Shown here: positions 1-64,000 of the stretch, one piece after another
How positions within the stretch are numbered: the stretch's first letter is position 1
How the letters are laid out: the number at the start of each line of letters is the position of its first letter
Source of the DNA: Gandjariella thermophila
Lineage (GTDB): Bacteria > Actinomycetota > Actinomycetes > Mycobacteriales > Pseudonocardiaceae
Reading direction: 5' to 3'
Assembly (NCBI RefSeq): GCF_005405885.1
Contig: NZ_BJFL01000017.1
Location: forward strand, 1 to 64,000
DNA length: 64,000 bases
The notes under the pieces: model-generated
What the model saw: the letters and a program-made list of their open reading frames with translations, nothing else
What the model was told of the DNA's origin: nothing
The model's database searches: none
Program-made: the position numbers and the translations under genes

Positions 1-1026
1 CAGCAGCTCGATCACCCGCTCGGCGCTGGCCGCGGCGGCGAACATCGAGTTGGACAGTTGCCCGAAGGCCCGCACCGGGCTGTAGAGCTGCTGCAGGAAG
101 ACCAGGAACACCAGCAGCCCGCCGAGGGTGATCGCGTCTCGGGCCAGCTCCCAGGTGCCCAGCCCGATCACCAGCAGCACGCCGGCCATCTCGAGCAGGT
201 CGACCAGCGGGACGAACAGGGCGCGCAGCCGGGTGGAGCGCATCTCCGCGGCGAAGCTGCCCAGGTTCTCCCGGTGGAAGCGTTGGGTCTCTGCGTCCTG
301 CTGGTTGTAGGCCTGCACCAGGGCGATGTTGCCCAGGCTCTCCTCGGCGACGGTGGTGATCGTCCCGTTGCGCCGCCTGGCCTCCCGGCTGGCGTCCTTG
401 ATCAACCGGGCGAAGTGCCTGGCCAGCAGCCAGAACGCGGGCACCGCGACCAGCGACACCACGGCCAACTCCCAGCGGATGTAGAACAGCGCCGCGGTGA
501 AGAACACGATCTTGAAGGCGTTGGCGAGGATGGCGGCCACCCCGCTGAGCACGAGGCTCTCGATCGCGGCGATGTCCCCGGTGAGCCGGGCCAGCACGTC
601 GCCGAGCCGGCGGCGCTCGAAGAACGCCACGGACAGCGTCTGCAGGTGGCCGAACACCCGGGTGCGCAGGTCCATCGCGAACCGCTCGCCCATCCAGTCG
701 GACAGGTAGTGGTCGGCGAACCCGACGAGTCCCATGAGGACGGTGACCCCGAGGAACACGCCCGCGATCACGAGCAGCAGGTGGAAGTTCCTCGGCGTGA
801 GGACGTCGTCGATGAGCACCTTGAACAGCCAGATCGCCACCGTCTCCAGGCCCGGCCCCAACACGAGCAGGACCAGGCTGCCCCACAACCAGGGGCGGAT
901 CGGGCGGGTGTCCGGCCAGAACCGCCGGAACGCCTGCCGCACAAGAACCTGTGGCGCCGCCTCCACCAGTCCCTCGGGTCGCGCGGCCGGTGACCCGGAC
1001 GACGCGCGAAGTCGTTTCCTCAACAT
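1..1026 (-). CDS. ABC exporter, transmembrane half (partial, runs off window start)
   Basis: An open frame with no stop runs off the left edge. It begins MLRKRLRASSGSP and has a cytoplasmic lead-in of about 45 residues. Hydrophobic helices follow (for example SLVLLVLGPGLETVAIWLF and LLLVIAGVFLGVTVLMGLVG), then long polar cytoplasmic loops such as DLRTRVFGHLQTLSVAFFERRRLGDVLARL, which carries the coupling-helix pattern of type I (B-family) ABC exporters. The visible 342 residues are the membrane domain; the nucleotide-binding domain should lie beyond the edge. Substrate cannot be told from this part. It lies 97 bases downstream of a Trp/Gly-rich peptide gene on the same strand, so export of that peptide, or regulation through it, is a reasonable inference. 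Confidence 0.9.
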   Translation of the reverse strand, partial: MLRKRLRASSGSPAARPEGLVEAAPQVLVRQAFRRFWPDTRPIRPWLWGSLVLLVLGPGLETVAIWLFKVLIDDVLTPRNFHLLLVIAGVFLGVTVLMGLVGFADHYLSDWMGERFAMDLRTRVFGHLQTLSVAFFERRRLGDVLARLTGDIAAIESLVLSGVAAILANAFKIVFFTAALFYIRWELAVVSLVAVPAFWLLARHFARLIKDASREARRRNGTITTVAEESLGNIALVQAYNQQDAETQRFHRENLGSFAAEMRSTRLRALFVPLVDLLEMAGVLLVIGLGTWELARDAITLGGLLVFLVFLQQLYSPVRAFGQLSNSMFAAAASAERVIELL

Positions 1027-1051
1027 GGCACTCGCTTCCGGTAGACGCGGC

Positions 1052-1093
1052 GGACGGCGGTCCGGGCCCTGCCCGGGCCGCGGACCGCCGTCC
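1052..1093 (-). terminator. Strong hairpin between peptide gene and ABC exporter
   Basis: A perfect 12-bp inverted repeat (GGACGGCGGTCC / GGACCGCCGTCC) has further GC pairing in its 18-base interior. It lies 30 bases after the stop of the Trp/Gly-rich peptide gene and 26 bases before the exporter start. There is no T run on the minus strand, so it could be an attenuator, a partial terminator, or an RNA stabilising stem that makes the peptide transcript more abundant than the exporter transcript. Confidence 0.6.
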
Positions 1094-1122
1094 CTCAACG
1101 GGCCGTGTGGTGGGCCGCTAGG

Positions 1123-1284
1123 TCACCACCAGCCCCAGCCCCAGCCGCAGCGGTGGTGGCGGCGGCGACCCCACCAGCCGCCCCACCAACCGCCCCAGCC
1201 CCAGCCGGAGCCCCAGCCCCAGCCGCCGCCCCAGCCCCACTGCTGGTGGACGGCACGGCCCGGAGTGAACATCTTTCCAATCAT
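1123..1284 (-). CDS. 53-residue Trp/Gly-rich peptide (unrecognised; candidate secreted or leader peptide)
   Basis: This is a 53-residue frame starting MIGKMFTPGRAVHQQ. It continues with WG/GW repeats (residues 16-39), a basic patch RRRHHRC (40-46) and a GWGWGWW tail. I count 14 Trp among 53 residues and one Cys at position 46. The start is supported by GAGGGG eight bases upstream of ATG and by a near-consensus promoter further up. No biosynthetic enzyme is visible next to it, but the next gene downstream is an ABC exporter. It could be a ribosomally made, exported or membrane-active peptide, or a Trp-codon-rich leader that controls the exporter by attenuation. The coding part is a low-complexity GGC/TGG tract, so a non-coding repeat remains possible. 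I know of no family that matches it. Confidence 0.65.
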   Translation of the reverse strand: MIGKMFTPGRAVHQQWGWGGGWGWGSGWGWGGWWGGWWGRRRHHRCGWGWGWW

Positions 1285-1340
1285 GATTCGATCCCCTCAG
1301 TCCCTAAAGGTGCAATTACTGCCCTGTACGGACGCCAACC

Positions 1341-1368
1341 ACGTTACCCAGACCAAAAGGGCTGTCAA
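1341..1368 (-). promoter_or_regulatory. Sigma-70-type promoter for the Trp/Gly-rich peptide
   Basis: On the minus strand a perfect TTGACA (1363-1368) is followed after 16 bases by TAACGT (1341-1346). Transcription would start near 1334, giving a leader of about 50 bases before the peptide ATG. The surrounding 1285-1640 stretch is visibly less GC-rich than the genes and holds no other convincing gene. Confidence 0.65.
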
Positions 1369-1675
1369 GGAAAAACGGCACGACTTCGCGGACCGCCGGG
1401 AACGGAAACACTCCCCTATCTATTCGTCGCCACCAGATAACTGCGATATTCGGGTAGCAACCAATCCGATGGCTGATGAGCTGCGAAAACGTCGCCCGCG
1501 CCGACTCGCTGACGGGCTGGACCAGACACCGGAAGACGGGGAGGCAACATCATTCAGACGGTGCCCGGACCCGGTTCTCGATCAGATTTCACCCAGAAAG
1601 TATGAGACTTCGCGGACCCGGCCCATTCGCCTCACCCGATTCGACCGTCCGTGCCCAGGTGCGGGTGCGCACATG

Positions 1676-1712
1676 CCGACCGGGCGCCCTGAAGGTTCGG
1701 GCGCCCGGTCGG
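1676..1712 (-). terminator. Terminator after the penicillin-binding protein gene
   Basis: A perfect 14-bp stem (CCGACCGGGCGCCC / GGGCGCCCGGTCGG) with a 9-base loop starts 14 bases beyond the stop codon of the penicillin-binding protein. It separates that transcript from the peptide/exporter transcript, which reads in the same direction. Confidence 0.8.
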
Positions 1713-1725
1713 GGTGCGAGCGGCG

Positions 1726-4023
1726 TCAGGTGACGGTGGAGACGTACAGCGTCACCGGCTGGCCGCGCGGCACGTTGCCCTGCGGCGTCTGGCCGGCGAC
1801 CGTGCCCACCGCGCGGTCGGAGCGGACGCGTTGCACGTGGACCGGGTAGCCGGCCCGGGTCAGCGCGTCCTCGGCCTGCCCCACGGGCCTGCCCACGGTG
1901 TAGGGCACGATCGGGCCGTGGTTCGCCGCCTCCAGGTAGCTCGGGTCGGGGGCGGGAATCGGCAGGTCGGGCTGGCCCTTGAGGATCTCGTTGAAGGCCT
2001 CGAAGAAGGTCGGCGCGGCGATGATGCCACCGAACGCGCCGGCGCACCCCGCGCCGATCACCGGCGGGTTGGTGGCGCAGATGGTGCCGGGATGGTCGCC
2101 GTCGGCGTACACGGCGGACACCGCGGCGTAGCCGTCGGTGATGCCGAGGAACGCCACCGACTCGTTGTTCTCCGTGGTGCCGGTCTTGGCGGCGGTGGGT
2201 CGTTTCCACCCGGCGGCCGACGCGGCCGCCGCGGAGGTACCGGCGCCGGTGATGTCGTCACTGAGGCCGTGCATGAGCGCGTCGGCCAGCGCCGGGGCGA
2301 CCACCTGCTCGCAGGGTGACTCCGGCAGCGGCACCGGCCGGCCGTCACGGTCGGTCATGGACAGGATCGGGTTCGGCGGGCACCACCGGCCGTGGTCGGC
2401 CACGGTCGCCGCGACGTTGGCCAACTCCAGCGGGCTGAACGGGCTGAAGCCCAGGGTGAAGACGATGTTGTTCAGGTTGTAGACGCTCTGCGGCTCGGTG
2501 TACGCGGCGGTGTTGGTGGCGCCCTTCGGCGCGGGGCCGGGGTTCTGCCCGAACATGTTCGACCGCATGGTGTGCCGCAGCCCCAGCCGGGACGCCATCT
2601 CCAGCACGCTGGGCAGCCCGGCGCGCAGTTCGAGGTCGGTGAACGCGACGTTCGGCGAGGTGGCGAGCGCCTGCTGCAGGCTGATCGGGTTGGGGTAGGC
2701 CGGGCCGGCGTTGTGGATCACCGCGCAGGGGGCGCCGCGGGGCTGCGGGAAGCACTGCGCGAACGGGTTGGGCAGGGGTGTGTTCAGGCCGGCCTTGCCC
2801 TGCTCCAGCGCGGCCGCGGCGGTGAAGATCTTGAACACCGATCCGGCGCCGAACGGCACGCTGACGTCGGCGGCCTGGTTGAAGCTGGTCTGCCCGGCGT
2901 GCGCGTCGGTGCCGTAGTCCCGGTTGGACACCAGCGCCAGCACCCGGTGGCCGTCCGGCCCGGGTTTGACGATGACGAACGGGTTGGCGACGCCGGGTTG
3001 GTTGGTGGGCACCCGGTGGTTCGCCGCCTGCTTGGCGAGCGCGCTGATCCGCGAGTCCATCGTGGTGCGGATGGTGTAGCCGCCGGAGGCCAACTGCTCT
3101 CGGGTCATACCGGCCTGTTGCAGGTAGCTGACCACGTAGTCGCAGAAGAACCCGGACTCCGGCGCCGCCGCGTAGCAACTGTTCGGCGGCAGCGGCGGCC
3201 GGGGCGTGACGATGCCCAGTGGCTTCGCCTTCGCCTCGGCCGCCTGCCGGGCGGTGATGGCGTGCGTGTCCAGCATCGCGTCGATCACCAGGTTGCGGCG
3301 CTGCAACGCATGGTCCGGGAACCGGTACGGGTTCTCGTAGTTCGGGTTCTCCACCATCCCGGCGAGCAGCGCCGCCTGCTCGACGGTGAGCCGGTCCGCC
3401 GTGGTGTTGAAGTAGTAGCGCGCCGCGGCGCCCACCCCGAAGGTCTGGTTGCCGAAGGACACCACGTTGAGGTAGCCGGTGAGGATGTCCTCCTTGCTCC
3501 GGGTCTGCGCGACGTTCGCCGCGAGCTTGGCCTCCTTCAGCTTGCGCAGCAACGTGGGGTCCTGATCCCGCATCTGCGCCAGCCGGTCGTGCCGGTCCAC
3601 CACGTTGATCAGGTAGTTCTTCACGTACTGCTGGGTGATCGTCGAGCCACCCTGGCGGGCGCCACCGGTGGCGTTGTTCACCGCCGCGCGCAGCATCCCC
3701 CGGGCGTTCAGGGGCGGCTCGGAGAAGAACCCCCGGTCCTCGATGGCGACGATGGCCGCTTTCATCGTGGTGGAGATCTGGTTCCAGGTGGTGGGTATCC
3801 GGAACTGCTCGTACAGCGTGGCGACCGGGCGGCCGTCGGCGTCGGTCAGCGTGGTCATCAGCGGCGGCGGCACGTTGGCCAACTGGCTGGACAGGGTGGC
3901 CACCGAGGTGCTGATCCGGCCAGCAAGCACGCCCAGCCCACCGGCGACCGGGAACATCACGCCCGCGACTAGCACCCCGGCCAGCGCACACAACCCCATC
4001 AGCACACGAAGCTGCCGACGCAC
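1726..4023 (-). CDS. Class A penicillin-binding protein with C-terminal PASTA domain
   Basis: This bifunctional peptidoglycan synthase is anchored by an N-terminal helix (residues about 10-35). The glycosyltransferase-51 domain shows ED at 95-96 (EDRGFF) and GGSTITQQYVKN. The transpeptidase domain carries the serine motif SVFK in GAGSVFKIF, SPN in ATSPNVAF, and KTG in AAKTGTT. The final 65 residues (VPYTVGRPVGQAEDALTRAG onward) form one PASTA repeat, which binds muropeptides or beta-lactams. A length of 765 residues is typical of actinobacterial PonA proteins. The start is GTG with GGGGGG eight bases upstream. It is divergent from the P450 gene. Confidence 0.95.
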   Translation of the reverse strand: MRRQLRVLMGLCALAGVLVAGVMFPVAGGLGVLAGRISTSVATLSSQLANVPPPLMTTLTDADGRPVATLYEQFRIPTTWNQISTTMKAAIVAIEDRGFFSEPPLNARGMLRAAVNNATGGARQGGSTITQQYVKNYLINVVDRHDRLAQMRDQDPTLLRKLKEAKLAANVAQTRSKEDILTGYLNVVSFGNQTFGVGAAARYYFNTTADRLTVEQAALLAGMVENPNYENPYRFPDHALQRRNLVIDAMLDTHAITARQAAEAKAKPLGIVTPRPPLPPNSCYAAAPESGFFCDYVVSYLQQAGMTREQLASGGYTIRTTMDSRISALAKQAANHRVPTNQPGVANPFVIVKPGPDGHRVLALVSNRDYGTDAHAGQTSFNQAADVSVPFGAGSVFKIFTAAAALEQGKAGLNTPLPNPFAQCFPQPRGAPCAVIHNAGPAYPNPISLQQALATSPNVAFTDLELRAGLPSVLEMASRLGLRHTMRSNMFGQNPGPAPKGATNTAAYTEPQSVYNLNNIVFTLGFSPFSPLELANVAATVADHGRWCPPNPILSMTDRDGRPVPLPESPCEQVVAPALADALMHGLSDDITGAGTSAAAASAAGWKRPTAAKTGTTENNESVAFLGITDGYAAVSAVYADGDHPGTICATNPPVIGAGCAGAFGGIIAAPTFFEAFNEILKGQPDLPIPAPDPSYLEAANHGPIVPYTVGRPVGQAEDALTRAGYPVHVQRVRSDRAVGTVAGQTPQGNVPRGQPVTLYVSTVT

Positions 4024-4310
4024 AGCGCACGCCCCCCACGTCTTCGCGTCACCCGATCCGCCTGCGACACCGCATACGTTCGCGGAAAGTCGCGACCACC
4101 GCCGGTTGATCGCACCCGAACGGGTGGCGGCGATCAGACTGTTCCCCCGGACAGGTGGTGGCGGTGTTGATGATCACGCTCCGTCGTGGCGACGGCCGCC
4201 CTTTTGGCTCTGACGGTCGACGCCTTCCTGGCCGTACTGTCCGACCGGCAACCCGGCGCCCGCGACCGACACCGGCGGCTGGACGGGCACGAACCCGGAG
4301 GATCACGCTG
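4024..4310. promoter_or_regulatory. Divergent promoter region between the PBP and P450 genes
   Basis: These 287 bases separate divergent starts. The P450 side ends in CGGAGG nine bases before ATG. I do not see a confident -35/-10 pair on either strand. Short open frames across the region look like shadows. Confidence 0.4.
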
Positions 4311-5543
<1,233 letters not shown>

Positions 5544-5553
5544 ACGGTTTTCG

Positions 5554-5593
5554 GCGCCGGCCGCCTCGTCCTGGTGGCGACGCGGCCGGCACC
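5554..5593 (+). terminator. Probable terminator after the P450 gene
   Basis: GGCGCCGGCCGC and GCGGCCGGCACC form an 11 of 12 pair stem around a 17-base loop, just after the P450 stop. There is no clear T run. Confidence 0.5.
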
Positions 5594-5648
5594 CCGCGGA
5601 CGACTCCGGGGGTGGCTCACACCTTCGGCGAGTGGGCATCGAGGGGCG

Positions 5649-5870
5649 TCACCGGGGTGGCGACTCCACTGGTCCTCTGTGGTTGGGAGGCCGGTGGGCG
5701 TCGTGAGCGGAGGGGCGGCGTAGCGCGGCGGCAAGCCGGTCAAGTACGTCGGCGAGAGCGTGGCGCTCGTCAAGGGCGAACGTTCCCTGCGGTATGCGGT
5801 GTGCCGCATCGGCTAACAACCACTCGGCCTCGCGGAGGAACACCGCCAGGACCGCGCGCTCAGACGTCAT
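5649..5870 (-). CDS. Small hypothetical protein divergent from XRE/DUF397 pair
   Basis: A 73-residue protein starting MTSERAVLAVFLREAEWLLADAAHRIPQG, followed by ALADVLDRLAAALRR and a Pro/His/Arg-rich tail. The two amphipathic helices resemble small conserved actinobacterial proteins found beside XRE/DUF397 gene pairs. I have no function for it. No good Shine-Dalgarno sequence precedes the ATG. It is read away from the XRE regulator, with a shared 220-base intergenic region (5871-6093). The context suggests a satellite of the regulatory pair. Confidence 0.6.
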   Translation of the reverse strand: MTSERAVLAVFLREAEWLLADAAHRIPQGTFALDERHALADVLDRLAAALRRPSAHDAHRPPNHRGPVESPPR

Positions 5871-6093
5871 CGGCGCTTCGCACGAGGCAACGCAACACGG
5901 TGATCGCCGGCTCTGGCATGATGCCGTTGCCTGTCATCAATACGCCTCCCAGCGGGGTGGTTCCTGGTGCCTGTCGTGGTGCGACGACAGCGGGAACGAT
6001 GCGCCCATCCGGTCGGAGCGGCAACGCTGTGATCGTGGGCGCATCAGGTGATCTCGCTGCCCTATGCTGACCACGACAACAACGGAGACGGGC

Positions 6094-6936
6094 ATGGCAG
6101 GGACTCCGAAGGCACGCGCTCTCGGGCGGGCACTGCGTCAGGCACGCGAGGACAAAAAGCTGACCCGCCGCGAACTCGGCGCCAAGCTGAACCGCGACCA
6201 CGGTGTGATCTCCCGGTGGGAAACCGCCGAGCGGACGCCGCGGCCCGACCAGGTGGCACAGCTTCTCACCGTGCTCGGCGTCAACGGCGAGCGCTACGAC
6301 GAGATCATCGCGCTCGCGTACGACAACGGCGAGCCCAGTTGGGTTGCCACCACCGTGGCCGCCCAACGCCAGCAGTTGACCGCGTACGTCGACCTGGTCG
6401 AGAAGGCCACGAGGATCGTCCAGGTGGAGCCGCTGCTGGTTCCCGGGTTGCTGCAGACCGACGGCTACATCCGGGCGGTCATGGCCGACGGCCTTCCGCC
6501 GGACGAGAGCGCCGCCCGCACCGCCATCCGCGTCGGGCTCCGTGCCGTGCTCAAACGGCCGGAACTCACCGCCTACCTCGCCCTGATCGGCGAGGCCGCC
6601 CTTTACCAGCAGGTCGGCGGGCCCGACGTGCTGCGGGACCAGCTTCGTTATCTGATCGCCAGCGCCCGCCATCCCAAGGTGGAGCTGCGGATCCTCCCGT
6701 TCCGCACCGACTGGCATCCGGCGCTGGACGGTCCGTTCGTCATCGTCGACGCGGAACGCTCCAGGCCGATGGTGCACCTGGAGGGCCGAACGCAGTCGCT
6801 CCTGGTTTCCGACGCGGCGGTCGTCACCGAGTACCAGCGCGCCGCGGAGCGGGTCTGTGAGGTGGCGCTGACCGCGGAGGAGTCGATCGCCTACATCGTC
6901 CATAATTCTCGGCAGGATGGAGAGGACGCGAGATGA
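6094..6936 (+). CDS. XRE-family regulator with DUF5753 domain
   Basis: A 280-residue DNA-binding protein. The N-terminal helix-turn-helix covers roughly residues 5-60 (LGRALRQAREDKKLTRRELG, then HGVISRWETAERTPRP). The remaining 200 residues match the DUF5753 ligand or partner-sensing domain, with VEPLLVPGLLQTDGYIRAVM, ELRILPF and the YIVHNSR end. I chose the internal ATG with GGAGA five bases upstream over an ATG ten codons earlier that lacks a close ribosome binding site. Its stop overlaps the DUF397 start by four bases (ATGA), so the two are translationally coupled. Such pairs are very common in Streptomyces and Pseudonocardiales and regulate development or antibiotic production. The target is unknown. 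Confidence 0.92.
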   Translation: MAGTPKARALGRALRQAREDKKLTRRELGAKLNRDHGVISRWETAERTPRPDQVAQLLTVLGVNGERYDEIIALAYDNGEPSWVATTVAAQRQQLTAYVDLVEKATRIVQVEPLLVPGLLQTDGYIRAVMADGLPPDESAARTAIRVGLRAVLKRPELTAYLALIGEAALYQQVGGPDVLRDQLRYLIASARHPKVELRILPFRTDWHPALDGPFVIVDAERSRPMVHLEGRTQSLLVSDAAVVTEYQRAAERVCEVALTAEESIAYIVHNSRQDGEDAR

Positions 6937-7109
6937 CAGTCGGACGCGCGTGGCGGAAGTCCAGCCGGAGCCAGACCGGCGCGTCGTGCGTGGAGGTGTC
7001 CCGTCACCTCGACGGGATTCGTGACTCCAAGAACCCGGACGGGCCGGTGCTGCGGGTCGACGTGTTGGCCTTGGTGCGGGCGGTGAAGTCGGGCCGGCTC
7101 GACCGGTGA
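6933..7109 (+). CDS. DUF397 small protein
   Basis: A 58-residue protein too short for many gene callers. It shows the DUF397 signature WRKSSRSQTGASCVEV followed by GIRDSKNPDGPVLRV. It shares ATGA with the preceding XRE gene. Family members pair with XRE/DUF5753 regulators and are thought to bind them, possibly as antagonists. That role is family knowledge, not visible here. Confidence 0.92.
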   Translation: MTVGRAWRKSSRSQTGASCVEVSRHLDGIRDSKNPDGPVLRVDVLALVRAVKSGRLDR

Positions 7110-7208
7110 CCACCTGGTCACGGTCTCCCCGGTCCGACGCGGCGGTCCACTGTGGTCGGATCGCCGGTACCAGCATGCGACGGGGCGTCGACCACCTATG
7201 GTGGCGCT

Positions 7209-8630
7209 TCAGGTCGCGAACGCGGGCCGGGCCTGCCCGTACCGGGGCGGCAGGTGCGGCCAGGTGAGCGGCCGGCCGTCCAGCCGGCCGGGCGGGGCGA
7301 TGCCGGTCCAGCCGTCGCCCAGCGGCACCCGGTAGGCGTCGCCGTCATCCGCGCCGGGTGGCCCGTCGCCGGCCCGGGTGCCCTGGTCGAGCAGCCACTG
7401 CGCGGTGCGGGCCAGGGACAGCCGCACGTGCGTGGTCTCCCCGGTGCGGGCCCGCCTGGCCAGCGCGGCCAGCGCGCCGGCGGCGACCAGGTAGCCGGTG
7501 GCGTGGTCGAGCAACTGGCAGGGCAGCGCGCCGGGGCGCGCGCCGTCCCGGCTGGTGGCCCAGCCGATGCCGGTGGCGATCTGCACCAGGCTGTCGAAAC
7601 CCCGCCGGCCGCCCCACGGCCCGGTGGTGCCCCACGCGGACAGCGTGACCACGACGGTGCCCGGGTGGCGCTCCGCCACCTGGTCCGGGTCCAGGCCGAG
7701 GCGGCGCAGCGCCCCCGGCCGGTATCCGGTGACCAGCACGTCGGCCTCGTCCAGCAGGGCGTGCAGGGTCCGCCGGCCGTCCTCGGTGCCGGCGTCGACG
7801 ACGGCGCTGGCCTTGCCGACCACCCCGTCCACGGTGTGCAGCGGCAGTTCCGGCCGGTGCGGGTGGTCGACGCGGAGCACGTCGGCGCCCAGCGCGCCAA
7901 GCATCCGGGTGCCGACCGGTCCGGCGATCACCCGGGTCAGGTCGAGTATCCGCAGCCTGGACGCCGGCAGCGCGCCGGCCGCCGCCCGGCCCAGTGGTGC
8001 CGCGGTGCCCAGCGGTTCGCCGGTCACCAGCGGCGTGGCCGCCACCGCCCGGCCGGTGTCGCCGGCCCGCCACTCCGCCTCGGTGCGCGCCGCGACGGCC
8101 AGGCCACCGGATTCGTCCACCCGGCGCTCCACGTGCCGCGCCGGCCGCCCGGCGATCGCCTCCGCCAGCGGGCCAGCCACCTCGGTGTCCGGTCCGTCCG
8201 GCACACCGAACGCGGCGAGCAGCGCCTCCCGGTGCCACGGATAGTTGGCGTGCGTCCGAACCCAGCCGTCCGCGGCCGGCCACAACCGGGACAGCGCGGC
8301 GAAGCCGGCCACGGCGCGGCCGGCGGGATCGCGCAGCAACGCCTCACCGCGCACCGCCGCCGCCACGTGGCCGGTGTCCAGCGCGACCGCCGGCCACCGC
8401 CCGGTCCGCGCCAGCGCCAGGTCGGCCGCCGCCACCAGGCACGCCGCCACCGAAGCCACCGCGCAGTCGGCCACCGCCAGCGGCGCGGCCAGCGCCGCCG
8501 GGCGCGGATCGCCGGTCACCTCCAGCTCCCCGGCAGCCGCGATGCCGAGGTCGGCCAGTACACCGTCGAGCAGGTCGTCCACCCGGCCATCATCGCCGGC
8601 CGCGACGGCCACCCACCACCCGCCAGCCAC
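7209..8630 (-). CDS. CaiB/BaiF-type (family III) CoA-transferase
   Basis: About 473 residues. The second half has family III landmarks: LRILDLTRVIAGPVGTRMLGALGADVLRVDHP (Rossmann-like CoA-binding start), then ADVLVTGYRPGALRRLGL and VVVTLSAWGTTGPWGGRRGFDSLVQIATGI. The first 200 residues look like a second, degenerate copy of the fold, so this is a tandem-domain form. Members move CoA between organic acids. The substrate here is unknown. Starts at 8684, 8630 and 8612 are all GTG with weak ribosome binding sites, and I prefer 8630 tentatively. It is convergent with the XRE/DUF397 pair and divergent from the multicopper oxidase. Confidence 0.85.
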   Translation of the reverse strand: MAGGWWVAVAAGDDGRVDDLLDGVLADLGIAAAGELEVTGDPRPAALAAPLAVADCAVASVAACLVAAADLALARTGRWPAVALDTGHVAAAVRGEALLRDPAGRAVAGFAALSRLWPAADGWVRTHANYPWHREALLAAFGVPDGPDTEVAGPLAEAIAGRPARHVERRVDESGGLAVAARTEAEWRAGDTGRAVAATPLVTGEPLGTAAPLGRAAAGALPASRLRILDLTRVIAGPVGTRMLGALGADVLRVDHPHRPELPLHTVDGVVGKASAVVDAGTEDGRRTLHALLDEADVLVTGYRPGALRRLGLDPDQVAERHPGTVVVTLSAWGTTGPWGGRRGFDSLVQIATGIGWATSRDGARPGALPCQLLDHATGYLVAAGALAALARRARTGETTHVRLSLARTAQWLLDQGTRAGDGPPGADDGDAYRVPLGDGWTGIAPPGRLDGRPLTWPHLPPRYGQARPAFAT

Positions 8631-8731
8631 CGGGATGTATCCCCGGCCGGGTGGGCGGCCTCCTTGACATCCGGGTGCGCGCACGGCGACCGCCGATTCG
8701 CGGACCCGACACAGACAAGGGGGCAGTCGCG

Positions 8732-10573
8732 TTGACGAACACCATCGAGAATCCCACTCTGGCGGCGACAGGTCGGACCTTCGGGCTCACCAAGTTCGTC
8801 GACCCGCTCCGCGTTCCGCCGGTGCTGCGGCCGCACTCGTGGTGGCACCACGACGAGATCACGATCACCTCGAGAGCCACGGCGGTCGCGCTGCACTCGC
8901 AGCTACCGCCGACCACGGTGTGGGCCTACGACGGCCACTTCCCCGGCCCGACCATCGAGGTCAAGAGCGGGCAGCGGCTTCGGGTGTCGTGGACCAACGA
9001 CATCGAGGGCACGCTGCCGCTGGTGGCGGTGCAGGCGCCGATCGCGACCCGCCCGGGGAACACTCCCGGCTACCGCAACCCCGACGGGTCGCTGCCGGAC
9101 GGTGTGTCGATCATCGATGGTGTCACCGACGTGCCCGCATGGCAGGTCGTGCACCTGCACGGCGCGCGAACCGGTGGCGGCAACGACGGCTGGGCGCACA
9201 ACGCCGTGCTGCGCGGCGCCTCGCAGCTCGCCGAGTACCCGAACGCGCAGCCGTCCACCACGCTCTGGTACCACGACCACGCGATGGCCGTCACCCGGTT
9301 CAACGTCCACACCGGACTGTCCGGAATGTACCTGATCCGCGACGGCGAGGAGGCCGCGCACGACCTGCCGCACGGTGACCGGGAGATCCCGCTGATCATC
9401 GCGGACCGCAACCTGGACACCGACCCCGGCGGCGCGCTCACCGGGCAACTGCTCTACAAGGTGGCCTACGTGCCCTCCGGCGCGCAGATTCCGTTCACCG
9501 GGCCGTTCAACCTCGTCAACGGGACCATCTGGCCGTACCTGGAGGTCGAGCCGCGCTGGTACCGGTTCCGGCTGCTCAACGCGGCCAACTCGCGGTTCTA
9601 CACGCTGAACCTGGTCGACGAGGCCGGCGTGACCCGCAACGACGCCGTCCGGCAGATCGGCACCGACGGTGGCCTGCTGCCGGTGCCCACCCCGCTACCG
9701 GCCGCCGGGCTGACCCTGGCGCCGGCCGAGCGGGCGGATCTGCTGGTCGACTTCGGCCGGTTCGGTGGCCAGCGGCTGCGGCTCACCGACACGAGCGTGC
9801 CGAAGGAGGCGGCCGGGCAGCCGGTCACCGAACCCGACCTGATGGAGTTCCGGGTGGACGGCACCGCGGAGCACGACCGGTTCACGCCGCCGGCCACGAT
9901 CTCCCCCTCCTACGTGCGGCTGGAGCACGGCACCACGGTGCCGGAGGACCACGACCACGTGTGGGTGGCCCTCGTACCGCCGGGAACGGCGGGCGAGGCC
10001 CACCCGCAACTGTGGGAGCTGGCCGAGATCACCGACGCGGCGCAGATCCCGCCGCTGCCGGCGGCCGGCGTCATCCAGGTCACCGACCCGGGCACCGGCG
10101 AGGTCCGGACCTTCCAGCGGGTCGCCGACCTGTTCGACGACACGGTCAACGTCTTCATCGACCACGACCGCTGGGCCGTGTGGAACCTCATCCACCTCGG
10201 CGGCCCGACCCACCCGATGCACATTCACCTGGCCGAGTTCCAGGCGCTGTCCCGCAGGACCGTCGCCGCGGCGGACGGCGGCATCCCCGAGTTCGACGCG
10301 ACCGTGGGCGGCACCACGGCCGGCAACCCGCTGCGGGTGCGCGGCGACCGCGGGCTGGACGAGAACGAGAAGGGCTGGAAGGACGTGTTCCGGGTGGCCG
10401 CCGGGGACTGGGTCAGCGTGGCCGGCCGGTTCGCCGGTGCCACCGGCGAGTTCATGTACCACTGCCACATCCTCGACCACGAGGACGAGGGCATGATGCG
10501 GCCGTTCGTGGTCATGCCGGCACCGGTGTCGAAGTTCCACGTCCGCCACGGCGGCACCGGGCACCGGCACTGA
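8732..10573 (+). CDS. Multicopper oxidase (phenoxazinone synthase / bilirubin oxidase / CotA type)
   Basis: A 613-residue laccase-like enzyme. The four copper clusters are visible: HLHG (about 140), WYHDHAM (about 190), HPMHIHL (about 500), and HCHILDHEDEGMM near the end, which holds the type 1 and trinuclear ligands. Family knowledge predicts one-electron oxidation of phenols, aminophenols or metals with reduction of oxygen to water. No signal peptide is evident, as in phenoxazinone synthase and CotA. The start is TTG with AAGGGGG eight bases upstream, which fits better than the much earlier ATG in the same frame. It could couple or oxidise aromatic metabolites, but no partner gene confirms this. 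Confidence 0.93.
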   Translation: MTNTIENPTLAATGRTFGLTKFVDPLRVPPVLRPHSWWHHDEITITSRATAVALHSQLPPTTVWAYDGHFPGPTIEVKSGQRLRVSWTNDIEGTLPLVAVQAPIATRPGNTPGYRNPDGSLPDGVSIIDGVTDVPAWQVVHLHGARTGGGNDGWAHNAVLRGASQLAEYPNAQPSTTLWYHDHAMAVTRFNVHTGLSGMYLIRDGEEAAHDLPHGDREIPLIIADRNLDTDPGGALTGQLLYKVAYVPSGAQIPFTGPFNLVNGTIWPYLEVEPRWYRFRLLNAANSRFYTLNLVDEAGVTRNDAVRQIGTDGGLLPVPTPLPAAGLTLAPAERADLLVDFGRFGGQRLRLTDTSVPKEAAGQPVTEPDLMEFRVDGTAEHDRFTPPATISPSYVRLEHGTTVPEDHDHVWVALVPPGTAGEAHPQLWELAEITDAAQIPPLPAAGVIQVTDPGTGEVRTFQRVADLFDDTVNVFIDHDRWAVWNLIHLGGPTHPMHIHLAEFQALSRRTVAAADGGIPEFDATVGGTTAGNPLRVRGDRGLDENEKGWKDVFRVAAGDWVSVAGRFAGATGEFMYHCHILDHEDEGMMRPFVVMPAPVSKFHVRHGGTGHRH

Positions 10574-10589
10574 CAGTCCGTTCCGGAAT

Positions 10590-10625
10590 GCGGTGGCCGC
10601 CACCCGCTGCGGTGGCGGCCACCGC
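10590..10625 (+). terminator. Terminator after the multicopper oxidase
   Basis: A 15-bp perfect stem (GCGGTGGCCGCCACC / GGTGGCGGCCACCGC) with a 6-base loop, 17 bases after the stop. The following stretch to 10770 is AT-richer and presumably holds the promoter of the next gene. Confidence 0.8.
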
Positions 10626-10770
10626 CATATGCCCGACCAGTACCGGTATCGTCAGAAACAGGCCAGCGGCATCGGCGCACCTATATGAAATCACAAAATG
10701 CGCGAAAGTCCCGCGCATTCCGGTATGTTCGCCCCCAAGACTCCTGCCGAAGTCCACTGGGGAATTGACG

Positions 10771-12213
10771 ATGACCACACTGGCCACGCACGTCCTTGAC
10801 GAGTTGACGCCGCGGCCGATCGACCACCGAGATCCGGCGAGCCGAATCGCGCAACTGATGGACCAGGACTCGGTTGTCCCGCTGGCTCCGGCGGACTCCT
10901 CGGGAGTGCTCGCGGCACGCGGACGAATCGACGGCGCCCGGGTCGTCGCCTTCTGCACGGACGCCACCACGATGGGCGGCGCCATGGGTGCGGACGGCTG
11001 CCGGCACATCGTCGCGGCCATCGACACCGCGGTACACGAGCGCTGCCCGGTGATCGGGATATGGCACTGCGGCGGCGCGCGGCTGGCCGAGGGCGTCGAG
11101 TCGCTGGACGGGGTCGGGCAGGTGTTCGCGGCCATGATCCGGGCGTCCGGCCGGGTGCCGCAGATCTCCGTGGTGGTCGGCCCGGCCGCCGGCGGCGCCG
11201 CCTACGGGCCGGCGCTCACCGATGTGGTGATCATGGCGCCGGCCGGCCGGGTGTTCGTCACCGGACCGGACGTGGTGCGCGCGGTCACCGGCGAGCAGAT
11301 CGACCAGGAGGGGCTCGGCGGGGCGGACGCGCACGGCCGCAGGTCCGGGGTGGTGCACCTGCTCGCCGACTCCGAGCCGGACGCGTACCACCGCGCGCGC
11401 CGCCTCACCGGGCTGCTCGCCCGCCCGGGGATCTTCGACATGGCGCCGTTGCGGGAACCCCGGGACCTGCGCCGCTTCCTGCCCGACCGGCCGAACCGCG
11501 CCTACGACGTCAAACCCCTGCTCCGCGCCCTGCTCGACACGGAGCCCTCGGGCCGGTCGACGTTCGAGGAGTTCCAGGCCCGGTGGGCGGCCAACATCGT
11601 GGTGGGGTTGGGCCGGCTCGGCGGTCGCGCGGTCGGCGTGGTGGCCAACAACCCGTTGCGCCGGGGCGGTTGCCTGGACTCGCTGTCCGCGGAGAAGGCG
11701 GCGCGGTTCGTGCGCATGTGCGACGGGTTCGGCGTGCCGCTGGTCGTCGTGGTCGACGTTCCGGGCTACCTCCCCGGCGTCGGCCAGGAATGGGGCGGCG
11801 TGGTCCGGCGCGGCGCGAAACTGCTGTACGCGTTCTCCGAGGCGGTCGTCCCGCGGGTCACGCTGATCACCCGCAAGGCCTACGGCGGCGCCTATGTCGC
11901 GATGAACTCCCGGGCGCTCGGCGCCACGGCGGTGTTCGCCTGGCCGCAGGCGGAGATCGCGGTGATGGGAGCCCGCGCGGCCGTCGGCATCCTGCACCGC
12001 AGGCGGTTGGCCGCCGCGCCCGAGGAGGAGCGCGAGGCACTGCACGCGCGGCTGGCCGACGAGCACGAGCGGCTCGCCGGCGGCGTGCGCCGGGCCGTCG
12101 CCATCGGCGTGGTCGACCAGGTCGTCGACCCGACGCACACGCGCGCGGCGCTCGCCCGGGCGCTCGCCGGCGCCCCGCAGGGCCGCGGCGCGCACGGCAA
12201 CATCCCGCTGTAG
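10771..12213 (+). CDS. Acyl-CoA carboxylase carboxyltransferase (beta, AccD/PccB-like), stand-alone
   Basis: A 480-residue carboxyltransferase with tandem crotonase-like halves. Visible landmarks are FCTDATTMGGAMGADGC, GGARLAEGVESLDGVG and GPAAGGAAYGPALTD in the first half, and GVVANNPLRRGG, VDVPGYLPGVGQEWGG and RKAYGGAYVAMNS in the second. Members transfer carboxyl from biotin to acetyl- or propionyl-CoA. It is somewhat shorter than usual PccB (about 520), and no biotin carboxylase or biotin carrier is beside it, so it must use a partner encoded elsewhere. The complete carboxylase in the polyketide cluster is one possible source. ATG follows GGGGA at seven bases. Confidence 0.9.
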   Translation: MTTLATHVLDELTPRPIDHRDPASRIAQLMDQDSVVPLAPADSSGVLAARGRIDGARVVAFCTDATTMGGAMGADGCRHIVAAIDTAVHERCPVIGIWHCGGARLAEGVESLDGVGQVFAAMIRASGRVPQISVVVGPAAGGAAYGPALTDVVIMAPAGRVFVTGPDVVRAVTGEQIDQEGLGGADAHGRRSGVVHLLADSEPDAYHRARRLTGLLARPGIFDMAPLREPRDLRRFLPDRPNRAYDVKPLLRALLDTEPSGRSTFEEFQARWAANIVVGLGRLGGRAVGVVANNPLRRGGCLDSLSAEKAARFVRMCDGFGVPLVVVVDVPGYLPGVGQEWGGVVRRGAKLLYAFSEAVVPRVTLITRKAYGGAYVAMNSRALGATAVFAWPQAEIAVMGARAAVGILHRRRLAAAPEEEREALHARLADEHERLAGGVRRAVAIGVVDQVVDPTHTRAALARALAGAPQGRGAHGNIPL

Positions 12214-12297
12214 CCGGGGTCGGCGGGCCTCCGATGAGTTTCCGGCGCGCGGACGGTCGGTACGGGAGGATGGACGGCCTACGCGTGAGGAGAAGCC

Positions 12298-12777
12298 ATG
12301 ACCGACAAGGCGCTCACCACCTGCCTGTGGTTCGACGGGCAGGCCGAGGCGGCGGCGAACCACTACACCAGCATCTTCCCCGACTCCAAGATCCTCCGGG
12401 TCGGCCGCTACACCGAGGCGGGCCCCGGACCGGCCGGCTCGGTGATGGTGGTCGAGTTCGAGATCAACGGCCAGAAGTTCGTCGGCCTGAACGGCGGTCC
12501 GCAGTTCACCTTCGACGAGGCCATCTCGTTCCAGATCCCGTGCGCGGACCAGGACGAGGTGGACTACTACTGGAGCCGGCTGTCCGAGGGTGGGCAGGAG
12601 GGCCCGTGCGGCTGGCTGAAGGACAAGTTCGGGCTGTCCTGGCAGGTCGTCCCGACCGTGCTGATCGACATGATCAGCGACCCGGACCCGGAGAAGGCAG
12701 CCCGCACCACCCGGGCGATGCTCTCGATGAGCAAGTTCGACATCGCCGCCCTGGAGAGGGCCTACGCCGGCGAATAG
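12298..12777 (+). CDS. VOC-superfamily protein (PhnB-like, 3-dmu-9_3-mt domain)
   Basis: A 159-residue protein starting MTDKALTTCLWFDGQAEAAA and containing FYTSIF-like (HYTSIFPDSKILRVGRY) and GPCGWLKDKFGLSWQVVP motifs typical of the PhnB branch of the vicinal-oxygen-chelate fold. It ends with AMLSMSKFDIAALERAYAGE. These small proteins are widespread, and their substrates are mostly unknown. GAGGAGAAGCC precedes the ATG. It stands as a single gene followed by a terminator. Confidence 0.9.
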   Translation: MTDKALTTCLWFDGQAEAAANHYTSIFPDSKILRVGRYTEAGPGPAGSVMVVEFEINGQKFVGLNGGPQFTFDEAISFQIPCADQDEVDYYWSRLSEGGQEGPCGWLKDKFGLSWQVVPTVLIDMISDPDPEKAARTTRAMLSMSKFDIAALERAYAGE

Positions 12778-12807
12778 CCGATCTCCGTCTGGTGGCCGCA
12801 TGGCCGA

Positions 12808-12852
12808 GAAGCCCCGGCTAGCCGGCGCCCTGCCGGCAGCCGCCGGGGCTTC
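12808..12852 (+). terminator. Terminator after the VOC gene
   Basis: GAAGCCCCGGC pairs with GCCGGGGCTTC over 11 bp. The outer CCGAG/CTCGG arms extend the stem with a small bulge. It lies 31 bases past the stop. Confidence 0.7.
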
Positions 12853-13047
12853 GCTCGGCGGCCGCGGGTGATTCCCGACGACCGGAGCATTCCGGACCAA
12901 GCCGAACAGTCCCGCGACAACGGAAGAACGGGATTATCACTGGTTTCCGTGGTGGGCGTTGAACCGCCGACCGGTGCCTCGCGTATCCCTCGATCGGCCG
13001 GCCACAACGAGGAGGCGTCACGGAAATCCCGAAATGAGGGGACGGCA

Positions 13048-13695
13048 GTGAATTCCCGAACCATCCGCATCACCCTGGCCGCGATCTGCGCACTCGTCGT
13101 CGCGTGCTCGAGCGCCGCATGTGGCACCGGCGCGGCCCCGCGGAACAACGCGCAGCCCGGCGGCGCCTCCCAGCAGGCGGCGGTGCCGGCCGCCGACCTG
13201 AGCCTGAGCCCGTCGCCGTTCGGCCCGCTCAGCGCGGCCGACAAGAAGCTGCTGACGCTCGTGCGGCAGACCAGCCTGCGGGAGATCACCACGTCGCAGA
13301 TGGCCTTACAGCGCTCGTCCGATCCGCGCATCAGGCAGGCTGCCCAAATGATCATCAACCAGCACATCGACCTTAACCAGCGGGACCTCGACGTGGCGCA
13401 GAAGCTCGGCCTGCAACTGCCGAACGAGCCCGCCCCGGACATGCAGGTCGGCATCGACCGGATGAAGACCGAGAACGGCAAGGAGTTCGAGAACGACTAC
13501 ACGAACACGCTGCGCCAGGCGCACGGCGAGGCACTCGTCCTGATCGCGAAGGTCCGCGCGGACACGCAGAACTCCCTGGTGCGCTCCTTCGCCGACGTCG
13601 CGGGCGGATTCATCCGGATGCACATCCAGATGCTCGAGCAGACCGGCCAGGTCAACTACACGAAACTCCCGGTGCCCAACCCGCAAACCTCCTGA
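13048..13695 (+). CDS. DUF4142 lipoprotein with a TTA codon
   Basis: A 215-residue envelope protein. An N-terminal signal peptide has a lipobox at ALVVAC (Cys20; an alternative is Cys25). A Gly/Pro/Ala linker leads to a DUF4142 ferritin-like helical domain (LSAADKKLLTLVRQTSLREI, QAAQMIINQHIDLNQRDLDV, FENDYTNTLRQAHGEALVLI). GTG follows GAGGGG at six bases. Leu87 is a TTA codon (13306-13308), suggesting expression late in growth. Function is not established for the family; stress or envelope roles are guesses. Confidence 0.9.
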   Translation: MNSRTIRITLAAICALVVACSSAACGTGAAPRNNAQPGGASQQAAVPAADLSLSPSPFGPLSAADKKLLTLVRQTSLREITTSQMALQRSSDPRIRQAAQMIINQHIDLNQRDLDVAQKLGLQLPNEPAPDMQVGIDRMKTENGKEFENDYTNTLRQAHGEALVLIAKVRADTQNSLVRSFADVAGGFIRMHIQMLEQTGQVNYTKLPVPNPQTS

Positions 13696-13705
13696 GCGCC
13701 GCGGG

Positions 13706-14206
13706 TCACCCGTGGTGGACGTCGCCTGAGGCGCGCTGCGGCGTGAAGGCGATCGCCCGGACCGAGCCGACGACCTCGGACCAGCGCGGGTCCGCGAGGT
13801 CCCTGGGAAAGCCCAGCACCGGCGCGATGCGTTTCCACGCGTGCGGGTGCGCACGCTGGTAGGTGTGCAGCACCCGCAGCGTCTCGGCGTCGTCCAGGAA
13901 CCGGTGGTGTGGCCGCTGCCAGCGCTGTGCGCCGATCCGGACCTCGAGGGCCGGCGCCACCCGCAGGTTCCGGTACCAGTCAGGGTTCTTTCCCCAGGCG
14001 GCCACCACGACGACCTCGGGAACCTCCCGCCGGTAGCGGACCACCTCGACGACGACCTCGCGGCGCGCGCCGGTGCGCCGGCCGCGGTGGGCGATGTAGA
14101 GCAGCCGGTGGCCGGCAACCCAGCCCAACCGCGCCCGGTACAGCCAGATGGGGGCGCGCAGCAGCCCGCGCAGCAACCCGGTGGGCTTGCGGTCGGTCAG
14201 TGCCAT
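13706..14206 (-). CDS. Deazaflavin (F420)-dependent nitroreductase-family protein
   Basis: 166 residues starting MALTDRKPTGLLRGLLRAPI, with RLLYIAHRGRRTGARREVVV, VVVAAWGKNPDWYRNL and HTYQRAHPHAWKRIAPVLGF. This is the standard layout of the split-barrel DUF385/Ddn family, which binds F420 (or haem or flavin) and reduces quinones or nitro groups. The ATG preceded by GGAGGGG was chosen over an in-frame start 36 codons upstream. It is convergent with the DUF4142 gene with ten bases between stops. Confidence 0.88.
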   Translation of the reverse strand: MALTDRKPTGLLRGLLRAPIWLYRARLGWVAGHRLLYIAHRGRRTGARREVVVEVVRYRREVPEVVVVAAWGKNPDWYRNLRVAPALEVRIGAQRWQRPHHRFLDDAETLRVLHTYQRAHPHAWKRIAPVLGFPRDLADPRWSEVVGSVRAIAFTPQRASGDVHHG

Positions 14207-14372
14207 GTCCCCTCCATGGTCCAGAGCGGTGCCGGGCCGGAACGAGTGTGGCACTGAGCCGACCGCAGTGCCCACGCCGCTTTGCCAGCGGGTGCGGATC
14301 GTCGCCGCGTGCACGGCACGGATCAGCCGGGCGTGCTCTGAACGGCGCCGGCCGGGTGTCGACCGCTCGGCG

Positions 14373-15887
14373 TCAGTTCCAGCGGCGGGCGAACCTCAGC
14401 TTGAGGACCCTGCGCACGGTCGTGAACTGCTCCCTGGTGCGGGGAAACGCCTGCATCTCCTTGCCTATCGAGAACCGCTTCCGGGTGGTGGCCTTGGGCC
14501 GGCTGAACTCGCGCAGGCCGTCGTCGCCGTGGAACCGGCCGAATCCGCTGTCCCCCACGCCGCCGAACGGCAGCGATGGGATACCCACGAACGTCATCAC
14601 CGAGTTGATCGTCGTACCGCCGGCACGTAGCTTGGCCGCGATCTCCGGACCATGCGCCGCCGAGAACACCGACGACGCCAACCCGAAGTTGGTGGCGTTG
14701 GCGCGGCGCACCGCCTCGTCGGTGTCCGGCACGGTGTTGATCACGAGGACAGGACCGAAGGTTTCCTCGCGCACCGCGGACGACTCCTCCGGCACGTCCA
14801 CCAGCACGATCGGATAGATGTACGGCGGCTTGATCGACTCCAGCCCGCCCACCAGCGCGGTGCCGCCGCGCTCGAGCGCATCGGTCACGTGCCGGCGCAC
14901 GATCTCGATCTGGCCCGGCATCGTCATCGGGCCGTAGTCGCTCAACTCGTCCAGCCCGACGGTGAGCTTCTCGACGCGTTCCCGCACCCGGCGCAGGAAC
15001 GCGTCCCGCACGGCCTCGACGACGTACACCCGTTCCACGCCGACACATGCCTGCCCGGCGTGCCAGTAGCCGCCCCACACCACGGCGTCCGCCGCCGCGT
15101 CGAGGTCGGCGTCCGCCGCGACGACCGCCGCGTCCTTCCCGCCGAGTTCCAGCAGCACCGGCACCAGGTTATCCGCGCAGGCGGCCATCACCCGCCGGCC
15201 GGTCGGCACTGATCCGGTGAACGCGATCTTGTCCACCCCGGAGCGGCACAGCGCGGCGCCCGTTTCGCCGAACCCGCTGACCCAACCGACCAGGCCGTCC
15301 GGCGCGTCGGGATTGGCCCTGGCGAACGACTCGACCGCGTACACGCCGGTGGCCGTGCTCAGTTCGCTGGGCTTGACGACCACGCCGTTACCGGCGGCGA
15401 GGGCGTAGGCCATGCCACAGAACGGGGTGTACAGCGGGAAGTTCCACGGCGTGATGATGCCGGCGACGCCGAGCGGCAGGTACTCCAGCCGTGCCGCGAA
15501 GTTCATCATCGCCGCGCCCGGGCCGACCCTGCGGGGCTTCAGCACGCGCTCGGCGTTCTTCGCCGCCCACTTGATGTCCTCTAGCGAGGCCACCAGTTCG
15601 AACTGGACGTCGCCGCGCGGCTTGCCAGTCTCCTGGAAGCCGAGTTCGCACATCTCGTCGGAGTGCTCGGCGAGCCACCTGGTCCAGGCGATCAGGCGGC
15701 GCCGGCGTTCGGCGGACCCCAGCCCGGCCCACCACCGTGCCGCCTCGCGCGAGCGGGCCACCACCTCCGCCACGTCCTCGGCGGTGTGCACCGGGTAGGT
15801 GCCGACCAGTTCCCCAGTGGCGGGGTTGGTCAGGTCGAACGTCGGGGTTGTGGCGGCGGCCGTCTCCTTGCTTAGCTGACCGGTCAC
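14373..15887 (-). CDS. NAD(P)-dependent aldehyde dehydrogenase
   Basis: A 504-residue ALDH with TPWNFPLYTPFCGMAYALAAGN (cofactor entry), FTGSVPTGRRV (Rossmann turn), the catalytic Glu in LELGGKD and the catalytic Cys in GQACVGVERV. The C-terminal NFGLASSVFS and LPFGGVGDSGFG blocks are also present. The final 50 residues (KATTRKRFSIGKEMQAFP onward) resemble coniferyl- or succinate-semialdehyde-type members with basic tails. GTG with GAGGA nine bases upstream fits better than the ATG 14 codons earlier. It is a single gene and its substrate is unknown. Confidence 0.93.
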   Translation of the reverse strand: MTGQLSKETAAATTPTFDLTNPATGELVGTYPVHTAEDVAEVVARSREAARWWAGLGSAERRRRLIAWTRWLAEHSDEMCELGFQETGKPRGDVQFELVASLEDIKWAAKNAERVLKPRRVGPGAAMMNFAARLEYLPLGVAGIITPWNFPLYTPFCGMAYALAAGNGVVVKPSELSTATGVYAVESFARANPDAPDGLVGWVSGFGETGAALCRSGVDKIAFTGSVPTGRRVMAACADNLVPVLLELGGKDAAVVAADADLDAAADAVVWGGYWHAGQACVGVERVYVVEAVRDAFLRRVRERVEKLTVGLDELSDYGPMTMPGQIEIVRRHVTDALERGGTALVGGLESIKPPYIYPIVLVDVPEESSAVREETFGPVLVINTVPDTDEAVRRANATNFGLASSVFSAAHGPEIAAKLRAGGTTINSVMTFVGIPSLPFGGVGDSGFGRFHGDDGLREFSRPKATTRKRFSIGKEMQAFPRTREQFTTVRRVLKLRFARRWN

Positions 15888-16035
15888 GCGGCACCGTCCT
15901 CGGGGCTCGTCACGACAGGACGAGAACACGTTACAGTTTTGGACGGGCGGGGGCGAGCCCCGATTCCCGATCAGCGCCCTGTCCTCGCCGGCACCAGCAG
16001 CGACCGCGCGAGAACAGGTTGCACACTGAGCGGGG

Positions 16036-16300
16036 GCCGCGGTCGATCGCCCGGTTCCGGGCGACGGTCAGCAGCCACGCGACGGGATCGTCGGGCACCC
16101 GCGCCTGCGGCCACCGGCGCAGCGCCTGCGCGCAGGCGTCCCGCAGCGCGCCCTCGGCCAACTCGAAGTCGCCCAGCGCACGCACCAGCGCGGCCAGCAT
16201 CCTCCTCGGCGAACGCGTTCACCCGCCGCAACGCGTCCTCGAACCCGGGATCGCCGGGTTTCGGCCGCTCGCAGCCGTAGATCAGCAGCATGTACCGCAC
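16036..16300 (-). pseudogene. Fused remnants of a YCII-domain protein and an ECF sigma factor
   Basis: In one minus frame, starting GTG at 16300, VRYMLLIYG begins a YCII/DGPF-domain protein but similarity stops after about 35 residues (RVNAFAEED). From about 16200 a different frame continues LAALVRALGDFELAEGALRD and then DDPVAWLLTVARNRAIDR, which is region 2 of a SigJ-like ECF sigma factor. It stops at about 16036. YCII and such sigma factors are usual operon partners, so I read this as two decayed genes joined by a deletion and frameshift. Confidence 0.7.
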
Positions 16301-16559
16301 GACGTCCCTCCCAACTCGGCGCCCGGCGCGCCGCCGAAGAGGATGACGACCGAGCCTGCCCCGACTCGACATCCGGGGCGGAGCTTCCCCGCCCGCCACG
16401 GCCAGGCGACACCGGCAGTGACAGCGGCGCAAAGACCACCCGACCGGCGCCGCCGGCTCACCGCCACGGACAGTATGTGGCCAAATACAGTGAGCGATGG
16501 CCACGGGCGGCGGGGCCGAGCCAGCGGAATTTTCCGTTCACCTCGGAAAGGACACCACC

Positions 16560-17438
16560 GTGCGACCCATCACTGCCGTGCGCGCCGCGCTCACCGCGGC
16601 CGCCGTCACCATCGGCCTCGCCGCCGTGCCCGGCGTGGCGAGCGCGCAGACACCGGTGCCGTGCAGTGCCGACGACCTGGTCAGCGCGATCACCGCGGCC
16701 AACGCCTCACCCACGGGTGACACGCTCAGCCTGGCTCCGAACTGCGTCTACGTCCTCGACGACAGCAGCGGCCCACTGCCGACCGTCACCGCACCCATCT
16801 CGATCTTCGGCAACAACGCGACCGTCACCAGGTCCCCCTCGGCGTCCGCGTTCCGGATCTTCGACGTGGACACCAGCGGCACGCTGACGCTGAACCACCT
16901 CACCGTCAGCCACGGCGACGCCACCGGCGATTTCGGCGGCGGCATCCGCAACTTCGGCACGCTCACCGTGGTCAACAGCACGGTCACGCGGAACACCGCC
17001 GACTTCTCCGGCGGCATCGGCACCGCCAGCGGGGCGACCACCACGGTGTTGTTCTCCACCGTCGCGGCCAACAGCGCCGGCATCAACGGCGGTGGGATCG
17101 CCAGCGACGGCAGCCTCACCGTCCGGCACAGCGTCGTCTCGAACAACACCGCCGGCGAGAAGGGCGGCGGCATCGCCAGTGACGGCACCCTGGAGATCAG
17201 CGACAGCACCGTCGCCAACAACACCGCCTCCGGGCCCACGGGCGTGGGCGGCGGCGTGGCCACCACCGGCGGCGGCACGACCACGCTGACCAACACCGTG
17301 GTGCGCGACAACAGCGCCACCAACGCGCCCGGAGGCCTGGACAATGCCGGCGCCAGCACCACGCTGACGGACACCACCGTGACCGGCAACCTGCCCACCA
17401 ACTGCGTGCCCACCCCGGTACCCGGCTGCCCTGACTGA
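16560..17438 (+). CDS. Secreted right-handed beta-helix protein
   Basis: 292 residues. A Sec signal peptide (RPITAVRAALTAAAVTIGLA, cleaved after VASA near residue 30) precedes a mature chain built of repeating turns of about 22 residues, such as GTLTLNHLTVSHGDATG, GTLTVVNSTVTRNTADFSGG, GSLTVRHSVVSNNTAGEKGG and GTLEISDSTVANNTASG. These are the NST/NNT ladder patterns of parallel beta-helix (CSLREA-type or polymorphic outer-membrane-like) proteins. GTG follows AAAGGA at seven bases. The role is probably extracellular adhesion or polysaccharide binding; no catalytic residues are recognisable. Confidence 0.88.
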   Translation: MRPITAVRAALTAAAVTIGLAAVPGVASAQTPVPCSADDLVSAITAANASPTGDTLSLAPNCVYVLDDSSGPLPTVTAPISIFGNNATVTRSPSASAFRIFDVDTSGTLTLNHLTVSHGDATGDFGGGIRNFGTLTVVNSTVTRNTADFSGGIGTASGATTTVLFSTVAANSAGINGGGIASDGSLTVRHSVVSNNTAGEKGGGIASDGTLEISDSTVANNTASGPTGVGGGVATTGGGTTTLTNTVVRDNSATNAPGGLDNAGASTTLTDTTVTGNLPTNCVPTPVPGCPD

Positions 17439-17454
17439 GCGCGGGACGGGCTGG

Positions 17455-17874
17455 TCAGGACGGCAACTCGCGGCTGGCCAGCCCGTCCAGCATCCGCCGC
17501 AGCATGTCCACGTCGCGGTTGAAGTCGAGCACCTGGGCCGGGGTGCTCCAGCGGGCGTCGGCCCAGTTGCGGATGAACGCCCGGCACATCATCACCACCG
17601 ACAGCGCCACGGCCTTGGCGCTGCCCGGAGTCGCCGGGTCGCCCTGCGAGGCGCGTGCCTCCAGCGCGTCGGCGAACGCACGGAGTTCTCGCACGGTGTG
17701 CGCCATCCACCCGCGGGCGAGCCCCAGCGTCTCGGCGTCGATCGGCCGCACCGTGGGCGCCAGCACCGGATGGTGCGCGACGAACACGGCCAGCCCGCGC
17801 CAGATCTCGCGGTCGTCGCCGCAACCCTGGTCGTCCGGGTGGTACGGACACCCAGCAGGGCCCATAGCACCCAT
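17455..17874 (-). CDS. Hypothetical protein
   Basis: About 139 residues, start uncertain. MGAMGPAGCPYHPDDQGCGD is followed by a helical body (REIWRGLAVFVAHHPVLAPT, RGWMAHTVRELRAFADALEA, VVMMCRAFIRNWADARWS). The N-terminal Cys/His pair could bind metal, but this is speculation. No family is recognised. It is convergent with the beta-helix gene, with 16 bases between stops. Confidence 0.6.
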   Translation of the reverse strand: MGAMGPAGCPYHPDDQGCGDDREIWRGLAVFVAHHPVLAPTVRPIDAETLGLARGWMAHTVRELRAFADALEARASQGDPATPGSAKAVALSVVMMCRAFIRNWADARWSTPAQVLDFNRDVDMLRRMLDGLASRELPS

Positions 17875-18219
17875 GCGGGCAGGGTATGAAGCCCCGGGCA
17901 GGGTAGGACCACGGTAGGAGGTCCCACCCTGCACCGGATCGGGCGCCGCCGTCCTGCGTACCCATGTGGGTAGTCATCCCCATGGCGCCGGCCGCCTCGC
18001 GGGTCGCGCTCACGCGTCCGCCGGAGCGCGGCGATCACGCCGGCCAGGTGCTCGCACATGGCATGCTCGGCGGGGACCGGTCACCCGCGGTCACCGCGTC
18101 GATGAGACATTTGGCCGGGCACGCCGCCCGGCGACCCCCAGCCGCCGGGCGGCGCGTCCAGACCCCTTCGCTCTTCTCCCCGGGGCGGGTCCGGCCGGGC
18201 CGCCATGCCGGCTGACCCA

Positions 18220-18317
18220 GTCCGTTATAGTGGACTACGTATCGTCAAGGTATGCTTCACTGGACCATCTGTCAACTACGGTGGACATCAAAGGCGAGAC
18301 AGTCCGTCATAGTGGAC
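18220..18317. promoter_or_regulatory. Three related 16-bp boxes upstream of the XRE/IrrE operon
   Basis: GTCCGTTATAGTGGAC (18220-18235) and GTCCGTCATAGTGGAC (18302-18317) differ at one base and both carry GTCC...GGAC ends. GTCAACTACGGTGGAC (18271-18286) matches 11 of 16. The start-to-start spacings are 51 and 31 bases, close to five and three helical turns. They lie in an otherwise gene-free 469-base stretch (17875-18343), the last box ending 26 bases before the XRE start. They are likely operators for the XRE protein itself. Confidence 0.55.
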
Positions 18318-18343
18318 GGTCCGGAGCCGTGAGGGGTGGCGCA

Positions 18344-18784
18344 GTGTCCGGTTCCCAGCAAGACATGACCGACGGCGGTGAGACGTTCGCGACGCAGCTT
18401 CGCCGCCTCTTCGACGGTGTCCGGCGCGAGGACGGGACGAGGTACTCCCCCCGCGAGGTCGCCGAGCAGGTGACCCAGCGCGGGCACAAGCTGTCCAAGA
18501 GCTACCTGTACGCGCTGCTCAATGGCGAGAGCGAGCCCAGCCACGCGGTGGTGAAGGCGCTCGCCGAGTTCTTCGGCGTTCCGCTGGACTACTTCAGCGA
18601 CTCCGAGCGGGGCCGGGAGCTCAACCGCCAGTTCGAGATCCTGGCCTCCCTCGGCGAGAAGAACGTTCGCAAGATCGCGTATCGTGCGAGTCAGCTCTCC
18701 CCGAGCCAGATCCGCAGCGTGCTCGCCTACATCGACTTCGAGGCGAGCCGCCAGGACACCCCGGGGGACGACGACCCGGACTGA
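18344..18784 (+). CDS. XRE-family regulator (short, IrrE/MAB_1171c-linked type)
   Basis: A 146-residue protein with an N-terminal helix-turn-helix: FATQLRRLFDGVRREDGTRY, SPREVAEQVTQRGHKLSKSYLYALLNG, then HAVVKALAEFFGVPLDYFSD. The C-terminal part (KIAYRASQLSPSQIRSVLAY) is helical. GTG follows GAGGGG at seven bases. It heads a run of five same-strand genes and is preceded by three operator-like boxes, so autoregulation is likely. Regulators of this length with an adjacent IrrE-like protein are a recurring actinobacterial arrangement. Confidence 0.9.
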   Translation: MSGSQQDMTDGGETFATQLRRLFDGVRREDGTRYSPREVAEQVTQRGHKLSKSYLYALLNGESEPSHAVVKALAEFFGVPLDYFSDSERGRELNRQFEILASLGEKNVRKIAYRASQLSPSQIRSVLAYIDFEASRQDTPGDDDPD

Positions 18785-18843
18785 GCCGGGCGCCGATCCG
18801 CGACGGCGATCCCCATGACCGACCAGACCGGAGGACACCGACC

Positions 18844-19389
18844 GTGAGCCGCCTCGGGCAGTCCCTGCGTCGACGAGCCACCGAGTCACGATTACGGCGC
18901 CGCCTGCGCCGTGAGCTGGCCGCGTTGCACATCGAAGGCCCGACCGACATGGCCGACGTCTGCGCGCGGCTGAGCGAGCGGCGGGGCAAGCCGATCCGGC
19001 TCCTCGCCTACCCGCTGGAGGTGCCCGGGCCGTTCGGCCTGTGGCTGAACACCCCGTCCGCCGACTACGTCCTCTACCAGGCGGAGACCACCCGGCTGCA
19101 CCAGGAGCACATCATCGCCCACGAACTCGGGCACCTGCTCGCCGACCATCCCTCCGACGAGGACGACGACGCGGTGTGGCGGGAACTCATGCCGGACATC
19201 CCGCCCGAGCTGATCCGCCGGGCGCTGCGCCGCACCTCCTACGACACCGAGCACGAGCGCGAGGCGGAGACGGTGGCGACGATGCTGCTGGAGTCGGCCG
19301 CCGTCGCCGGTTACGTGCCCGACACCGCGCACACGCCGCGTGCCAAGCGCGCCCAGCGGGCCCTCGGCGACCGGCAGGACTGGCTGTGA
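18844..19389 (+). CDS. ImmA/IrrE-like metallopeptidase-domain protein
   Basis: 181 residues. The zinc-peptidase motif HELGH lies in HIIAHELGHLLADHP, with a downstream acidic helix EREAETVATMLLESA supplying the third ligand, as in the ImmA/IrrE fold. The N-terminus is highly basic (RLGQSLRRRATESRLRRRLR). Family members cleave or sense partner XRE repressors, and the XRE gene lies 59 bases upstream. The stop overlaps the next start (GTGA). Confidence 0.88.
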   Translation: MSRLGQSLRRRATESRLRRRLRRELAALHIEGPTDMADVCARLSERRGKPIRLLAYPLEVPGPFGLWLNTPSADYVLYQAETTRLHQEHIIAHELGHLLADHPSDEDDDAVWRELMPDIPPELIRRALRRTSYDTEHEREAETVATMLLESAAVAGYVPDTAHTPRAKRAQRALGDRQDWL

Positions 19390-20522
19390 TCGTGCTGCAG
19401 GCGGCGAGCGTCGCGGCGCTGCTCGCGGCGCTGGCGTGGCGCGTGCCCCGGCTCGTCCGGGCACCGCACGATCTCGCCACCCGCGCGGTGACCGCCTGCC
19501 TGGCGTTCGCGGCCGTCGGGCTGGGCCTGCAGTGGGCCGCGGCGGACGCCGCCGGGCACGGTTCGGTCGCCCCCGGTGTGCTGAAGCTGGTGCAGAACCT
19601 GGTGCAGTACATCGCGCTGTGGTGCCTGATGCTGTTCTTCCTGTTCGCCGGGTTCGGCCCCGCCGCGCGCGGCCGCGCCCGCCGGGAGATCCTGCCGCTG
19701 GCGGCCGCCGCGGTCGCGCTGACCGCCGCGATGTTCGCCACGCCGCCCGGCCTGCGCGACCACACCTTCGCCAGCGCCGACATGCGGGTGCCCGGCGTCG
19801 CCGCGTTCTACGGCCTCGGCGGGCTGTACTTCCTCTACGTGCTGGTCCAGACCGGCCGGTGGGCCTGGCAGTACGCCGACGAGTCGGACCCCAGGATGCG
19901 GTGGGGGCTGCGCACCGCGTCGGTCGGGCTCGGCGTCTCGGCGCTGGCCAGCGCGGTCCGCGTGGGGTTCGTGGTGGTCCGCTTCGCCGGCGGCGCGGTT
20001 CCCGCCTCGGCGACCGGTGCCGCCGCGCTCGCGCTGGTGCTCGGTGGCCTGCTGTTCATGCTCGGCGTGATCTACCCGGCGGTGCTCACCCGCGCCGCCG
20101 CGATCCGGGCGTGGTCCGACCACCGGCGGGTCTACCGGGAGTTGGCGCCGCTGTGGGAACTGTTCCACGAGGTGTACCCGCAGGACGCGCTGCACGGTCC
20201 CTATGGGCCACGGCGGGACCGGTTCGCGCTCTGGCGGGTGCACCGCCGGTTCTGGCGCCGGGTGGTCGAGATCCGCGACGGCCTGGTCCAGCTCAGCCCG
20301 CACCTGGCGGACGTCGCGTTCAGCGCCGAGGAACCGCGGCAGGAGCAGATCCGCAAGCTCACCGAGGCGGTGCGCCGCCAGCGTTCCGGGGTGCGCCCCA
20401 CCTCGTCGGCCGCCGTGCTGGTCGCCGCGCCGGCGACCGCGGCCCCGGAGGCCGACGTCGAGCAACTCCTTGCCCTGTCCAGGGCACTGCAGGCACGGCA
20501 ACTCCAGGACGGAGCTTCATGA
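19386..20522 (+). CDS. MAB_1171c-like integral membrane protein
   Basis: 378 residues. About seven hydrophobic segments fill the first 250 residues (for example AASVAALLAALAW, IALWCLMLFFLFAGFG, GGLYFLYVLVQ, LALVLGGLLFMLGVIYP). A cytoplasmic tail follows with HRRVYRELAPLWELFHEVYP and LWRVHRRFWRRVVEIRDGLVQL, which is typical of the MAB_1171c/DUF6545 family. GTGA couples it to the IrrE-like gene. The family regularly follows XRE and IrrE-like genes, so a membrane sensor or effector of that module is plausible. Its biochemical role is unknown. Confidence 0.85.
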   Translation: MIVLQAASVAALLAALAWRVPRLVRAPHDLATRAVTACLAFAAVGLGLQWAAADAAGHGSVAPGVLKLVQNLVQYIALWCLMLFFLFAGFGPAARGRARREILPLAAAAVALTAAMFATPPGLRDHTFASADMRVPGVAAFYGLGGLYFLYVLVQTGRWAWQYADESDPRMRWGLRTASVGLGVSALASAVRVGFVVVRFAGGAVPASATGAAALALVLGGLLFMLGVIYPAVLTRAAAIRAWSDHRRVYRELAPLWELFHEVYPQDALHGPYGPRRDRFALWRVHRRFWRRVVEIRDGLVQLSPHLADVAFSAEEPRQEQIRKLTEAVRRQRSGVRPTSSAAVLVAAPATAAPEADVEQLLALSRALQARQLQDGAS

Positions 20523-20983
20523 CCTCCTTCGAGCAGATGACACCGCGGGAACGCAACGCCCACATGATCGAACGGATCCGCGGCGGCGAGCATGCCCCCT
20601 ACCAGGAGGGCCGGCACGTGCTCCGGGTGCTCAGCGCGCCGGGCCGGGTCACCGGCGAACCGCGGCCGTGGCCGATCGCGGTGACCCAGGTCGACGGCCG
20701 GCACTACGTCGCGGCGCCGAACCGGCGGCGGGACTGGGTCCGCAACCTGCTCGCGGCCGGGCGCTGCTCCGTCGAGCGCGACGAGCAGCCCGATCGCCGG
20801 GCCACCCTCGTCGAGGGTGACGAGGCGGCCGCCGCGGTCGCGACCTACCTGGCCGCGCTGGGCCGCCCCTCGACGCTGTGGCCGTTCCCGTCGGACGCGC
20901 CGGTCGAGCGGATCCGCCGGCACACCGCGGAGATCGCCGTGTTCCGGCTGGAGCCGATCGGGGGTGCCGCATGCGCCAACTGA
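20519..20983 (+). CDS. F420/flavin split-barrel reductase-like protein
   Basis: 154 residues starting MTSFEQMTPRERNAHMIERI, with EGRHVLRVLSAPGRVTGEPR, VDGRHYVAAPNRRRDWVRNL and GRPSTLWPFPSD. This is the nitroreductase/deazaflavin (DUF385-like) split barrel. It overlaps the membrane-protein gene by ATGA and the amidohydrolase by 13 bases, so all are cotranslated. It possibly reduces the substrate that the neighbouring amidohydrolase hydrolyses. Confidence 0.85.
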   Translation: MTSFEQMTPRERNAHMIERIRGGEHAPYQEGRHVLRVLSAPGRVTGEPRPWPIAVTQVDGRHYVAAPNRRRDWVRNLLAAGRCSVERDEQPDRRATLVEGDEAAAAVATYLAALGRPSTLWPFPSDAPVERIRRHTAEIAVFRLEPIGGAACAN

Positions 20984-22179
20984 TCATCACCGACCAGGTG
21001 CTTCCCGGCCCGCACGGGGAGCGCATTCCGGACGGCGCCGTGCTGGTCGACGGCGACACCATCACCGAGGTCGGGCCGCGCGCCGAGGTCGAGCACCGGG
21101 CCGGTCCCGGCGCGCGGCGCCACGACTTTCCCGGCTGCGCCGTGCTGCCCGGTCTGATCAACTGCCACGTGCACCTCGCCTTCGACGCCGGCAGTGACCC
21201 GGTGGGCACCTTGCGGGCCAGCGACGACGAGACGCTGCTGCCGGCGATGGCCGAGCGCGCCCGGGATCTGCTGCGCTGCGGCGTCACCACCGCCCGGGAC
21301 CTGGGTGACCGCGGCGGGCTGGCGGCCCGGCTGCGCGACACGATCAACCGCGGCGAGGTCACTGGTCCCCGGCTGCTCACCTCCGGAGCGCCGCTGACCA
21401 TCCGCGACGGCCACTGCTGGTTCCTCGGCGGTGTGGTGACCGGCGAGTCGGAGATCCGGGAGCGGGTGTGGCGCACCGCCGAGGCGGGCGCCGACCTGAT
21501 CAAGGTGATGGCCTCCGGCGGGCAGTTGACGCCGAACTCCCCGCCGATGTGGCAGTCCCAGTTCGGCACCGAGGACCTGCGCGTGGTCGTCGAGGAGGCG
21601 GGGCGGGCCGGGCTGCGCGTCGCGGCGCACGCGCACGGCACCGAGGCGATCGCCTCGGCCGTTGACGCCGGCGTGACCACCGTCGAGCACTGCACGTGGA
21701 TGGGTCCGGAGGGCCAGGACCGGCGCGAGGACGTCGCCAGGCGGATGGCCGCGCGCGGCATCTACGCCTGCGCGGCGTCCTCCCGGAACTGGCGCGCCAT
21801 GGTGGAGAAGTTCGGCCCGGACCGGGCCGGGGCCATCTACGGCCGGCTGACCTGGCTGGACTCCCTCGGCGTGCCGCTGATCACCGGCACCGACGCCGGC
21901 CTGCCCGGCTCGGTGTTCGACGACTTCGTCGGGGCCCTCGAACTGTACGAGTACCTGGGCTTCCCGCCCGGCCGGATCATCGAGATGGCCACGGTGACCA
22001 GCGCCGCCGCGCTCGGCCTCGGCGACGAGGTGGGGCGCCTCGCACCGGGCTACCGCGCCGATCTGCTGGTCGTGGCCGGCGATCCGCTCGCCGGGCTGGA
22101 GGCGCTTCGCCACCGGCGACTCCTGCTCGCCCGGGGACGCGCGGTCGAGGGCGACCAGGCGGCGACGCCGACCGGGTGA
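20971..22179 (+). CDS. Metal-dependent amidohydrolase (imidazolonepropionase/prolidase-like)
   Basis: A 402-residue TIM-barrel hydrolase. Metal ligands and catalytic residues are visible: NCHVH (strand 1), the Lys in DLIKVMASGGQ (strand 4), AHAHG (strand 5), EHCTW (strand 6) and TGTDAG (strand 8). The N-terminal beta-sandwich is GAVLVDGDTITEVGPRAEVE and its C-terminal return is LAPGYRADLLVVAGDPLA. Family members cleave amide, lactam or peptide bonds such as Xaa-Pro or imidazolone rings. It is the last gene of the XRE/IrrE-led operon, which suggests catabolism of a specific compound. Confidence 0.9.
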   Translation: MRQLIITDQVLPGPHGERIPDGAVLVDGDTITEVGPRAEVEHRAGPGARRHDFPGCAVLPGLINCHVHLAFDAGSDPVGTLRASDDETLLPAMAERARDLLRCGVTTARDLGDRGGLAARLRDTINRGEVTGPRLLTSGAPLTIRDGHCWFLGGVVTGESEIRERVWRTAEAGADLIKVMASGGQLTPNSPPMWQSQFGTEDLRVVVEEAGRAGLRVAAHAHGTEAIASAVDAGVTTVEHCTWMGPEGQDRREDVARRMAARGIYACAASSRNWRAMVEKFGPDRAGAIYGRLTWLDSLGVPLITGTDAGLPGSVFDDFVGALELYEYLGFPPGRIIEMATVTSAAALGLGDEVGRLAPGYRADLLVVAGDPLAGLEALRHRRLLLARGRAVEGDQAATPTG

Positions 22180-22200
22180 GGGTTCAGCGACGGGTATCGC

Positions 22201-22220
22201 CCGGAACCGCGCCGTTCCGG
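22201..22220 (+). terminator. Short hairpin after the amidohydrolase
   Basis: CCGGAAC and GTTCCGG form a 7-bp stem around CGCGCC, 21 bases after the stop. It is weak compared with the other terminators here. Confidence 0.4.
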
Positions 22221-22858
22221 TAGGGTCACACCGAGCGCGGCTCATTCCCCCGAGAACAGCATTCAAACATGGTCGGCGTTAATTCTACGCTGCCAGACTT
22301 TGAACGTTCAGACAACAAGGCTCAGCTGTCAACTGTTGATCACGCTGTTCCATTTTTCGGCGGGTTTTAACTACCCGGAGATATCCGCAGGTCAGCGCCT
22401 CGCCCGGCGCCGGGCCCGCGCGTTACCCACCACCATCCTCGGCCGCCTCGGCCGGCAATCACTGTCTATTCTAGTGAGCGTGGAGTGAGTCCCATTAGCG
22501 TCGCTCGCGCCAGGCCTCAAGGACTGGCGGACCGAGGACGACCACAACCAGGGGCGGAGCGACGCACAACGGCATGGTCACCCGTCACGACGACATTTCA
22601 GTTACGAACACGCAACCGCAGGATGACACAGTATCGAGCTACCGAAAAAGTCGCGACGTCCATCACATACCGGCTGACGTCGCGATGTTCCAGCGGCAGT
22701 GTGAGGGGTCGGGCGGCCTGCGCGGGCGGGCCGCCACGGTGCCCCGGCGGGTGACTGGGGAGGGGTCGTTTCCACTTCGGCAGGGGTTCCTGCGACAGAG
22801 GTTCTTCGTCAAAGTGAGCGGTCGCGAACGATGGTAGCGATCGAGGAGGATGGCGAAA
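22221..22858 (+). promoter_or_regulatory. Long low-GC regulatory stretch upstream of the first SARP gene
   Basis: About 640 bases without a convincing gene, much less GC-rich than the neighbours. It contains a perfect 10-bp palindrome TGAACGTTCA (22301-22310). It also contains a 10-bp inverted repeat TCGCGACGTC / GACGTCGCGA with a 15-base spacer (22651-22685), about 175 bases before the SARP start. Short open frames here look like chance. It marks the left edge of the polyketide cluster and probably integrates signals for the regulator. Confidence 0.5.
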
Positions 22859-23725
22859 ATGACAATGGCAGCATCCGCCTGCCGTTCTTCATCCCTGAGT
22901 TTCCGGATACTCGGCCCACTGGAAATAGAGTGTGGTGGCCGCCGAATCACACCGACCGCACCCAAGCCACGAGCGGTTCTGGCGCTTCTGCTGTTCCGGG
23001 TGAACCGGGTGGTGCCAAACTCGGTGCTGGTCGAGGAACTGTGGGCGGCCAACCCGCCGAGCACGGCCCTCAACACCCTCCAGACCTACATCTTCCAGAT
23101 ACGCAAGCTCATCGCTGACGCCTTGGGCGTGAAAACCGCGCAGGTCGCCCGGGACATTCTCATCACCGACACCGCCGGGTACATCCTCAGGGGCGGATGC
23201 CACCAACTCGACGTCTGCGAGTTCGAGGACCTGATGAACAGGGGTCGGGACGCGCTCGACAACGACGATCACGTCGGCGCCGCGGAACTGTTCCAGCGTG
23301 CCCTGGAAACCTGGCGTGGTCCGATCGCGCTGGACTGGCAGAGCGGCCGCGCGATCCAGGCCCACGTCGCTCGCCTGGAGGAGCAGCGTCTCTACGCCCT
23401 AGAACAGCGCCTGGAGGCATGCCTCGCGCTGGAACGGCACCGGGAGATGCTGAGCGAGCTGGCCTCCCTGGTCGTGGAGCACCACCTGCACGAATCGCTG
23501 CACGCCAAGTACATGATCGCGCTCTACCGGGCCGGACGCGTCTCCGATGCGCTGACCGTCTTCCGCAGCCTCCGGCAGCGCATGATGGACGAGTTGGGTA
23601 TCGAGCCGTCGGCCGCGCTCCAGGCGCTGCACCGCGCCATGCTGTCCTCCGATCCCGGGCTGGCCAGCACGCCGGCCCCGACACCGCCCGCGCCACCAGC
23701 CCGGGTGCTCGCATCCGAACCGTAG
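22859..23725 (+). CDS. SARP-family pathway activator (short form)
   Basis: A 288-residue Streptomyces antibiotic regulatory protein. The OmpR-like winged helix occupies residues about 12-105 (SFRILGPLEIECGGRRITPT, KPRAVLALLLFRVNRVVPNS, LVEELWAANPPSTALNTLQT, DTAGYILRG). The bacterial transcriptional activation domain follows (CEFEDLMNRGRDALDNDDHV to MMDELGIEPSAALQALHRAM). The short Pro/Ala tail shows it lacks the NTPase of larger SARPs. GAGGAGG lies nine bases before this ATG. It sits at the cluster edge, convergent with the E2/E1 operon, and probably activates the polyketide promoters. Confidence 0.93.
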   Translation: MTMAASACRSSSLSFRILGPLEIECGGRRITPTAPKPRAVLALLLFRVNRVVPNSVLVEELWAANPPSTALNTLQTYIFQIRKLIADALGVKTAQVARDILITDTAGYILRGGCHQLDVCEFEDLMNRGRDALDNDDHVGAAELFQRALETWRGPIALDWQSGRAIQAHVARLEEQRLYALEQRLEACLALERHREMLSELASLVVEHHLHESLHAKYMIALYRAGRVSDALTVFRSLRQRMMDELGIEPSAALQALHRAMLSSDPGLASTPAPTPPAPPARVLASEP

Positions 23726-23848
23726 GGCACACCTCAGCCGGCCGGCGCGCGATCCGCACGCGGCCGAAGGCTCCGGCACCGCGGCCACACCCGCATCGAC
23801 GCTGCTGCGGGGCAGCCCGCGGTCCGCTGGGAGGACGCGGCCGGCGAC

Positions 23849-24982
23849 TCAGTCCTCGCCGCCGACCAGTTCGGCCAACCGTTGCGAGCTCTCCAGAAAC
23901 CCCTTGACCGCCCGAAGGAACAGCACGGCGTCACGACCGTTGATGACCCGGTGGTCGTAGGACATACCCAAGGTGAACACCGGCCGCTGACCGATCTCGC
24001 CGCCTCGTTCCCGGCGCAGCTCGTGCTCGATACCGCACAGCGAGAGCATGCACACCTGCGGCGGCAGCACCACCGGAACCGACAGGACCACGTCGGCGTA
24101 GGCGGTGACCGAGACGGAGATATTTCCGTCGGCCATGTCCTGTTCGCGCAGCGTCCCCCGGCCGGCCCTGCGCCGGTAGTCGGAGAGGATGCCCGCGATC
24201 TCACCCGGTGTCTTCCGATCGGCGTCGTGGACGACCGGAACGAACAGGCCGTTGCCGGTGTCGACGGTGACGCCCACGTGTGCCCGTTCCGGTACGGCGA
24301 GGGTGTGCCCTTCCAGCAGGGAGGCGAAGCACACCGGGAAGTCAGCGCGCAGCCGCGCCACCGCCGCGATGACCAGTTCGAGGATGTCGAAGCCGGCCCG
24401 GCCGCTGGCGAGCACGTCGCGCCGGACGTGCAGCGCCGCGCGCGCGTCGACCTTCATCGCGGCGAACGCCGCCGGGATCTCCCGGTGCGAGGCGGACACC
24501 ACGTCGGCGATGGCGACCTGGTTGCGGGACAGCCGCCGGACGCCCTCGTCGCCGGCGCCGGCGCCGGCCAGGAGCGCTTCCACGTCGCTGCGGCGAATCG
24601 TCCGCTTGCCGAGCGCGCGGACCCGGTCCAGGTCCACCCCGTGCCGCTCGATCAGCGCCCGGGCGGGCTCGGTGATGACGGGATCCGCCGACGCGTCCCC
24701 CGGGAGGGCGCTCCGCTCGGCGTCCGCCAGGAACCGGTCGCGTTCCGCCGCGTCGGAGAAGAGGTGCCCGACGAGGTCGCCGTCGGTACATTCCTCTCCG
24801 GCCCGGCGCACCCGGTGCAGCACGCCGCCCTTCTCCGCGACCAGTTCCTCGACCGCCTTGGCCGTCTCGACCAGGGCGACCGCGGCGCCGGCAGGCACCT
24901 GCTGGCCGTCCTCGAACATCCACTCCACCAGCACGTACGAGGCGTCGTTGTTGTTGAGCTTGGGCACCACGATCTCAGTCAC
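23849..24982 (-). CDS. 2-oxoacid dehydrogenase E2-like acyltransferase with altered active-site motif
   Basis: 377 residues in canonical E2 order. The lipoyl domain (1-77) has the lipoyl Lys42 in VETAKAVEE. The peripheral subunit-binding domain (about 101-138, ITEPARALIERHGVDLDRVR) is followed by the acyltransferase domain (about 148-377). The usual DHRxxDG motif reads DHRVING (343-349): His344 is kept but the conserved Asp is Asn348. It overlaps E1beta by eight bases. Family knowledge says E2 moves an acyl group from lipoyl to CoA, so it should supply an acyl-CoA, perhaps a starter unit. No E3 (dihydrolipoyl dehydrogenase) is in the window, so the housekeeping one would be borrowed. Confidence 0.92.
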   Translation of the reverse strand: MTEIVVPKLNNNDASYVLVEWMFEDGQQVPAGAAVALVETAKAVEELVAEKGGVLHRVRRAGEECTDGDLVGHLFSDAAERDRFLADAERSALPGDASADPVITEPARALIERHGVDLDRVRALGKRTIRRSDVEALLAGAGAGDEGVRRLSRNQVAIADVVSASHREIPAAFAAMKVDARAALHVRRDVLASGRAGFDILELVIAAVARLRADFPVCFASLLEGHTLAVPERAHVGVTVDTGNGLFVPVVHDADRKTPGEIAGILSDYRRRAGRGTLREQDMADGNISVSVTAYADVVLSVPVVLPPQVCMLSLCGIEHELRRERGGEIGQRPVFTLGMSYDHRVINGRDAVLFLRAVKGFLESSQRLAELVGGED

Positions 24983-25988
24983 GGATCGCCTCCCGCACGG
25001 TCGCGTAGACCGACTCCGATTGCACGAGTACCTGCCGTTCCAGATGCGGTGCCGTGGGGATGATGCTCGGTGCCGAGTGGACCAGCCGGATCCGGTCGTT
25101 GAGCCGGTCCCAGAGCCGGCCGTAGATGTGCTGGGCGACCTCCGCGCCCCACGTTCCGCCGGCGACGCTCTCCTCCACCACCACGATGTGGTCGGCCCGC
25201 TCGAGGAGTGAGCTGATCGGGTCGATGTCGAACGGGTAGAGCCGGTAGGGCACCAGCACGTGGCAGGCGATCTCGGACTCCAGGAACAGGCGCCGGGCCG
25301 CCTCCAGGGCCAGCGGTGCGGTACCGCCGGTGGCGATCACCACGCAGTCCGGCCGGTCGACGTCCTCGGGAGTGGCCCGGCCGTACTGACCGCGCTCGCC
25401 GAGGAAGTCGAAGCGGAAGACGTCGTCGTCACCGTCCACCCAGCGGCGCTGCCCGTACAGCGTCTTGTCCTCGAAGAACACACAGGGTTCCTCGCGAGCC
25501 AGCATCTCGGCGAAGACGGCGCCGTTGTCGTGCAGCGGCGTCATCTCGTAGAGCCACAGGTTCGGCACCCCGATGAAATGCTTCTGGACCGACTGGCTGT
25601 GCGTCGGCCCGTAGCCGCGGTGGCCGCCGACCGGGCATCGGACGACGAGCCGCAGCGGCAGCCTCGACCCGTACATCGTGACCGACTTGGCCGCGAAGTT
25701 GCACAGTTGGTCGAAGCTCAGCAGGGCGAAGTCACCGAACATGATCTCGGTGACGACCTTGTTCCCGCACAGCGCCAGCCCGTTGGCGACCCCCACGAAG
25801 CCGCTCTCACTGAGCGGCGTCGTGAGCACCCGGTCCGGGTACTTGCTGGACAGCCCCTTGGCCACCTTGAAGGCGCCGCCGTAGGGGTCGAGCAGGTCCT
25901 CTCCGATGAGGTAGACCAACTCGTCCTCGGCGAACAGCCGGTGCAACGCCGCGTTCAGGTTCTCTACGATTCGCTCTGACCTGGGCAT
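24975..25988 (-). CDS. 2-oxoacid dehydrogenase E1 beta subunit-like
   Basis: 337 residues from the ATG at MPRSERIVENLNAALHRLFA. Transketolase-type pyrimidine-binding and C-terminal domains are visible: YLIGEDLLDPYGGAFKVAKG, TPLSESGFVGVANGLALCGN (with the conserved Glu), EIMFGDFALLSFDQLCNFAA, RCPVGGHRGYGPTHSQS, and VVVEESVAGGTWGAEVAQHI. With E1 alpha it forms the thiamine-diphosphate decarboxylase that converts a 2-oxoacid to an acyl-lipoyl E2. A GTG four codons earlier is an alternative start. It overlaps E1 alpha by 25 bases and E2 by 8. Confidence 0.93.
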   Translation of the reverse strand: MPRSERIVENLNAALHRLFAEDELVYLIGEDLLDPYGGAFKVAKGLSSKYPDRVLTTPLSESGFVGVANGLALCGNKVVTEIMFGDFALLSFDQLCNFAAKSVTMYGSRLPLRLVVRCPVGGHRGYGPTHSQSVQKHFIGVPNLWLYEMTPLHDNGAVFAEMLAREEPCVFFEDKTLYGQRRWVDGDDDVFRFDFLGERGQYGRATPEDVDRPDCVVIATGGTAPLALEAARRLFLESEIACHVLVPYRLYPFDIDPISSLLERADHIVVVEESVAGGTWGAEVAQHIYGRLWDRLNDRIRLVHSAPSIIPTAPHLERQVLVQSESVYATVREAIRD

Positions 25989-26920
25989 GAGCCTTCCCAC
26001 CTGGACGGGGTCCGGGCGTCAACATCACGGGTGATCCGCTCGATCGCTTCCCGCTGGCGGGTGTCGAGCCGGGCGAACTGGTCCGGGAAGACCTTCTGGT
26101 AGGCGAGATACCAGTCGCGGGCACGCACCGAACGAAGCTCCTCCTCGGTACGCGTGTCGTCGCCCTTGCTGTGCGGGCCGATCCGGGTGGTCGCGAACTC
26201 CAGAACGAGCGGCCGGTTCGCCTGCCGCACCCGCTCGACGGCCGGCGCCACCAGCCCGCGGATGGCGTTGACGTCCGCCGATTCGACACGCCGGTGTTCC
26301 ACCCCGAACGCCGCCGCCCGTGCCGCGATGGTGCCGGCCATCTGCAGCGTGGTGGGCGTGGATTGGGCGATCTCGTTGTGTTCCACCACGACCAGCAGCG
26401 GCACCTGCCACAGTCGCGCCATGTTCAGCGCCTCGTAGACGCTGCCCTCGCCCCAGGTGCCGTCACCGACGAACACGGCGGCGAGGGCTCCGGGCTCGTG
26501 CCTTTTCAGATGCAGTGCCACCCCGACCGCCACGGGCAGGCTCTCGCCCTGCACGCCGGTGGACAGGAACCGCTCGCGGAAGATGTGCTGGCTTCCGCCC
26601 ACGCCGTGGCACACCGCGCCGTCCCGGCCCATGATCTCGGCGAGGAGACCGGCCGGATCGCGGAACCGGGACAGATAGTGCCCGTGACCGCGATGGTTGC
26701 TGAAGACGTAGTCGCGGTCGTCGAGCAACCTGGCGAGTGCCACCGGAACGTACTCCTGACCGATGCAGGTGTGCGTCGTTCCGTTGAGCTTTCCGGCGGA
26801 GAACAGGTCCAGCAGGTTCCGCTCGAAATGCCGGATCAGCAGGAGAAGTTCCAGATCGTCGTCATCCAACCGGGTGGGCGCCGTCTCGCGCCCACCCGGA
26901 CGGAGTTCCGAAGTCAGCAC
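25964..26920 (-). CDS. 2-oxoacid dehydrogenase E1 alpha subunit-like
   Basis: 318 residues. The thiamine-diphosphate motif runs from GDG (152-154, GDGTWGEGSVYEALNMA) to Asn182 (VVEHN). HTCIGQEYVPVALARLL, SNHRGHGHYLSRFRD and GVGGSQHIF match E1 alpha proteins of pyruvate, acetoin and branched-chain complexes. The phosphorylation-loop region STPTTLQ is present but not informative about substrate. The start is GTG with GGAG eight bases upstream. It is cotranscribed with a methyltransferase and a TcmI-type cyclase upstream and with E1 beta and E2 downstream, tying acyl-CoA formation to aromatic polyketide synthesis. Confidence 0.93.
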   Translation of the reverse strand: MLTSELRPGGRETAPTRLDDDDLELLLLIRHFERNLLDLFSAGKLNGTTHTCIGQEYVPVALARLLDDRDYVFSNHRGHGHYLSRFRDPAGLLAEIMGRDGAVCHGVGGSQHIFRERFLSTGVQGESLPVAVGVALHLKRHEPGALAAVFVGDGTWGEGSVYEALNMARLWQVPLLVVVEHNEIAQSTPTTLQMAGTIAARAAAFGVEHRRVESADVNAIRGLVAPAVERVRQANRPLVLEFATTRIGPHSKGDDTRTEEELRSVRARDWYLAYQKVFPDQFARLDTRQREAIERITRDVDARTPSRWEGSCPGQSES

Positions 26921-26941
26921 GGCAGAGACTCCAAACAGGAC

Positions 26942-27970
26942 TCACGCCGGCCCGGCGAGCAGGACGCGGAAGGGCAGGCCAGCCACGGTGTGGATGGTGG
27001 GCTGCTCGAGCCCGGCCGCCCGGTACATCTTCTCGTAGGCGGCCTCGGAGTGGACCTCGCCCTCCGCCGTCCAGGCCAGCATCAGCACCGAGAACAGGTG
27101 GGGCGCCGGGTCGTCGGCGGGCAACGCGTCGCTGGTGGTAAAGCCGACCACGCCGACCCGCCCGTCCGGCTTGACCACCGAGGCCGCCCGGGTGAGCAGT
27201 TCGGTCGCGCGCTCCTCCGAGAAGTGGTGCAGCACGTTGGTGATCAGGACGAGGTCGTAGGGTCCGCCGAGGGAAACCTCGAACATGTCGCCGGTGATGA
27301 ACCGGGTGCGGTCCAGCACGCCCATCCGCTCGGCGTGCGACGCCGCGACCGCGAGCACGTTCTCCCAGTCCAGCGACGCGACGGTGGCCTGGGGGTACCG
27401 GTCCGCGACGGTGTAGCCGTAGACGCCGTGCCCGCAGGCGAGGTCGAGGACGTCGAGGTGCTCGCGGCCGGTGGCCCACCGCCCGATCGCGTCGGCGAGC
27501 ACGTCGGCGGTCGGCTTCGCGACCACCGGGGCATAGGCCGCGAAGTCCTCCCAGTACTTGTACTCCGGGGTCTCGGCGTGCTCGTCCAGTACGGTGCCGC
27601 CCTTGCGCACCGCCTCCGCGAACCGGTTGAGCGCGTTCCACTCCCAGTCGCTGGCGAAGACGTGCACCATGTCGCCGGCGTAGCCGGCGCTCTCCCGGAC
27701 CAGCAGTTCGTCCGCGCCGGGCGCCAGCCAGTAACGGCGCCCGTCCGTGCCGACGAGCCGGAGCGCGGCGAGCGCGTTGAGCAGGATCCTGGTGCCCCGC
27801 GGGTCACCGCCGAACGCGTCGCTCACCGCCTCGACGTCCATGGGGCCGGCCGCGAGGTGGTCGAACACACCCAGCTCGATACCCGTCTTGACGAGGCTGG
27901 TTTCCTTGTACGCCTGCATCATCTGGAACAGGCGGGCACGGGTCAGGGTTGGCAGGTCGCTCTCGGACAC
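26942..27970 (-). CDS. SAM-dependent O-methyltransferase
   Basis: 342 residues. A helical dimerisation domain (LFQMMQAYKETSLVKTGIEL, ILLNALAALRLVGTDGRRYW) precedes a Rossmann SAM domain with LDVLDLACGHGVYGYTVADR (motif I) and PYDLVLITNVLHHFSEE (motif IV). This is the plant-OMT-like fold common in aromatic polyketide clusters. The motif I sequence DLACGHG differs from the LGGGxG/DLGGARG of the other two methyltransferases here, so it may have a different position specificity. GTG with AAGGAG ten bases upstream. It lies between the cyclase gene and E1 alpha in one operon. Confidence 0.92.
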   Translation of the reverse strand: MSESDLPTLTRARLFQMMQAYKETSLVKTGIELGVFDHLAAGPMDVEAVSDAFGGDPRGTRILLNALAALRLVGTDGRRYWLAPGADELLVRESAGYAGDMVHVFASDWEWNALNRFAEAVRKGGTVLDEHAETPEYKYWEDFAAYAPVVAKPTADVLADAIGRWATGREHLDVLDLACGHGVYGYTVADRYPQATVASLDWENVLAVAASHAERMGVLDRTRFITGDMFEVSLGGPYDLVLITNVLHHFSEERATELLTRAASVVKPDGRVGVVGFTTSDALPADDPAPHLFSVLMLAWTAEGEVHSEAAYEKMYRAAGLEQPTIHTVAGLPFRVLLAGPA

Positions 27971-28064
27971 GGTCGCAGCTCTCCTTCGCTGAAGGACGAC
28001 GGTTTTCCAGGGCTCGCGGCGATGCGAAGGTGGTGGTGGGCGGGCACGGAGTCCGTGCTCCCGC

Positions 28065-28388
28065 TCAGCGGGCTTCCCAGTTGTAGAAAATCTCCGCCCG
28101 CGAGTCCCTCATGTCGACGGTCTCCGGCGAGTACGGCGTCAGAATCTTCGCAAGCTGCGCGTCGGTCCTCTGGAAGATCGGGTGATTCCGCGCCTCGTAG
28201 AGCCGGCTCATGATGTTTTCATCGGCCTCGATCAAATGCATATACAGATCGTGGAACCGAAAAAGTACGCGCCGGGTGGCGCCGATTTCCCGCGGTAGAC
28301 TCGTCTGGTCGTGCTCCTCGAAGATCTTCGCCACCAGTTCGGCGTCCTCGGGATTCATACGCCTGACCATGAGAGCTCGAAATCCCAC
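28065..28388 (-). CDS. TcmI-family aromatic polyketide cyclase
   Basis: 107 residues with the family signature almost end to end: FRALMVRRMNPEDAELVAKI, HDQTSLPREIGATRRVLFRF, HDLYMHLIEADENIMSRLYE, and RAEIFYNW. These small ferredoxin-like-fold dimers close the last ring(s) of tetracenomycin- and pentangular-type chains. GTG follows AAGGGA at six bases. It is the first gene of the minus-strand operon that also holds the methyltransferase and E1/E2 genes, and it is divergent from the second SARP. Confidence 0.93.
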   Translation of the reverse strand: MGFRALMVRRMNPEDAELVAKIFEEHDQTSLPREIGATRRVLFRFHDLYMHLIEADENIMSRLYEARNHPIFQRTDAQLAKILTPYSPETVDMRDSRAEIFYNWEAR

Positions 28389-28657
28389 GCCGTATCCCTT
28401 CGCTCGCCCCTTGGTTCATGCGCGGTCGATGCCAGTCTCCGCCACGCTCCTTGAGGACCAAGTGAATATGGGTTGGCGCGACCGCCGTAATAGGCCGCCA
28501 TACGAACTCCGCGTGTACCAGAGGCGACCGCTGACTTAACCGAGGTTGGCCCTGTTGTCTCGCGTTATCAACACCCGGTAGCTTCCCGCACGTGGCAGGA
28601 CCGGCGTCGAGGGCACGCGACGAACCGGTCCGCACCTGCCAGCCGCTGGGGGCTACC
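28389..28657. promoter_or_regulatory. Divergent promoter region, cyclase/E1-E2 operon versus SARP operon
   Basis: About 270 bases, lower in GC than the flanks, lie between two divergent starts. It must hold promoters for both operons and is a natural SARP target. I found no clear heptamer repeat set at 11-base spacing. Confidence 0.4.
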
Positions 28658-30202
28658 GTGCGTGAGGAAGTTCGGCTACTCGGCCCGCTTCAGATAATGT
28701 GGGGGGGAACGGACATCACTCCCAATGCGCAGAAGTTACGCGCGCTCGTCGCGTTGCTGGCACTGCGCAGCAACACGCCCGTCCAGGTACCCGAAATCGT
28801 CGACGAACTCTGGGGTGACGCTCCGCCGGGCAGCGCGATACCCACGCTGCACACCCACATCTACAACTTGCGCAAGTTGCTCGCCAACTGCGCGTCCGAG
28901 GACGACTCGGGCGAGGTGCTCCGGACCGAGCAGCGGGGCTACGTGTTGCGCATCCCGCCGGACGCCGTGGACGTGCACCGCTTCGACCGCCTGGCGCAGG
29001 AGGCCAGGGCCGCGCTCGGGCGGGACGACCCGGAGCGGGCCGCGGACCGGTGCCTGGAGGCCCTCGCGCTGTGGCGGGGCGCCGCCCTGGCCGGCGTGTC
29101 CACCGGACCGCAACTGTCCGCGCACGTCGTTCGGCTGGAGGAGGCGCGGCTGCACGTTCTGGAGACGAAGTTCGAGGCCCAGCTCCGGCTCGGGCAGCAC
29201 CGTGACCTGGTCAGCGAACTCAAGGAGACCACCCGGACCCATCCCACCCACGAGGGATTCGTCCGGCAGCTCATGGTCGCCCTGGACCGGTGCGACCGCC
29301 GCGCGGAAGCGATCGCCGAGTACCGCAGGCTGCGCGGGCTGCTCCACGAGCAGCTCGGCGTGGAGCCCTCCGCGTCGCTGAAACGGCTGCACCAGGAACT
29401 GCTGGTCACCAGCGCCGCGCCGGACCGGGCTCCGTCGCCGTCCCACCTGCCGCGTCGGCTCGGCGACCCGCCCGCGCAACTGCCCGCCGCCCCCGCCGAC
29501 TTCGTCGGCCGGGGCGAGGAGCTGGACCGGTGCGGGCGGTCGCTGGTCGGCGAGGGACGCGGCACCGGGAGCTGCCGGGTGCTGGTGATCACGGGTCGGC
29601 CCGGGATGGGGAAGACGGCGCTGGCGATCCGCGCCGCGCACCGGCTGCGCCCGCACTTCGACGACGGTCAGCTGTTCACCGACCTGCGCGGCAGTAGTCG
29701 CCGGCCGGCCGAGCCGCACGACGTGCTCGGCGGCTTCCTGCGGGCCATCGGCGCACCGGTGCACCACCTGCCCGACGGCCCCGACGCGCGCGCCGCGCTA
29801 TGGCGCGCCAACACCGCCCAACGCCGGTTGCTCATCGTGTTCGACGACGCCGCGTCGCCGGACCAGCTCCAGCCGCTGCTGCCGGCGTCCGACCGGTCCG
29901 CGGTGATCGTGACGACCCGGGCCGAGCGGCTGGATCTTCCGGGATCGACCACCGTCGCCGCGGTGCCGCTGCGCGTCGACGAGGGCGCGGCCCTGCTCTG
30001 CGCGCTCCTGGACGAGCCGACCGCCGAGGGCGCGAACCTCGAGCAGCTTGTCGTGCTGTGCGGCGGTGTCCCGCTGGCGATCCGTTCGCTGGCCGGCCTG
30101 CTTCGGGCCAGTTGCGCGTCGCTGCTTCACCCGGTCGTGCTGCGGTTGGCGCCGGGGCGGCCGGAGTCGTCGACGGGGAGGAAGGAACCATGCCCACGCT
30201 GA
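28658..30202 (+). CDS. SARP-family activator with short NB-ARC domain and TTA codon
   Basis: 514 residues from a GTG with GGGGG five bases upstream. The winged helix (REEVRLLGPLQIMWGG, LRALVALLALRSNTPVQVPE, LRTEQRGYVLR) is followed by the activation domain to about residue 250, then an NTPase segment. That segment shows a P-loop in ITGRPGMGKTALAIR, Walker B RRLLIVFDDA and GLPL-like GGVPLAI. It ends soon after, so the usual sensor and TPR repeats of large SARPs are missing. Leu27 is TTA (28736-28738), making its translation bldA-dependent. The next gene, a TPR protein, overlaps its end by 13 bases and may supply the missing repeats in trans. Confidence 0.92.
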   Translation: MREEVRLLGPLQIMWGGTDITPNAQKLRALVALLALRSNTPVQVPEIVDELWGDAPPGSAIPTLHTHIYNLRKLLANCASEDDSGEVLRTEQRGYVLRIPPDAVDVHRFDRLAQEARAALGRDDPERAADRCLEALALWRGAALAGVSTGPQLSAHVVRLEEARLHVLETKFEAQLRLGQHRDLVSELKETTRTHPTHEGFVRQLMVALDRCDRRAEAIAEYRRLRGLLHEQLGVEPSASLKRLHQELLVTSAAPDRAPSPSHLPRRLGDPPAQLPAAPADFVGRGEELDRCGRSLVGEGRGTGSCRVLVITGRPGMGKTALAIRAAHRLRPHFDDGQLFTDLRGSSRRPAEPHDVLGGFLRAIGAPVHHLPDGPDARAALWRANTAQRRLLIVFDDAASPDQLQPLLPASDRSAVIVTTRAERLDLPGSTTVAAVPLRVDEGAALLCALLDEPTAEGANLEQLVVLCGGVPLAIRSLAGLLRASCASLLHPVVLRLAPGRPESSTGRKEPCPR

Positions 30203-31083
30203 TGCAACTTGCCGAGGCCAAGGATGCCGAAGGCGTACTCGCCCGCTTCCGTGACCGTCCGCGCGAGGAGGTGATGGCCGTCGCCGACCGGCTGCGCGAG
30301 GACGACATCTACCACGCCGCGATCGAGGTCTACCAGTGGCTGCTGGACGGCGGCGAGTCGCCGGACGCCCGGTTCGGCCTCGGCCAGTGCTACGGCAAGC
30401 TCTACGACTTCGACACCGCCGCCGCCCACCTCGAACGGGCCTTCGCCGATGATCCCGGGCGCAGCGCGGGGGCCAGCTACTACGCGTACGTCCTGGAGCG
30501 CCTCGGGCGGATGGACGAGGCCGACCGGTGGTACCGGTATGCACTCGGCGGCGCGGAGTCGGACGACCCGTGGGCACGGTCGCACCACGCGTGGTTCCTG
30601 GAGAAGTGGGGCCGCGTCGAGGACGCGTGCCGCGCCTACGAGGACGTCCTGGCCCGCCAGCCCGGCTACACGTGGGCCAGCAAGCGCTACGCGATGCTGC
30701 TGCACCGCCTCGGCCGCCCGGAACGGGCACGGGACCTGTTGCGGGCCACCGCCGAGCGGACGCCGGGCAACCGCTTCGCCGCCCTCAACTATCTGGAGTA
30801 CCTGCTGCTCACCGAGCACGACGGGTACGTGGCGTTCCGTGCCTCGCTGGACGCCACCGAGGGTCCGGCGTGGTATCCGGTCATGCTGGCGATGTACGAC
30901 TACTACCGCGAGCACCTGCTGCCGGGCCGCCCGGATCGGGCGCGGTTGGCGGCGTGGGAGGCCGCCGCCGACGCGCTGCCGGACAGCGTGCACCGCGACT
31001 TCGACGACCTCACCGCCCTGCTGGCCGACCGCGGCGGCGACGTGGACGCCTGGCGGGCGCAGGTCCGGCGGCTGCTGAAGTAG
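30190..31083 (+). CDS. TPR-repeat protein coupled to the SARP
   Basis: 297 residues, start MPTLMQLAEAKDAEGVLARF with GAAGGAACC before ATG. The tetratricopeptide pattern is visible: AIEVYQWLLDGGESPDARFG, AAAHLERAFADDPGRSAGASY, LERLGRMDEADRWYRYALGG, EKWGRVEDACRAYEDVLARQPG, and LHRLGRPERARDLLRATAERTPG. No catalytic motif is seen. Its start lies inside the SARP end, so the two are cotranslated and it probably modulates the regulator. Alternatively it could be a scaffold for the synthase. Confidence 0.85.
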   Translation: MPTLMQLAEAKDAEGVLARFRDRPREEVMAVADRLREDDIYHAAIEVYQWLLDGGESPDARFGLGQCYGKLYDFDTAAAHLERAFADDPGRSAGASYYAYVLERLGRMDEADRWYRYALGGAESDDPWARSHHAWFLEKWGRVEDACRAYEDVLARQPGYTWASKRYAMLLHRLGRPERARDLLRATAERTPGNRFAALNYLEYLLLTEHDGYVAFRASLDATEGPAWYPVMLAMYDYYREHLLPGRPDRARLAAWEAAADALPDSVHRDFDDLTALLADRGGDVDAWRAQVRRLLK

Positions 31084-31086
31084 CCG

Positions 31087-31698
31087 TTACCGGCGCCCGA
31101 GCGCCGGCAGGATGACGTGGTCGATGATCATCGCGATGCCGTCCTCGTCGGTGGGTTTCCCGGTGAGCAGGAACTCCTGGATGATCAGCGCCGGGCCCAC
31201 CCTGGCGATTACCGGCCAGGCGTCACTGGGCTCGATCTCCCCGCGCTCGGCCGCGCGCCGGAACCCCTGGCACAGCAGCTCGATGCGGGGCTGGATCAGC
31301 CGCTCGTCGACGGCCCTGACGATCGCCGGCTGCCGGTCCCCCGCCGCGACCAGCGTGTACATCGCCTGCCCCGCCGGCTCGTGCAGCACCCGCGCCATCC
31401 GGTTGAGCATGAACGTCAGGTCGCCGCGCAGGCTTCCGGTGTCCGGCGCCGGACTGTCCAGACTGGGCAGTGTGTGGCCGAGCGTGTCGAGCACCAGCGA
31501 CTCCAGGCACTCCCAGCGCCGGTACAGCGACGACTTGCCGGTCCGGGCCCGCTCGGCGACCCGTTCCATGGTGAGGCCGGCGTAGCCGCGCTCGATCAGT
31601 TCCGCCAGCACGGCGCCGTGGATGGCCTCTTCCAGCGCCTCGCCACGGCGGCGGGAGCGGGCCCCGCCCGGCCGGCGCGCACGCTGCTCACTGCTCAT
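31087..31698 (-). CDS. TetR-family repressor (probable control of the adjacent MFS exporter)
   Basis: 203 residues. The N-terminal helix-turn-helix is ALEEAIHGAVLAELIERGYA, LTMERVAERARTGKSSLYRRW. The C-terminal ligand domain (about 80-203) is of the TetR_C type with HEPAGQAMYTLVAAGDRQPA. It is divergent from the MFS exporter and separated by 125 bases holding two inverted repeats. The classic TetR/efflux layout suggests derepression by the cluster product or an intermediate. Confidence 0.92.
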   Translation of the reverse strand: MSSEQRARRPGGARSRRRGEALEEAIHGAVLAELIERGYAGLTMERVAERARTGKSSLYRRWECLESLVLDTLGHTLPSLDSPAPDTGSLRGDLTFMLNRMARVLHEPAGQAMYTLVAAGDRQPAIVRAVDERLIQPRIELLCQGFRRAAERGEIEPSDAWPVIARVGPALIIQEFLLTGKPTDEDGIAMIIDHVILPALGRR

Positions 31699-31734
31699 CT
31701 CCTGTTCACCCGCACTCCCATAGGGGACGCTTGC

Positions 31735-31792
31735 GTACCTAATACGGTACAGCTAGGCTCGCGTCACGTTAAGGGACACTACCGTCTCTTAA
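31735..31792. promoter_or_regulatory. Two inverted repeats between tetR and MFS genes (candidate operators)
   Basis: GTACCTAATACGGTAC (31735-31750) is a 5-bp perfect inverted repeat with a 6-base centre. TTAAGGGAC / GTCTCTTAA (31769-31792) pairs at 8 of 9 positions around ACTACC. Both have the size expected for TetR sites and lie in the shared promoter region of the two genes. Confidence 0.55.
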
Positions 31793-31823
31793 AGCTCGCA
31801 TCTTCGACCAGACTGGAGGGTCG

Positions 31824-33308
31824 ATGTCCGAGACGGACGTGACGCAGGCCAGGCCGAGAGAGGACGAACCGGCCGCCGCGCCACGCAACGTGGGACTCGT
31901 GCTCGCGGTCCTCGCCGGCGCCCAACTGATGGTGGTGCTGGACATCACCATCATCACGGTGGCCGTGCCGAGCATCCAGCGCGGCCTGCACTTCACGCCG
32001 ACGGCGTTGCAGTGGGTGGTCAACGGCTACACGCTGCCGTTCGGCGGGCTGCTGCTGCTCGGCGGCCGGCTGGGCGACCTGTACGGCCGGCGCCGCATCT
32101 TCCAGATCGGGGCCGCCCTGTTCGTGCTGTCCTCCCTGCTGGGCGGGCTCGCCCAGAGCCAGACGTGGCTCATCGCCAGCCGGGTCGGCCAGGGCGTGGG
32201 TGCCGCCCTGCTGTCCCCGACCGCCTTCTCCCTGGTCGCCACCAACTTCCCGGAGGGACCGGCGCGCAACCGCGCGTTCGGCGTCTTCGGCGCGGTGTCC
32301 GGCGCCGCATCGGCACTCGGGGTGATCGCCGGGGGCCTGCTCACCCAGCTGATCTCCTGGCGCTGGGTGTTCTTCATCAACGTGCCGCTCGGCGCGCTGG
32401 TGCTCGCCGGCGCGGCGATCTACCTCTCCGAGTCGCCTCGGCTGCCGAAGAAGCTGGACATCTTCGGCGCGCTGACCGTCACCATCGGGTCCGCCGCGCT
32501 GGTCAACGGCGCGATCAGCGCGGCGGACCGGGGATGGACGTCGGCGGCCACGCTCACCTCCTTCGGCGTCGCCGTCGTACTCCTCGCGGCGTTCGTGGCC
32601 ATCCAGGCAACCCACCCGCAGCCGCTGATGTCGCTGCGGCTGTTCACCAACCGCAACCGGTCCGGCGCGTACCTCATGCAGTTGCTGAACAACGCGGTGA
32701 TCATCGGCTTCTACTACTTCCTCAGCCAGTTCGCCCAGGAGGTGCTGCATTTCGACCCGCTGCTCACCGGGCTGGCGCTGCTGCCCGCGCCGATGTGCGT
32801 GATCCTCTCGGCGCAGCTGGCCTCCCGGCTGCTGGCCAGGGTGGGGCCGCTGCCCATCCTGGTGGCGGGCACCATCCTGCTCGGGGCGGGACTGCTGTAC
32901 GCGTCGTTCATGTCCGCGGACTCCACCTACGCGGGCCGGCTGCTGCCCGCGCTGCTGCTGGTGCCGCTGGGCTTCGGTGGGATGATCGTCACCGTCACGG
33001 TTACCAGCATCGCCGGGGTGAAGCCGCAGGACACCGGCATGGCCACCGGCATTCTCAACACCTGCCAGCAGGTCGGCGGGTCGTTCGGCCTCGCCGCGAT
33101 GGTCACCGTGTTCGTCCACCGGATCGGCTCGAGTTCGGCGCGGCCCGGCGCCGACGTGCTGGCGCACGCCTGGGGCAGCGGCCTGCTGGTGGCCGCCGGG
33201 ATCGCGGCCGCCTCGCTGCTCGTCGCGCTGCTCACCATCCGGAAGCCGGCCGGCCGGGGCGCGGCTCCCCGCGAGAGGTCCACACAGGACTCGCCGGCTC
33301 CGGCCTGA
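31824..33308 (+). CDS. MFS drug exporter, DHA2 (14-TM) family
   Basis: 494 residues. The DHA2 signature LDITIITVAVPSIQ in helix 1, motif A in GGRLGDLYGRRRIF and motif C-like GPVSG-type GAVSGAASALGVIAGG are present. About 14 hydrophobic helices fill the chain (for example IIGFYYFLSQFAQEVL, LLVPLGFGGMIVTVTVTSIA). It probably exports the polyketide with proton antiport and gives self-resistance. ATG follows GGAGGG. It heads a plus-strand run with two NmrA-like reductases and a ketoreductase. Confidence 0.94.
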   Translation: MSETDVTQARPREDEPAAAPRNVGLVLAVLAGAQLMVVLDITIITVAVPSIQRGLHFTPTALQWVVNGYTLPFGGLLLLGGRLGDLYGRRRIFQIGAALFVLSSLLGGLAQSQTWLIASRVGQGVGAALLSPTAFSLVATNFPEGPARNRAFGVFGAVSGAASALGVIAGGLLTQLISWRWVFFINVPLGALVLAGAAIYLSESPRLPKKLDIFGALTVTIGSAALVNGAISAADRGWTSAATLTSFGVAVVLLAAFVAIQATHPQPLMSLRLFTNRNRSGAYLMQLLNNAVIIGFYYFLSQFAQEVLHFDPLLTGLALLPAPMCVILSAQLASRLLARVGPLPILVAGTILLGAGLLYASFMSADSTYAGRLLPALLLVPLGFGGMIVTVTVTSIAGVKPQDTGMATGILNTCQQVGGSFGLAAMVTVFVHRIGSSSARPGADVLAHAWGSGLLVAAGIAAASLLVALLTIRKPAGRGAAPRERSTQDSPAPA

Positions 33309-33422
33309 GCCCGCGAGGTCGTCCGGCGCGGCGGTTCCGCACGGCGGGATCATGGCCGGCCACGGCGTGGTCCCGCCGGCCGCTGCGCGTGTCGTACGCA
33401 CACGGAAGGGGAGCAGACGCTC

Positions 33423-34052
33423 ATGCGAATCGCCGTCTTCGGAGCCAGCGGCCGAACCGGCCACCACCTGATCCGGCAGGCGCTGGACAGCGGCCACCGG
33501 GTCACCGGCGTGGTGCGGAACGCGTCACGAGTGCAGATCAGCGACGACCGCCTCGACGTGGTCGAGACCGACATCTTCGATCCGGAGGCCGTCGCGCCGG
33601 CGATCGGCGGCTGTGACGCCGTCGCCTCCGCGCTTGGTGGCACCTCGCCCAAGGCACCACCGGTCTGCCAGCCGGGCGCGCGCAGCATCATGCAGGCGAT
33701 GACGGCCACCGGGGTCAAGCGGCTGGTCGTGGTGAGCAACTCCGCGCACACCGCCGAGCGGGGGGACACCGTGCCCCGGCGGCTGGTCCAGCTCATCCTC
33801 GGTCAGATTCTCAGGGCGCCGTTCGAGGACCTGAAGCGGATGGAGCACGACGTCCGGGAAAGCTCGCTGGACTGGACGATCCTGCGGCCCGCCAGGATGA
33901 CCGACGGCCCGCGCACCGGACGGTACCGGCTGGCCATCGGGCAGCACGTGCCCAACGGATGGAGCATCTCCCGCGCGGATGTCGCCGACGCGATTCTCCG
34001 TGTACTGACGGACGACGGCACGGTCCGGAACTTTGTCGGTCAGGCCTACTGA
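33423..34052 (+). CDS. NmrA-like / atypical SDR NAD(P)-binding protein
   Basis: 209 residues. The Rossmann nucleotide motif is GASGRTG in RIAVFGASGRTGHHLIRQAL, with GCDAVASALGG, VKRLVVVSNS and LDWTILRPARMTDGP following, as in atypical SDRs. There is no YxxxK pair. In aromatic polyketide clusters similar proteins act as quinone or ring-modifying reductases, but the reaction is unassigned. ATG follows GGGGAGCAGACGCTC. Confidence 0.88.
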   Translation: MRIAVFGASGRTGHHLIRQALDSGHRVTGVVRNASRVQISDDRLDVVETDIFDPEAVAPAIGGCDAVASALGGTSPKAPPVCQPGARSIMQAMTATGVKRLVVVSNSAHTAERGDTVPRRLVQLILGQILRAPFEDLKRMEHDVRESSLDWTILRPARMTDGPRTGRYRLAIGQHVPNGWSISRADVADAILRVLTDDGTVRNFVGQAY

Positions 34053-34080
34053 GGCGAGGTCGCGAAGAGAAGGAACAGCG

Positions 34081-34920
34081 ATGACCATCCTGGTGACTGG
34101 AGCGACGGGACACGTCGGGCGGCACGTCGTCGAGGAACTGCGCAACGCCGGTGAGCGGGTGCGCGCCATCACCCGCCGCCCGGACTCGGCCAACCTTCCG
34201 GCGGACGTCGAGGTCGTGCCGGGCGATCTCACCGAGCCCTCGGCGCTGCGGGACGCGCTGCGGGACGTCGACCGGGTGTACCTGTTCCCCATCCCCGACA
34301 CCGCGCGCGAGGTCGTCGGCCTCATCCAGCGGGCCGGCGTGCGACGCGTCGCGGTGCTGTCCTCCAGTTCGGTGCTCGAGGAGGACGCCGAACACAACCC
34401 GAGCGCCCAACACCACCTCGCCGTGGAGCGGGCCGTCGAGGACACCACGCTGGAGTGGACGTTCCTGCGGCCCGACGAGTTCGCCACGAACACCCTGTGG
34501 AAGTGGGCGCCGTCGATCCGCGCCGCGGGGATCGTCCGGGCGCCCTACGGCGACGCCGCGCGAGCGCTGATCCACGAGGCCGACATCGCCGCGGTGGCCG
34601 CCCGCGCGCTGCTCGAGGACGGCCACGCGGGCAAGAAGTACGAGCTGACCGGGCCGGAGGCGATCACCCAGGTCGAGCAGGTACGGCTGATCGGCGAGGC
34701 GATCGGGCGGGACGTCCGCTTCGAGGAGGTCTCGCCCGAGCAGTGGCGCGAGCAGATGAGCGCGCACATGGCCGGTCCCATCATCGAGATGATCCTGGAG
34801 TATCTGGCGGCGTCGGTGGCGAAGCCGGGTCCCGTGACTCCCACCGTGCAGGAGGTGACCGGCCGCCCCGCGCGCACCTTCGCGGAGTGGGCCGTCGACC
34901 ACGCGGCGGACTTCCGGTGA
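34081..34920 (+). CDS. NmrA-family NAD(P)-binding protein
   Basis: 279 residues. TILVTGATGHVGRHVVEELR gives the GxxGxxG site. RVAVLSSSSVLEE, AVEDTTLEWTFLRPDEFATN and GKKYELTGPEAITQVEQVRLIG are typical of NmrA/HSCARG-like reductases. ATG with AAGGAACAGCG upstream was chosen over an earlier GTG that overlaps the previous gene. It follows the shorter NmrA-like gene by 28 bases, suggesting successive or paired redox steps on the polyketide. Confidence 0.88.
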   Translation: MTILVTGATGHVGRHVVEELRNAGERVRAITRRPDSANLPADVEVVPGDLTEPSALRDALRDVDRVYLFPIPDTAREVVGLIQRAGVRRVAVLSSSSVLEEDAEHNPSAQHHLAVERAVEDTTLEWTFLRPDEFATNTLWKWAPSIRAAGIVRAPYGDAARALIHEADIAAVAARALLEDGHAGKKYELTGPEAITQVEQVRLIGEAIGRDVRFEEVSPEQWREQMSAHMAGPIIEMILEYLAASVAKPGPVTPTVQEVTGRPARTFAEWAVDHAADFR

Positions 34921-34978
34921 GCCCGGTGGGCTACCCGGTGAACGCGCACCAGCAACGTTGCATTCAGTGGGGAGACTG

Positions 34979-35743
34979 ATGGCGCAACAGGCAAGGACCG
35001 CATTGGTGACCGGGGGCGCCGGTGGCATCGGCAGCGCGATCACCAGGGCCGTGGCGGCGTCCGGCCACCGGGTCGCGCTCACCTACTACCGGGGTGAGGA
35101 CCGGGCACGGGCCCTGGTCGAGGAGTTGCGCGTCTCGGGCGCGGAGGTGACCGCGCTGCCGCTCGACCTGGAGGACCCGGATTCGGTCGCCGGCCTCCTG
35201 GACCGGGTGCACGACCGGCTGGGCCCGGTGTCCGTCGCGGTACACAACGCGGTCGCCTGGCCGGAGAACCTGATCGGCGGGCCCGAGGCGGGCGCGCTGC
35301 TGGAGAGCGGCTGGCGCACCGCGCTGCGCGGCACGGTGGAGGGCACCCTGGCGCTCACCGAGGCCGCGGTCGCGGACATGGCCGCCGCCGGGTGGGGACG
35401 CGTGGTGCTGGTCTCCAGCGCGGTGGTGCGGCTGGGTATGGCCGGCCGGGTGGCCTACAGCGCGTCGAAGTCCGCGCTGCACGGCGCGGCCCGCAGCCTG
35501 GCGTGGCAGGTCGGCCCGCAGGGCGTCACCGTGAACGTGGTGGTACCGGGCATCATCGCTACCGAGCGGGTCCTCGCCGCCACCGGAGGGTTCGGCGAGG
35601 CGGTGCGGGACGTGATCGCCCACACGCCGCTGCGCCGGCTGGCGACACCCGAGGAGGTGGCCGCGACCGTGGGCTTCCTCGCCTCGGACGGCGCCGCGGG
35701 CATCACCGGCCAGGAGATCGTGGTGGACGGCGGGCAGACCTGA
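34979..35743 (+). CDS. FabG-type SDR ketoreductase
   Basis: 254 residues. NAD(P) site TGGAGGIGSAI, HNAV in the NAG position (unusual Asn-Ala), catalytic Ser in LVSSAVV, YxxxK in YSASK, and the C-terminal DGAAGITGQEIVVDGGQ. This is the class of ketoreductase found in pentangular polyphenol clusters, where one carbonyl of the nascent chain is reduced. ATG follows GGGGAGACTG. It ends the MFS-NmrA-NmrA-KR run at a strong bidirectional terminator. Confidence 0.92.
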   Translation: MAQQARTALVTGGAGGIGSAITRAVAASGHRVALTYYRGEDRARALVEELRVSGAEVTALPLDLEDPDSVAGLLDRVHDRLGPVSVAVHNAVAWPENLIGGPEAGALLESGWRTALRGTVEGTLALTEAAVADMAAAGWGRVVLVSSAVVRLGMAGRVAYSASKSALHGAARSLAWQVGPQGVTVNVVVPGIIATERVLAATGGFGEAVRDVIAHTPLRRLATPEEVAATVGFLASDGAAGITGQEIVVDGGQT

Positions 35744-35760
35744 CCCGGCGGATCACCGCG

Positions 35761-35793
35761 AAAGCGGGCCTGTCCCAGCGACAGGCCCGCTTT
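35761..35793. terminator. Bidirectional terminator between convergent operons
   Basis: A perfect 14-bp stem AAAGCGGGCCTGTC / GACAGGCCCGCTTT with a 5-base loop. A-rich on one side and T-rich on the other, it serves both the ketoreductase (plus) and the DUF1772 gene (minus). Confidence 0.9.
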
Positions 35794-35806
35794 CCGATGC
35801 TCGGCG

Positions 35807-36319
35807 TCACGACCGGGAAAGCGCCCGCAACCCCGCGAACCAGCCACCGATGCCGACGGCGAGGCGCACGTAGTCCAACCGCACGCGCCAGCGGACCATG
35901 GCACGCACCTTCTCCTCGGGAAGTTCCTCGGCGGCCATGAGCCTGTGCAGGGTGGGGACGTAGTAGGTGGCGGTGGCGACGGTGGTCGCGGCCATCGTCG
36001 CCGAGGAGGCCAACCACCACGGGCGGCGCGGTCCCCGACAGCGCAGCGCCGCGACCAGGTTGGCCGCGGTCAGCGGCAGTACCGTGGCCCCGACAAACGG
36101 CCAGAACGCCTTGCCGGACGCGACGTGGCCGGAACGTTCCATGGCCGCGGGCAACTCCTTCGGCGTCGGCACGGCCGCCCACTGCGGTATGACCACCCGA
36201 ATCTCGAACAGCCCGGCACCGAGCGCGAACCCGGTGGCGGCGAGAAACGCTTCGAGCAATCGGGTTTCGGCGGACGTCGACGAGTTCTTCGGCACCGGGG
36301 TCCGGCGTTCCGGACGCAT
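35807..36319 (-). CDS. DUF1772 (anthrone-oxygenase-like) membrane protein
   Basis: 170 residues with four hydrophobic segments (LLEAFLAATGFALGAGLFEI, FWPFVGATVLPLTAANLVAA, WWLASSATMAATTVATATYY, VRLAVGIGGWFAGLRAL). Fungal relatives in this family are called anthrone oxygenases in polyketide pathways, and bacterial ones often sit in aromatic PKS clusters. It may oxidise the anthrone-level intermediate or act in the membrane with another oxidase. It is last in the long minus-strand PKS operon. Confidence 0.8.
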   Translation of the reverse strand: MRPERRTPVPKNSSTSAETRLLEAFLAATGFALGAGLFEIRVVIPQWAAVPTPKELPAAMERSGHVASGKAFWPFVGATVLPLTAANLVAALRCRGPRRPWWLASSATMAATTVATATYYVPTLHRLMAAEELPEEKVRAMVRWRVRLDYVRLAVGIGGWFAGLRALSRS

Positions 36320-36461
36320 GTGTTGGTACTCCCCACCTCGTGGCTACGATCGACCGGGCTCACGCACGATATCGACAGCGTGGCACAGCGGAGAGAACGG
36401 CCTTCGGCGGGCAGCGACCGAAGACCGTCCTCGTTCTTCCGGATTCGTGCGGAAACGAGGC

Positions 36462-36791
36462 TCACGCCTCCGCGGGGGCTTCGTGGCTGAACTCGACCCG
36501 GCAGAAGATCGGGTTCACCTGCGCGATCGCCCGGCACTCCGCGAAGTGCGGCTGCACGTCCGGGTGGTCACGCATCGCCTTGAAGTCCGCCTCGCTGCGC
36601 CACTGGACGTAGTTGATCACCTTGGTGCCGTCCAGGCTCAGATGCAGGTTGGCCGAAAGGTAGCCGGGAAACTCCTTGATGATGTCGGTGGCCTCGCACA
36701 GGATGTCGTACATCCGCTGCTGGTTCTCCGGGTCGACGGTGAACACGTTGATCAGCGTGAAAACCTCGCGGTCGGCCGAGATCGTGGCCAT
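36462..36791 (-). CDS. ABM-family (antibiotic biosynthesis monooxygenase) oxygenase
   Basis: 109 residues from ATG at MATISADREVFTLINVFTVD, with GGGGAG before it. The ferredoxin-like ABM fold is seen in NQQRMYDILCEATDIIKEFP, GYLSANLHLSLDGTKVINYV, QWRSEADFKAMRDHPDVQPH. Related cofactor-free enzymes oxidise anthrones to quinones in aromatic polyketide pathways. No flavin monooxygenase is present in the cluster, so this may be the main quinone-forming enzyme. Confidence 0.88.
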   Translation of the reverse strand: MATISADREVFTLINVFTVDPENQQRMYDILCEATDIIKEFPGYLSANLHLSLDGTKVINYVQWRSEADFKAMRDHPDVQPHFAECRAIAQVNPIFCRVEFSHEAPAEA

Positions 36792-36842
36792 CTTCTCTCC
36801 CCGTGTGATATCCGGATCGGGCAACGTTTCCGGGGTCGGCGG

Positions 36843-37865
36843 TCAGTTCAGCACCTTGCGGCCGACGACAAGCGTGTCGGTCTCCCCGACCGGGACTGTC
36901 CCGGCGGCCATGAATCCCGCCGCGGTGAGCCAGCCCCGGCACTCGGACGGCGTGTACTCCCGGCCGCCATCCGAAGTCAGCAGCATGTTCAGGCTGCCGA
37001 GCAGGCTCAGCGGCGCGCCGCGACGGTCGTCGTCGATCATCCGGTCGTAGATCAGTACCGCGCCGCCGGTGTTGGTCGCGTCGAAGACCTTCTTCAGCAG
37101 GCCCTCGCGCTGCTCCTGGTCGTAGTAGTGCAGGATGTGCCCGAGAATGAACGCGTCCGCGCGCGGCAGGTCGTCGACGAAGAAATCGCCGACGTGGAAC
37201 GTGATCCGACCGTCCATCCCCAGCTTCGCCACGTGCTCGTGGAAGAACGGCTCGATCTGCGGCAGGTCGAAGCAGGTTCCCCGCAGGTGCGGGTGCTCGG
37301 CGACCAGCCGTGCCGCCAGGTTGCCCCGGGCGCCACCGAGATCGACGAACGACGTGCACTCGGCCCAGTCGAACTCGCGGGCGATGTCGTCGCCGACCGT
37401 TCCGTTGATCGCGTCCATGGCGCCGAGGAAGCTGCGCACCTCGTGCTCGTTGCGGTACCCGTCGAAGAAGCCGCCGCCGGTCGGCACCTGCGGTGCGCCG
37501 GTGCGCAGCGCCTCGGTGAGCCTGCTCCACACCGGAAACAGCAGGTGGTTGGCCATCAGCGCGTATCCGCCGAGGTAGCTGGCCTTGCGCCGGTCCAGGT
37601 ACTGGTCGGCGCCCGCGCTGTTGCGGTACGCCTCGCCGTCCCGGGCCAGCAGGCCCAGGGAGACGAGGGTGTCCAGGAAGTCACGCGCGCCACGGGCATG
37701 CAGGCCGACGCGCCCGCAGATCGCCGTGGCGTCCAGCGGCCCCTCGGCCAGGACCGTGAACAGATCGAGTTCCACGGCGCTGATCACCGCGCGCGATCCG
37801 TAGAACGCGAGCACCTGCCGCAGGATCTCCCCGGGCCCGCCCGACTCGGTAACCTCCGGTTGCAT
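36843..37865 (-). CDS. SAM-dependent O-methyltransferase
   Basis: 340 residues. N-terminal dimerisation helices (ILRQVLAFYGSRAVISAVEL, ARDFLDTLVSLGLLARDGEA) precede a SAM site TSFVDLGGARGNLAARLVAE and the catalytic-region FILGHILHYYDQEQREGLLK with GGAVLIYDRMIDDDRRG. Carminomycin-4-OMT-like, as common in type II clusters. ATG is preceded by AGAGG. It lies between the biotin carboxylase and the ABM oxygenase. Confidence 0.92.
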   Translation of the reverse strand: MQPEVTESGGPGEILRQVLAFYGSRAVISAVELDLFTVLAEGPLDATAICGRVGLHARGARDFLDTLVSLGLLARDGEAYRNSAGADQYLDRRKASYLGGYALMANHLLFPVWSRLTEALRTGAPQVPTGGGFFDGYRNEHEVRSFLGAMDAINGTVGDDIAREFDWAECTSFVDLGGARGNLAARLVAEHPHLRGTCFDLPQIEPFFHEHVAKLGMDGRITFHVGDFFVDDLPRADAFILGHILHYYDQEQREGLLKKVFDATNTGGAVLIYDRMIDDDRRGAPLSLLGSLNMLLTSDGGREYTPSECRGWLTAAGFMAAGTVPVGETDTLVVGRKVLN

Positions 37866-37897
37866 ATCTCCGCCTCTCTTCCGGCCGGACAGATGGT

Positions 37898-39280
37898 TCA
37901 GTCCGCGTTCGCCGCATCGCCGGAGCGGACAGTTCCGTTGAGCATGTGTTCCACCAGTGCGGTGCTGTGCGTGGCGTTCCGGAACGGCGCACTGGACACC
38001 ACCTGCGCCAGGAAGTCCGCGGTGGTGCGCACCCCCGGACCGGAGATCCGGAACTCGCCGAGGGCGCGGCGCATCCTGGCGATCGCCTCGTCCCGGGTGG
38101 GTGCCCAGACGGCGAGCTTGGCCAGCAGCGAGTCGTACGTTCCCGGAACGCGGTAACCGGTGAAGCCGTGCGTGTCGACCCGTACGAACGGGCCGCCCGC
38201 CGGCACGAACTCCTCCAGTGTTCCCGGCGCCGGGGCGAAGTTCCGTTCCGGGTCCTCGGCGTTGATCCGGCACTCGATCGCCACGCCGCGGGGCGTGACG
38301 TCGGCCTGGCCGATCGCCAGCGGCTCGCCGCCGGCGATCCGCAACTGCTGCTGCACCAGGTCGATGCCGGTGGTCAGCTCGGTGACCGGATGCTCGACCT
38401 GGATGCGGCAGTTGACCTCCATGAAGGAAAAGTTGCCGTTGCCGTCGACGAGGAACTCGAAGGTTCCGGCGCCGACGTAGCCGACCGCGCGGGCCCCGCG
38501 CAGCGCGGTCTCCCCGAGCCGCGCGGTCACCTCCTCGGGAAGCCCCGGGGCCGGCGTCTCCTCCACGAGCTTCTGGTGCCTGCGCTGCACCGTGCAGTCC
38601 CGCTCGCCGAGGTGAACGGCGTTGCCGTGCTGGTCGCACAGCACCTGAACCTCGACGTGCCGCGGATGGTCCACGTACCGCTCGACGTAGACGCGGTTGT
38701 CACCGAACAGGGTCTGCGCCCGCGCCGTGGTCTCCCGGTACGCGGCGAGGAAGTCGGCGGAGTCCCGCACGATCTGCATGCCCCGCCCGCCACCGCCGGC
38801 GGCGGCCTTGATGATGACCGGGTACCCGATCTCCTCGGCGCAGGCCCGCGCCTCGGTCTCGTTGCGCAGCGGCTCGATGCTGCCCGGCAGCAGCGGCACG
38901 TCGGCCGCGGCCATCAGCGACCGGGCGGCGATCTTGTCCCCCAGCTGCGCGATGACCTTGGCCGGCGGGCCGACGAACACCAGCCCGTTGCTCTGGCACA
39001 CCTCGGCGAAGTCCGGGTCCTCGGAGAGGAACCCGTAGCCGGGGTGGATCGCGTCCGCCCCGGCCTGCCGGGCGGCCTCGATGATCGCCGGCATGTTCAG
39101 GTAGCTGGCGCTCGCCGGGCCGGGTCCGATGTGCACCGCCTGGTCGGCGAACCGGACCACCGCGGAATCCCGGTCCTCCGTCGAATACACGGCCACGACG
39201 CGGATACCCAGTTCCCGGCAGGCGCGCGCGACCCGCAACGCGATCTCTCCACGGTTCGCCACCAGAACCGTCCTGAGCAA
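37898..39280 (-). CDS. accC: Biotin carboxylase subunit of acetyl-CoA carboxylase
   Basis: 460 residues. N-terminal TVLVANRGEIALRVARACRE, the ATP-grasp loop KAAAGGGGRGMQIV, EKLV-equivalent QKLVEETPAPGLP, and the catalytic FMEVNCRIQVEHPVTE. It carboxylates biotin on the carrier using ATP and bicarbonate. I place the start at TTG (39280) because AGGAGG lies five bases upstream; the GTG nine codons earlier has no such site. With AccB and AccDA it makes a complete cluster-owned acetyl-CoA carboxylase supplying malonyl-CoA. Confidence 0.94.
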   Translation of the reverse strand: MLRTVLVANRGEIALRVARACRELGIRVVAVYSTEDRDSAVVRFADQAVHIGPGPASASYLNMPAIIEAARQAGADAIHPGYGFLSEDPDFAEVCQSNGLVFVGPPAKVIAQLGDKIAARSLMAAADVPLLPGSIEPLRNETEARACAEEIGYPVIIKAAAGGGGRGMQIVRDSADFLAAYRETTARAQTLFGDNRVYVERYVDHPRHVEVQVLCDQHGNAVHLGERDCTVQRRHQKLVEETPAPGLPEEVTARLGETALRGARAVGYVGAGTFEFLVDGNGNFSFMEVNCRIQVEHPVTELTTGIDLVQQQLRIAGGEPLAIGQADVTPRGVAIECRINAEDPERNFAPAPGTLEEFVPAGGPFVRVDTHGFTGYRVPGTYDSLLAKLAVWAPTRDEAIARMRRALGEFRISGPGVRTTADFLAQVVSSAPFRNATHSTALVEHMLNGTVRSGDAANAD

Positions 39281-39337
39281 TGGGACCTCCTGAGACGAGC
39301 TGGCCACGAAAGCGGCCCGCCGGGCGGATCAGCCTCG

Positions 39338-39886
39338 TCAGCCTTCCTGCGCGATCCGGAACAGCGGTGTCCCGTACTCCACGGCGGTGTTGTTCTCCTG
39401 CAGCACGGCCGTCACGCGCCCTGCCCGGTCCGCCTCCACCGGGACCATGAGCTTCATGACCTCGACGATGCCGATCTGCTGGCCGGCGGTGACCTCGTCG
39501 CCGACCTCAACGAACGGCGCGGCCCCCGGCTCCGGGGCGCGGTAGAACACGCCCACCGTGGGCGCCGTCACGGTGTGCTCCGCATCCGTGCGGGCGGCGG
39601 CGCCACCGTTCGTGGGCAGCGTGGCGACCGGTGCCCCGGCCAGCGCCGGCGCGGTCTCGGTCACCGTGGCCACCGGCGCCTGGTTGTGCCACTCGATCTC
39701 CACCGACAGGTCACCGCCGCGGACCCGCAGCGCGCTCGGCAGGTGCGCGCACCGGGTCACCTCCGACACCGCGCGGGTCACCCTGTCCAGGGCGTGCTCG
39801 AGCTCCCGGGACCGCTCCCCGACGAAGTCCCGCTCGAAACGCTCGTCGAACCGGTCATCCAGCCCGACTGACGGCTGTTCGCTCAT
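39338..39886 (-). CDS. accB: Biotin carboxyl carrier protein
   Basis: 182 residues. The C-terminal biotinyl domain (about 105-182) has the biotin Lys145 in [26 protein letters not shown] is the typical BCCP entry, with the thumb-like acidic stretch expected of AccB. The N-terminal 50 residues are charged and probably contact the biotin carboxylase. It overlaps the end of the AccDA gene by 32 bases. Confidence 0.94.
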
Positions 39887-41603
39887 CGATAGCCTCCTCG
39901 CTCACGGACCTTTCCCCGGTAGGGGACTGACTGTTGGCGCCGAAGCGCCGGAACCGCCGTTCCCGCTGTCGGACGAGTTCGGCGGGATCCGTGCCGGCCA
40001 ACTGCTGGAGCGTCGCGGACAGCGCCGCGCGGACGCGGTCGGCGGTACCCGGGTGGTCCCGGTCGGCACCCGGTTCGGGTTCCTGGACGACTCCGTCGAC
40101 CACGCCGAAACGCAGCAGGTTCGGGGTGTCGACGCGGAGTGCGGCCGCCGCCCGCCGCGCCGCGGCGGGGTCATTCCACAGGATCGCCGCACACCCCTCC
40201 GGGCTGATCACCGAGTAGATGGCGTTGGAGAGCGCCAGCACCGTGTTGGCCACGCCGAGCGCGATCGCCCCGCCGCTGCCGCCCTCGCCGGTGACGATCG
40301 CGACCGCCGGCACCGGTATGCCCGCCATGGTGCGGATGCATTCCGCGATGGCGATCGACTGGCCGTGCTCCTCCGCCTCGGCCCCCGGGAAGGCTCCCGG
40401 GGTGTCGATGAAGGTGACGAGCGGGATCCCGAGCTTCCCGGCCAGCCGCATGAGCCGCGCGGCCTTGCGGTATCCGGCCGGCGTGGGCATGCCGAAGTTG
40501 CGTGTGGACAGTTCGTTGACGGAGTGACCCTTCTGGTGGCCGATCACCACCACGGGTCGCCCTTCCAGGAGTGCGGTGCCACCCACGATGGCCGGGCAGT
40601 CGCCGGACGCGCGGTCGCCGTGCAGTTCCTCGAAGTCGTCGAACACCGACCGGAGGTAGTCCAGGGTGGTGGGTCGCTCCAGCCGGCGGGCCAGCTGCAC
40701 GGCCGTCCACGGTTCCTGCTCGGGCAGTTCCTCGGGCGCCACGACGACGTCGGGCCGAACCGGACCGGCCGGCGCCAGCCGGCGCCGATCGGACCGGCCA
40801 GCCCTGAGCAGCCGCGCCAGCACCGGCCGCAGCTGGTCGCGCCGGTGCACGCCGTCGATCAGACCGTGCGCGAAGAGGAACTCCGCGGTCTGGAAATCGG
40901 CCGGCAGGGTCTCCTTGATGGTCTGCTCGATGACCCTGCGGCCGGCGAAGCCCATCCGCGCACCCGGCTCGGCGATCGTCACGTCGCACAGCGACGCGAA
41001 CGACGCGGCGACCCCACCGAATGTCGGGTCGGTGACCAGCGAGATGGTCAGCACGCCCGCCTCGTCGAGCCGGCCGAGTGCGCGGCTGGTCTTCGCCATC
41101 TGCATCAGCGCGATGGCCCCCTCCTGCATCCGGGCGCCACCCGACGCCGACACGATCAGCAGCGGGGTGCGTTCGGCGAGCGCGGTGTCGGCCGCCAGCG
41201 TCACCAGCTCCCCGGTCGCCCCACCGAGGCTGCCGCCCATGAAGTTGAAGTCCATCGCCGCGACGATCACGGCCTCGCCGCCGATCGTGCCCCGCGCGCA
41301 CACCAGCCCCTCCCGCAGCCCGGTGGCCGCTCGGGCCGCCGCCAGCCGCTGCGGGTACGGCTTGGAGTCAACGAACTCGAGCGGGTCCGTGCTGTTCACC
41401 GGGAACTCGATGATCTCGGCGGATTCCGGGTCGAGCAGTTGCGCGACCCGCTGCGGCGCGCTCAGGCGGGAATGACTGCCGCACTGCGGGCACACCCCGA
41501 GCGCACGCGCCCACTTCCGGTGGAAGACCAGCTGCCGGCACCGGGCGCACGTGATCCACTCTGCGGCGCCGTTACCCGCCGCTGTGAAAGCCTCGTTGCG
41601 CAC
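39855..41603 (-). CDS. Acetyl-CoA carboxylase carboxyltransferase, AccD-AccA fusion
   Basis: 582 residues. The N-terminal zinc ribbon (Cys19, Cys22, Cys38, Cys41) and beta half (to about 280; [40 protein letters not shown]) resemble AccD. The second half (about 300-580; [77 protein letters not shown]) resembles AccA. Fused bacterial-type AccDA is typical of aromatic polyketide clusters rather than actinobacterial primary metabolism, which uses AccD-type enzymes with AccA3. GTG start. It makes malonyl-CoA extender units together with AccB and AccC. Confidence 0.94.
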
Positions 41604-41646
41604 GACGACCTACCTCATCGGACGGTGTTGGCGTGTCTGTGCCCGG

Positions 41647-42714
41647 TCACCTGACGCGGCACTCCAGCAGCGCCCAGTGGTCGGTGGGCTCCGCGAGCAG
41701 TTCGAAGCCGCACCGGTCGAACGCCTCGCGGAACTCCTCGAGGGTCCGCTCGTGCCCTCCGAACAGGACCAGCATGTCCACGTCGAGGAACTTGCCGAAG
41801 TCCCACTGGTTCGGCGGCTCCAGCACGTGGTCGAAGATCAGTAGCCGCCCTTCCGGGTTGCCGTCCAGCGCGTCGCGAACCTTGCCCAGGACGAGGTCCA
41901 GCTTGTCGTTGGACAGGTTGTGCATCACGCCCTTGAACAGGTACGCGTCGCAGCCCTGGGGGATGTCGTCGGTGAGGAAGTCCCCGGGGATGACGGTCAC
42001 CCGGTCGGCCACGCCGTGCTCCTCGAGGATCGGCGGTGCCGCGGCGACGGCACCGGGCAGGTCGAGCAGGTAACCGGTGGTGTCGGGGGCCTCACGAAGC
42101 ACGTTGGACAGGAAGAAGCCGTCCCCGCCGCCGAGGTCGGCGATCCGGTTGAACCGCTGCGGCCGCAACTGCTGCCACACGTCTTCCTGCATGGTCTGGC
42201 GGCTCCAGTGCCGCATGAAGCGCTCGAAGAACCGGCTGATCTCCGGGTTGTCCTCCAGGTACTGGTAGAAGGACACACCGAAGGCGCTCTCGAAGGCCGG
42301 CTCCCCGGTCCGCACGCTGTGCATGATCTCGGCGTACGGCCGCATGGTGAGATCCATGATGCTGTACTTCACCAGCGCGAAAATCCCGTCCGGGTGGTTC
42401 GACCGCAGACCGTTGCCCAGCGGGGTCAGACCGAATGTCTTCAGCGGCTCCTCGACGAGAATGCCCACCGCCGCGGCGGCCCGGAGCACCCGGTACAGCG
42501 ACGGCGCGTGCATCCCGGTCTTGTCGGCGATCTCGTCGGCCGTCATGGTGCCGTCACCGATCATGTCGGCGAGGCCGAGTTCCACCAGTACCTGCACGAT
42601 CCGCATCAGCCGCCCACCGCTGGCGAGCAGCAGCAGGTGGTGCGCGTGCAACTCGTCCGGGAGGTTGGTCTTCGGCAGTCCGGACTTCGTCGCGCCGGGT
42701 TCGGTCGTGGTCAT
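41647..42714 (-). CDS. SAM-dependent O-methyltransferase (TcmN/TcmO/DmpM-like)
   Basis: 355 residues from MTTTEPGATKSGLPKTNLPD. The dimerisation domain (LHAHHLLLLASGGRLMRIVQ, APSLYRVLRAAAAVGILVEE) is followed by the SAM motif FNRIADLGGGDGFFLSNVLR and the DAYLFKGVMHNLSNDKLDLV, EGRLLIFDHVLEPPNQWDFG catalytic region. The ATG with GGAGAG nine bases upstream is preferred to one 45 codons earlier. It lies directly behind the ACP gene, so it is coexpressed with the minimal PKS. Confidence 0.93.
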   Translation of the reverse strand: MTTTEPGATKSGLPKTNLPDELHAHHLLLLASGGRLMRIVQVLVELGLADMIGDGTMTADEIADKTGMHAPSLYRVLRAAAAVGILVEEPLKTFGLTPLGNGLRSNHPDGIFALVKYSIMDLTMRPYAEIMHSVRTGEPAFESAFGVSFYQYLEDNPEISRFFERFMRHWSRQTMQEDVWQQLRPQRFNRIADLGGGDGFFLSNVLREAPDTTGYLLDLPGAVAAAPPILEEHGVADRVTVIPGDFLTDDIPQGCDAYLFKGVMHNLSNDKLDLVLGKVRDALDGNPEGRLLIFDHVLEPPNQWDFGKFLDVDMLVLFGGHERTLEEFREAFDRCGFELLAEPTDHWALLECRVR

Positions 42715-42823
42715 CGCGAAGTTCTCTCCTTCGTGTCGTTCAGTGCGGCCGATCGCGCGTCGAGGACTCTCCTCGAACCCGCAGAGATGCCTGGCGGGTT
42801 CGTCCATGCACGTCCGGACCCGC

Positions 42824-43084
42824 TCACCCCGCGGTGGCGGCGAGCGCATCCCGGACGGCGGTCAGCGCCATCCGGGGCGTCTTCAGCTCACCCACCATCT
42901 CCTCGGGGATCTCCGCGCCGAACTCGTGCTTGACCCGGTTGAACACCTCGAGCAGCGCCAGGGAGTCGTAGCCGAGTTCGTCGAACGGAATGTCGGTGAT
43001 GTCACCGTCCAGATCGATGCCCTCGGTCTCCCCGGCGCAGATCCGCATGAGCCGCACCAGCTCGTCGATCGTGAACTCGCTCAT
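42824..43084 (-). CDS. Type II PKS acyl carrier protein
   Basis: 86 residues, four helices. The phosphopantetheine Ser is in LGYDSLALLEVFNRVKHEFG. The acidic N-terminus FTIDELVRLMRICAGETEGI matches PKS ACPs. The start is ATG at 43084 with GGGAG eight bases upstream; a GTG three codons earlier lies inside that ribosome binding site. It follows the chain-length factor by 50 bases. Confidence 0.95.
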   Translation of the reverse strand: MSEFTIDELVRLMRICAGETEGIDLDGDITDIPFDELGYDSLALLEVFNRVKHEFGAEIPEEMVGELKTPRMALTAVRDALAATAG

Positions 43085-43134
43085 ATCGCTCACTCCCTTG
43101 TCTGTCCGGCAGGATGGGATTGCGCCTGGTCGGC

Positions 43135-44373
43135 TCAGTCCGTGTGGCGCAGGACCAGAGCCGAGTTGAAGCCGCCGCAGCCGCGCGCCACGACGAGTGC
43201 GGCCCGGACCGGCGTCTCCCTGGCCTGACCGATCACCAGGTCGATGTCGTAGCCGGAGGCCACGTTGGTGGTACCGGTGGTGGCCGGGATGACGCCGTCC
43301 CGCATGGCGAGCAGCGCGGTGGCGGCGTCGAGGGCGGCGCCGCCCGAGTACAGCCGTCCGGTCATGGTCTTCGGCGCGGTCACCGGCACGCTCCGGGGCC
43401 CGAACACCTCGGCGATCGCCGCCGCCTCGACCGCGTCGAGTTCCGGCACGCCCGAGGCGTCCGCGAACACGACGTCGATCTCGCCGGGGTTCATCCCGGC
43501 GTCATCCAGCGCGCCGCGGATCGCCCTGGCCAGCGCCGGGCCACGGACGGACCCGGGCGGCGGGTCGAAGGTGGCCGCGTAGCCGGCGACCTCGCCGTAC
43601 TCCTGCCCCGCCCCGCGCCGGCGCGCGGCGTGCCGATCCTCGAGGATGAGGATCGCGCCGCCCTCCCCCGCGACGTACCCGCACGCGTCCGCGTCGAAGG
43701 GCAGGTAGCCGCGCTCAGGATCGTCGCGCCTGCTCAGATGGGTGTGCGGGATCTGCGCGACCAGGCCCCACGGGCACAGCGACGCGTCGAACCCGCCGGT
43801 GACCATGAACCGGACCGCGCCCCTGCGCAGCAGGCGCCGCCCGTGCGCGACCGCGTCCAGCCCGCCGGCCTGCTCGGTGACCAGCACCGAGCTGTGCCCG
43901 CGCATGCCGTGTCGGATGGAGATCTGCCCGGTGTTCACCGCGTAGAACCAGGCGAAGGACTGGTACGCGCTGACGAACTCCGCCCCCTGGCCCCACAGCT
44001 TCTGCAGCTCGCGCTGGCCGAACTCGAAACCGCCGGCGGAACTCGCGGTGACCACACCCATCTCGTACTCGTCCAGCGTGGCCGGGTCGGCGCCCGCGTC
44101 CTGCAGCGCCCACCCGGCGGCGGTGAGCGCGTGCTGCGTCATCCGGTCGGTCTGCGGCAGCAGCCGGCTCGGAATGTGCTCCTTCGGGACGAAGTCGAGA
44201 ACCTCGCCGCCGATCCGCACCGGGTAGCCGGAGGCGTCGAACCGCCTGATCCAGTCGATGCCGCTGCGGCCGTCCAGCGTCGCCGCCCAGAACTCCTTGA
44301 CGCCGACGCCGTTCGGTGCCACCACACCCAGGCCGGTCACCACCGGTCGCTGGTCCTGCGCGCCGCCGCTCAT
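43135..44373 (-). CDS. Ketosynthase chain-length factor (KS-beta)
   Basis: 412 residues. The KS-alpha Cys is replaced by Gln168 in VTEQAGGLDA, the hallmark of a CLF. Aligned by eye to the actinorhodin CLF, the pocket residues 109/112/116 correspond to Phe116, Gly119 and Leu123 here. A Gly and a Leu in place of Thr and Phe open the tunnel, as in long-chain (C20-C24) systems. Its ATG overlaps the KS-alpha stop (ATGA), giving 1:1 translation. With KS-alpha and ACP it forms the minimal PKS. Confidence 0.95.
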   Translation of the reverse strand: MSGGAQDQRPVVTGLGVVAPNGVGVKEFWAATLDGRSGIDWIRRFDASGYPVRIGGEVLDFVPKEHIPSRLLPQTDRMTQHALTAAGWALQDAGADPATLDEYEMGVVTASSAGGFEFGQRELQKLWGQGAEFVSAYQSFAWFYAVNTGQISIRHGMRGHSSVLVTEQAGGLDAVAHGRRLLRRGAVRFMVTGGFDASLCPWGLVAQIPHTHLSRRDDPERGYLPFDADACGYVAGEGGAILILEDRHAARRRGAGQEYGEVAGYAATFDPPPGSVRGPALARAIRGALDDAGMNPGEIDVVFADASGVPELDAVEAAAIAEVFGPRSVPVTAPKTMTGRLYSGGAALDAATALLAMRDGVIPATTGTTNVASGYDIDLVIGQARETPVRAALVVARGCGGFNSALVLRHTD

Positions 44374-45638
44374 CGCTCGTCCCTCGCCGGTCGGGCCAAC
44401 ACCACCGCGCTCTGGAAGCCGCCGAAGCCGCTGCCCACGCTGAGCACCGTGTCGGTGCGCTGCTCGCGCGCGGTCAGCGGCACGTAGTCGAGGTCGCACG
44501 CCGGGTCCTTCTCGTGCAGGTTCGCGGTCGGCGGCACCACGCCGTGCTCCATGGCCAGCGCGCACGCGGCCAGTTCGATGGAACCGATCGCACCGAGCGA
44601 GTGCCCGATCATCGACTTGATCGAGCTCACCGGAATCCGGTAGGCGAGGTCACCGAGGCTGCGCTTGAAGGCGGTGGTCTCGTGCAGGTCGTTCTGCTTG
44701 GTGCCGGAACCGTGTGCGTTGATGTAGTCGATGTCCTCGCCGACCACCCGCGCCTGGTCCATCGCCGACCTGATCGCCTCGGCCATCTCCCGGCCGTCCG
44801 GCCGCAGGCCGGTCATATGGTAGGCGTTACTCCGCGCGGCGAACCCGGCGATCTCGGCGTAGATGTGCGCGCCGCGCCGCCGCGCGTGCTCCAACTCCTC
44901 GAGCACGAACACGGCCGCTCCCTCGCCGAGCACGAAGCCGTTGCGGGTCCGGTCGAACGGCCGCGACGCCGTTTCGGCGCGGTCGTTGTCCGGCGAGGTC
45001 GCCCGGATCGCATCGAAGCAGGCCACGGTGATCGGCGAGATGGGCGCGTCCGATGCGCCGGCCAGCATGACGTCCGCGCTGCCCTCGCGGATCAGGTCGG
45101 CGCCGTACCCGACGGCGTCCAGACCGGAGGTGCAGCCGGTGGAGATCACCGCCGCCGGACCCTCCGCGCCGACCGCCCAGGCGACCTCGGCCGCCAGCGG
45201 CGTCGGGACCAGGTACTCGAACAGGTGATCCACCGCGAGCTCGTGCTTGACCAGCCAGTGCTGGCCGTTCTCGCTCACCCGCGCGTACTCGGTGTCCAGC
45301 CCGATGGTGCAGCCGACCGCGCTGCCCATGCTCACCGCGGTGCGCTCCGGAACCAGGTCCGCCACCGTGAGGCCGCTGTCGGCCAGTGCGTCCTTCGCGG
45401 ACGCCAGCGCCAGCAGCACCACCCGGTCCAGCCGGTCCACCTGCTCGGCGGTGAACCCCTCGAGTTCCGCATCGAAGTCGATCTCGGCGGCGATGCGGGA
45501 CCGGAACTGGGACGGGTCGAACGAGGAGATGATCCTGGTCGCGGTCCGCCCAGAACTGATCAGGTCCCAGAACGCCTTGGTCCCGACTCCACCGGGAGCA
45601 CGGACGCCCAGTCCGGTGATGACAGCCTTCCTACTCAC
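44370..45638 (-). CDS. Ketosynthase alpha subunit (KS-alpha)
   Basis: 422 residues, exactly the family length. The active-site Cys169 (ISTGCTSGLDA), His309 (NAHGSGTKQND) and His346 (IGHSLGAIG) are intact. GTG at 45638 shares GTGA with the cupin stop, and an ATG 23 codons earlier is rejected because it would overlap deeply. It catalyses decarboxylative Claisen elongation of the poly-beta-ketone with malonyl-ACP. No priming KSIII or acyltransferase is in the window, so malonyl decarboxylation by KS/CLF or direct use of an acyl-CoA from E1/E2 must prime it. Confidence 0.96.
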   Translation of the reverse strand: MSRKAVITGLGVRAPGGVGTKAFWDLISSGRTATRIISSFDPSQFRSRIAAEIDFDAELEGFTAEQVDRLDRVVLLALASAKDALADSGLTVADLVPERTAVSMGSAVGCTIGLDTEYARVSENGQHWLVKHELAVDHLFEYLVPTPLAAEVAWAVGAEGPAAVISTGCTSGLDAVGYGADLIREGSADVMLAGASDAPISPITVACFDAIRATSPDNDRAETASRPFDRTRNGFVLGEGAAVFVLEELEHARRRGAHIYAEIAGFAARSNAYHMTGLRPDGREMAEAIRSAMDQARVVGEDIDYINAHGSGTKQNDLHETTAFKRSLGDLAYRIPVSSIKSMIGHSLGAIGSIELAACALAMEHGVVPPTANLHEKDPACDLDYVPLTAREQRTDTVLSVGSGFGGFQSAVVLARPARDER

Positions 45639-46060
45639 TCGGTACCTCCCACACGCGGAGGCGCGTCGTCCGGGAAGGGAACCGGTTCCGTGTCGACGTG
45701 TCCCCATTCCGGGCGTGGCGCGAGCGGCGTGATCTGGTAGACGACAAAGGCCTGCGTAGTGCCGACATTCTCGATAGAGTGACGCTGACCCCGAGTTATC
45801 AGCAGCGCCTCGTTCTCCCCCGCGGTGACCTCCTCGCCGTCAATGCGGAACAGCAGCGAACCGCGGACGACGAAAAGGAACTTGTCCGAGTACGGGTGAT
45901 AGCACTCCGCGACGCGTTCCCCGTCCTCCAGGGTCACCGTTCCCATGAAGCCGGAGATGGCACTGACCGAGGTCGGCGTCAGCAAGGCTCGCGTCTTCCC
46001 GCCCTGCCGGCGACTCGGCGTCACCTCACTCATCGCGACCTTGATCGAACGCTTTGGCAT
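45635..46060 (-). CDS. Cupin polyketide cyclase (TcmJ / WhiE-ORFII type)
   Basis: 141 residues. A single cupin barrel carries ECYHPYSDKFLFVVRGSLLF and GENEALLITRGQRHSIENVG, with metal-site His residues and a Glu-like set. It starts MPKRSIKVAMSEVTPSRRQG, like TcmJ. AAGGGA precedes ATG by six bases. It is first in the operon cupin-KSalpha-CLF-ACP-OMT-AccDA-AccB-AccC-OMT-ABM-DUF1772. Such cupins help close later rings in pentangular and tetracenomycin pathways. Confidence 0.92.
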   Translation of the reverse strand: MPKRSIKVAMSEVTPSRRQGGKTRALLTPTSVSAISGFMGTVTLEDGERVAECYHPYSDKFLFVVRGSLLFRIDGEEVTAGENEALLITRGQRHSIENVGTTQAFVVYQITPLAPRPEWGHVDTEPVPFPDDAPPRVGGTE

Positions 46061-46212
46061 GCGAGTTCCCTTTCGGATGGGTCACGGAAGGCGACCGGCG
46101 CGGCGCTGCGTTCGGGAACCCACTCTGCCCGGCCACGGTCTAGCCGGCAGTGAAAACCGCTGAAGCCATCCGATATGCGAAGTCGGTGACCATGGCGCGC
46201 CGGGACACGAAA

Positions 46213-46269
46213 AAGTGCCTGTCGCGCACCGGTGCCGGGGGCTGGGCCCACGGTGCGGGACAGGCACTT
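46213..46269 (-). terminator. Terminator of the aromatase gene
   Basis: GTGCCTGTCGCGCACCG pairs with CGGTGCGGGACAGGCAC at 16 of 17 positions. On the minus strand it is followed by TTTTT. It isolates the aromatase/cyclase transcript from the cupin-PKS operon downstream, whose promoter must therefore lie in 46061-46212. Confidence 0.85.
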
Positions 46270-46319
46270 CCGGGACGTCCGCGACGGGCCACGCTGCCTC
46301 GCCGTGGCCGGGACCGTGC

Positions 46320-46931
<612 letters not shown>

Positions 46932-47019
46932 TCAAACCACGCGGAGTTGACTCCTGCCTCTTTCTCCAGCGATGGTGGACCGCTTTTCAAGCCGGAAGGA
47001 CACGAAATTTCAGCCGTTC

Positions 47020-49809
47020 TCACCCGGCCGATGTGAGCGCCGGCCGGGAGCCGCTCGGCACGCCGCTGGCCGGCTCGACCCGGCACCCGGCGGCCAGGTC
47101 GAGGACCAGCGCGTGCCCGGCCCACCGGGCCTCCAACCGGGCGACGCCGAACTCCACCCGGCAGGCGGGGTTGTCCAGGTGCGGCGGCGTCTCCGGCCGG
47201 CCGTCCCCGTCCAGGTCGGCCGGTCGACCGTCCACGGTGAACGGTCCGCTCCAGTCCAGCCGCAGCGACCTACCGTCCCGGGTGATCCAACCGACCGTGG
47301 GCCCGGGGCCGAACTCCGGCTCGGCCAGGGACGCCACGAACTCCGCCAGGTCGCCGACCAAGCCGTGGCCGGCGTCGGCGACGGTGGCCACGTACGCCCG
47401 GCCGTCACCGCGCGGCCACCACTCCTGCCACGCCGTTTCCCCCGCGGTGACCGGCTCGAACCCGCCCTGCGCGGCCACCGCGACGAACCCGTCGCCGACC
47501 CGCCCGGCCAGCCATGGCCCGGCCACGACCCATTCGTCCATTCCGGACGCGGGGAACCACAGGTGGGTGCGCGGGTCGGGATCGTCCGGCGGGAAGCGGT
47601 GCAGCACCAGCACGGTGTCCCGGTGCTGGCGGGCGCGGGGCAACACCCGGTGGCCAGCCCACGCGTTCGGCCGCGCCGACGAGGTGTGCGCCGACGCCGC
47701 CGGGTGGGTGGCGAACACCTGGACCTCCGAGCCCAGCGTCGCGCCCCAGATGTGCTCCTGCAGCCCGGGCAGGCCGAAGCGGTAGTCCTGCACGCTGGAC
47801 AGCATCGCCGCCGGGGTGCGCCAGATGCGCACGTCCGAGGCGTACGGCCGGTCCAGCAGGTCGTGCCGGTCGCGGTAGGTCCCCCGGTACACCTGGCGGC
47901 CGTCCCACTCGGCCGGCGGCTCGGTGGCGACCGCCCGCACCAGCGGCGGCAGCCGGTACACCCGCGCCGTGGCCAGTGCGGTGGCCGGCAGCACGGCCGC
48001 GTTCAGCGCGCCGGTACCCCACAGCAGCCACATGATCGGGGCCGTCTCCTCCAGGCGGGAGGACCGCAGCGTCTGGGTGTAGGACCGGCCGTGCGCCGCG
48101 CCGTGCACGCCGCGCCACGAGTTGCTCGCCAGCGACAGCAACGCCTTGTCCAGCAACGCCTCGGCCAGCCGCGCCAGCCGCTCGTCCGCCGCGTACTCGA
48201 CCAGGGACACCAGGGCGAGCGAGTCGATGGCGAGGTAGGCGTTGGAGTCGAACTCGCTGAACCCGCCGGCGAGCTTGCGCCGCAGCCACTCCCCGGCGAG
48301 CGCCCGCCCGTGCTCGGCGTGCCGCTCGCCGGTCCACCCGGTGTTGCGGAACTCCCGCTCGGGGAATGCCTCCCCGGCGAGGATCTCCGCGGTGTGCCAG
48401 ACCAGTTGGTGGTTCTCGGTGAAGTAACACATCGCGTCCAGGCCCGGCTGGTCGATCCAGTACTTCAGGCCGGAAAGCGACTCGGCGACCCGCTCGCGCA
48501 GCCCCTCGGGCCAGGCGCGACCGGCCAGCCGGTGCCACAGGTGCAGCAGCCCAACGGCCTCGAAGTCGGCGCAGTCCGCGCGGGAGTCCACCATGGCCAG
48601 TCCGGGAGCCACGTCCTCGGCCCGGACCGGGGCGGTCGGGTCGAGTGCGGTCGCGGCGAGCGCCCGCGCCGCGCCCGGCTGGCCGGCGGCGACGTGCCGG
48701 AGCAGTTCGTCGCGCCAGGCGGCGGGATCGTCGCCGACCGGTGCCTCACGGCGCTTGTGCGGCAGCACGGCCACGTGCAGGGTCCGGAACACCGGGCAGC
48801 GCGGGTCGTCCACCCGCACGGAAAGCCGGGTCTCGCCGGTGGTGAGCATCGAGGCGGTGGCGTCCCCGTCGAGGGCCGCGTCGCCGGGCATACCGTCCAC
48901 GGTGGACGAACCGAGCGGGATCCGGCCGCGGCCGGTGGCGTCCAGCCGGAGCCGGGTGACCCGGCGGCCGGAACCGGGACCGGCCACCGCCACGGCCAGC
49001 GCGGCCCCGGGCGGGCCGGTCAGTTCCGCCACCGGCTCGGTCAACGCCCAGCGCGGCGAGCCGACCCGGTCGAGGATCTGCTCGGCGGTGGCGGAGGCGT
49101 ACTCGTCGGCACCCGGGCTGGGCAGCACGACCCGCACCGGCAGCCCGAGCACCCGCAGGGCGGCGACGTGCCGGCACTCGCGGAAGGCCACCTGCCAGGT
49201 GGCCAGCACGATCCGGGTGGTGCCGGACTCCAGCCGGACCGGTACCCGGTGCCGCACCGGCTCCATGTAGCTGACGTCGTCGAACTGCGCGACCAGCGTG
49301 TCACCCACCCACAGCGCGCCCGGCCCGGTGCAGGCCAGTTCCAGGGTGCGCCACTCGGCCTGGTCCACCTCCAGCACCGTGCCGGCCACCGCGTGCCGGT
49401 ACTCCGGCGTGTAGCAGAACCGGCTCCAGTCCACCAGCCCGTCCGCGCCGGTGTGCACCCTGCCCCACCGGCCGGTGTCCACCCGCCCGCCGCCGGGCGC
49501 CACCCAGCGCAGTTCGCCACCCTCCACCGGATCGGGCAGAGGCTGATCGGTGACCAGCGGTCGCCGCGCGTACAGCCGCCGCTTCAGCGGCGCCACGTCC
49601 GGTCCGTTGGTCAGCGTCCACCGGCCGCCCGGCCCCCACGGGCTGCCCCCGGCGCCCAGCACCTGGTCCAGGTCGGTGCACGGCGCGGACCACGCCGGGC
49701 CGGCCAGCCAGTCCCGGACGAACCCGCGCTCGTCCAGCCCGTGCGTGGTGCGGCCGGTGACCGCGGCAGGAAGGCCGTCCGATGTGGACGGAGCATGGTC
49801 GTTCGGCAT
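47020..49809 (-). CDS. Large protein of unknown function in a sugar-uptake operon
   Basis: 929 residues, no signal peptide. I do not recognise a named family. The first 370 residues look all-beta (carbohydrate-binding-like, for example VLEVDQAEWRTLELACTGPG, ESGTTRIVLATWQVAF). The middle (about 400-690) is helical with glycosidase-like patches CYFTENHQLVWHTAEILAGE, FREF-like EFRNTGWTGERHAEHGRALA and FSEFDSNAYLAIDSLALVSL, reminiscent of alpha/alpha-toroid hydrolases or lyases. The end is beta-rich. It follows the permease by six bases in the ABC operon, so cytoplasmic breakdown of an imported glycan fragment is a fair inference. Confidence 0.8.
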   Translation of the reverse strand: MPNDHAPSTSDGLPAAVTGRTTHGLDERGFVRDWLAGPAWSAPCTDLDQVLGAGGSPWGPGGRWTLTNGPDVAPLKRRLYARRPLVTDQPLPDPVEGGELRWVAPGGGRVDTGRWGRVHTGADGLVDWSRFCYTPEYRHAVAGTVLEVDQAEWRTLELACTGPGALWVGDTLVAQFDDVSYMEPVRHRVPVRLESGTTRIVLATWQVAFRECRHVAALRVLGLPVRVVLPSPGADEYASATAEQILDRVGSPRWALTEPVAELTGPPGAALAVAVAGPGSGRRVTRLRLDATGRGRIPLGSSTVDGMPGDAALDGDATASMLTTGETRLSVRVDDPRCPVFRTLHVAVLPHKRREAPVGDDPAAWRDELLRHVAAGQPGAARALAATALDPTAPVRAEDVAPGLAMVDSRADCADFEAVGLLHLWHRLAGRAWPEGLRERVAESLSGLKYWIDQPGLDAMCYFTENHQLVWHTAEILAGEAFPEREFRNTGWTGERHAEHGRALAGEWLRRKLAGGFSEFDSNAYLAIDSLALVSLVEYAADERLARLAEALLDKALLSLASNSWRGVHGAAHGRSYTQTLRSSRLEETAPIMWLLWGTGALNAAVLPATALATARVYRLPPLVRAVATEPPAEWDGRQVYRGTYRDRHDLLDRPYASDVRIWRTPAAMLSSVQDYRFGLPGLQEHIWGATLGSEVQVFATHPAASAHTSSARPNAWAGHRVLPRARQHRDTVLVLHRFPPDDPDPRTHLWFPASGMDEWVVAGPWLAGRVGDGFVAVAAQGGFEPVTAGETAWQEWWPRGDGRAYVATVADAGHGLVGDLAEFVASLAEPEFGPGPTVGWITRDGRSLRLDWSGPFTVDGRPADLDGDGRPETPPHLDNPACRVEFGVARLEARWAGHALVLDLAAGCRVEPASGVPSGSRPALTSAG

Positions 49810-49815
49810 GAACCC

Positions 49816-50745
49816 TCACTTCAGCCCGGTCTGCGCGATACCGCTGACGATCTGGCGCTGCAACGCCAGGAAGATCAACACGACCGGGGCGATCGACAGC
49901 ACGGACATCGCCAGCACCAGGTTGAACGGGATGACGAGCTGGCTGGAGAAGCGCGCCAGGGCCACCGGCAGGGTGTACACCGACTCGTCCTGAGCGACGA
50001 TCAGCGGCCACAGGAAGTCATTCCACCGCCAGATCACCGAGAAGATGGCCACCACCGCGAGCGCCGGTCGGCACAGCGGCAGCACGATCCGCCAGAAGAT
50101 GGCGAACTCGCCGGCGCCGTCGATGCGGGCCGCCTCGATGGTCTCGTCCGGCAGCGTCAGCATGTACTGGCGCAGCAGGAACACCCCGGTGGGGGTGGCG
50201 GCCGGCGGGATGATCATGCCCCACAGGCTGTTCACCAGGCCCAGCGAGGACACCATCTGGTACACCGGCAGGAAGATCACCTGCAGCGGGATCATGATGG
50301 TGGCCAGGGTGACCACGAACAGCGCGTCCCGGCCGCGGAAGTTGTACTTGGCCAGGGCGTAGGCCGCCATCGCGTTGATGGCCAGGGTCAGCGCGGTCGC
50401 GCCGGCGGTGACCAGCACGCTGTTCAGGAAGTAGCGGCCGAAGTCGAACGAGGTCAGCGCCTGCGCGTAGTTGCCGAACGAGGGGTGCGCCGGGAACGGG
50501 GTCGGTGGCCGGCGGGCCAACTCGTCCGGGGACTTGAAGCTGCTCAGCAGCGCCCACACCACCGGAGCGAGCACGGCCAGCGCACCGGCGGTCAGCACGG
50601 TGGTGCGCACCACGATGCCGGTGGACGGCGGCCGGCCGCCGATCGAGGTCCACCGCCCCGGTCGCCGCGCGGGACGCCCCACCCGCGCGCTGGTCGGGCG
50701 CGCTCCCGCGGCGTCGGCCGGCACGTCGTTGGCCAGAGTGCTCAC
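49816..50745 (-). CDS. Carbohydrate ABC transporter permease (MalG-like)
   Basis: 309 residues from GTG (VSTLANDVPAD) with AAGGGA upstream. Six hydrophobic helices are present (for example TTVLTAGALAVLAPVVWALL, LVLAMSVLSIAPVVLIFLAL), and the EAA motif reads EAARIDGAGEFAIFWRIVLPL-like with the expected Gly. CUT1-type inner-membrane subunit. It pairs with the neighbouring MalF-like permease and the lipoprotein binding protein. No ATPase is encoded here, so a shared MsiK-like ATPase is expected, as is usual in actinomycetes. Confidence 0.93.
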   Translation of the reverse strand: MSTLANDVPADAAGARPTSARVGRPARRPGRWTSIGGRPPSTGIVVRTTVLTAGALAVLAPVVWALLSSFKSPDELARRPPTPFPAHPSFGNYAQALTSFDFGRYFLNSVLVTAGATALTLAINAMAAYALAKYNFRGRDALFVVTLATIMIPLQVIFLPVYQMVSSLGLVNSLWGMIIPPAATPTGVFLLRQYMLTLPDETIEAARIDGAGEFAIFWRIVLPLCRPALAVVAIFSVIWRWNDFLWPLIVAQDESVYTLPVALARFSSQLVIPFNLVLAMSVLSIAPVVLIFLALQRQIVSGIAQTGLK

Positions 50746-50857
50746 CGTGCATCCCTTCTCGCGAGTTCGCGCGCGACCGTGGTCACGTTGGCTGACGCGG
50801 CTTGACGCACGCATCAGGGAGCCGCCTCTCGCCGGGTGCCGTGGGCGGGTGGTCGCA

Positions 50858-51796
50858 TCAGATCGCCTCCCGCCGGCGGCCGATCGCGTAGTTCAGCAGG
50901 GTCACGCCGAACACGGTCAGGAACAGGATCACGCCGGCCGCGCTGGCCAAGCCGTACCGGATCGGCGACTCGAAGGCCTTCAGGTAGATGTACTGCACGA
51001 TCAGCGTGGTGGCGCCGACCGGGCCGCCGCCGGTCAGGGTGTAGATGAAGTCGAACGCCTGGAAGCCGGCGATGGTCGCCAGCACCACCACGACCAGCGT
51101 GGTGGGTCGGAGCAGCGGCAGGGTGATCGTGCGCACCCGCTGCCACGCGCCGGCGCCGTCGATCCGGGCCGCGTCGTACAGGCTGGGGTCGATGCCCTGC
51201 AGGCCGGCGAGCAGGATCATCGCGTAGAAGCCCAGGTGGGTCCACAGGCCGACGAAGATCGTCACTCCCATGGCCAGGTTGGGGTTGAGCAGCCAGCCCG
51301 GCGCGCCCAGGCCCATCGCGCCGAGCACCGTGTTGACCAGCCCGTTCTGCCGTTCCAGCGCCCAGTTCCAGATCAGGCCGACCACCACCGGTGAGATCAG
51401 CACCGGCAGGAAGTACGCCGCACGGAACAGCCCTCGCCCGCGAACCTGGGCGTTCAGCAGCAGCGCCAGCGCGGTGGCGGCGACGGTCACCAGGACGACG
51501 AACCCGACGACGAACACCGCGGTGTGCCTGGCGACCCCCCAGAACTCGGGATCGCTGAGGATCTCCCGGTAGTTGTCGGTGCCCACCCAGTTGAACCGCC
51601 GGCCGTTGCCGCTGTCGTACAGGCTGATGTTGAAGCTGTTGAGCGCCGGCCAGATGGTGAACAGGCCGAAGACCACCATGTTCGGCAGGATGAACAGGTA
51701 CGGCGCGACGGCGCGCGAGGTCAGCCGGCGCCGCCGTCGCCGGGTGGTCGGCGCCAGCTCACCATGGCCGGTCCGCCCACCGGACCCGGCCGTCAT
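50858..51796 (-). CDS. Carbohydrate ABC transporter permease (MalF-like)
   Basis: 312 residues. A basic N-terminus (TTRRRRRRLTSRAVAPYLFI) leads into six helices (LPNMVVFGLFTIWPALNSFN, VVGFVVLVTVAATALALLLN, and others). The EAA-type loop is DAARIDGAGAWQRVRTITLP. ATG overlaps the binding-protein stop (ATGA). Confidence 0.93.
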   Translation of the reverse strand: MTAGSGGRTGHGELAPTTRRRRRRLTSRAVAPYLFILPNMVVFGLFTIWPALNSFNISLYDSGNGRRFNWVGTDNYREILSDPEFWGVARHTAVFVVGFVVLVTVAATALALLLNAQVRGRGLFRAAYFLPVLISPVVVGLIWNWALERQNGLVNTVLGAMGLGAPGWLLNPNLAMGVTIFVGLWTHLGFYAMILLAGLQGIDPSLYDAARIDGAGAWQRVRTITLPLLRPTTLVVVVLATIAGFQAFDFIYTLTGGGPVGATTLIVQYIYLKAFESPIRYGLASAAGVILFLTVFGVTLLNYAIGRRREAI

Positions 51797-53106
51797 CTGG
51801 TCGTCTCCCGGACCAGCTTCGCCACCTGCTGCTTGACGTTGGACACCGCGGTGTTCACGTCCTCCTGGCCGGCGGTGACCTTGGCGATCTCGGCCACCAG
51901 GAAGCTGGCCGACCCGGTGAACGCGGGGCTGGCCTCGGCGGCGTAGGTGTCCTCCGGTGTCTTGGCGACGTCGTCGAGGAAGACCTTCATGTCCGCCGCG
52001 CGCTGCGGGTAGTCGATCCCGGTTGCCGTGAGGTCCTTGCGGGTGGGCATCCAGCCGGACTGCCGGTCCAGCGCGCGCTGGTTCTCCGTGCGGTTCATCC
52101 ACTGCACGAACGCGGCGGCGAGATCCGGGTTGGCGCTGTTCTTGAACGCCACCATGTACTTGCCGCCGGGGAATCCACCGCAGCGCTCCTGGCAGGGGTT
52201 GGGCACCGCCGCCCAGGTGAACCTGGCGTTCTTCGCGAACTGCGCCACCTGCCAGTTACCGGAGATGTACACCGGCACCGCCTGGGCGAGGAACATGTCG
52301 TTGGCGCCCTTGTACCTGGTGCCCGACTCCAGCCAGAAGTCCTTCGACATCACGCCGGACTTCATCAGGTCGGTCAGCGCGCCGAGCGCCCTGGCCGCCT
52401 TGCCGGAATCCAACGCCTCCTGGCCGTTCTGGCCGATCATGGTGGTGCCGAACTGGCTCAGCACGGTGCTGACCCGGTGCCCGGACTTGTCGATCGCCAG
52501 CGCGGATTCCATGTGGTTGGCCTCGGCCACCTTCCTCGCGTCGGCGACCATCTGGTCCCAGGTCCACGTCGATCCCGCGGCCGGCACGGGCACTCCGGCG
52601 CGGTTGAACGCGTCCACGTTGATCAACGGGCCGTTCATGGTCAGGTCGCTCGGCACCGCGTACATGTGCCCCTGGCCGTCGTCGGACGCCTTCGCCTCGC
52701 CGGGGATGAACTCGTTCGGATAGTCCTTGCCGAAGTAACGGGTGAAGTCGACCAGCGCGTCGGCGTACGGGTGCCAGTCCTGCACCCGGGCCACCTCGGG
52801 CACGCTGCTGCCGGACACCCGAGCCTGCAGCGTCTTCTCCAGGTCGGAGAACGGCACCAGTTGCAGGTTGACCTTCGCGCCGGTCTCCTGTTCGAAGGCG
52901 GCGATCCGCTCCCGCGTCGCCTGCTCGTCCGGGCCGTCGGTGAAGTACACGTAGGTCAGCGTCTTGCCCCGGAAACCGGACCAGTTGACCGTGGTCGGGG
53001 CCGCCGCCTTGTCCTCGCCACCGGAACCCGGCGCGCAGGCGCCGAGCGCGACGGCGAGGCTGCCGGCGAGCACCGCACCCAGCAGGCGCGCAGGTGGTCG
53101 CACCAT
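51793..53106 (-). CDS. Sugar ABC transporter substrate-binding lipoprotein
   Basis: 437 residues. A signal peptide with lipobox LGAC (VLAGSLAVALGACAPGSGG) precedes a family-1 extracellular solute-binding protein (TWDQMV-type block STWTWDQMVADARKVAEANH, NWQVAQFAKNARFTWAAVPN, GGKYMVAFKNSANPDLAAAF). First gene of the uptake operon and directly controlled by the palindromic operator upstream. The ligand is probably an oligosaccharide; identity unknown. Confidence 0.94.
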   Translation of the reverse strand: MVRPPARLLGAVLAGSLAVALGACAPGSGGEDKAAAPTTVNWSGFRGKTLTYVYFTDGPDEQATRERIAAFEQETGAKVNLQLVPFSDLEKTLQARVSGSSVPEVARVQDWHPYADALVDFTRYFGKDYPNEFIPGEAKASDDGQGHMYAVPSDLTMNGPLINVDAFNRAGVPVPAAGSTWTWDQMVADARKVAEANHMESALAIDKSGHRVSTVLSQFGTTMIGQNGQEALDSGKAARALGALTDLMKSGVMSKDFWLESGTRYKGANDMFLAQAVPVYISGNWQVAQFAKNARFTWAAVPNPCQERCGGFPGGKYMVAFKNSANPDLAAAFVQWMNRTENQRALDRQSGWMPTRKDLTATGIDYPQRAADMKVFLDDVAKTPEDTYAAEASPAFTGSASFLVAEIAKVTAGQEDVNTAVSNVKQQVAKLVRETTR

Positions 53107-53167
53107 CGGTCCACCCTCCTGGTGCCGCGGTTCGGCTTGCCCGCACCGGGTATCGGCACCGTCTCGT

Positions 53168-53216
53168 CTGGAAAGCGCTTTCCAGGCAGGATGGTAGACC
53201 GTCCTGCCGATGTCAA
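53168..53216 (-). promoter_or_regulatory. Promoter with LacI-type operator for the sugar-uptake operon
   Basis: On the minus strand TTGACA (53211-53216), 17 bases, then CATCCT (53188-53193). Immediately downstream is the 18-bp perfect palindrome CTGGAAAGCGCTTTCCAG (53168-53185), with the central CG of LacI/GalR-family sites. The operator would cover the transcription start. No LacI-family gene lies in the window. Confidence 0.8.
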
Positions 53217-53273
53217 GGACGCGGACCAGGCCCGCGGTGACCCCGGCCCACGCCGCCGCGCGGCCGGCGCCGG

Positions 53274-53472
53274 GTGACCGTGCTCCCGGCGCGCGCCAAC
53301 ACCCAGCCCGCGTTCGGCGCCTGTCTCGGCGACCCGACCCGGCCCGTGGCCATGCCCGCCGGGCTGATCGTGCTCGCCATCGCCCGTGACCGGATTCACG
53401 CGATCACCCGGTTCCACACCGACGCCCTCTACCCCCGGTCCGGGCTGCCCGAGTCGCTGCCCGAACCGGCGG
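53274..53472 (+). pseudogene. C-terminal remnant of an ECF sigma factor (SnoaL-domain type)
   Basis: The frame shows NTQPAFGACLGDP and then GLIVLAIARDRIHAITRFHTDALYPRSGLPESLP. This matches the end of SigG/SigJ-like ECF sigma factors that carry an NTF2-like C-terminal domain. The sigma regions 2 and 4 and most of the domain are missing, so it is a truncated leftover. The rest of the open frame is low-complexity Pro/Arg and probably not similar to anything. Confidence 0.6.
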
Positions 53473-53547
53473 CCCCACCCCGACCGGACACCCGGCGACG
53501 ACCAGGGGCGCTGGGATACGATCGGCGGTGAGATCGGGGAGGGCGAG

Positions 53548-54411
53548 ATGGCGCAGGAGCCCGAGCAGGAGGCCGCCCCGCCGGGAGTGGACCTCGAACG
53601 TCCCAGCGTGGCGAGGGTCTACGACTGGTATCTCGGCGGCACCGCCAACTGGGCCATCGATCGGGAGTTCGGCAAGAAGGTCCTTTCCGTGTTTCCGGCC
53701 GGGCTGTACTGCGCCCGAGCCAATCGCGCCTTCCTGCACCGTGCGGTGCGGCATCTCGTGCGGCGGGGTGTCCGGCAGTTCGTCGACATCGGTTCCGGTG
53801 TGCCCACGATGGGCAACGTGCATCAGGTGGCCGACGAGGTCGCGCCCGATTCCCGGGTCGTCTACGCCGACTACGAACCCGTCGCCGTGGCCCACTCGCA
53901 GGTTCTGCTGGAGCAGCACGGCGACCCCAGCCGGCACGCGGTCATCAACGCCGACCTGCGCGATCCCGACCGGCTGTGGGAACTGGCCGCCGACACCGGC
54001 GTGGTCGACCTCGACGAACCGCTGGCCCTGCTGGTGACGGCGGTGTTGCACATCCAGCAGCCCGGCCCGGACGGCGAGGACATCGGTCCCCGGGCCATCG
54101 CGCGGTACCGGGACCTGCTGCCCTCCGGCTCCTACCTGGTGCTCTCGCAGATCACCGACGAGGGACTGCCGGAGAGCATCGCGAAGCAGCTGGGCGAAAT
54201 CATCCGGCTGTACGACAGCAACGTCACCAAGCACGTGCTGCGATCGCACGCCGAGTTCCGCGCGCTGTTCGGCGACTTCGAACTCCTGGACCCGGGCGTC
54301 ACCTGGACGGCCTCCTGGCATCCGGAGGAGACCGGCCCGAACACCCCGATCGTCGACTTCGCCAGCCCCAACGAGTCCGCGATGCTGGCCGGGGTCGCAC
54401 GCAAACCCTGA
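53548..54411 (+). CDS. DUF574 SAM-dependent methyltransferase-like protein
   Basis: 287 residues. Family hallmarks: PSVARVYDWYLGGTANWAID, RANRAFLHRAVRHLVRRGVR, QFVDIGSGVPTMGNVHQVAD (SAM site), RVVYADYEPVAVAHSQVLLE, and LLVTAVLHI. This family is highly expanded in actinomycetes and its substrates are not known. GGGGAGGGCGAG precedes the ATG. Monocistronic, read away from the sugar operon. Confidence 0.93.
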   Translation: MAQEPEQEAAPPGVDLERPSVARVYDWYLGGTANWAIDREFGKKVLSVFPAGLYCARANRAFLHRAVRHLVRRGVRQFVDIGSGVPTMGNVHQVADEVAPDSRVVYADYEPVAVAHSQVLLEQHGDPSRHAVINADLRDPDRLWELAADTGVVDLDEPLALLVTAVLHIQQPGPDGEDIGPRAIARYRDLLPSGSYLVLSQITDEGLPESIAKQLGEIIRLYDSNVTKHVLRSHAEFRALFGDFELLDPGVTWTASWHPEETGPNTPIVDFASPNESAMLAGVARKP

Positions 54412-54483
54412 CGTTGCGGCTGCCCGGCCACCGCCGCCTGCGCGCACATATTTCGATCGCGTATCGATCCGAGGCGACGTCGG

Positions 54484-56853
54484 GTGACCGCGGTCACGGA
54501 TGTCCGCCACGTGGCGATGAGTGCGGTTGTGACGATCTCAGCGCTTTCGTTCCCGCTGGTCGAGCGCGCCGACAGGCTAGGGGTACTGGACGGCCGCAGC
54601 GCCTTCGTGGTGGCGCCGACCGCGACAGGCAAGTCCCACATCGGCCACGAGGCCATCCGCCGGGCGCTGCGCGGTGGTGGCGGGGACGAGCTGCATGCCT
54701 ACCTGGTGCCGTACCGGGCGCTCGCGAGGGAGATCTACGACGGCTTCCTGCGCATGCTCGACGGCAGCCACGTCCGGGCGCGGCTGCTCACCGGCGACCA
54801 CCGCGATCCGCTGCGACCCGACCAGGCCGACCTGGTGGTGGCGACCTACGAGAGCTTCGCGGCGCTGGTCCGCAGCCAGCCCGTGCGGCCGGGAATCGTC
54901 GTCGCCGACGAGGTGCACCTGCTCGCCGACGAGCAACGCGGGCCGCTGGTGGAGGGCCTGCTCGCCCAGTTGCTGACCGACCACGGGGCGCGCGGCCTGC
55001 TCGCGCTGTCCGCGGTGGTGGACAACGCCGACGAGCTCGCCGAATGGCTCGGGGTGCCGGTGGTGCGGGGCACGGTGGCGGACCGGCCGGTCGGGCTGCA
55101 ACTGGGCGACCGCGTGGTCGACGATCTCGACGACGCCGTGCTGAACCTGCTGCGGGACTGCCCGGATCAGGCGCTGGTGTTCTGCAGTTCGCGACCGGGT
55201 GCGGAACGCACCGCCGCGCTGCTCGCCGACCGGCTCGGGTTGCCGGCGCGCACGATGCCGGCGCTCGAGGAGGAGTCCGATCCCGTGCTGGACCTGCTGC
55301 CACGCGGCGTCGCCTACCACCACGCGGGCCTGCCCGGGCCGGTGCGCCAGCATGTCGAGCGGTTATACCGCGACGGGACGATCCGGGTGATCGCCTGCAC
55401 GCCCACGCTGGCGGCCGGAGTGAACCTGCCGTCCGGGGCCGTGGTGGTGCGCGACGTGTTCCGGCGGGAGGCCGTACGTGGCCGGTACCGGCCGGTGCTG
55501 CTGCCCACCGGCGAGGTGCTGAACATGCTGGGCCGGGCGGGCCGGCCAGGGCAGGTCACGGGCGGGCGCGCCACCGTGCTCGTGGAGCGGGCGCACGTCG
55601 CGGAGGTCGGGAACCTGCTCACCGCCATCCGGGCCGGCCGGGGCGGCCGCGTGGACAGCCGGCTGACCGCCAGGTTCGAGAGTCTGATGCGGTTCGTCCT
55701 GGCGGTGGTCGTCGCCCGCGGGGAGACCACGCGCGACGACATCGTCGGCACGTTCCGGCGCACGCTGGCGCACCACAGCGACCCGGCCGAGGTGTCGTTC
55801 GACCGCACCCTGCGCGACGACCTGATGGAGGACCTGCGGGCCTACGAGCGCGCCCGCCGGGACGGTGTGCACATGGTCGACCACCAGCTCACCGCCGAGG
55901 GCGTCGATGCCGTGGTGGACTCGAAGGGCCGCCAGTACGACGTGCGACTCCGCATCACCGGGTGCCGCTGCGACTGCCCCGCCGGCAGCCGGTACTACCG
56001 GGAACAGGTCTGCAAGCACCAGGCCCTGGTGGTGCACGAGTTGCTGTTCGGCGAGCACGTGGACGCCGAGTCCCGGGCACGGGCGCTGTACCTGTGCGGC
56101 CACGTGTTCGGCGGGGTGCTCGACATTGGCACGCGGCTGGCCGAGGCGCTCCACCTGCTGGTGCGGTGGGAACTGGTGGAGCAGATCCCCGGAGGGTGGC
56201 GGGCCACCGGGCTCGGCGAGGTCGCCTCGGCCTCCGGTTTCGACCTGTTGCTGGTGCACCAGGTGGCCGAGCGGCTGCGTCACACCGGCAGCGCTGATCA
56301 CCGCGAGATCGCGCGATGGGCGGTGGCGGATCTGTACGCCGATGCGAAGCAGCGCGACCGCTGGACCACCGCGATCGAGCGCTGGCTCGCCGAGGAGAAC
56401 CTGCGCGAGGGCGGCCTGCCGACGAGGTATCGCGGTGACTTCGAGCAGGGCGTGGACCGGCTGGCCCAGGTGTGCCGGCTGTACGAGCAGGCCGCCCGGC
56501 GGCTGGGACGCGAGCAACTTGCCGCGGCCGCCCGGGACGCGGCGGGCGCGGTGTGCTACGGCGTGGCCCCCGAACTCGTGCCGCTGATGGCGCTGAACTT
56601 CCCGCAACTGCGCCGGGCCCGCGCCCGCTACCTCCATGACCGGGGCGTGCGCGACCTCACCGGCCTGGCGAATGCCGATCCGGCCGCGCTCGCCGACCCG
56701 CGGCGGGTCCCGCTGGCCTACCTCACCGACTGGGTGGACCGCGCGCGACAACTGCACGCCGCCCGGGCGGTGGCCGTCGCGGACCGGGACGAGCACCCCG
56801 CCGAGTTCGACGAGCTGGTCGCCCGATTCCGGGTCGACCCCGCGGCGCTGTGA
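54484..56853 (+). CDS. DEAD/DEAH-box helicase (Ski2/Hel308-like) with SWIM zinc finger and TTA codon
   Basis: 789 residues. SF2 motifs: AFVVAPTATGKSHIGHEAI (Walker A), VVADEVHLLAD (DEVH box), LSAVV (motif III position), ALVFCSSRPGAERTAALLAD (IV), VIACTPTLAAGVNLPSGAVV (V) and GRAGRPG (VI). A SWIM-type zinc finger CRCDCPAGSRYYREQVCKH sits at about 500-520, which is unusual in Hel308-like enzymes. The C-terminal 250 residues are helical. Leu294 is TTA. GTG with GAGG nine bases upstream; an ATG 11 codons later is an alternative. Its stop overlaps the nuclease-helicase start (GTGA), so the two form one functional unit. Confidence 0.9.
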   Translation: MTAVTDVRHVAMSAVVTISALSFPLVERADRLGVLDGRSAFVVAPTATGKSHIGHEAIRRALRGGGGDELHAYLVPYRALAREIYDGFLRMLDGSHVRARLLTGDHRDPLRPDQADLVVATYESFAALVRSQPVRPGIVVADEVHLLADEQRGPLVEGLLAQLLTDHGARGLLALSAVVDNADELAEWLGVPVVRGTVADRPVGLQLGDRVVDDLDDAVLNLLRDCPDQALVFCSSRPGAERTAALLADRLGLPARTMPALEEESDPVLDLLPRGVAYHHAGLPGPVRQHVERLYRDGTIRVIACTPTLAAGVNLPSGAVVVRDVFRREAVRGRYRPVLLPTGEVLNMLGRAGRPGQVTGGRATVLVERAHVAEVGNLLTAIRAGRGGRVDSRLTARFESLMRFVLAVVVARGETTRDDIVGTFRRTLAHHSDPAEVSFDRTLRDDLMEDLRAYERARRDGVHMVDHQLTAEGVDAVVDSKGRQYDVRLRITGCRCDCPAGSRYYREQVCKHQALVVHELLFGEHVDAESRARALYLCGHVFGGVLDIGTRLAEALHLLVRWELVEQIPGGWRATGLGEVASASGFDLLLVHQVAERLRHTGSADHREIARWAVADLYADAKQRDRWTTAIERWLAEENLREGGLPTRYRGDFEQGVDRLAQVCRLYEQAARRLGREQLAAAARDAAGAVCYGVAPELVPLMALNFPQLRRARARYLHDRGVRDLTGLANADPAALADPRRVPLAYLTDWVDRARQLHAARAVAVADRDEHPAEFDELVARFRVDPAAL

Positions 56854-59639
56854 TCACCCTCGACCCGGATCAGCGGCGTGCGGTCGATAACCCTGCCGCG
56901 CGGTTGAAGATCCTCGCCTGCGCCGGTTCCGGGAAGACCGAGGTGCTGGCGCGGCGCGCGGTGCGGCTGCTGCACGCGGGCGCCGAGCCGGAGCGGATGG
57001 TGGCGTTCACCTTCACCGAGAAGGCGGCCGGCGAGCTGCGGGACCGCATCGAGAGGCGCGCCGCCGAGGACGACCCAACGCGGTTCGGTGAGCTGCCGCC
57101 CACCAGCCGGGGCATGTTCGTCGGCACCATGCACGGGTGGGCGTTGCAGGAACTGCAGTCGCTCGGCGGCCGGTACGAGCAGGTCGAGGCGCTGACCGAG
57201 GCCCGGGAGTGGGCGCTGCTGTACCGGATGGCTCGCCGGCTGGGCATCGTCGAGCTGCAGGCGCGCACCGCCAAGGTGGCCACCGCGCCCGCGGTGACCG
57301 CGTTCCTGCGCGGCGCGGAGGTGGTACACAACGAGCGCATCGACCCGGAGCGGCTGCGTGCCGAGGCGCCGGATTTCGCCGCCGCGCTGGACCGCTACGA
57401 GTGGCTGCTCAACGAGATGCGGCTGCTGCCCTTCCGGCTGATGATCGCCCGCGCGGTGGACGAGCTTGCCGAGGGTGGGCGGCTGGCCGAGCGGTTGCGG
57501 ATCGACCACGTGCTGGTGGACGAGTACCAGGACCTGAACCCGGCCCAGGACGCCGTGGTGCGGCGGCTGGCCGCGCTCGGCGCGACCGTCACCGTGGTCG
57601 GCGACGACGACCAGGCGATCTACCAGTGGCGCGGCGGGCACGTCGAGCTGTTGACCGGGATGGCCGAGCGGCATCCGGAGACCGCGGAGGTCACGCTGGG
57701 CAACAACCGCCGGTGCCGCCCGGAGATCGTCGCACTGGCCGCGCGCGTCGTCGACCGACTCGGCGACCGGCAGGCCAAGGTACTGGCCGCCACACGTGGG
57801 CCCGCCCGGCCGGGCGCGGTCGAGGTGATGTTCGCCCGTGACCCGGAGCAGGAGGCGGCGGCGATCGCGGACCGCATCGAGGGGCTGCGGGCGGCCGGGC
57901 ACCGGCTGGGCGACATCGCGGTGCTCTACCGCTCGGTGCGCACGTCGGCCCGGCCGCTGGTCGACGAGCTGCGGCGGCGTGGTGTCGACATCACCGTGGC
58001 GGGCCGGACGTCGCTGCTGGCGCACCCGGAGATGGCGCTACTCGCCCGGATCCTCGTGTACTGGGCCGGCGGGACCTGGTACCCCCAGCCGGAACCCACC
58101 GCGGAGATCGTCACCCGGGACGGTCTCGCGGCAGAGATCGCCGCGGTGAGCCGGGTCGACCCGGGCGGCGCGCTGGACGCGATCGACCGGCTCGGCGCGC
58201 GGGTGCGACGGGACGGGGTGCCGGACAGTGTGCCGGTGCTCCACGAGTTGCTGGCCGTGCTCGGCCTCCCCCACGACGAGCGGCAGGAGCCCGGGCTCGG
58301 CCGGATGTCGGAGTTGCTCACCGACTTCGACCACGCGGTGCGGCGGGCCGCGCCGGCCGCGCTGTATGTGGCGGGGCCGGCGGCCGACGAGGCGGCCGAG
58401 GACGAGGCACTGTCCCAACCGAACAGCGCAACCCGCCGGGTGGTCGGCCGCACCCACGGCGAGGTCTACCTGACCCGGCTGCGTGCGTATCTGGAGCATG
58501 TCGCCGGCAGCGCCGCCGAGGAGACACCGGCGACCGACGCGACGGGTGACCGGGCGGTGCAGATCATGACCGTGCACCAGGCGAAGGGCCTGGAGTTCCC
58601 GGTGGTGTTCGTGCCCGGCCTGGTGGAGGGACGCTTTCCCTCGGCGCTGCTGGGCAGGCCGCAGCCCTGGCTGATCCCGGAAACGCTGTTCGACCGGGAC
58701 AGGTACGAGGGGCGCGAGGCCGACGAGGCGCGGCTGCTCTACGTCGCCCTCACCCGCGCACGTGAGCTGGTCGTGCTCAGCTCGTTCACGCACCACCGGA
58801 CCCGGCCCGCGCGACCGTCCCGGTTCCTCGCCCGCGACCTCGCCCCGGCGCTGGCCGGCGCCCTGCCCTACGGCACCGCCCGACCGCCGTGCGGCGACTC
58901 CGCCGCCGCGCCCCCGCCGCTGGCTGTCGCATTCTCCGACCTGATGACCTACCGGGCCTGCGGCCACCGGTACTGGCTGCGGCGCGGGTGCGGGTTTCAG
59001 CCGCCGATCGCGCCCGAACTCGGCTTCGGCCGGGTGCTTCACCACGTGATCGCCGAGCTGGCGCGTGCCGCGCCCGAGACAGGTGTGCCGGACGAGCGGG
59101 CGCTCGCGGCGACACTGGAGAGCGCCTGGTACCTGCCGTTCGCCGGGCCGGTGCCGGCCGCCCGCCTGCACGCCGCCGCATGGCGCCGGCTGCGCGGCTA
59201 CCTTGCCGCGCACGGCGCCGAACTTGTCGGCACGGTGGAACCGGAGGCCCGGTTCGAGGTTCCCATCGGCTCCGCACGCGTCCGCGGCAGGGTGGACCTG
59301 GTGCTGCGACACCCGGGCGGCGAACCGGACGAGGTGGACCTCGTCGACTTCAAGACCACCGCGAACCGCCCGCCGGCCGACATCCATCAGGAACAGTTGC
59401 GGCTGTACGCCGCGGCACTGCGCCGGCTCGGCTACCGGCCGGTGCGCCTGGCCATCCACGACCTCGACCGCAACGAACGCGTCGAGGTCGACAACGCGCC
59501 CGCCGCGTCCGCCGCCTTCCGCGACCGCCTCGCGGGCTGGGTCGACGGCATCCGCGACCGCCAGTTCGCGCCGGACACCACGGCGTGCCACGACTGCGAT
59601 TTCCGCCGCTTCTGTCGCCACGCCCGCCGCCAGCACTGA
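56850..59639 (+). CDS. UvrD-like helicase fused to PD-(D/E)XK nuclease
   Basis: 929 residues. SF1 motifs: ILACAGSGKTEVL (Walker A, 22-34), VAFTFTEKAAGELRDRI (Ia), HVLVDEYQDLNPAQ (II), VVGDDDQAIYQWRGG (III), IMTVHQAKGLEFPVVFVPG (V) and EARLLYVALTRAR (VI). The last 250 residues are a RecB/Cas4-like nuclease: FSDLMTYRACGHRYWLRRGC, RVRGRVDLVL, DEVDLVDFKTT (the D...D.K catalytic trio), QLRLYAAAL. A Cys near 710 and CHDCDFRRFC at the end could hold an iron-sulfur cluster, as in AddB and Cas4. It is coupled to the SWIM helicase. The pair could process DNA ends in repair or in phage defence. Confidence 0.92.
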   Translation: MITLDPDQRRAVDNPAARLKILACAGSGKTEVLARRAVRLLHAGAEPERMVAFTFTEKAAGELRDRIERRAAEDDPTRFGELPPTSRGMFVGTMHGWALQELQSLGGRYEQVEALTEAREWALLYRMARRLGIVELQARTAKVATAPAVTAFLRGAEVVHNERIDPERLRAEAPDFAAALDRYEWLLNEMRLLPFRLMIARAVDELAEGGRLAERLRIDHVLVDEYQDLNPAQDAVVRRLAALGATVTVVGDDDQAIYQWRGGHVELLTGMAERHPETAEVTLGNNRRCRPEIVALAARVVDRLGDRQAKVLAATRGPARPGAVEVMFARDPEQEAAAIADRIEGLRAAGHRLGDIAVLYRSVRTSARPLVDELRRRGVDITVAGRTSLLAHPEMALLARILVYWAGGTWYPQPEPTAEIVTRDGLAAEIAAVSRVDPGGALDAIDRLGARVRRDGVPDSVPVLHELLAVLGLPHDERQEPGLGRMSELLTDFDHAVRRAAPAALYVAGPAADEAAEDEALSQPNSATRRVVGRTHGEVYLTRLRAYLEHVAGSAAEETPATDATGDRAVQIMTVHQAKGLEFPVVFVPGLVEGRFPSALLGRPQPWLIPETLFDRDRYEGREADEARLLYVALTRARELVVLSSFTHHRTRPARPSRFLARDLAPALAGALPYGTARPPCGDSAAAPPPLAVAFSDLMTYRACGHRYWLRRGCGFQPPIAPELGFGRVLHHVIAELARAAPETGVPDERALAATLESAWYLPFAGPVPAARLHAAAWRRLRGYLAAHGAELVGTVEPEARFEVPIGSARVRGRVDLVLRHPGGEPDEVDLVDFKTTANRPPADIHQEQLRLYAAALRRLGYRPVRLAIHDLDRNERVEVDNAPAASAAFRDRLAGWVDGIRDRQFAPDTTACHDCDFRRFCRHARRQH

Positions 59640-59719
59640 TCGGACGGCACAACCGCGCGCTGTCGTGCCGCTGCCGGCGCGGGACTGAACCGGCCGCGGC
59701 ACGCTGAGCCGAGAGGCGG

Positions 59720-59753
59720 CGGTGGGCCCCGGCGTGCTCGCCGGGGCCCACCG
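59720..59753. terminator. Bidirectional terminator between nuclease-helicase and phosphoesterase
   Basis: A perfect 15-bp stem CGGTGGGCCCCGGCG / CGCCGGGGCCCACCG with loop TGCT, between convergent genes. Confidence 0.85.
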
Positions 59754-59763
59754 TCATGCCGGT

Positions 59764-62307
59764 TCAGTGACCGTCGTCGTCCGGGTCGCCGGCCGGCGGG
59801 TTGGGCGGGGCGCCGGCCGCGTGCACGGGTGCCGGCATCGGGCTGCCGGCGCCCCTGACGCTCTGCCAGATCGCCTGGTTCGACACCTGCTCGTCGATCT
59901 GGTCCTCCCGCGTGTAGTCCTGCGCCGCGGACTGCGCGGCCATCGGAGCGTTGGCGCCGTTGACGCTGGTCAGGATGTCCTGCGCCGGCTTCACCGCGGT
60001 GTAGGGCGTGAGGTTGGGCTTGCCGGTGAAGGAGTTGAACATCGGGGTGGCGGTCGCGTCGAACTGGGTCATCGGGCCGATGCCGGCGATCAGTTCGATG
60101 GTGCGCAGCATCGACGCGGTGGAGTACTGCGTGGAGTCCACCTTGCCGGTCTGCGTGTACGGGCTGATCACCTGGGCGATGGTGCGGTGGGCGTCCACGT
60201 GGTCGGGCCCGGCCTGGGCGTCGTCCTCCACGACGAAGATCGCCGTGGACGCCCAGTCCCTGGAGTGGGACACGCTGTCCACCAGCCGGCCGAGGGCGTA
60301 GTCGTTGTCGGCGACGTAGGCCTTCGGCGTGGGGTAGCCGGGCGTGGTGTTCTGCGTGTGGTCGTTGCCCAGCCGCAGGAACTCCACCGCGGGCAGGTTG
60401 CCCTTGGCCTCGTACTGCTGGAACTCACGCTGCCACTCGTCGATGCGGGTGTTGCAGGCGGTCCTCGGGGTGAAGGTGCCCGAGGAGTCGGGACACTTCA
60501 GGTCCCACCCGTAGAAGTTCGGGTCGGTGTTGGCCACCAGGCGCGGGTCCGGCCCCGACGGGCCCGGGTTGAACACGTTGTCGCTCTCGTAGAAGCCGTA
60601 GTTGCGGAAGGCGATGTTCTTGTCCGCCAACCGGTCCCAGATGTAGGAGTCCTTCGGGTCGCGGTTCATCGCCGTGGTGAAGTTGCCGCCCTCGTAGTCG
60701 TACGGGTGATTGCGGCCGGAGTAGTTGCCCACCCAGGTCTGCTCGACGTACGGGTTGGAGTTCGCGCCCACGGACCAGTTCCAGCCCTGCGCGCTCACCT
60801 CGGCATTGGCGTAGAAGTTGTCCAGCGTGACGAACTTCCGTTGCAGCGCACGGGAGTTGGGCGCGGAGTCGTCGCCGAAGAGGTTCAGCGACGGGTCGCC
60901 GTTGCCCTTGCCCAGGCTGCCGAACTCCTGGTCGAAGGTCCGGTTCTCCTTGACCACGTAGATCACGTGCTTGATCGGCGACGGCTCGCCGACGCGCGCC
61001 GGTACCGGGTTGTTCGGCGCGGCGCTGCGCACCTTGTCCCGCTCGTCGAAGCCGTCGTTGGCCACCACCTGCTGGGAGTACTTCGCGAGTTGCGCCGCGT
61101 CCGGTGTCGGAATCGACGACAGGCTGCCGGCGATCATCGTGCCGACGTACTGCGCCTCGAACCCGGGCGTGCCACTGCGCTGGTTGTCCGTGTAGGGGTT
61201 GGGGCCGTTCGGGTTGGGGCCGGCGCCCAGTCCCTTGGCGTTGACCACGAACAGCGTCCGGCCGTCGGCGGAGGGGGTGACCGCGGTCGGGTACCACGCG
61301 GTGGGGATCATGCCGCGGATGTGCCCGGTGTGCGCGTCCACCACGTCCACGTCGTTGTTGCCGGAGTTGGCCACGTACAACGTGCCGGCGTCGGCGGACA
61401 GCGCCAGGCCGTCGGGGTTGGAGCCGACCGGTGCGCCCTGGTACGGGGACAGGTCGATGGTGGACCGGGGTGCGGCCGCACCGGCGGGCACGACGCTGAC
61501 CGAGTCGCTCTCGCTGTTGGCCACGTACACCGTGCCGGCGTGCGGATCGACCGCCATCCGGTTGGGGTGCGTGCCCACGGTGACCGTGCGCGCCACGGTC
61601 GGCAGCGGCCCGGAGATGTCCAGCACGCTGACCGTGTTCGCGCCCTGGTTGCTCACGTAGGCGGTGCGCCCGTCGGGGGAAAGGGCGACGCCGTACGGGT
61701 TGTGGCCCACGCCGACGGTGTCGACGCGCCGGGTGGCCAGGTCCACGACCGAGGCGGAGTCGCTCATCTGGTCGGCGACCACGAGCCGCTTGCCGTCCGG
61801 CGTCACGGCCAGCCCCGCCGGGTAGAGGTTGACCACCTGGCCGGCGGGGTTCTTCGTGGGCAGCGCGATCGGCGGGTCCTCGGTGAGGTGGTGCTGCCCG
61901 TCGACGCTGTAGGCGTGGATGGTGTTGGCGCCGCCGGAACTGGCGTAGGCGTGCCGGCCGTCGGGGCTGAACGCGACGCCCGCGTACAGGCCGTCCGGCT
62001 TCTTGTACGGGATGGTCTGCACCACCGCGTGGCTGGCCGGGTCGATGGCCTGCACCGACTCGTGCGTCGCATCGCCGGCGTTGAGCACCAGCAGGAGCTT
62101 GCCGTCCGGGCTCAACGCCGACGCCGTCGGCAGCGACCCCAGTGCGGTCTGCGCTCCGGCCGGCGTCACCCGCCAGCCCGCCGGCGTGACGCCGGTTCCG
62201 TCGCCCTGCGGTCCGGCGTGCAGGGCGGTGTTCACCGCGTACGCGGTGCCCGCGCCCACCACCAGCACCGCCGCGGCGGTGACCCCGACGCGTACGAGCC
62301 TTCTCAT
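59764..62307 (-). CDS. Secreted YVTN beta-propeller / phosphoesterase-family protein
   Basis: 847 residues. A signal peptide (RRLVRVGVTAAAVLVVGAGT, cut near VNTA) precedes a seven-blade YVTN-type propeller (about 45-370: SPDGKLLLVLNAGD, SPDGRTAYVSNQGANTVSVL, GTVYVANSESDSVSVVPAG, GTLYVANSGNNDVDVVDAHTG). A phosphoesterase/alkaline-phosphatase-superfamily domain follows (HVIYVVKENRTFDQEFGSLG, LRLGNDHTQNTTPGY, FVVEDDAQAGPDHVDAHRTI). Family members are exported phospholipase C-like or phosphatase enzymes. GGAG eight bases before ATG. Convergent with the nuclease-helicase. Confidence 0.9.
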   Translation of the reverse strand: MRRLVRVGVTAAAVLVVGAGTAYAVNTALHAGPQGDGTGVTPAGWRVTPAGAQTALGSLPTASALSPDGKLLLVLNAGDATHESVQAIDPASHAVVQTIPYKKPDGLYAGVAFSPDGRHAYASSGGANTIHAYSVDGQHHLTEDPPIALPTKNPAGQVVNLYPAGLAVTPDGKRLVVADQMSDSASVVDLATRRVDTVGVGHNPYGVALSPDGRTAYVSNQGANTVSVLDISGPLPTVARTVTVGTHPNRMAVDPHAGTVYVANSESDSVSVVPAGAAAPRSTIDLSPYQGAPVGSNPDGLALSADAGTLYVANSGNNDVDVVDAHTGHIRGMIPTAWYPTAVTPSADGRTLFVVNAKGLGAGPNPNGPNPYTDNQRSGTPGFEAQYVGTMIAGSLSSIPTPDAAQLAKYSQQVVANDGFDERDKVRSAAPNNPVPARVGEPSPIKHVIYVVKENRTFDQEFGSLGKGNGDPSLNLFGDDSAPNSRALQRKFVTLDNFYANAEVSAQGWNWSVGANSNPYVEQTWVGNYSGRNHPYDYEGGNFTTAMNRDPKDSYIWDRLADKNIAFRNYGFYESDNVFNPGPSGPDPRLVANTDPNFYGWDLKCPDSSGTFTPRTACNTRIDEWQREFQQYEAKGNLPAVEFLRLGNDHTQNTTPGYPTPKAYVADNDYALGRLVDSVSHSRDWASTAIFVVEDDAQAGPDHVDAHRTIAQVISPYTQTGKVDSTQYSTASMLRTIELIAGIGPMTQFDATATPMFNSFTGKPNLTPYTAVKPAQDILTSVNGANAPMAAQSAAQDYTREDQIDEQVSNQAIWQSVRGAGSPMPAPVHAAGAPPNPPAGDPDDDGH

Positions 62308-62711
62308 CCTCGCCACTCCAGTCTTCCGTCGGTGCCTGTCCGCGAGCCCGCCCGGGCGCGTTCCCATGCTCGTCATCGCAGGCCGGTCGAGTTGCCGGAC
62401 AGGCTGTCAGTACCAGCCGCGCACCGAGATTCCCGCGGTTGGACTTCGGTACGGACGAGCACACAATCATCGCGAATCAACCTGGGGTCGACAATCATCC
62501 GAACGGCGAGTGACAGCACCGTGCGGAATCATCTGCTTACTGCCCCGGTAATGAACCGTCATACCCTCGGTAAAGAATGGCGGCGCGACGCCCGGAACAC
62601 ACCCCGAACCGACCAGGACAGGGAGTATTCACCCGCCACCACGCGCTACCGCGGGTAGATTTCCGCGGCAACCCGGGCGAACAGGTCCTCGTCGGTCAAA
62701 TCGCCCATCGC
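62308..62711. other. Gene-poor stretch upstream of the phosphoesterase
   Basis: 404 bases, AT-richer than average, with the promoter of the phosphoesterase presumably inside. AATCATC occurs three times (62465, 62493, 62527), twice as ACAATCATC. Spacing of 28 and 34 bases does not fit a known box. A 20-codon frame on the minus strand (62646-62708) lies just behind the PucR-type gene and cannot be judged. Confidence 0.4.
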
Positions 62712-63989
62712 TCAGGCATCGGTCGTGCCGCGCCTGGTCCGGCCCGGGCGCAGTGCCATCAGCCCGAGGGTGAGCAGCAGCCGATCGCGGGGCTCACCGA
62801 GCCTGCGGCAGGTGAGTTCCTCGATGCGCTGCAGGCGGTAGAGCACGGTGTTGCGGTGGCAGTGCAGGATTCTGGCCGCCTGGGTGGCCGACCCGTTGCA
62901 GCCCAGCAACGCGCGCAGCGTGCGGATCAGGGTCTTCCGGTGCGGTTGCGGCACGGCGAGCAGGTCGCCGAAAGCGACGGAAAGCAGGCGGTCCAGCAGT
63001 TGCGGGCTGTTGACCAGCAGCGCCTCCGGCAGCCGGTCGTCCACCGTGGCCAGGCCGGGTTCGCTGAGGGTACATGCGGCTGTGTGGGCCATCTCGTAGG
63101 CACGGCGAAGCTGACCGAGTTCGTGGATCACCGGCGAGGCGCCCACGGGCCCCGCCACCGCCGGGCCGAGCGTGTCGAGAACCGTGCGCGGTCTTCGGGT
63201 GCCGAGCACCACCAGCCCGACCACGTCGGCCGACCGCGGATGCCACGACGAGACGATGCCGTGCGCGGCCAGAACGTCCTGGGGCGCGCGCAACGGCTCG
63301 TCCCTCGCCGAGTCGATCAGGCCCACCACGCACAGCAGGGCCCCTCGCAGCGGCACGCCGAGCGCCGCTGCGGCCTGGCCGAGCAGGGCGGGATCGTCGC
63401 CGCCGTTTTCGAGGATCGCGTTGAGAAAGGCCTGCCCGTGGCCGGACGCGCGGCCGCACCGCCGCGCCTCCTCCTGGTAGGCCTCGGCCAGCACGGTGGA
63501 ACTCGCGTCGATCAGCCGCCAGATCTCGCTGCCGAGCCCCAGCAGTGCGTGGTCGTATTCGCCCGCGAAGTGGCGCCGCGACGCGGCCAGCAGTTCGTCC
63601 CAGATGATCCGCCCACCGACCCGGTACGCCCGCAACACCGCCTCCAGCGGCACGCCCTGCAGGGCCCGCAGCCGGCCGGTGAGCCGGCACCGCTCCCGGG
63701 GGTCGACGGAATCCGGGATGTCGCCGGCCAGCGACCGGATGCACAGTTCGATGTTCTCCCGGACTGCCCGGCGCAGCTCGTCGCCGCCGGTCCGGCTGAG
63801 TTCCGCGTAGGACGGTTCGCGCCTGATGACGACCCGCAGCAGCCGGTCGGCCAGGGCGTCGACGTCGTCGAGCAGGACGTCACCGAGCACCCTGGCCGCG
63901 GCGGAGGCACCACCGTCCACGGGCCGCGGCGCCGGAGAGATCGAAGGGGACACCTCGGTCACAACACACCGTCCGGTCGGTATGGCCAT
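62712..63989 (-). CDS. PucR/CdaR-type transcriptional regulator
   Basis: 425 residues at most. The N-terminal half (about 40-170) is helical, a RsbRD-like sensor module with CRLTGRLRALQGVPLEAVLR. A GGDEF-like degenerate middle follows (GALLCVVGLIDSARDEPLRA). The C-terminal PucR helix-turn-helix is LIRTLRALLGCNGSATQAAR, ILHCHRNTVLYRLQRIEELT, CRRLGEPRDRLLLTLGLMAL. The ATG at the end may not be the true start; a GTG nine codons later is possible. Target genes unknown. Confidence 0.9.
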   Translation of the reverse strand: MAIPTGRCVVTEVSPSISPAPRPVDGGASAAARVLGDVLLDDVDALADRLLRVVIRREPSYAELSRTGGDELRRAVRENIELCIRSLAGDIPDSVDPRERCRLTGRLRALQGVPLEAVLRAYRVGGRIIWDELLAASRRHFAGEYDHALLGLGSEIWRLIDASSTVLAEAYQEEARRCGRASGHGQAFLNAILENGGDDPALLGQAAAALGVPLRGALLCVVGLIDSARDEPLRAPQDVLAAHGIVSSWHPRSADVVGLVVLGTRRPRTVLDTLGPAVAGPVGASPVIHELGQLRRAYEMAHTAACTLSEPGLATVDDRLPEALLVNSPQLLDRLLSVAFGDLLAVPQPHRKTLIRTLRALLGCNGSATQAARILHCHRNTVLYRLQRIEELTCRRLGEPRDRLLLTLGLMALRPGRTRRGTTDA

Positions 63990-64000
63990 ACCGCACCATG

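Follow-up and report, generated by a model that had tools for sequence, protein, structure and literature searches.

At the start of the 64,000-nucleotide stretch of Gandjariella thermophila DNA analysed here (the window), a short Trp-rich ORF lies before the gene for an ABC exporter on the same strand. This arrangement raises the questions of whether the ORF is a gene and, if so, whether its product is an exported peptide, a precursor modified at Trp, or a run of Trp codons that regulates the exporter.

The peptide gene and its signals

The ORF extends from an ATG at position 1284 to a TGA at position 1123 of the minus strand and encodes a 53-residue peptide (MIGKMFTPGRAVHQQWGWGGGWGWGSGWGWGGWWGGWWGRRRHHRCGWGWGWW) with 14 Trp and one Cys, in which a leader-like N-terminal part (approximately residues 1-15) precedes a W/G-rich remainder that contains one Ser and neither Thr nor Tyr. 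Its Trp fraction of 0.264 is the highest of the 264 ORFs of 40-150 amino acids across the window, the second most Trp-rich (0.174) being a shadow ORF within a longer frame, and in 30 triplet shuffles of the window the Trp fraction never rose above 0.119. The initial annotation of this region had described the reading frame with its Trp and Cys content, the promoter, the ribosome binding site and the exporter as the following gene, all of which were found in the sequence (Table 1). It had also assigned the peptide to no known family, and searches of the peptide and its region against Pfam, NCBIfam and Rfam likewise returned no match. On the other side of the peptide gene, the window encodes a penicillin-binding protein with a PASTA domain (1726-4023, minus strand) and, from reading by eye, a cytochrome P450-like ORF (4155-5543, plus strand).

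Table 1. Features at the peptide locus, in window coordinates.
Feature	Position	Strand	Basis
Precursor-like Trp/Gly-rich peptide, 53 residues	1123..1284	-	ORF, paralogues, homologues, pooled pN/pS
Promoter-like TTGACA-16-TAACGT	1341..1368	-	Sequence
Ribosome binding site GAGGGG, 8 nt before ATG	1293..1298	-	Sequence
Strong GC-rich hairpin, peptide stop to exporter start	1052..1093		Inverted repeat and fold
ABC exporter, membrane domain only	1..1026 (start ~1026)	-	Pfam PF00664 (ABC_membrane), 7.5e-49

A family of Trp-rich peptides

Searching the G. thermophila genome at the DNA level and translating the hits identified three paralogues, located on contigs C1, C12 and C61. When the ORF DNA was searched against 390 genomes from the taxonomic family of G. 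thermophila and 40 fetched loci were read, 36 gave further peptides, each beginning with a segment that resembles M-x-I-(K/S)-x-x-F and continuing with W/G-rich sequence, and the other four gave none. The existence of three paralogues in the genome and 36 homologues in other Pseudonocardiaceae establishes that the window ORF is a gene and not a product of chance. Many weaker hits in this search proved to be simple (GW)n runs or to lie in other frames, and were rejected as family members. The 40 peptides, own copies included, have a mean Trp content of 23% and combine a conserved start with a variable W/G-rich repeat, the repeats differing strongly among relatives (e.g. GWHKWHDDD in Modestobacter). 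Pooled over close homologue pairs, which are not independent and whose Trp codons have no synonymous sites, pN/pS was 0.18. By this comparison, the ORFs constitute a gene family under purifying selection. Two protein-level searches returned little, probably owing to the small number of candidates scored: tblastn with the single window peptide recovered only itself among 60 relatives, and from the 390 genomes a profile built on the four paralogues retrieved no more than two loci, both from G. thermophila. The peptides also matched no family model, and no description was found in the open-access literature, a coverage outside which most subscription papers fall.

Within G. thermophila, GAGGGG or GGGGGG occupies the equivalent position before the own paralogues, and a promoter with identical 16-nt spacing precedes two of the three (C61 and C1), such that three of the four own copies carry a TTGACA-16-TAnnnT promoter. 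Outside this genome the promoter is absent from all 36 homologues, giving a total of 3 in 40 copies against 0.07 expected.

Linkage to an ABC exporter

The exporter is the next same-strand gene at 19 loci, those of the window and C61 included, with gaps between peptide and exporter as short as 36 nt. Stand-alone copies with no neighbouring exporter also exist, namely C1 and C12 of the same genome and many in Saccharopolyspora. Exporter homologues were scanned with the membrane domain as query, one genome per species, and the best 80 loci were kept. Among these, a short Trp-rich ORF lies upstream of the exporter in Saccharopolyspora, Pseudonocardia, Actinomycetospora, Blastococcus, Modestobacter, Geodermatophilus and Pseudonocardiales MAGs, i.e. 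in several genera of two soil actinobacterial families, the Pseudonocardiaceae and Geodermatophilaceae, at a distance of mostly 80-200 nt from the exporter match. At four MAG loci a Tyr-rich peptide takes its place; of a few upstream peptides no more than the C-terminal end is visible, the contig beginning within them, and two peptides were read by eye. For the remaining exporters among the best 80 loci, mostly from Streptomyces, the search revealed no such peptide.

The initial annotation had proposed a search for WG-repeat frames upstream of homologous exporters, and Trp-rich short ORFs are indeed present there in related genera. The observation it had named as contrary to a gene, an exporter that is kept beside a broken frame, was not encountered, as a Trp- or Tyr-rich ORF or its C-terminal end was present at every inspected locus of the close clade. 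As far as comparison of genomes shows, the peptide gene is thus linked to the exporter, and the suggestion of a new exported peptide gains support from a conserved family adjoining an exporter, which would presumably move the peptide. The hairpin downstream of the peptide gene folds with a z-score of -2.7 in the window region and is terminator-like, with no T run; single folds place a hairpin of different stem sequence at the equivalent position of nearly all exporter loci. It fits a terminator with read-through and would also fit an attenuator.

A VioD-like monooxygenase beside the Trp-type loci

By tblastn, a flavin monooxygenase gene adjoins every Trp-type exporter of the close clade and is absent from the four Tyr-type exporter loci. 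Its orientation is convergent in most Saccharopolyspora and elsewhere on the same strand, often with a 4-nt overlap; at two loci, peptide and monooxygenase genes follow one another directly with no exporter. In the exporter tree the Tyr-type loci are nested within the Trp-type clade, indicating that a single event removed or replaced both Trp and the enzyme. Molybdopterin-related genes and a hydrolase beside the Tyr-type exporters were considered as a substitute enzyme and set aside for want of an evident link.

The linked monooxygenases fall in one supported clade, which also includes a small number of unlinked members, among them a second copy from Saccharopolyspora. This second copy (L226, L229-L231, L235, L251-L253, L255) has neither peptide nor exporter nearby, which implies that the enzyme has other uses. 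At 20 more distant monooxygenase loci, of 40-53% identity, neither gene was present in the 7-9 kb read, a result that counts in favour of the function proposed below. VioD, which hydroxylates the indole ring at C5 (PMC9705886), is the best sequence match for the monooxygenase among solved structures and also the best fold match for the model of the G. thermophila enzyme (mean pLDDT 88), the top PDB entries 8gqr, 8h0m and 3c4a giving TM-scores of 0.79-0.80 by query length, consistent with a VioD fold. As far as the relatives compared show, Trp-rich members are linked to a VioD-like enzyme. This linkage and the kinship of the enzyme suggest that it may hydroxylate Trp of the peptide, and they lend comparative support to the earlier idea of a precursor modified at Trp. 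A PLP decarboxylase (PF00282) also recurs near peptide loci (L007:3-842, L046, L051, L061, L062, L064, L079, L120 and L121), including C1 of G. thermophila.

The exporter lineage and genome of G. thermophila

The window locus itself is a mixed case. The genome encodes a single such monooxygenase, whose neighbours on C1 are a stand-alone paralogue and a PLP decarboxylase, and none was found in the assembled sequence near the exporters of the window and C61; any action of this enzyme on the window peptide would therefore occur in trans. In the exporter tree, the window exporter falls outside the monooxygenase-linked clade and beside exporters linked to a protein kinase gene, which in many members of this lineage follows the exporter with a 4-nt overlap. 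Its nearest relatives are a second Saccharopolyspora exporter (59-65% identity). These and other exporters of the lineage (L280-L303) are preceded by candidate short ORFs, chosen by eye in translations of the upstream DNA, that have a similar start and a remainder rich in His/Arg, Phe/Arg/Cys, Arg/Ser or Asp/Arg. The start of the C61 peptide, MIKDVFRTGVPARQD, resembles those of the His/Arg type such as MLNALFTAHVPASRR beyond column shuffles, which suggests that leader and exporter form a common platform on which the cores may be interchangeable.

The window exporter is cut at base 1, where the contig ends, and the C61 copy, 85% identical, breaks at the same base, indicating that the assembly broke in, and lost, a near-identical repeat. 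Two exporter ends lie at other contig ends, the places concerned in all being window base 1 and contigs C61, C18 and C28; a kinase gene with an ATGA overlap follows one of these ends and a GMC oxidoreductase gene the other, and the assembly gap hides which of the own exporters precedes which.

Proposed function and alternatives

The reading we favour, by a modest balance and on genomic evidence, is that the window ORF would be the precursor gene of a small, RiPP-like peptide that is exported by the ABC transporter and whose Trp residues are hydroxylated by a VioD-like enzyme. The short conserved N-terminal segment may serve as a recognition leader ahead of a fast-changing, low-complexity core, here Trp/Gly-rich. 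Transcription from its own promoter, with a hairpin after the stop that probably limits read-through, would let the precursor outnumber the exporter; the flavin monooxygenase would hydroxylate indole rings of the core Trp residues, and the MsbA-type transporter would then export the product. A genetically encoded short precursor with a conserved start and a variable core is what the 40 peptides represent, and a candidate modifying enzyme is encoded with the precursor in relatives and at the own C1 paralogue, though not at the window locus; neither a protease domain nor any other RiPP enzyme was found. Further points against this reading are the position of the window exporter beside kinase-linked exporters, with no monooxygenase near it or its C61 copy, the second Saccharopolyspora monooxygenase that has neither partner, and the higher score of the enzyme with a salicylyl-CoA 5-hydroxylase model than with that of VioD. 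We file the system as a RiPP-like variant, short of a proven RiPP. A broader proposal, which we advance tentatively and rate somewhat short of probable, is that actinobacteria possess a previously undescribed class of low-complexity peptides that are exported, built on one leader and exporter platform with Trp/Gly, Tyr, His/Arg, Phe/Arg/Cys or Asp/Arg cores, and that a dedicated VioD-family enzyme, a peptidyl-tryptophan hydroxylase, accompanies the Trp cores.

It is rather unlikely, in our estimate, that the peptide is exported without modification by the VioD-like enzyme, e.g. as a metal-binding, adhesive or membrane-active secreted peptide of low complexity, with the enzyme only genetically linked and serving another step such as one towards an indole or CoA-linked small molecule. 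The exporters of this genome with no adjoining enzyme would accord with such a role, as would the Tyr-, His/Arg- and Phe/Arg/Cys-rich peptides before related exporters that lack it and the PLP decarboxylase at several loci, a possible sign of chemistry on small molecules. However, peptide and enzyme co-occur across families, even at some loci with no exporter, and the enzyme is missing exactly where Tyr replaces Trp, a correlation that nevertheless amounts to a single evolutionary event, which limits its weight for the hydroxylation proposal. Processing of the window copy not by the monooxygenase but by a protein kinase whose gene follows the exporter in relatives, as at the His/Arg- and Phe/Arg/Cys-type loci, appears improbable: the exporter groups with the kinase-linked lineage, in which the overlapping kinase gene is frequent, and one of two own exporter remnants runs into such a gene, yet the peptide beyond its first 15 residues offers a single hydroxyl-bearing residue, the Ser, and kinase and GMC oxidoreductase alike are unassignable to the window copy across the assembly gap.

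That the ORF is a Trp-codon leader, acting as an attenuator or sensor for the exporter and encoding a functionless peptide, had also been raised in the initial annotation and is now disfavoured. Its 14 Trp codons, the strong hairpin separating it from the exporter and the linked genes of possible Trp metabolism are all features that such a leader might have. A leader of this kind should always lie upstream of the gene it regulates, whereas the family includes stand-alone copies; moreover, gaps to the exporter shrink to 36 nt, ORFs rich in Tyr, His/Arg, Phe/Arg/Cys or Asp/Arg occupy the equivalent place before related exporters, the N-terminus is conserved with a low pN/pS, and no Rfam leader matched. 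We regard this explanation as very improbable. If the favoured reading of an exported, Trp-hydroxylated peptide is true, these loci would provide a directly testable three-gene cassette in which a VioD-like enzyme oxidises Trp inside a ribosomal peptide, and would open a family of small secreted peptides unrecognised by present family models. Routine annotation may miss such peptides because of the shortness and low complexity of their ORFs.

Comparison with known systems

The window family shares with RiPPs a short gene, a conserved N-terminal and a variable C-terminal part, an adjoining exporter and, among relatives, a linked flavin enzyme; flavin monooxygenases occur in RiPP pathways such as that of methanobactin (MbnF; PMC10167746). 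It differs in that neither a leader peptidase nor another known RiPP enzyme was found next to the gene and in that the peptide matched no precursor family. The linked monooxygenase, for which VioD is the closest relative in sequence and fold, is only ~27% identical to it in the fold alignment, scores 192 and 201 bits against the curated NCBIfam VioD cut-off of 620, and sits with peptide and exporter genes rather than with violacein genes. It belongs to the same flavoprotein family as salicylyl-CoA 5-hydroxylase, whose model NF006101 gives 385 bits, above the VioD score but below its own cut-off of 1078, and is matched over only the first 361 of 768 positions.

Leaders of the trp attenuator type likewise place a short ORF that contains Trp codons ahead of a hairpin and a gene, but the window family is much richer in Trp, includes stand-alone copies, has relatives of non-Trp type and shows a conserved N-terminus. 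Lasso peptide precursors invite comparison through a separate actinobacterial family of W/G-rich short ORFs of similar length, which matches the lasso leader model NF033521, whereas the window peptide and three scanned homologues do not. A class-level search returned this separate group and not the window peptide family. Its members (L083-L111, e.g. L087:1409-1591 and L086:1996-2163) carry a lasso-type leader, as in MKATYEAPAIQARGSFRDVTRHGF followed by WGWG repeats.
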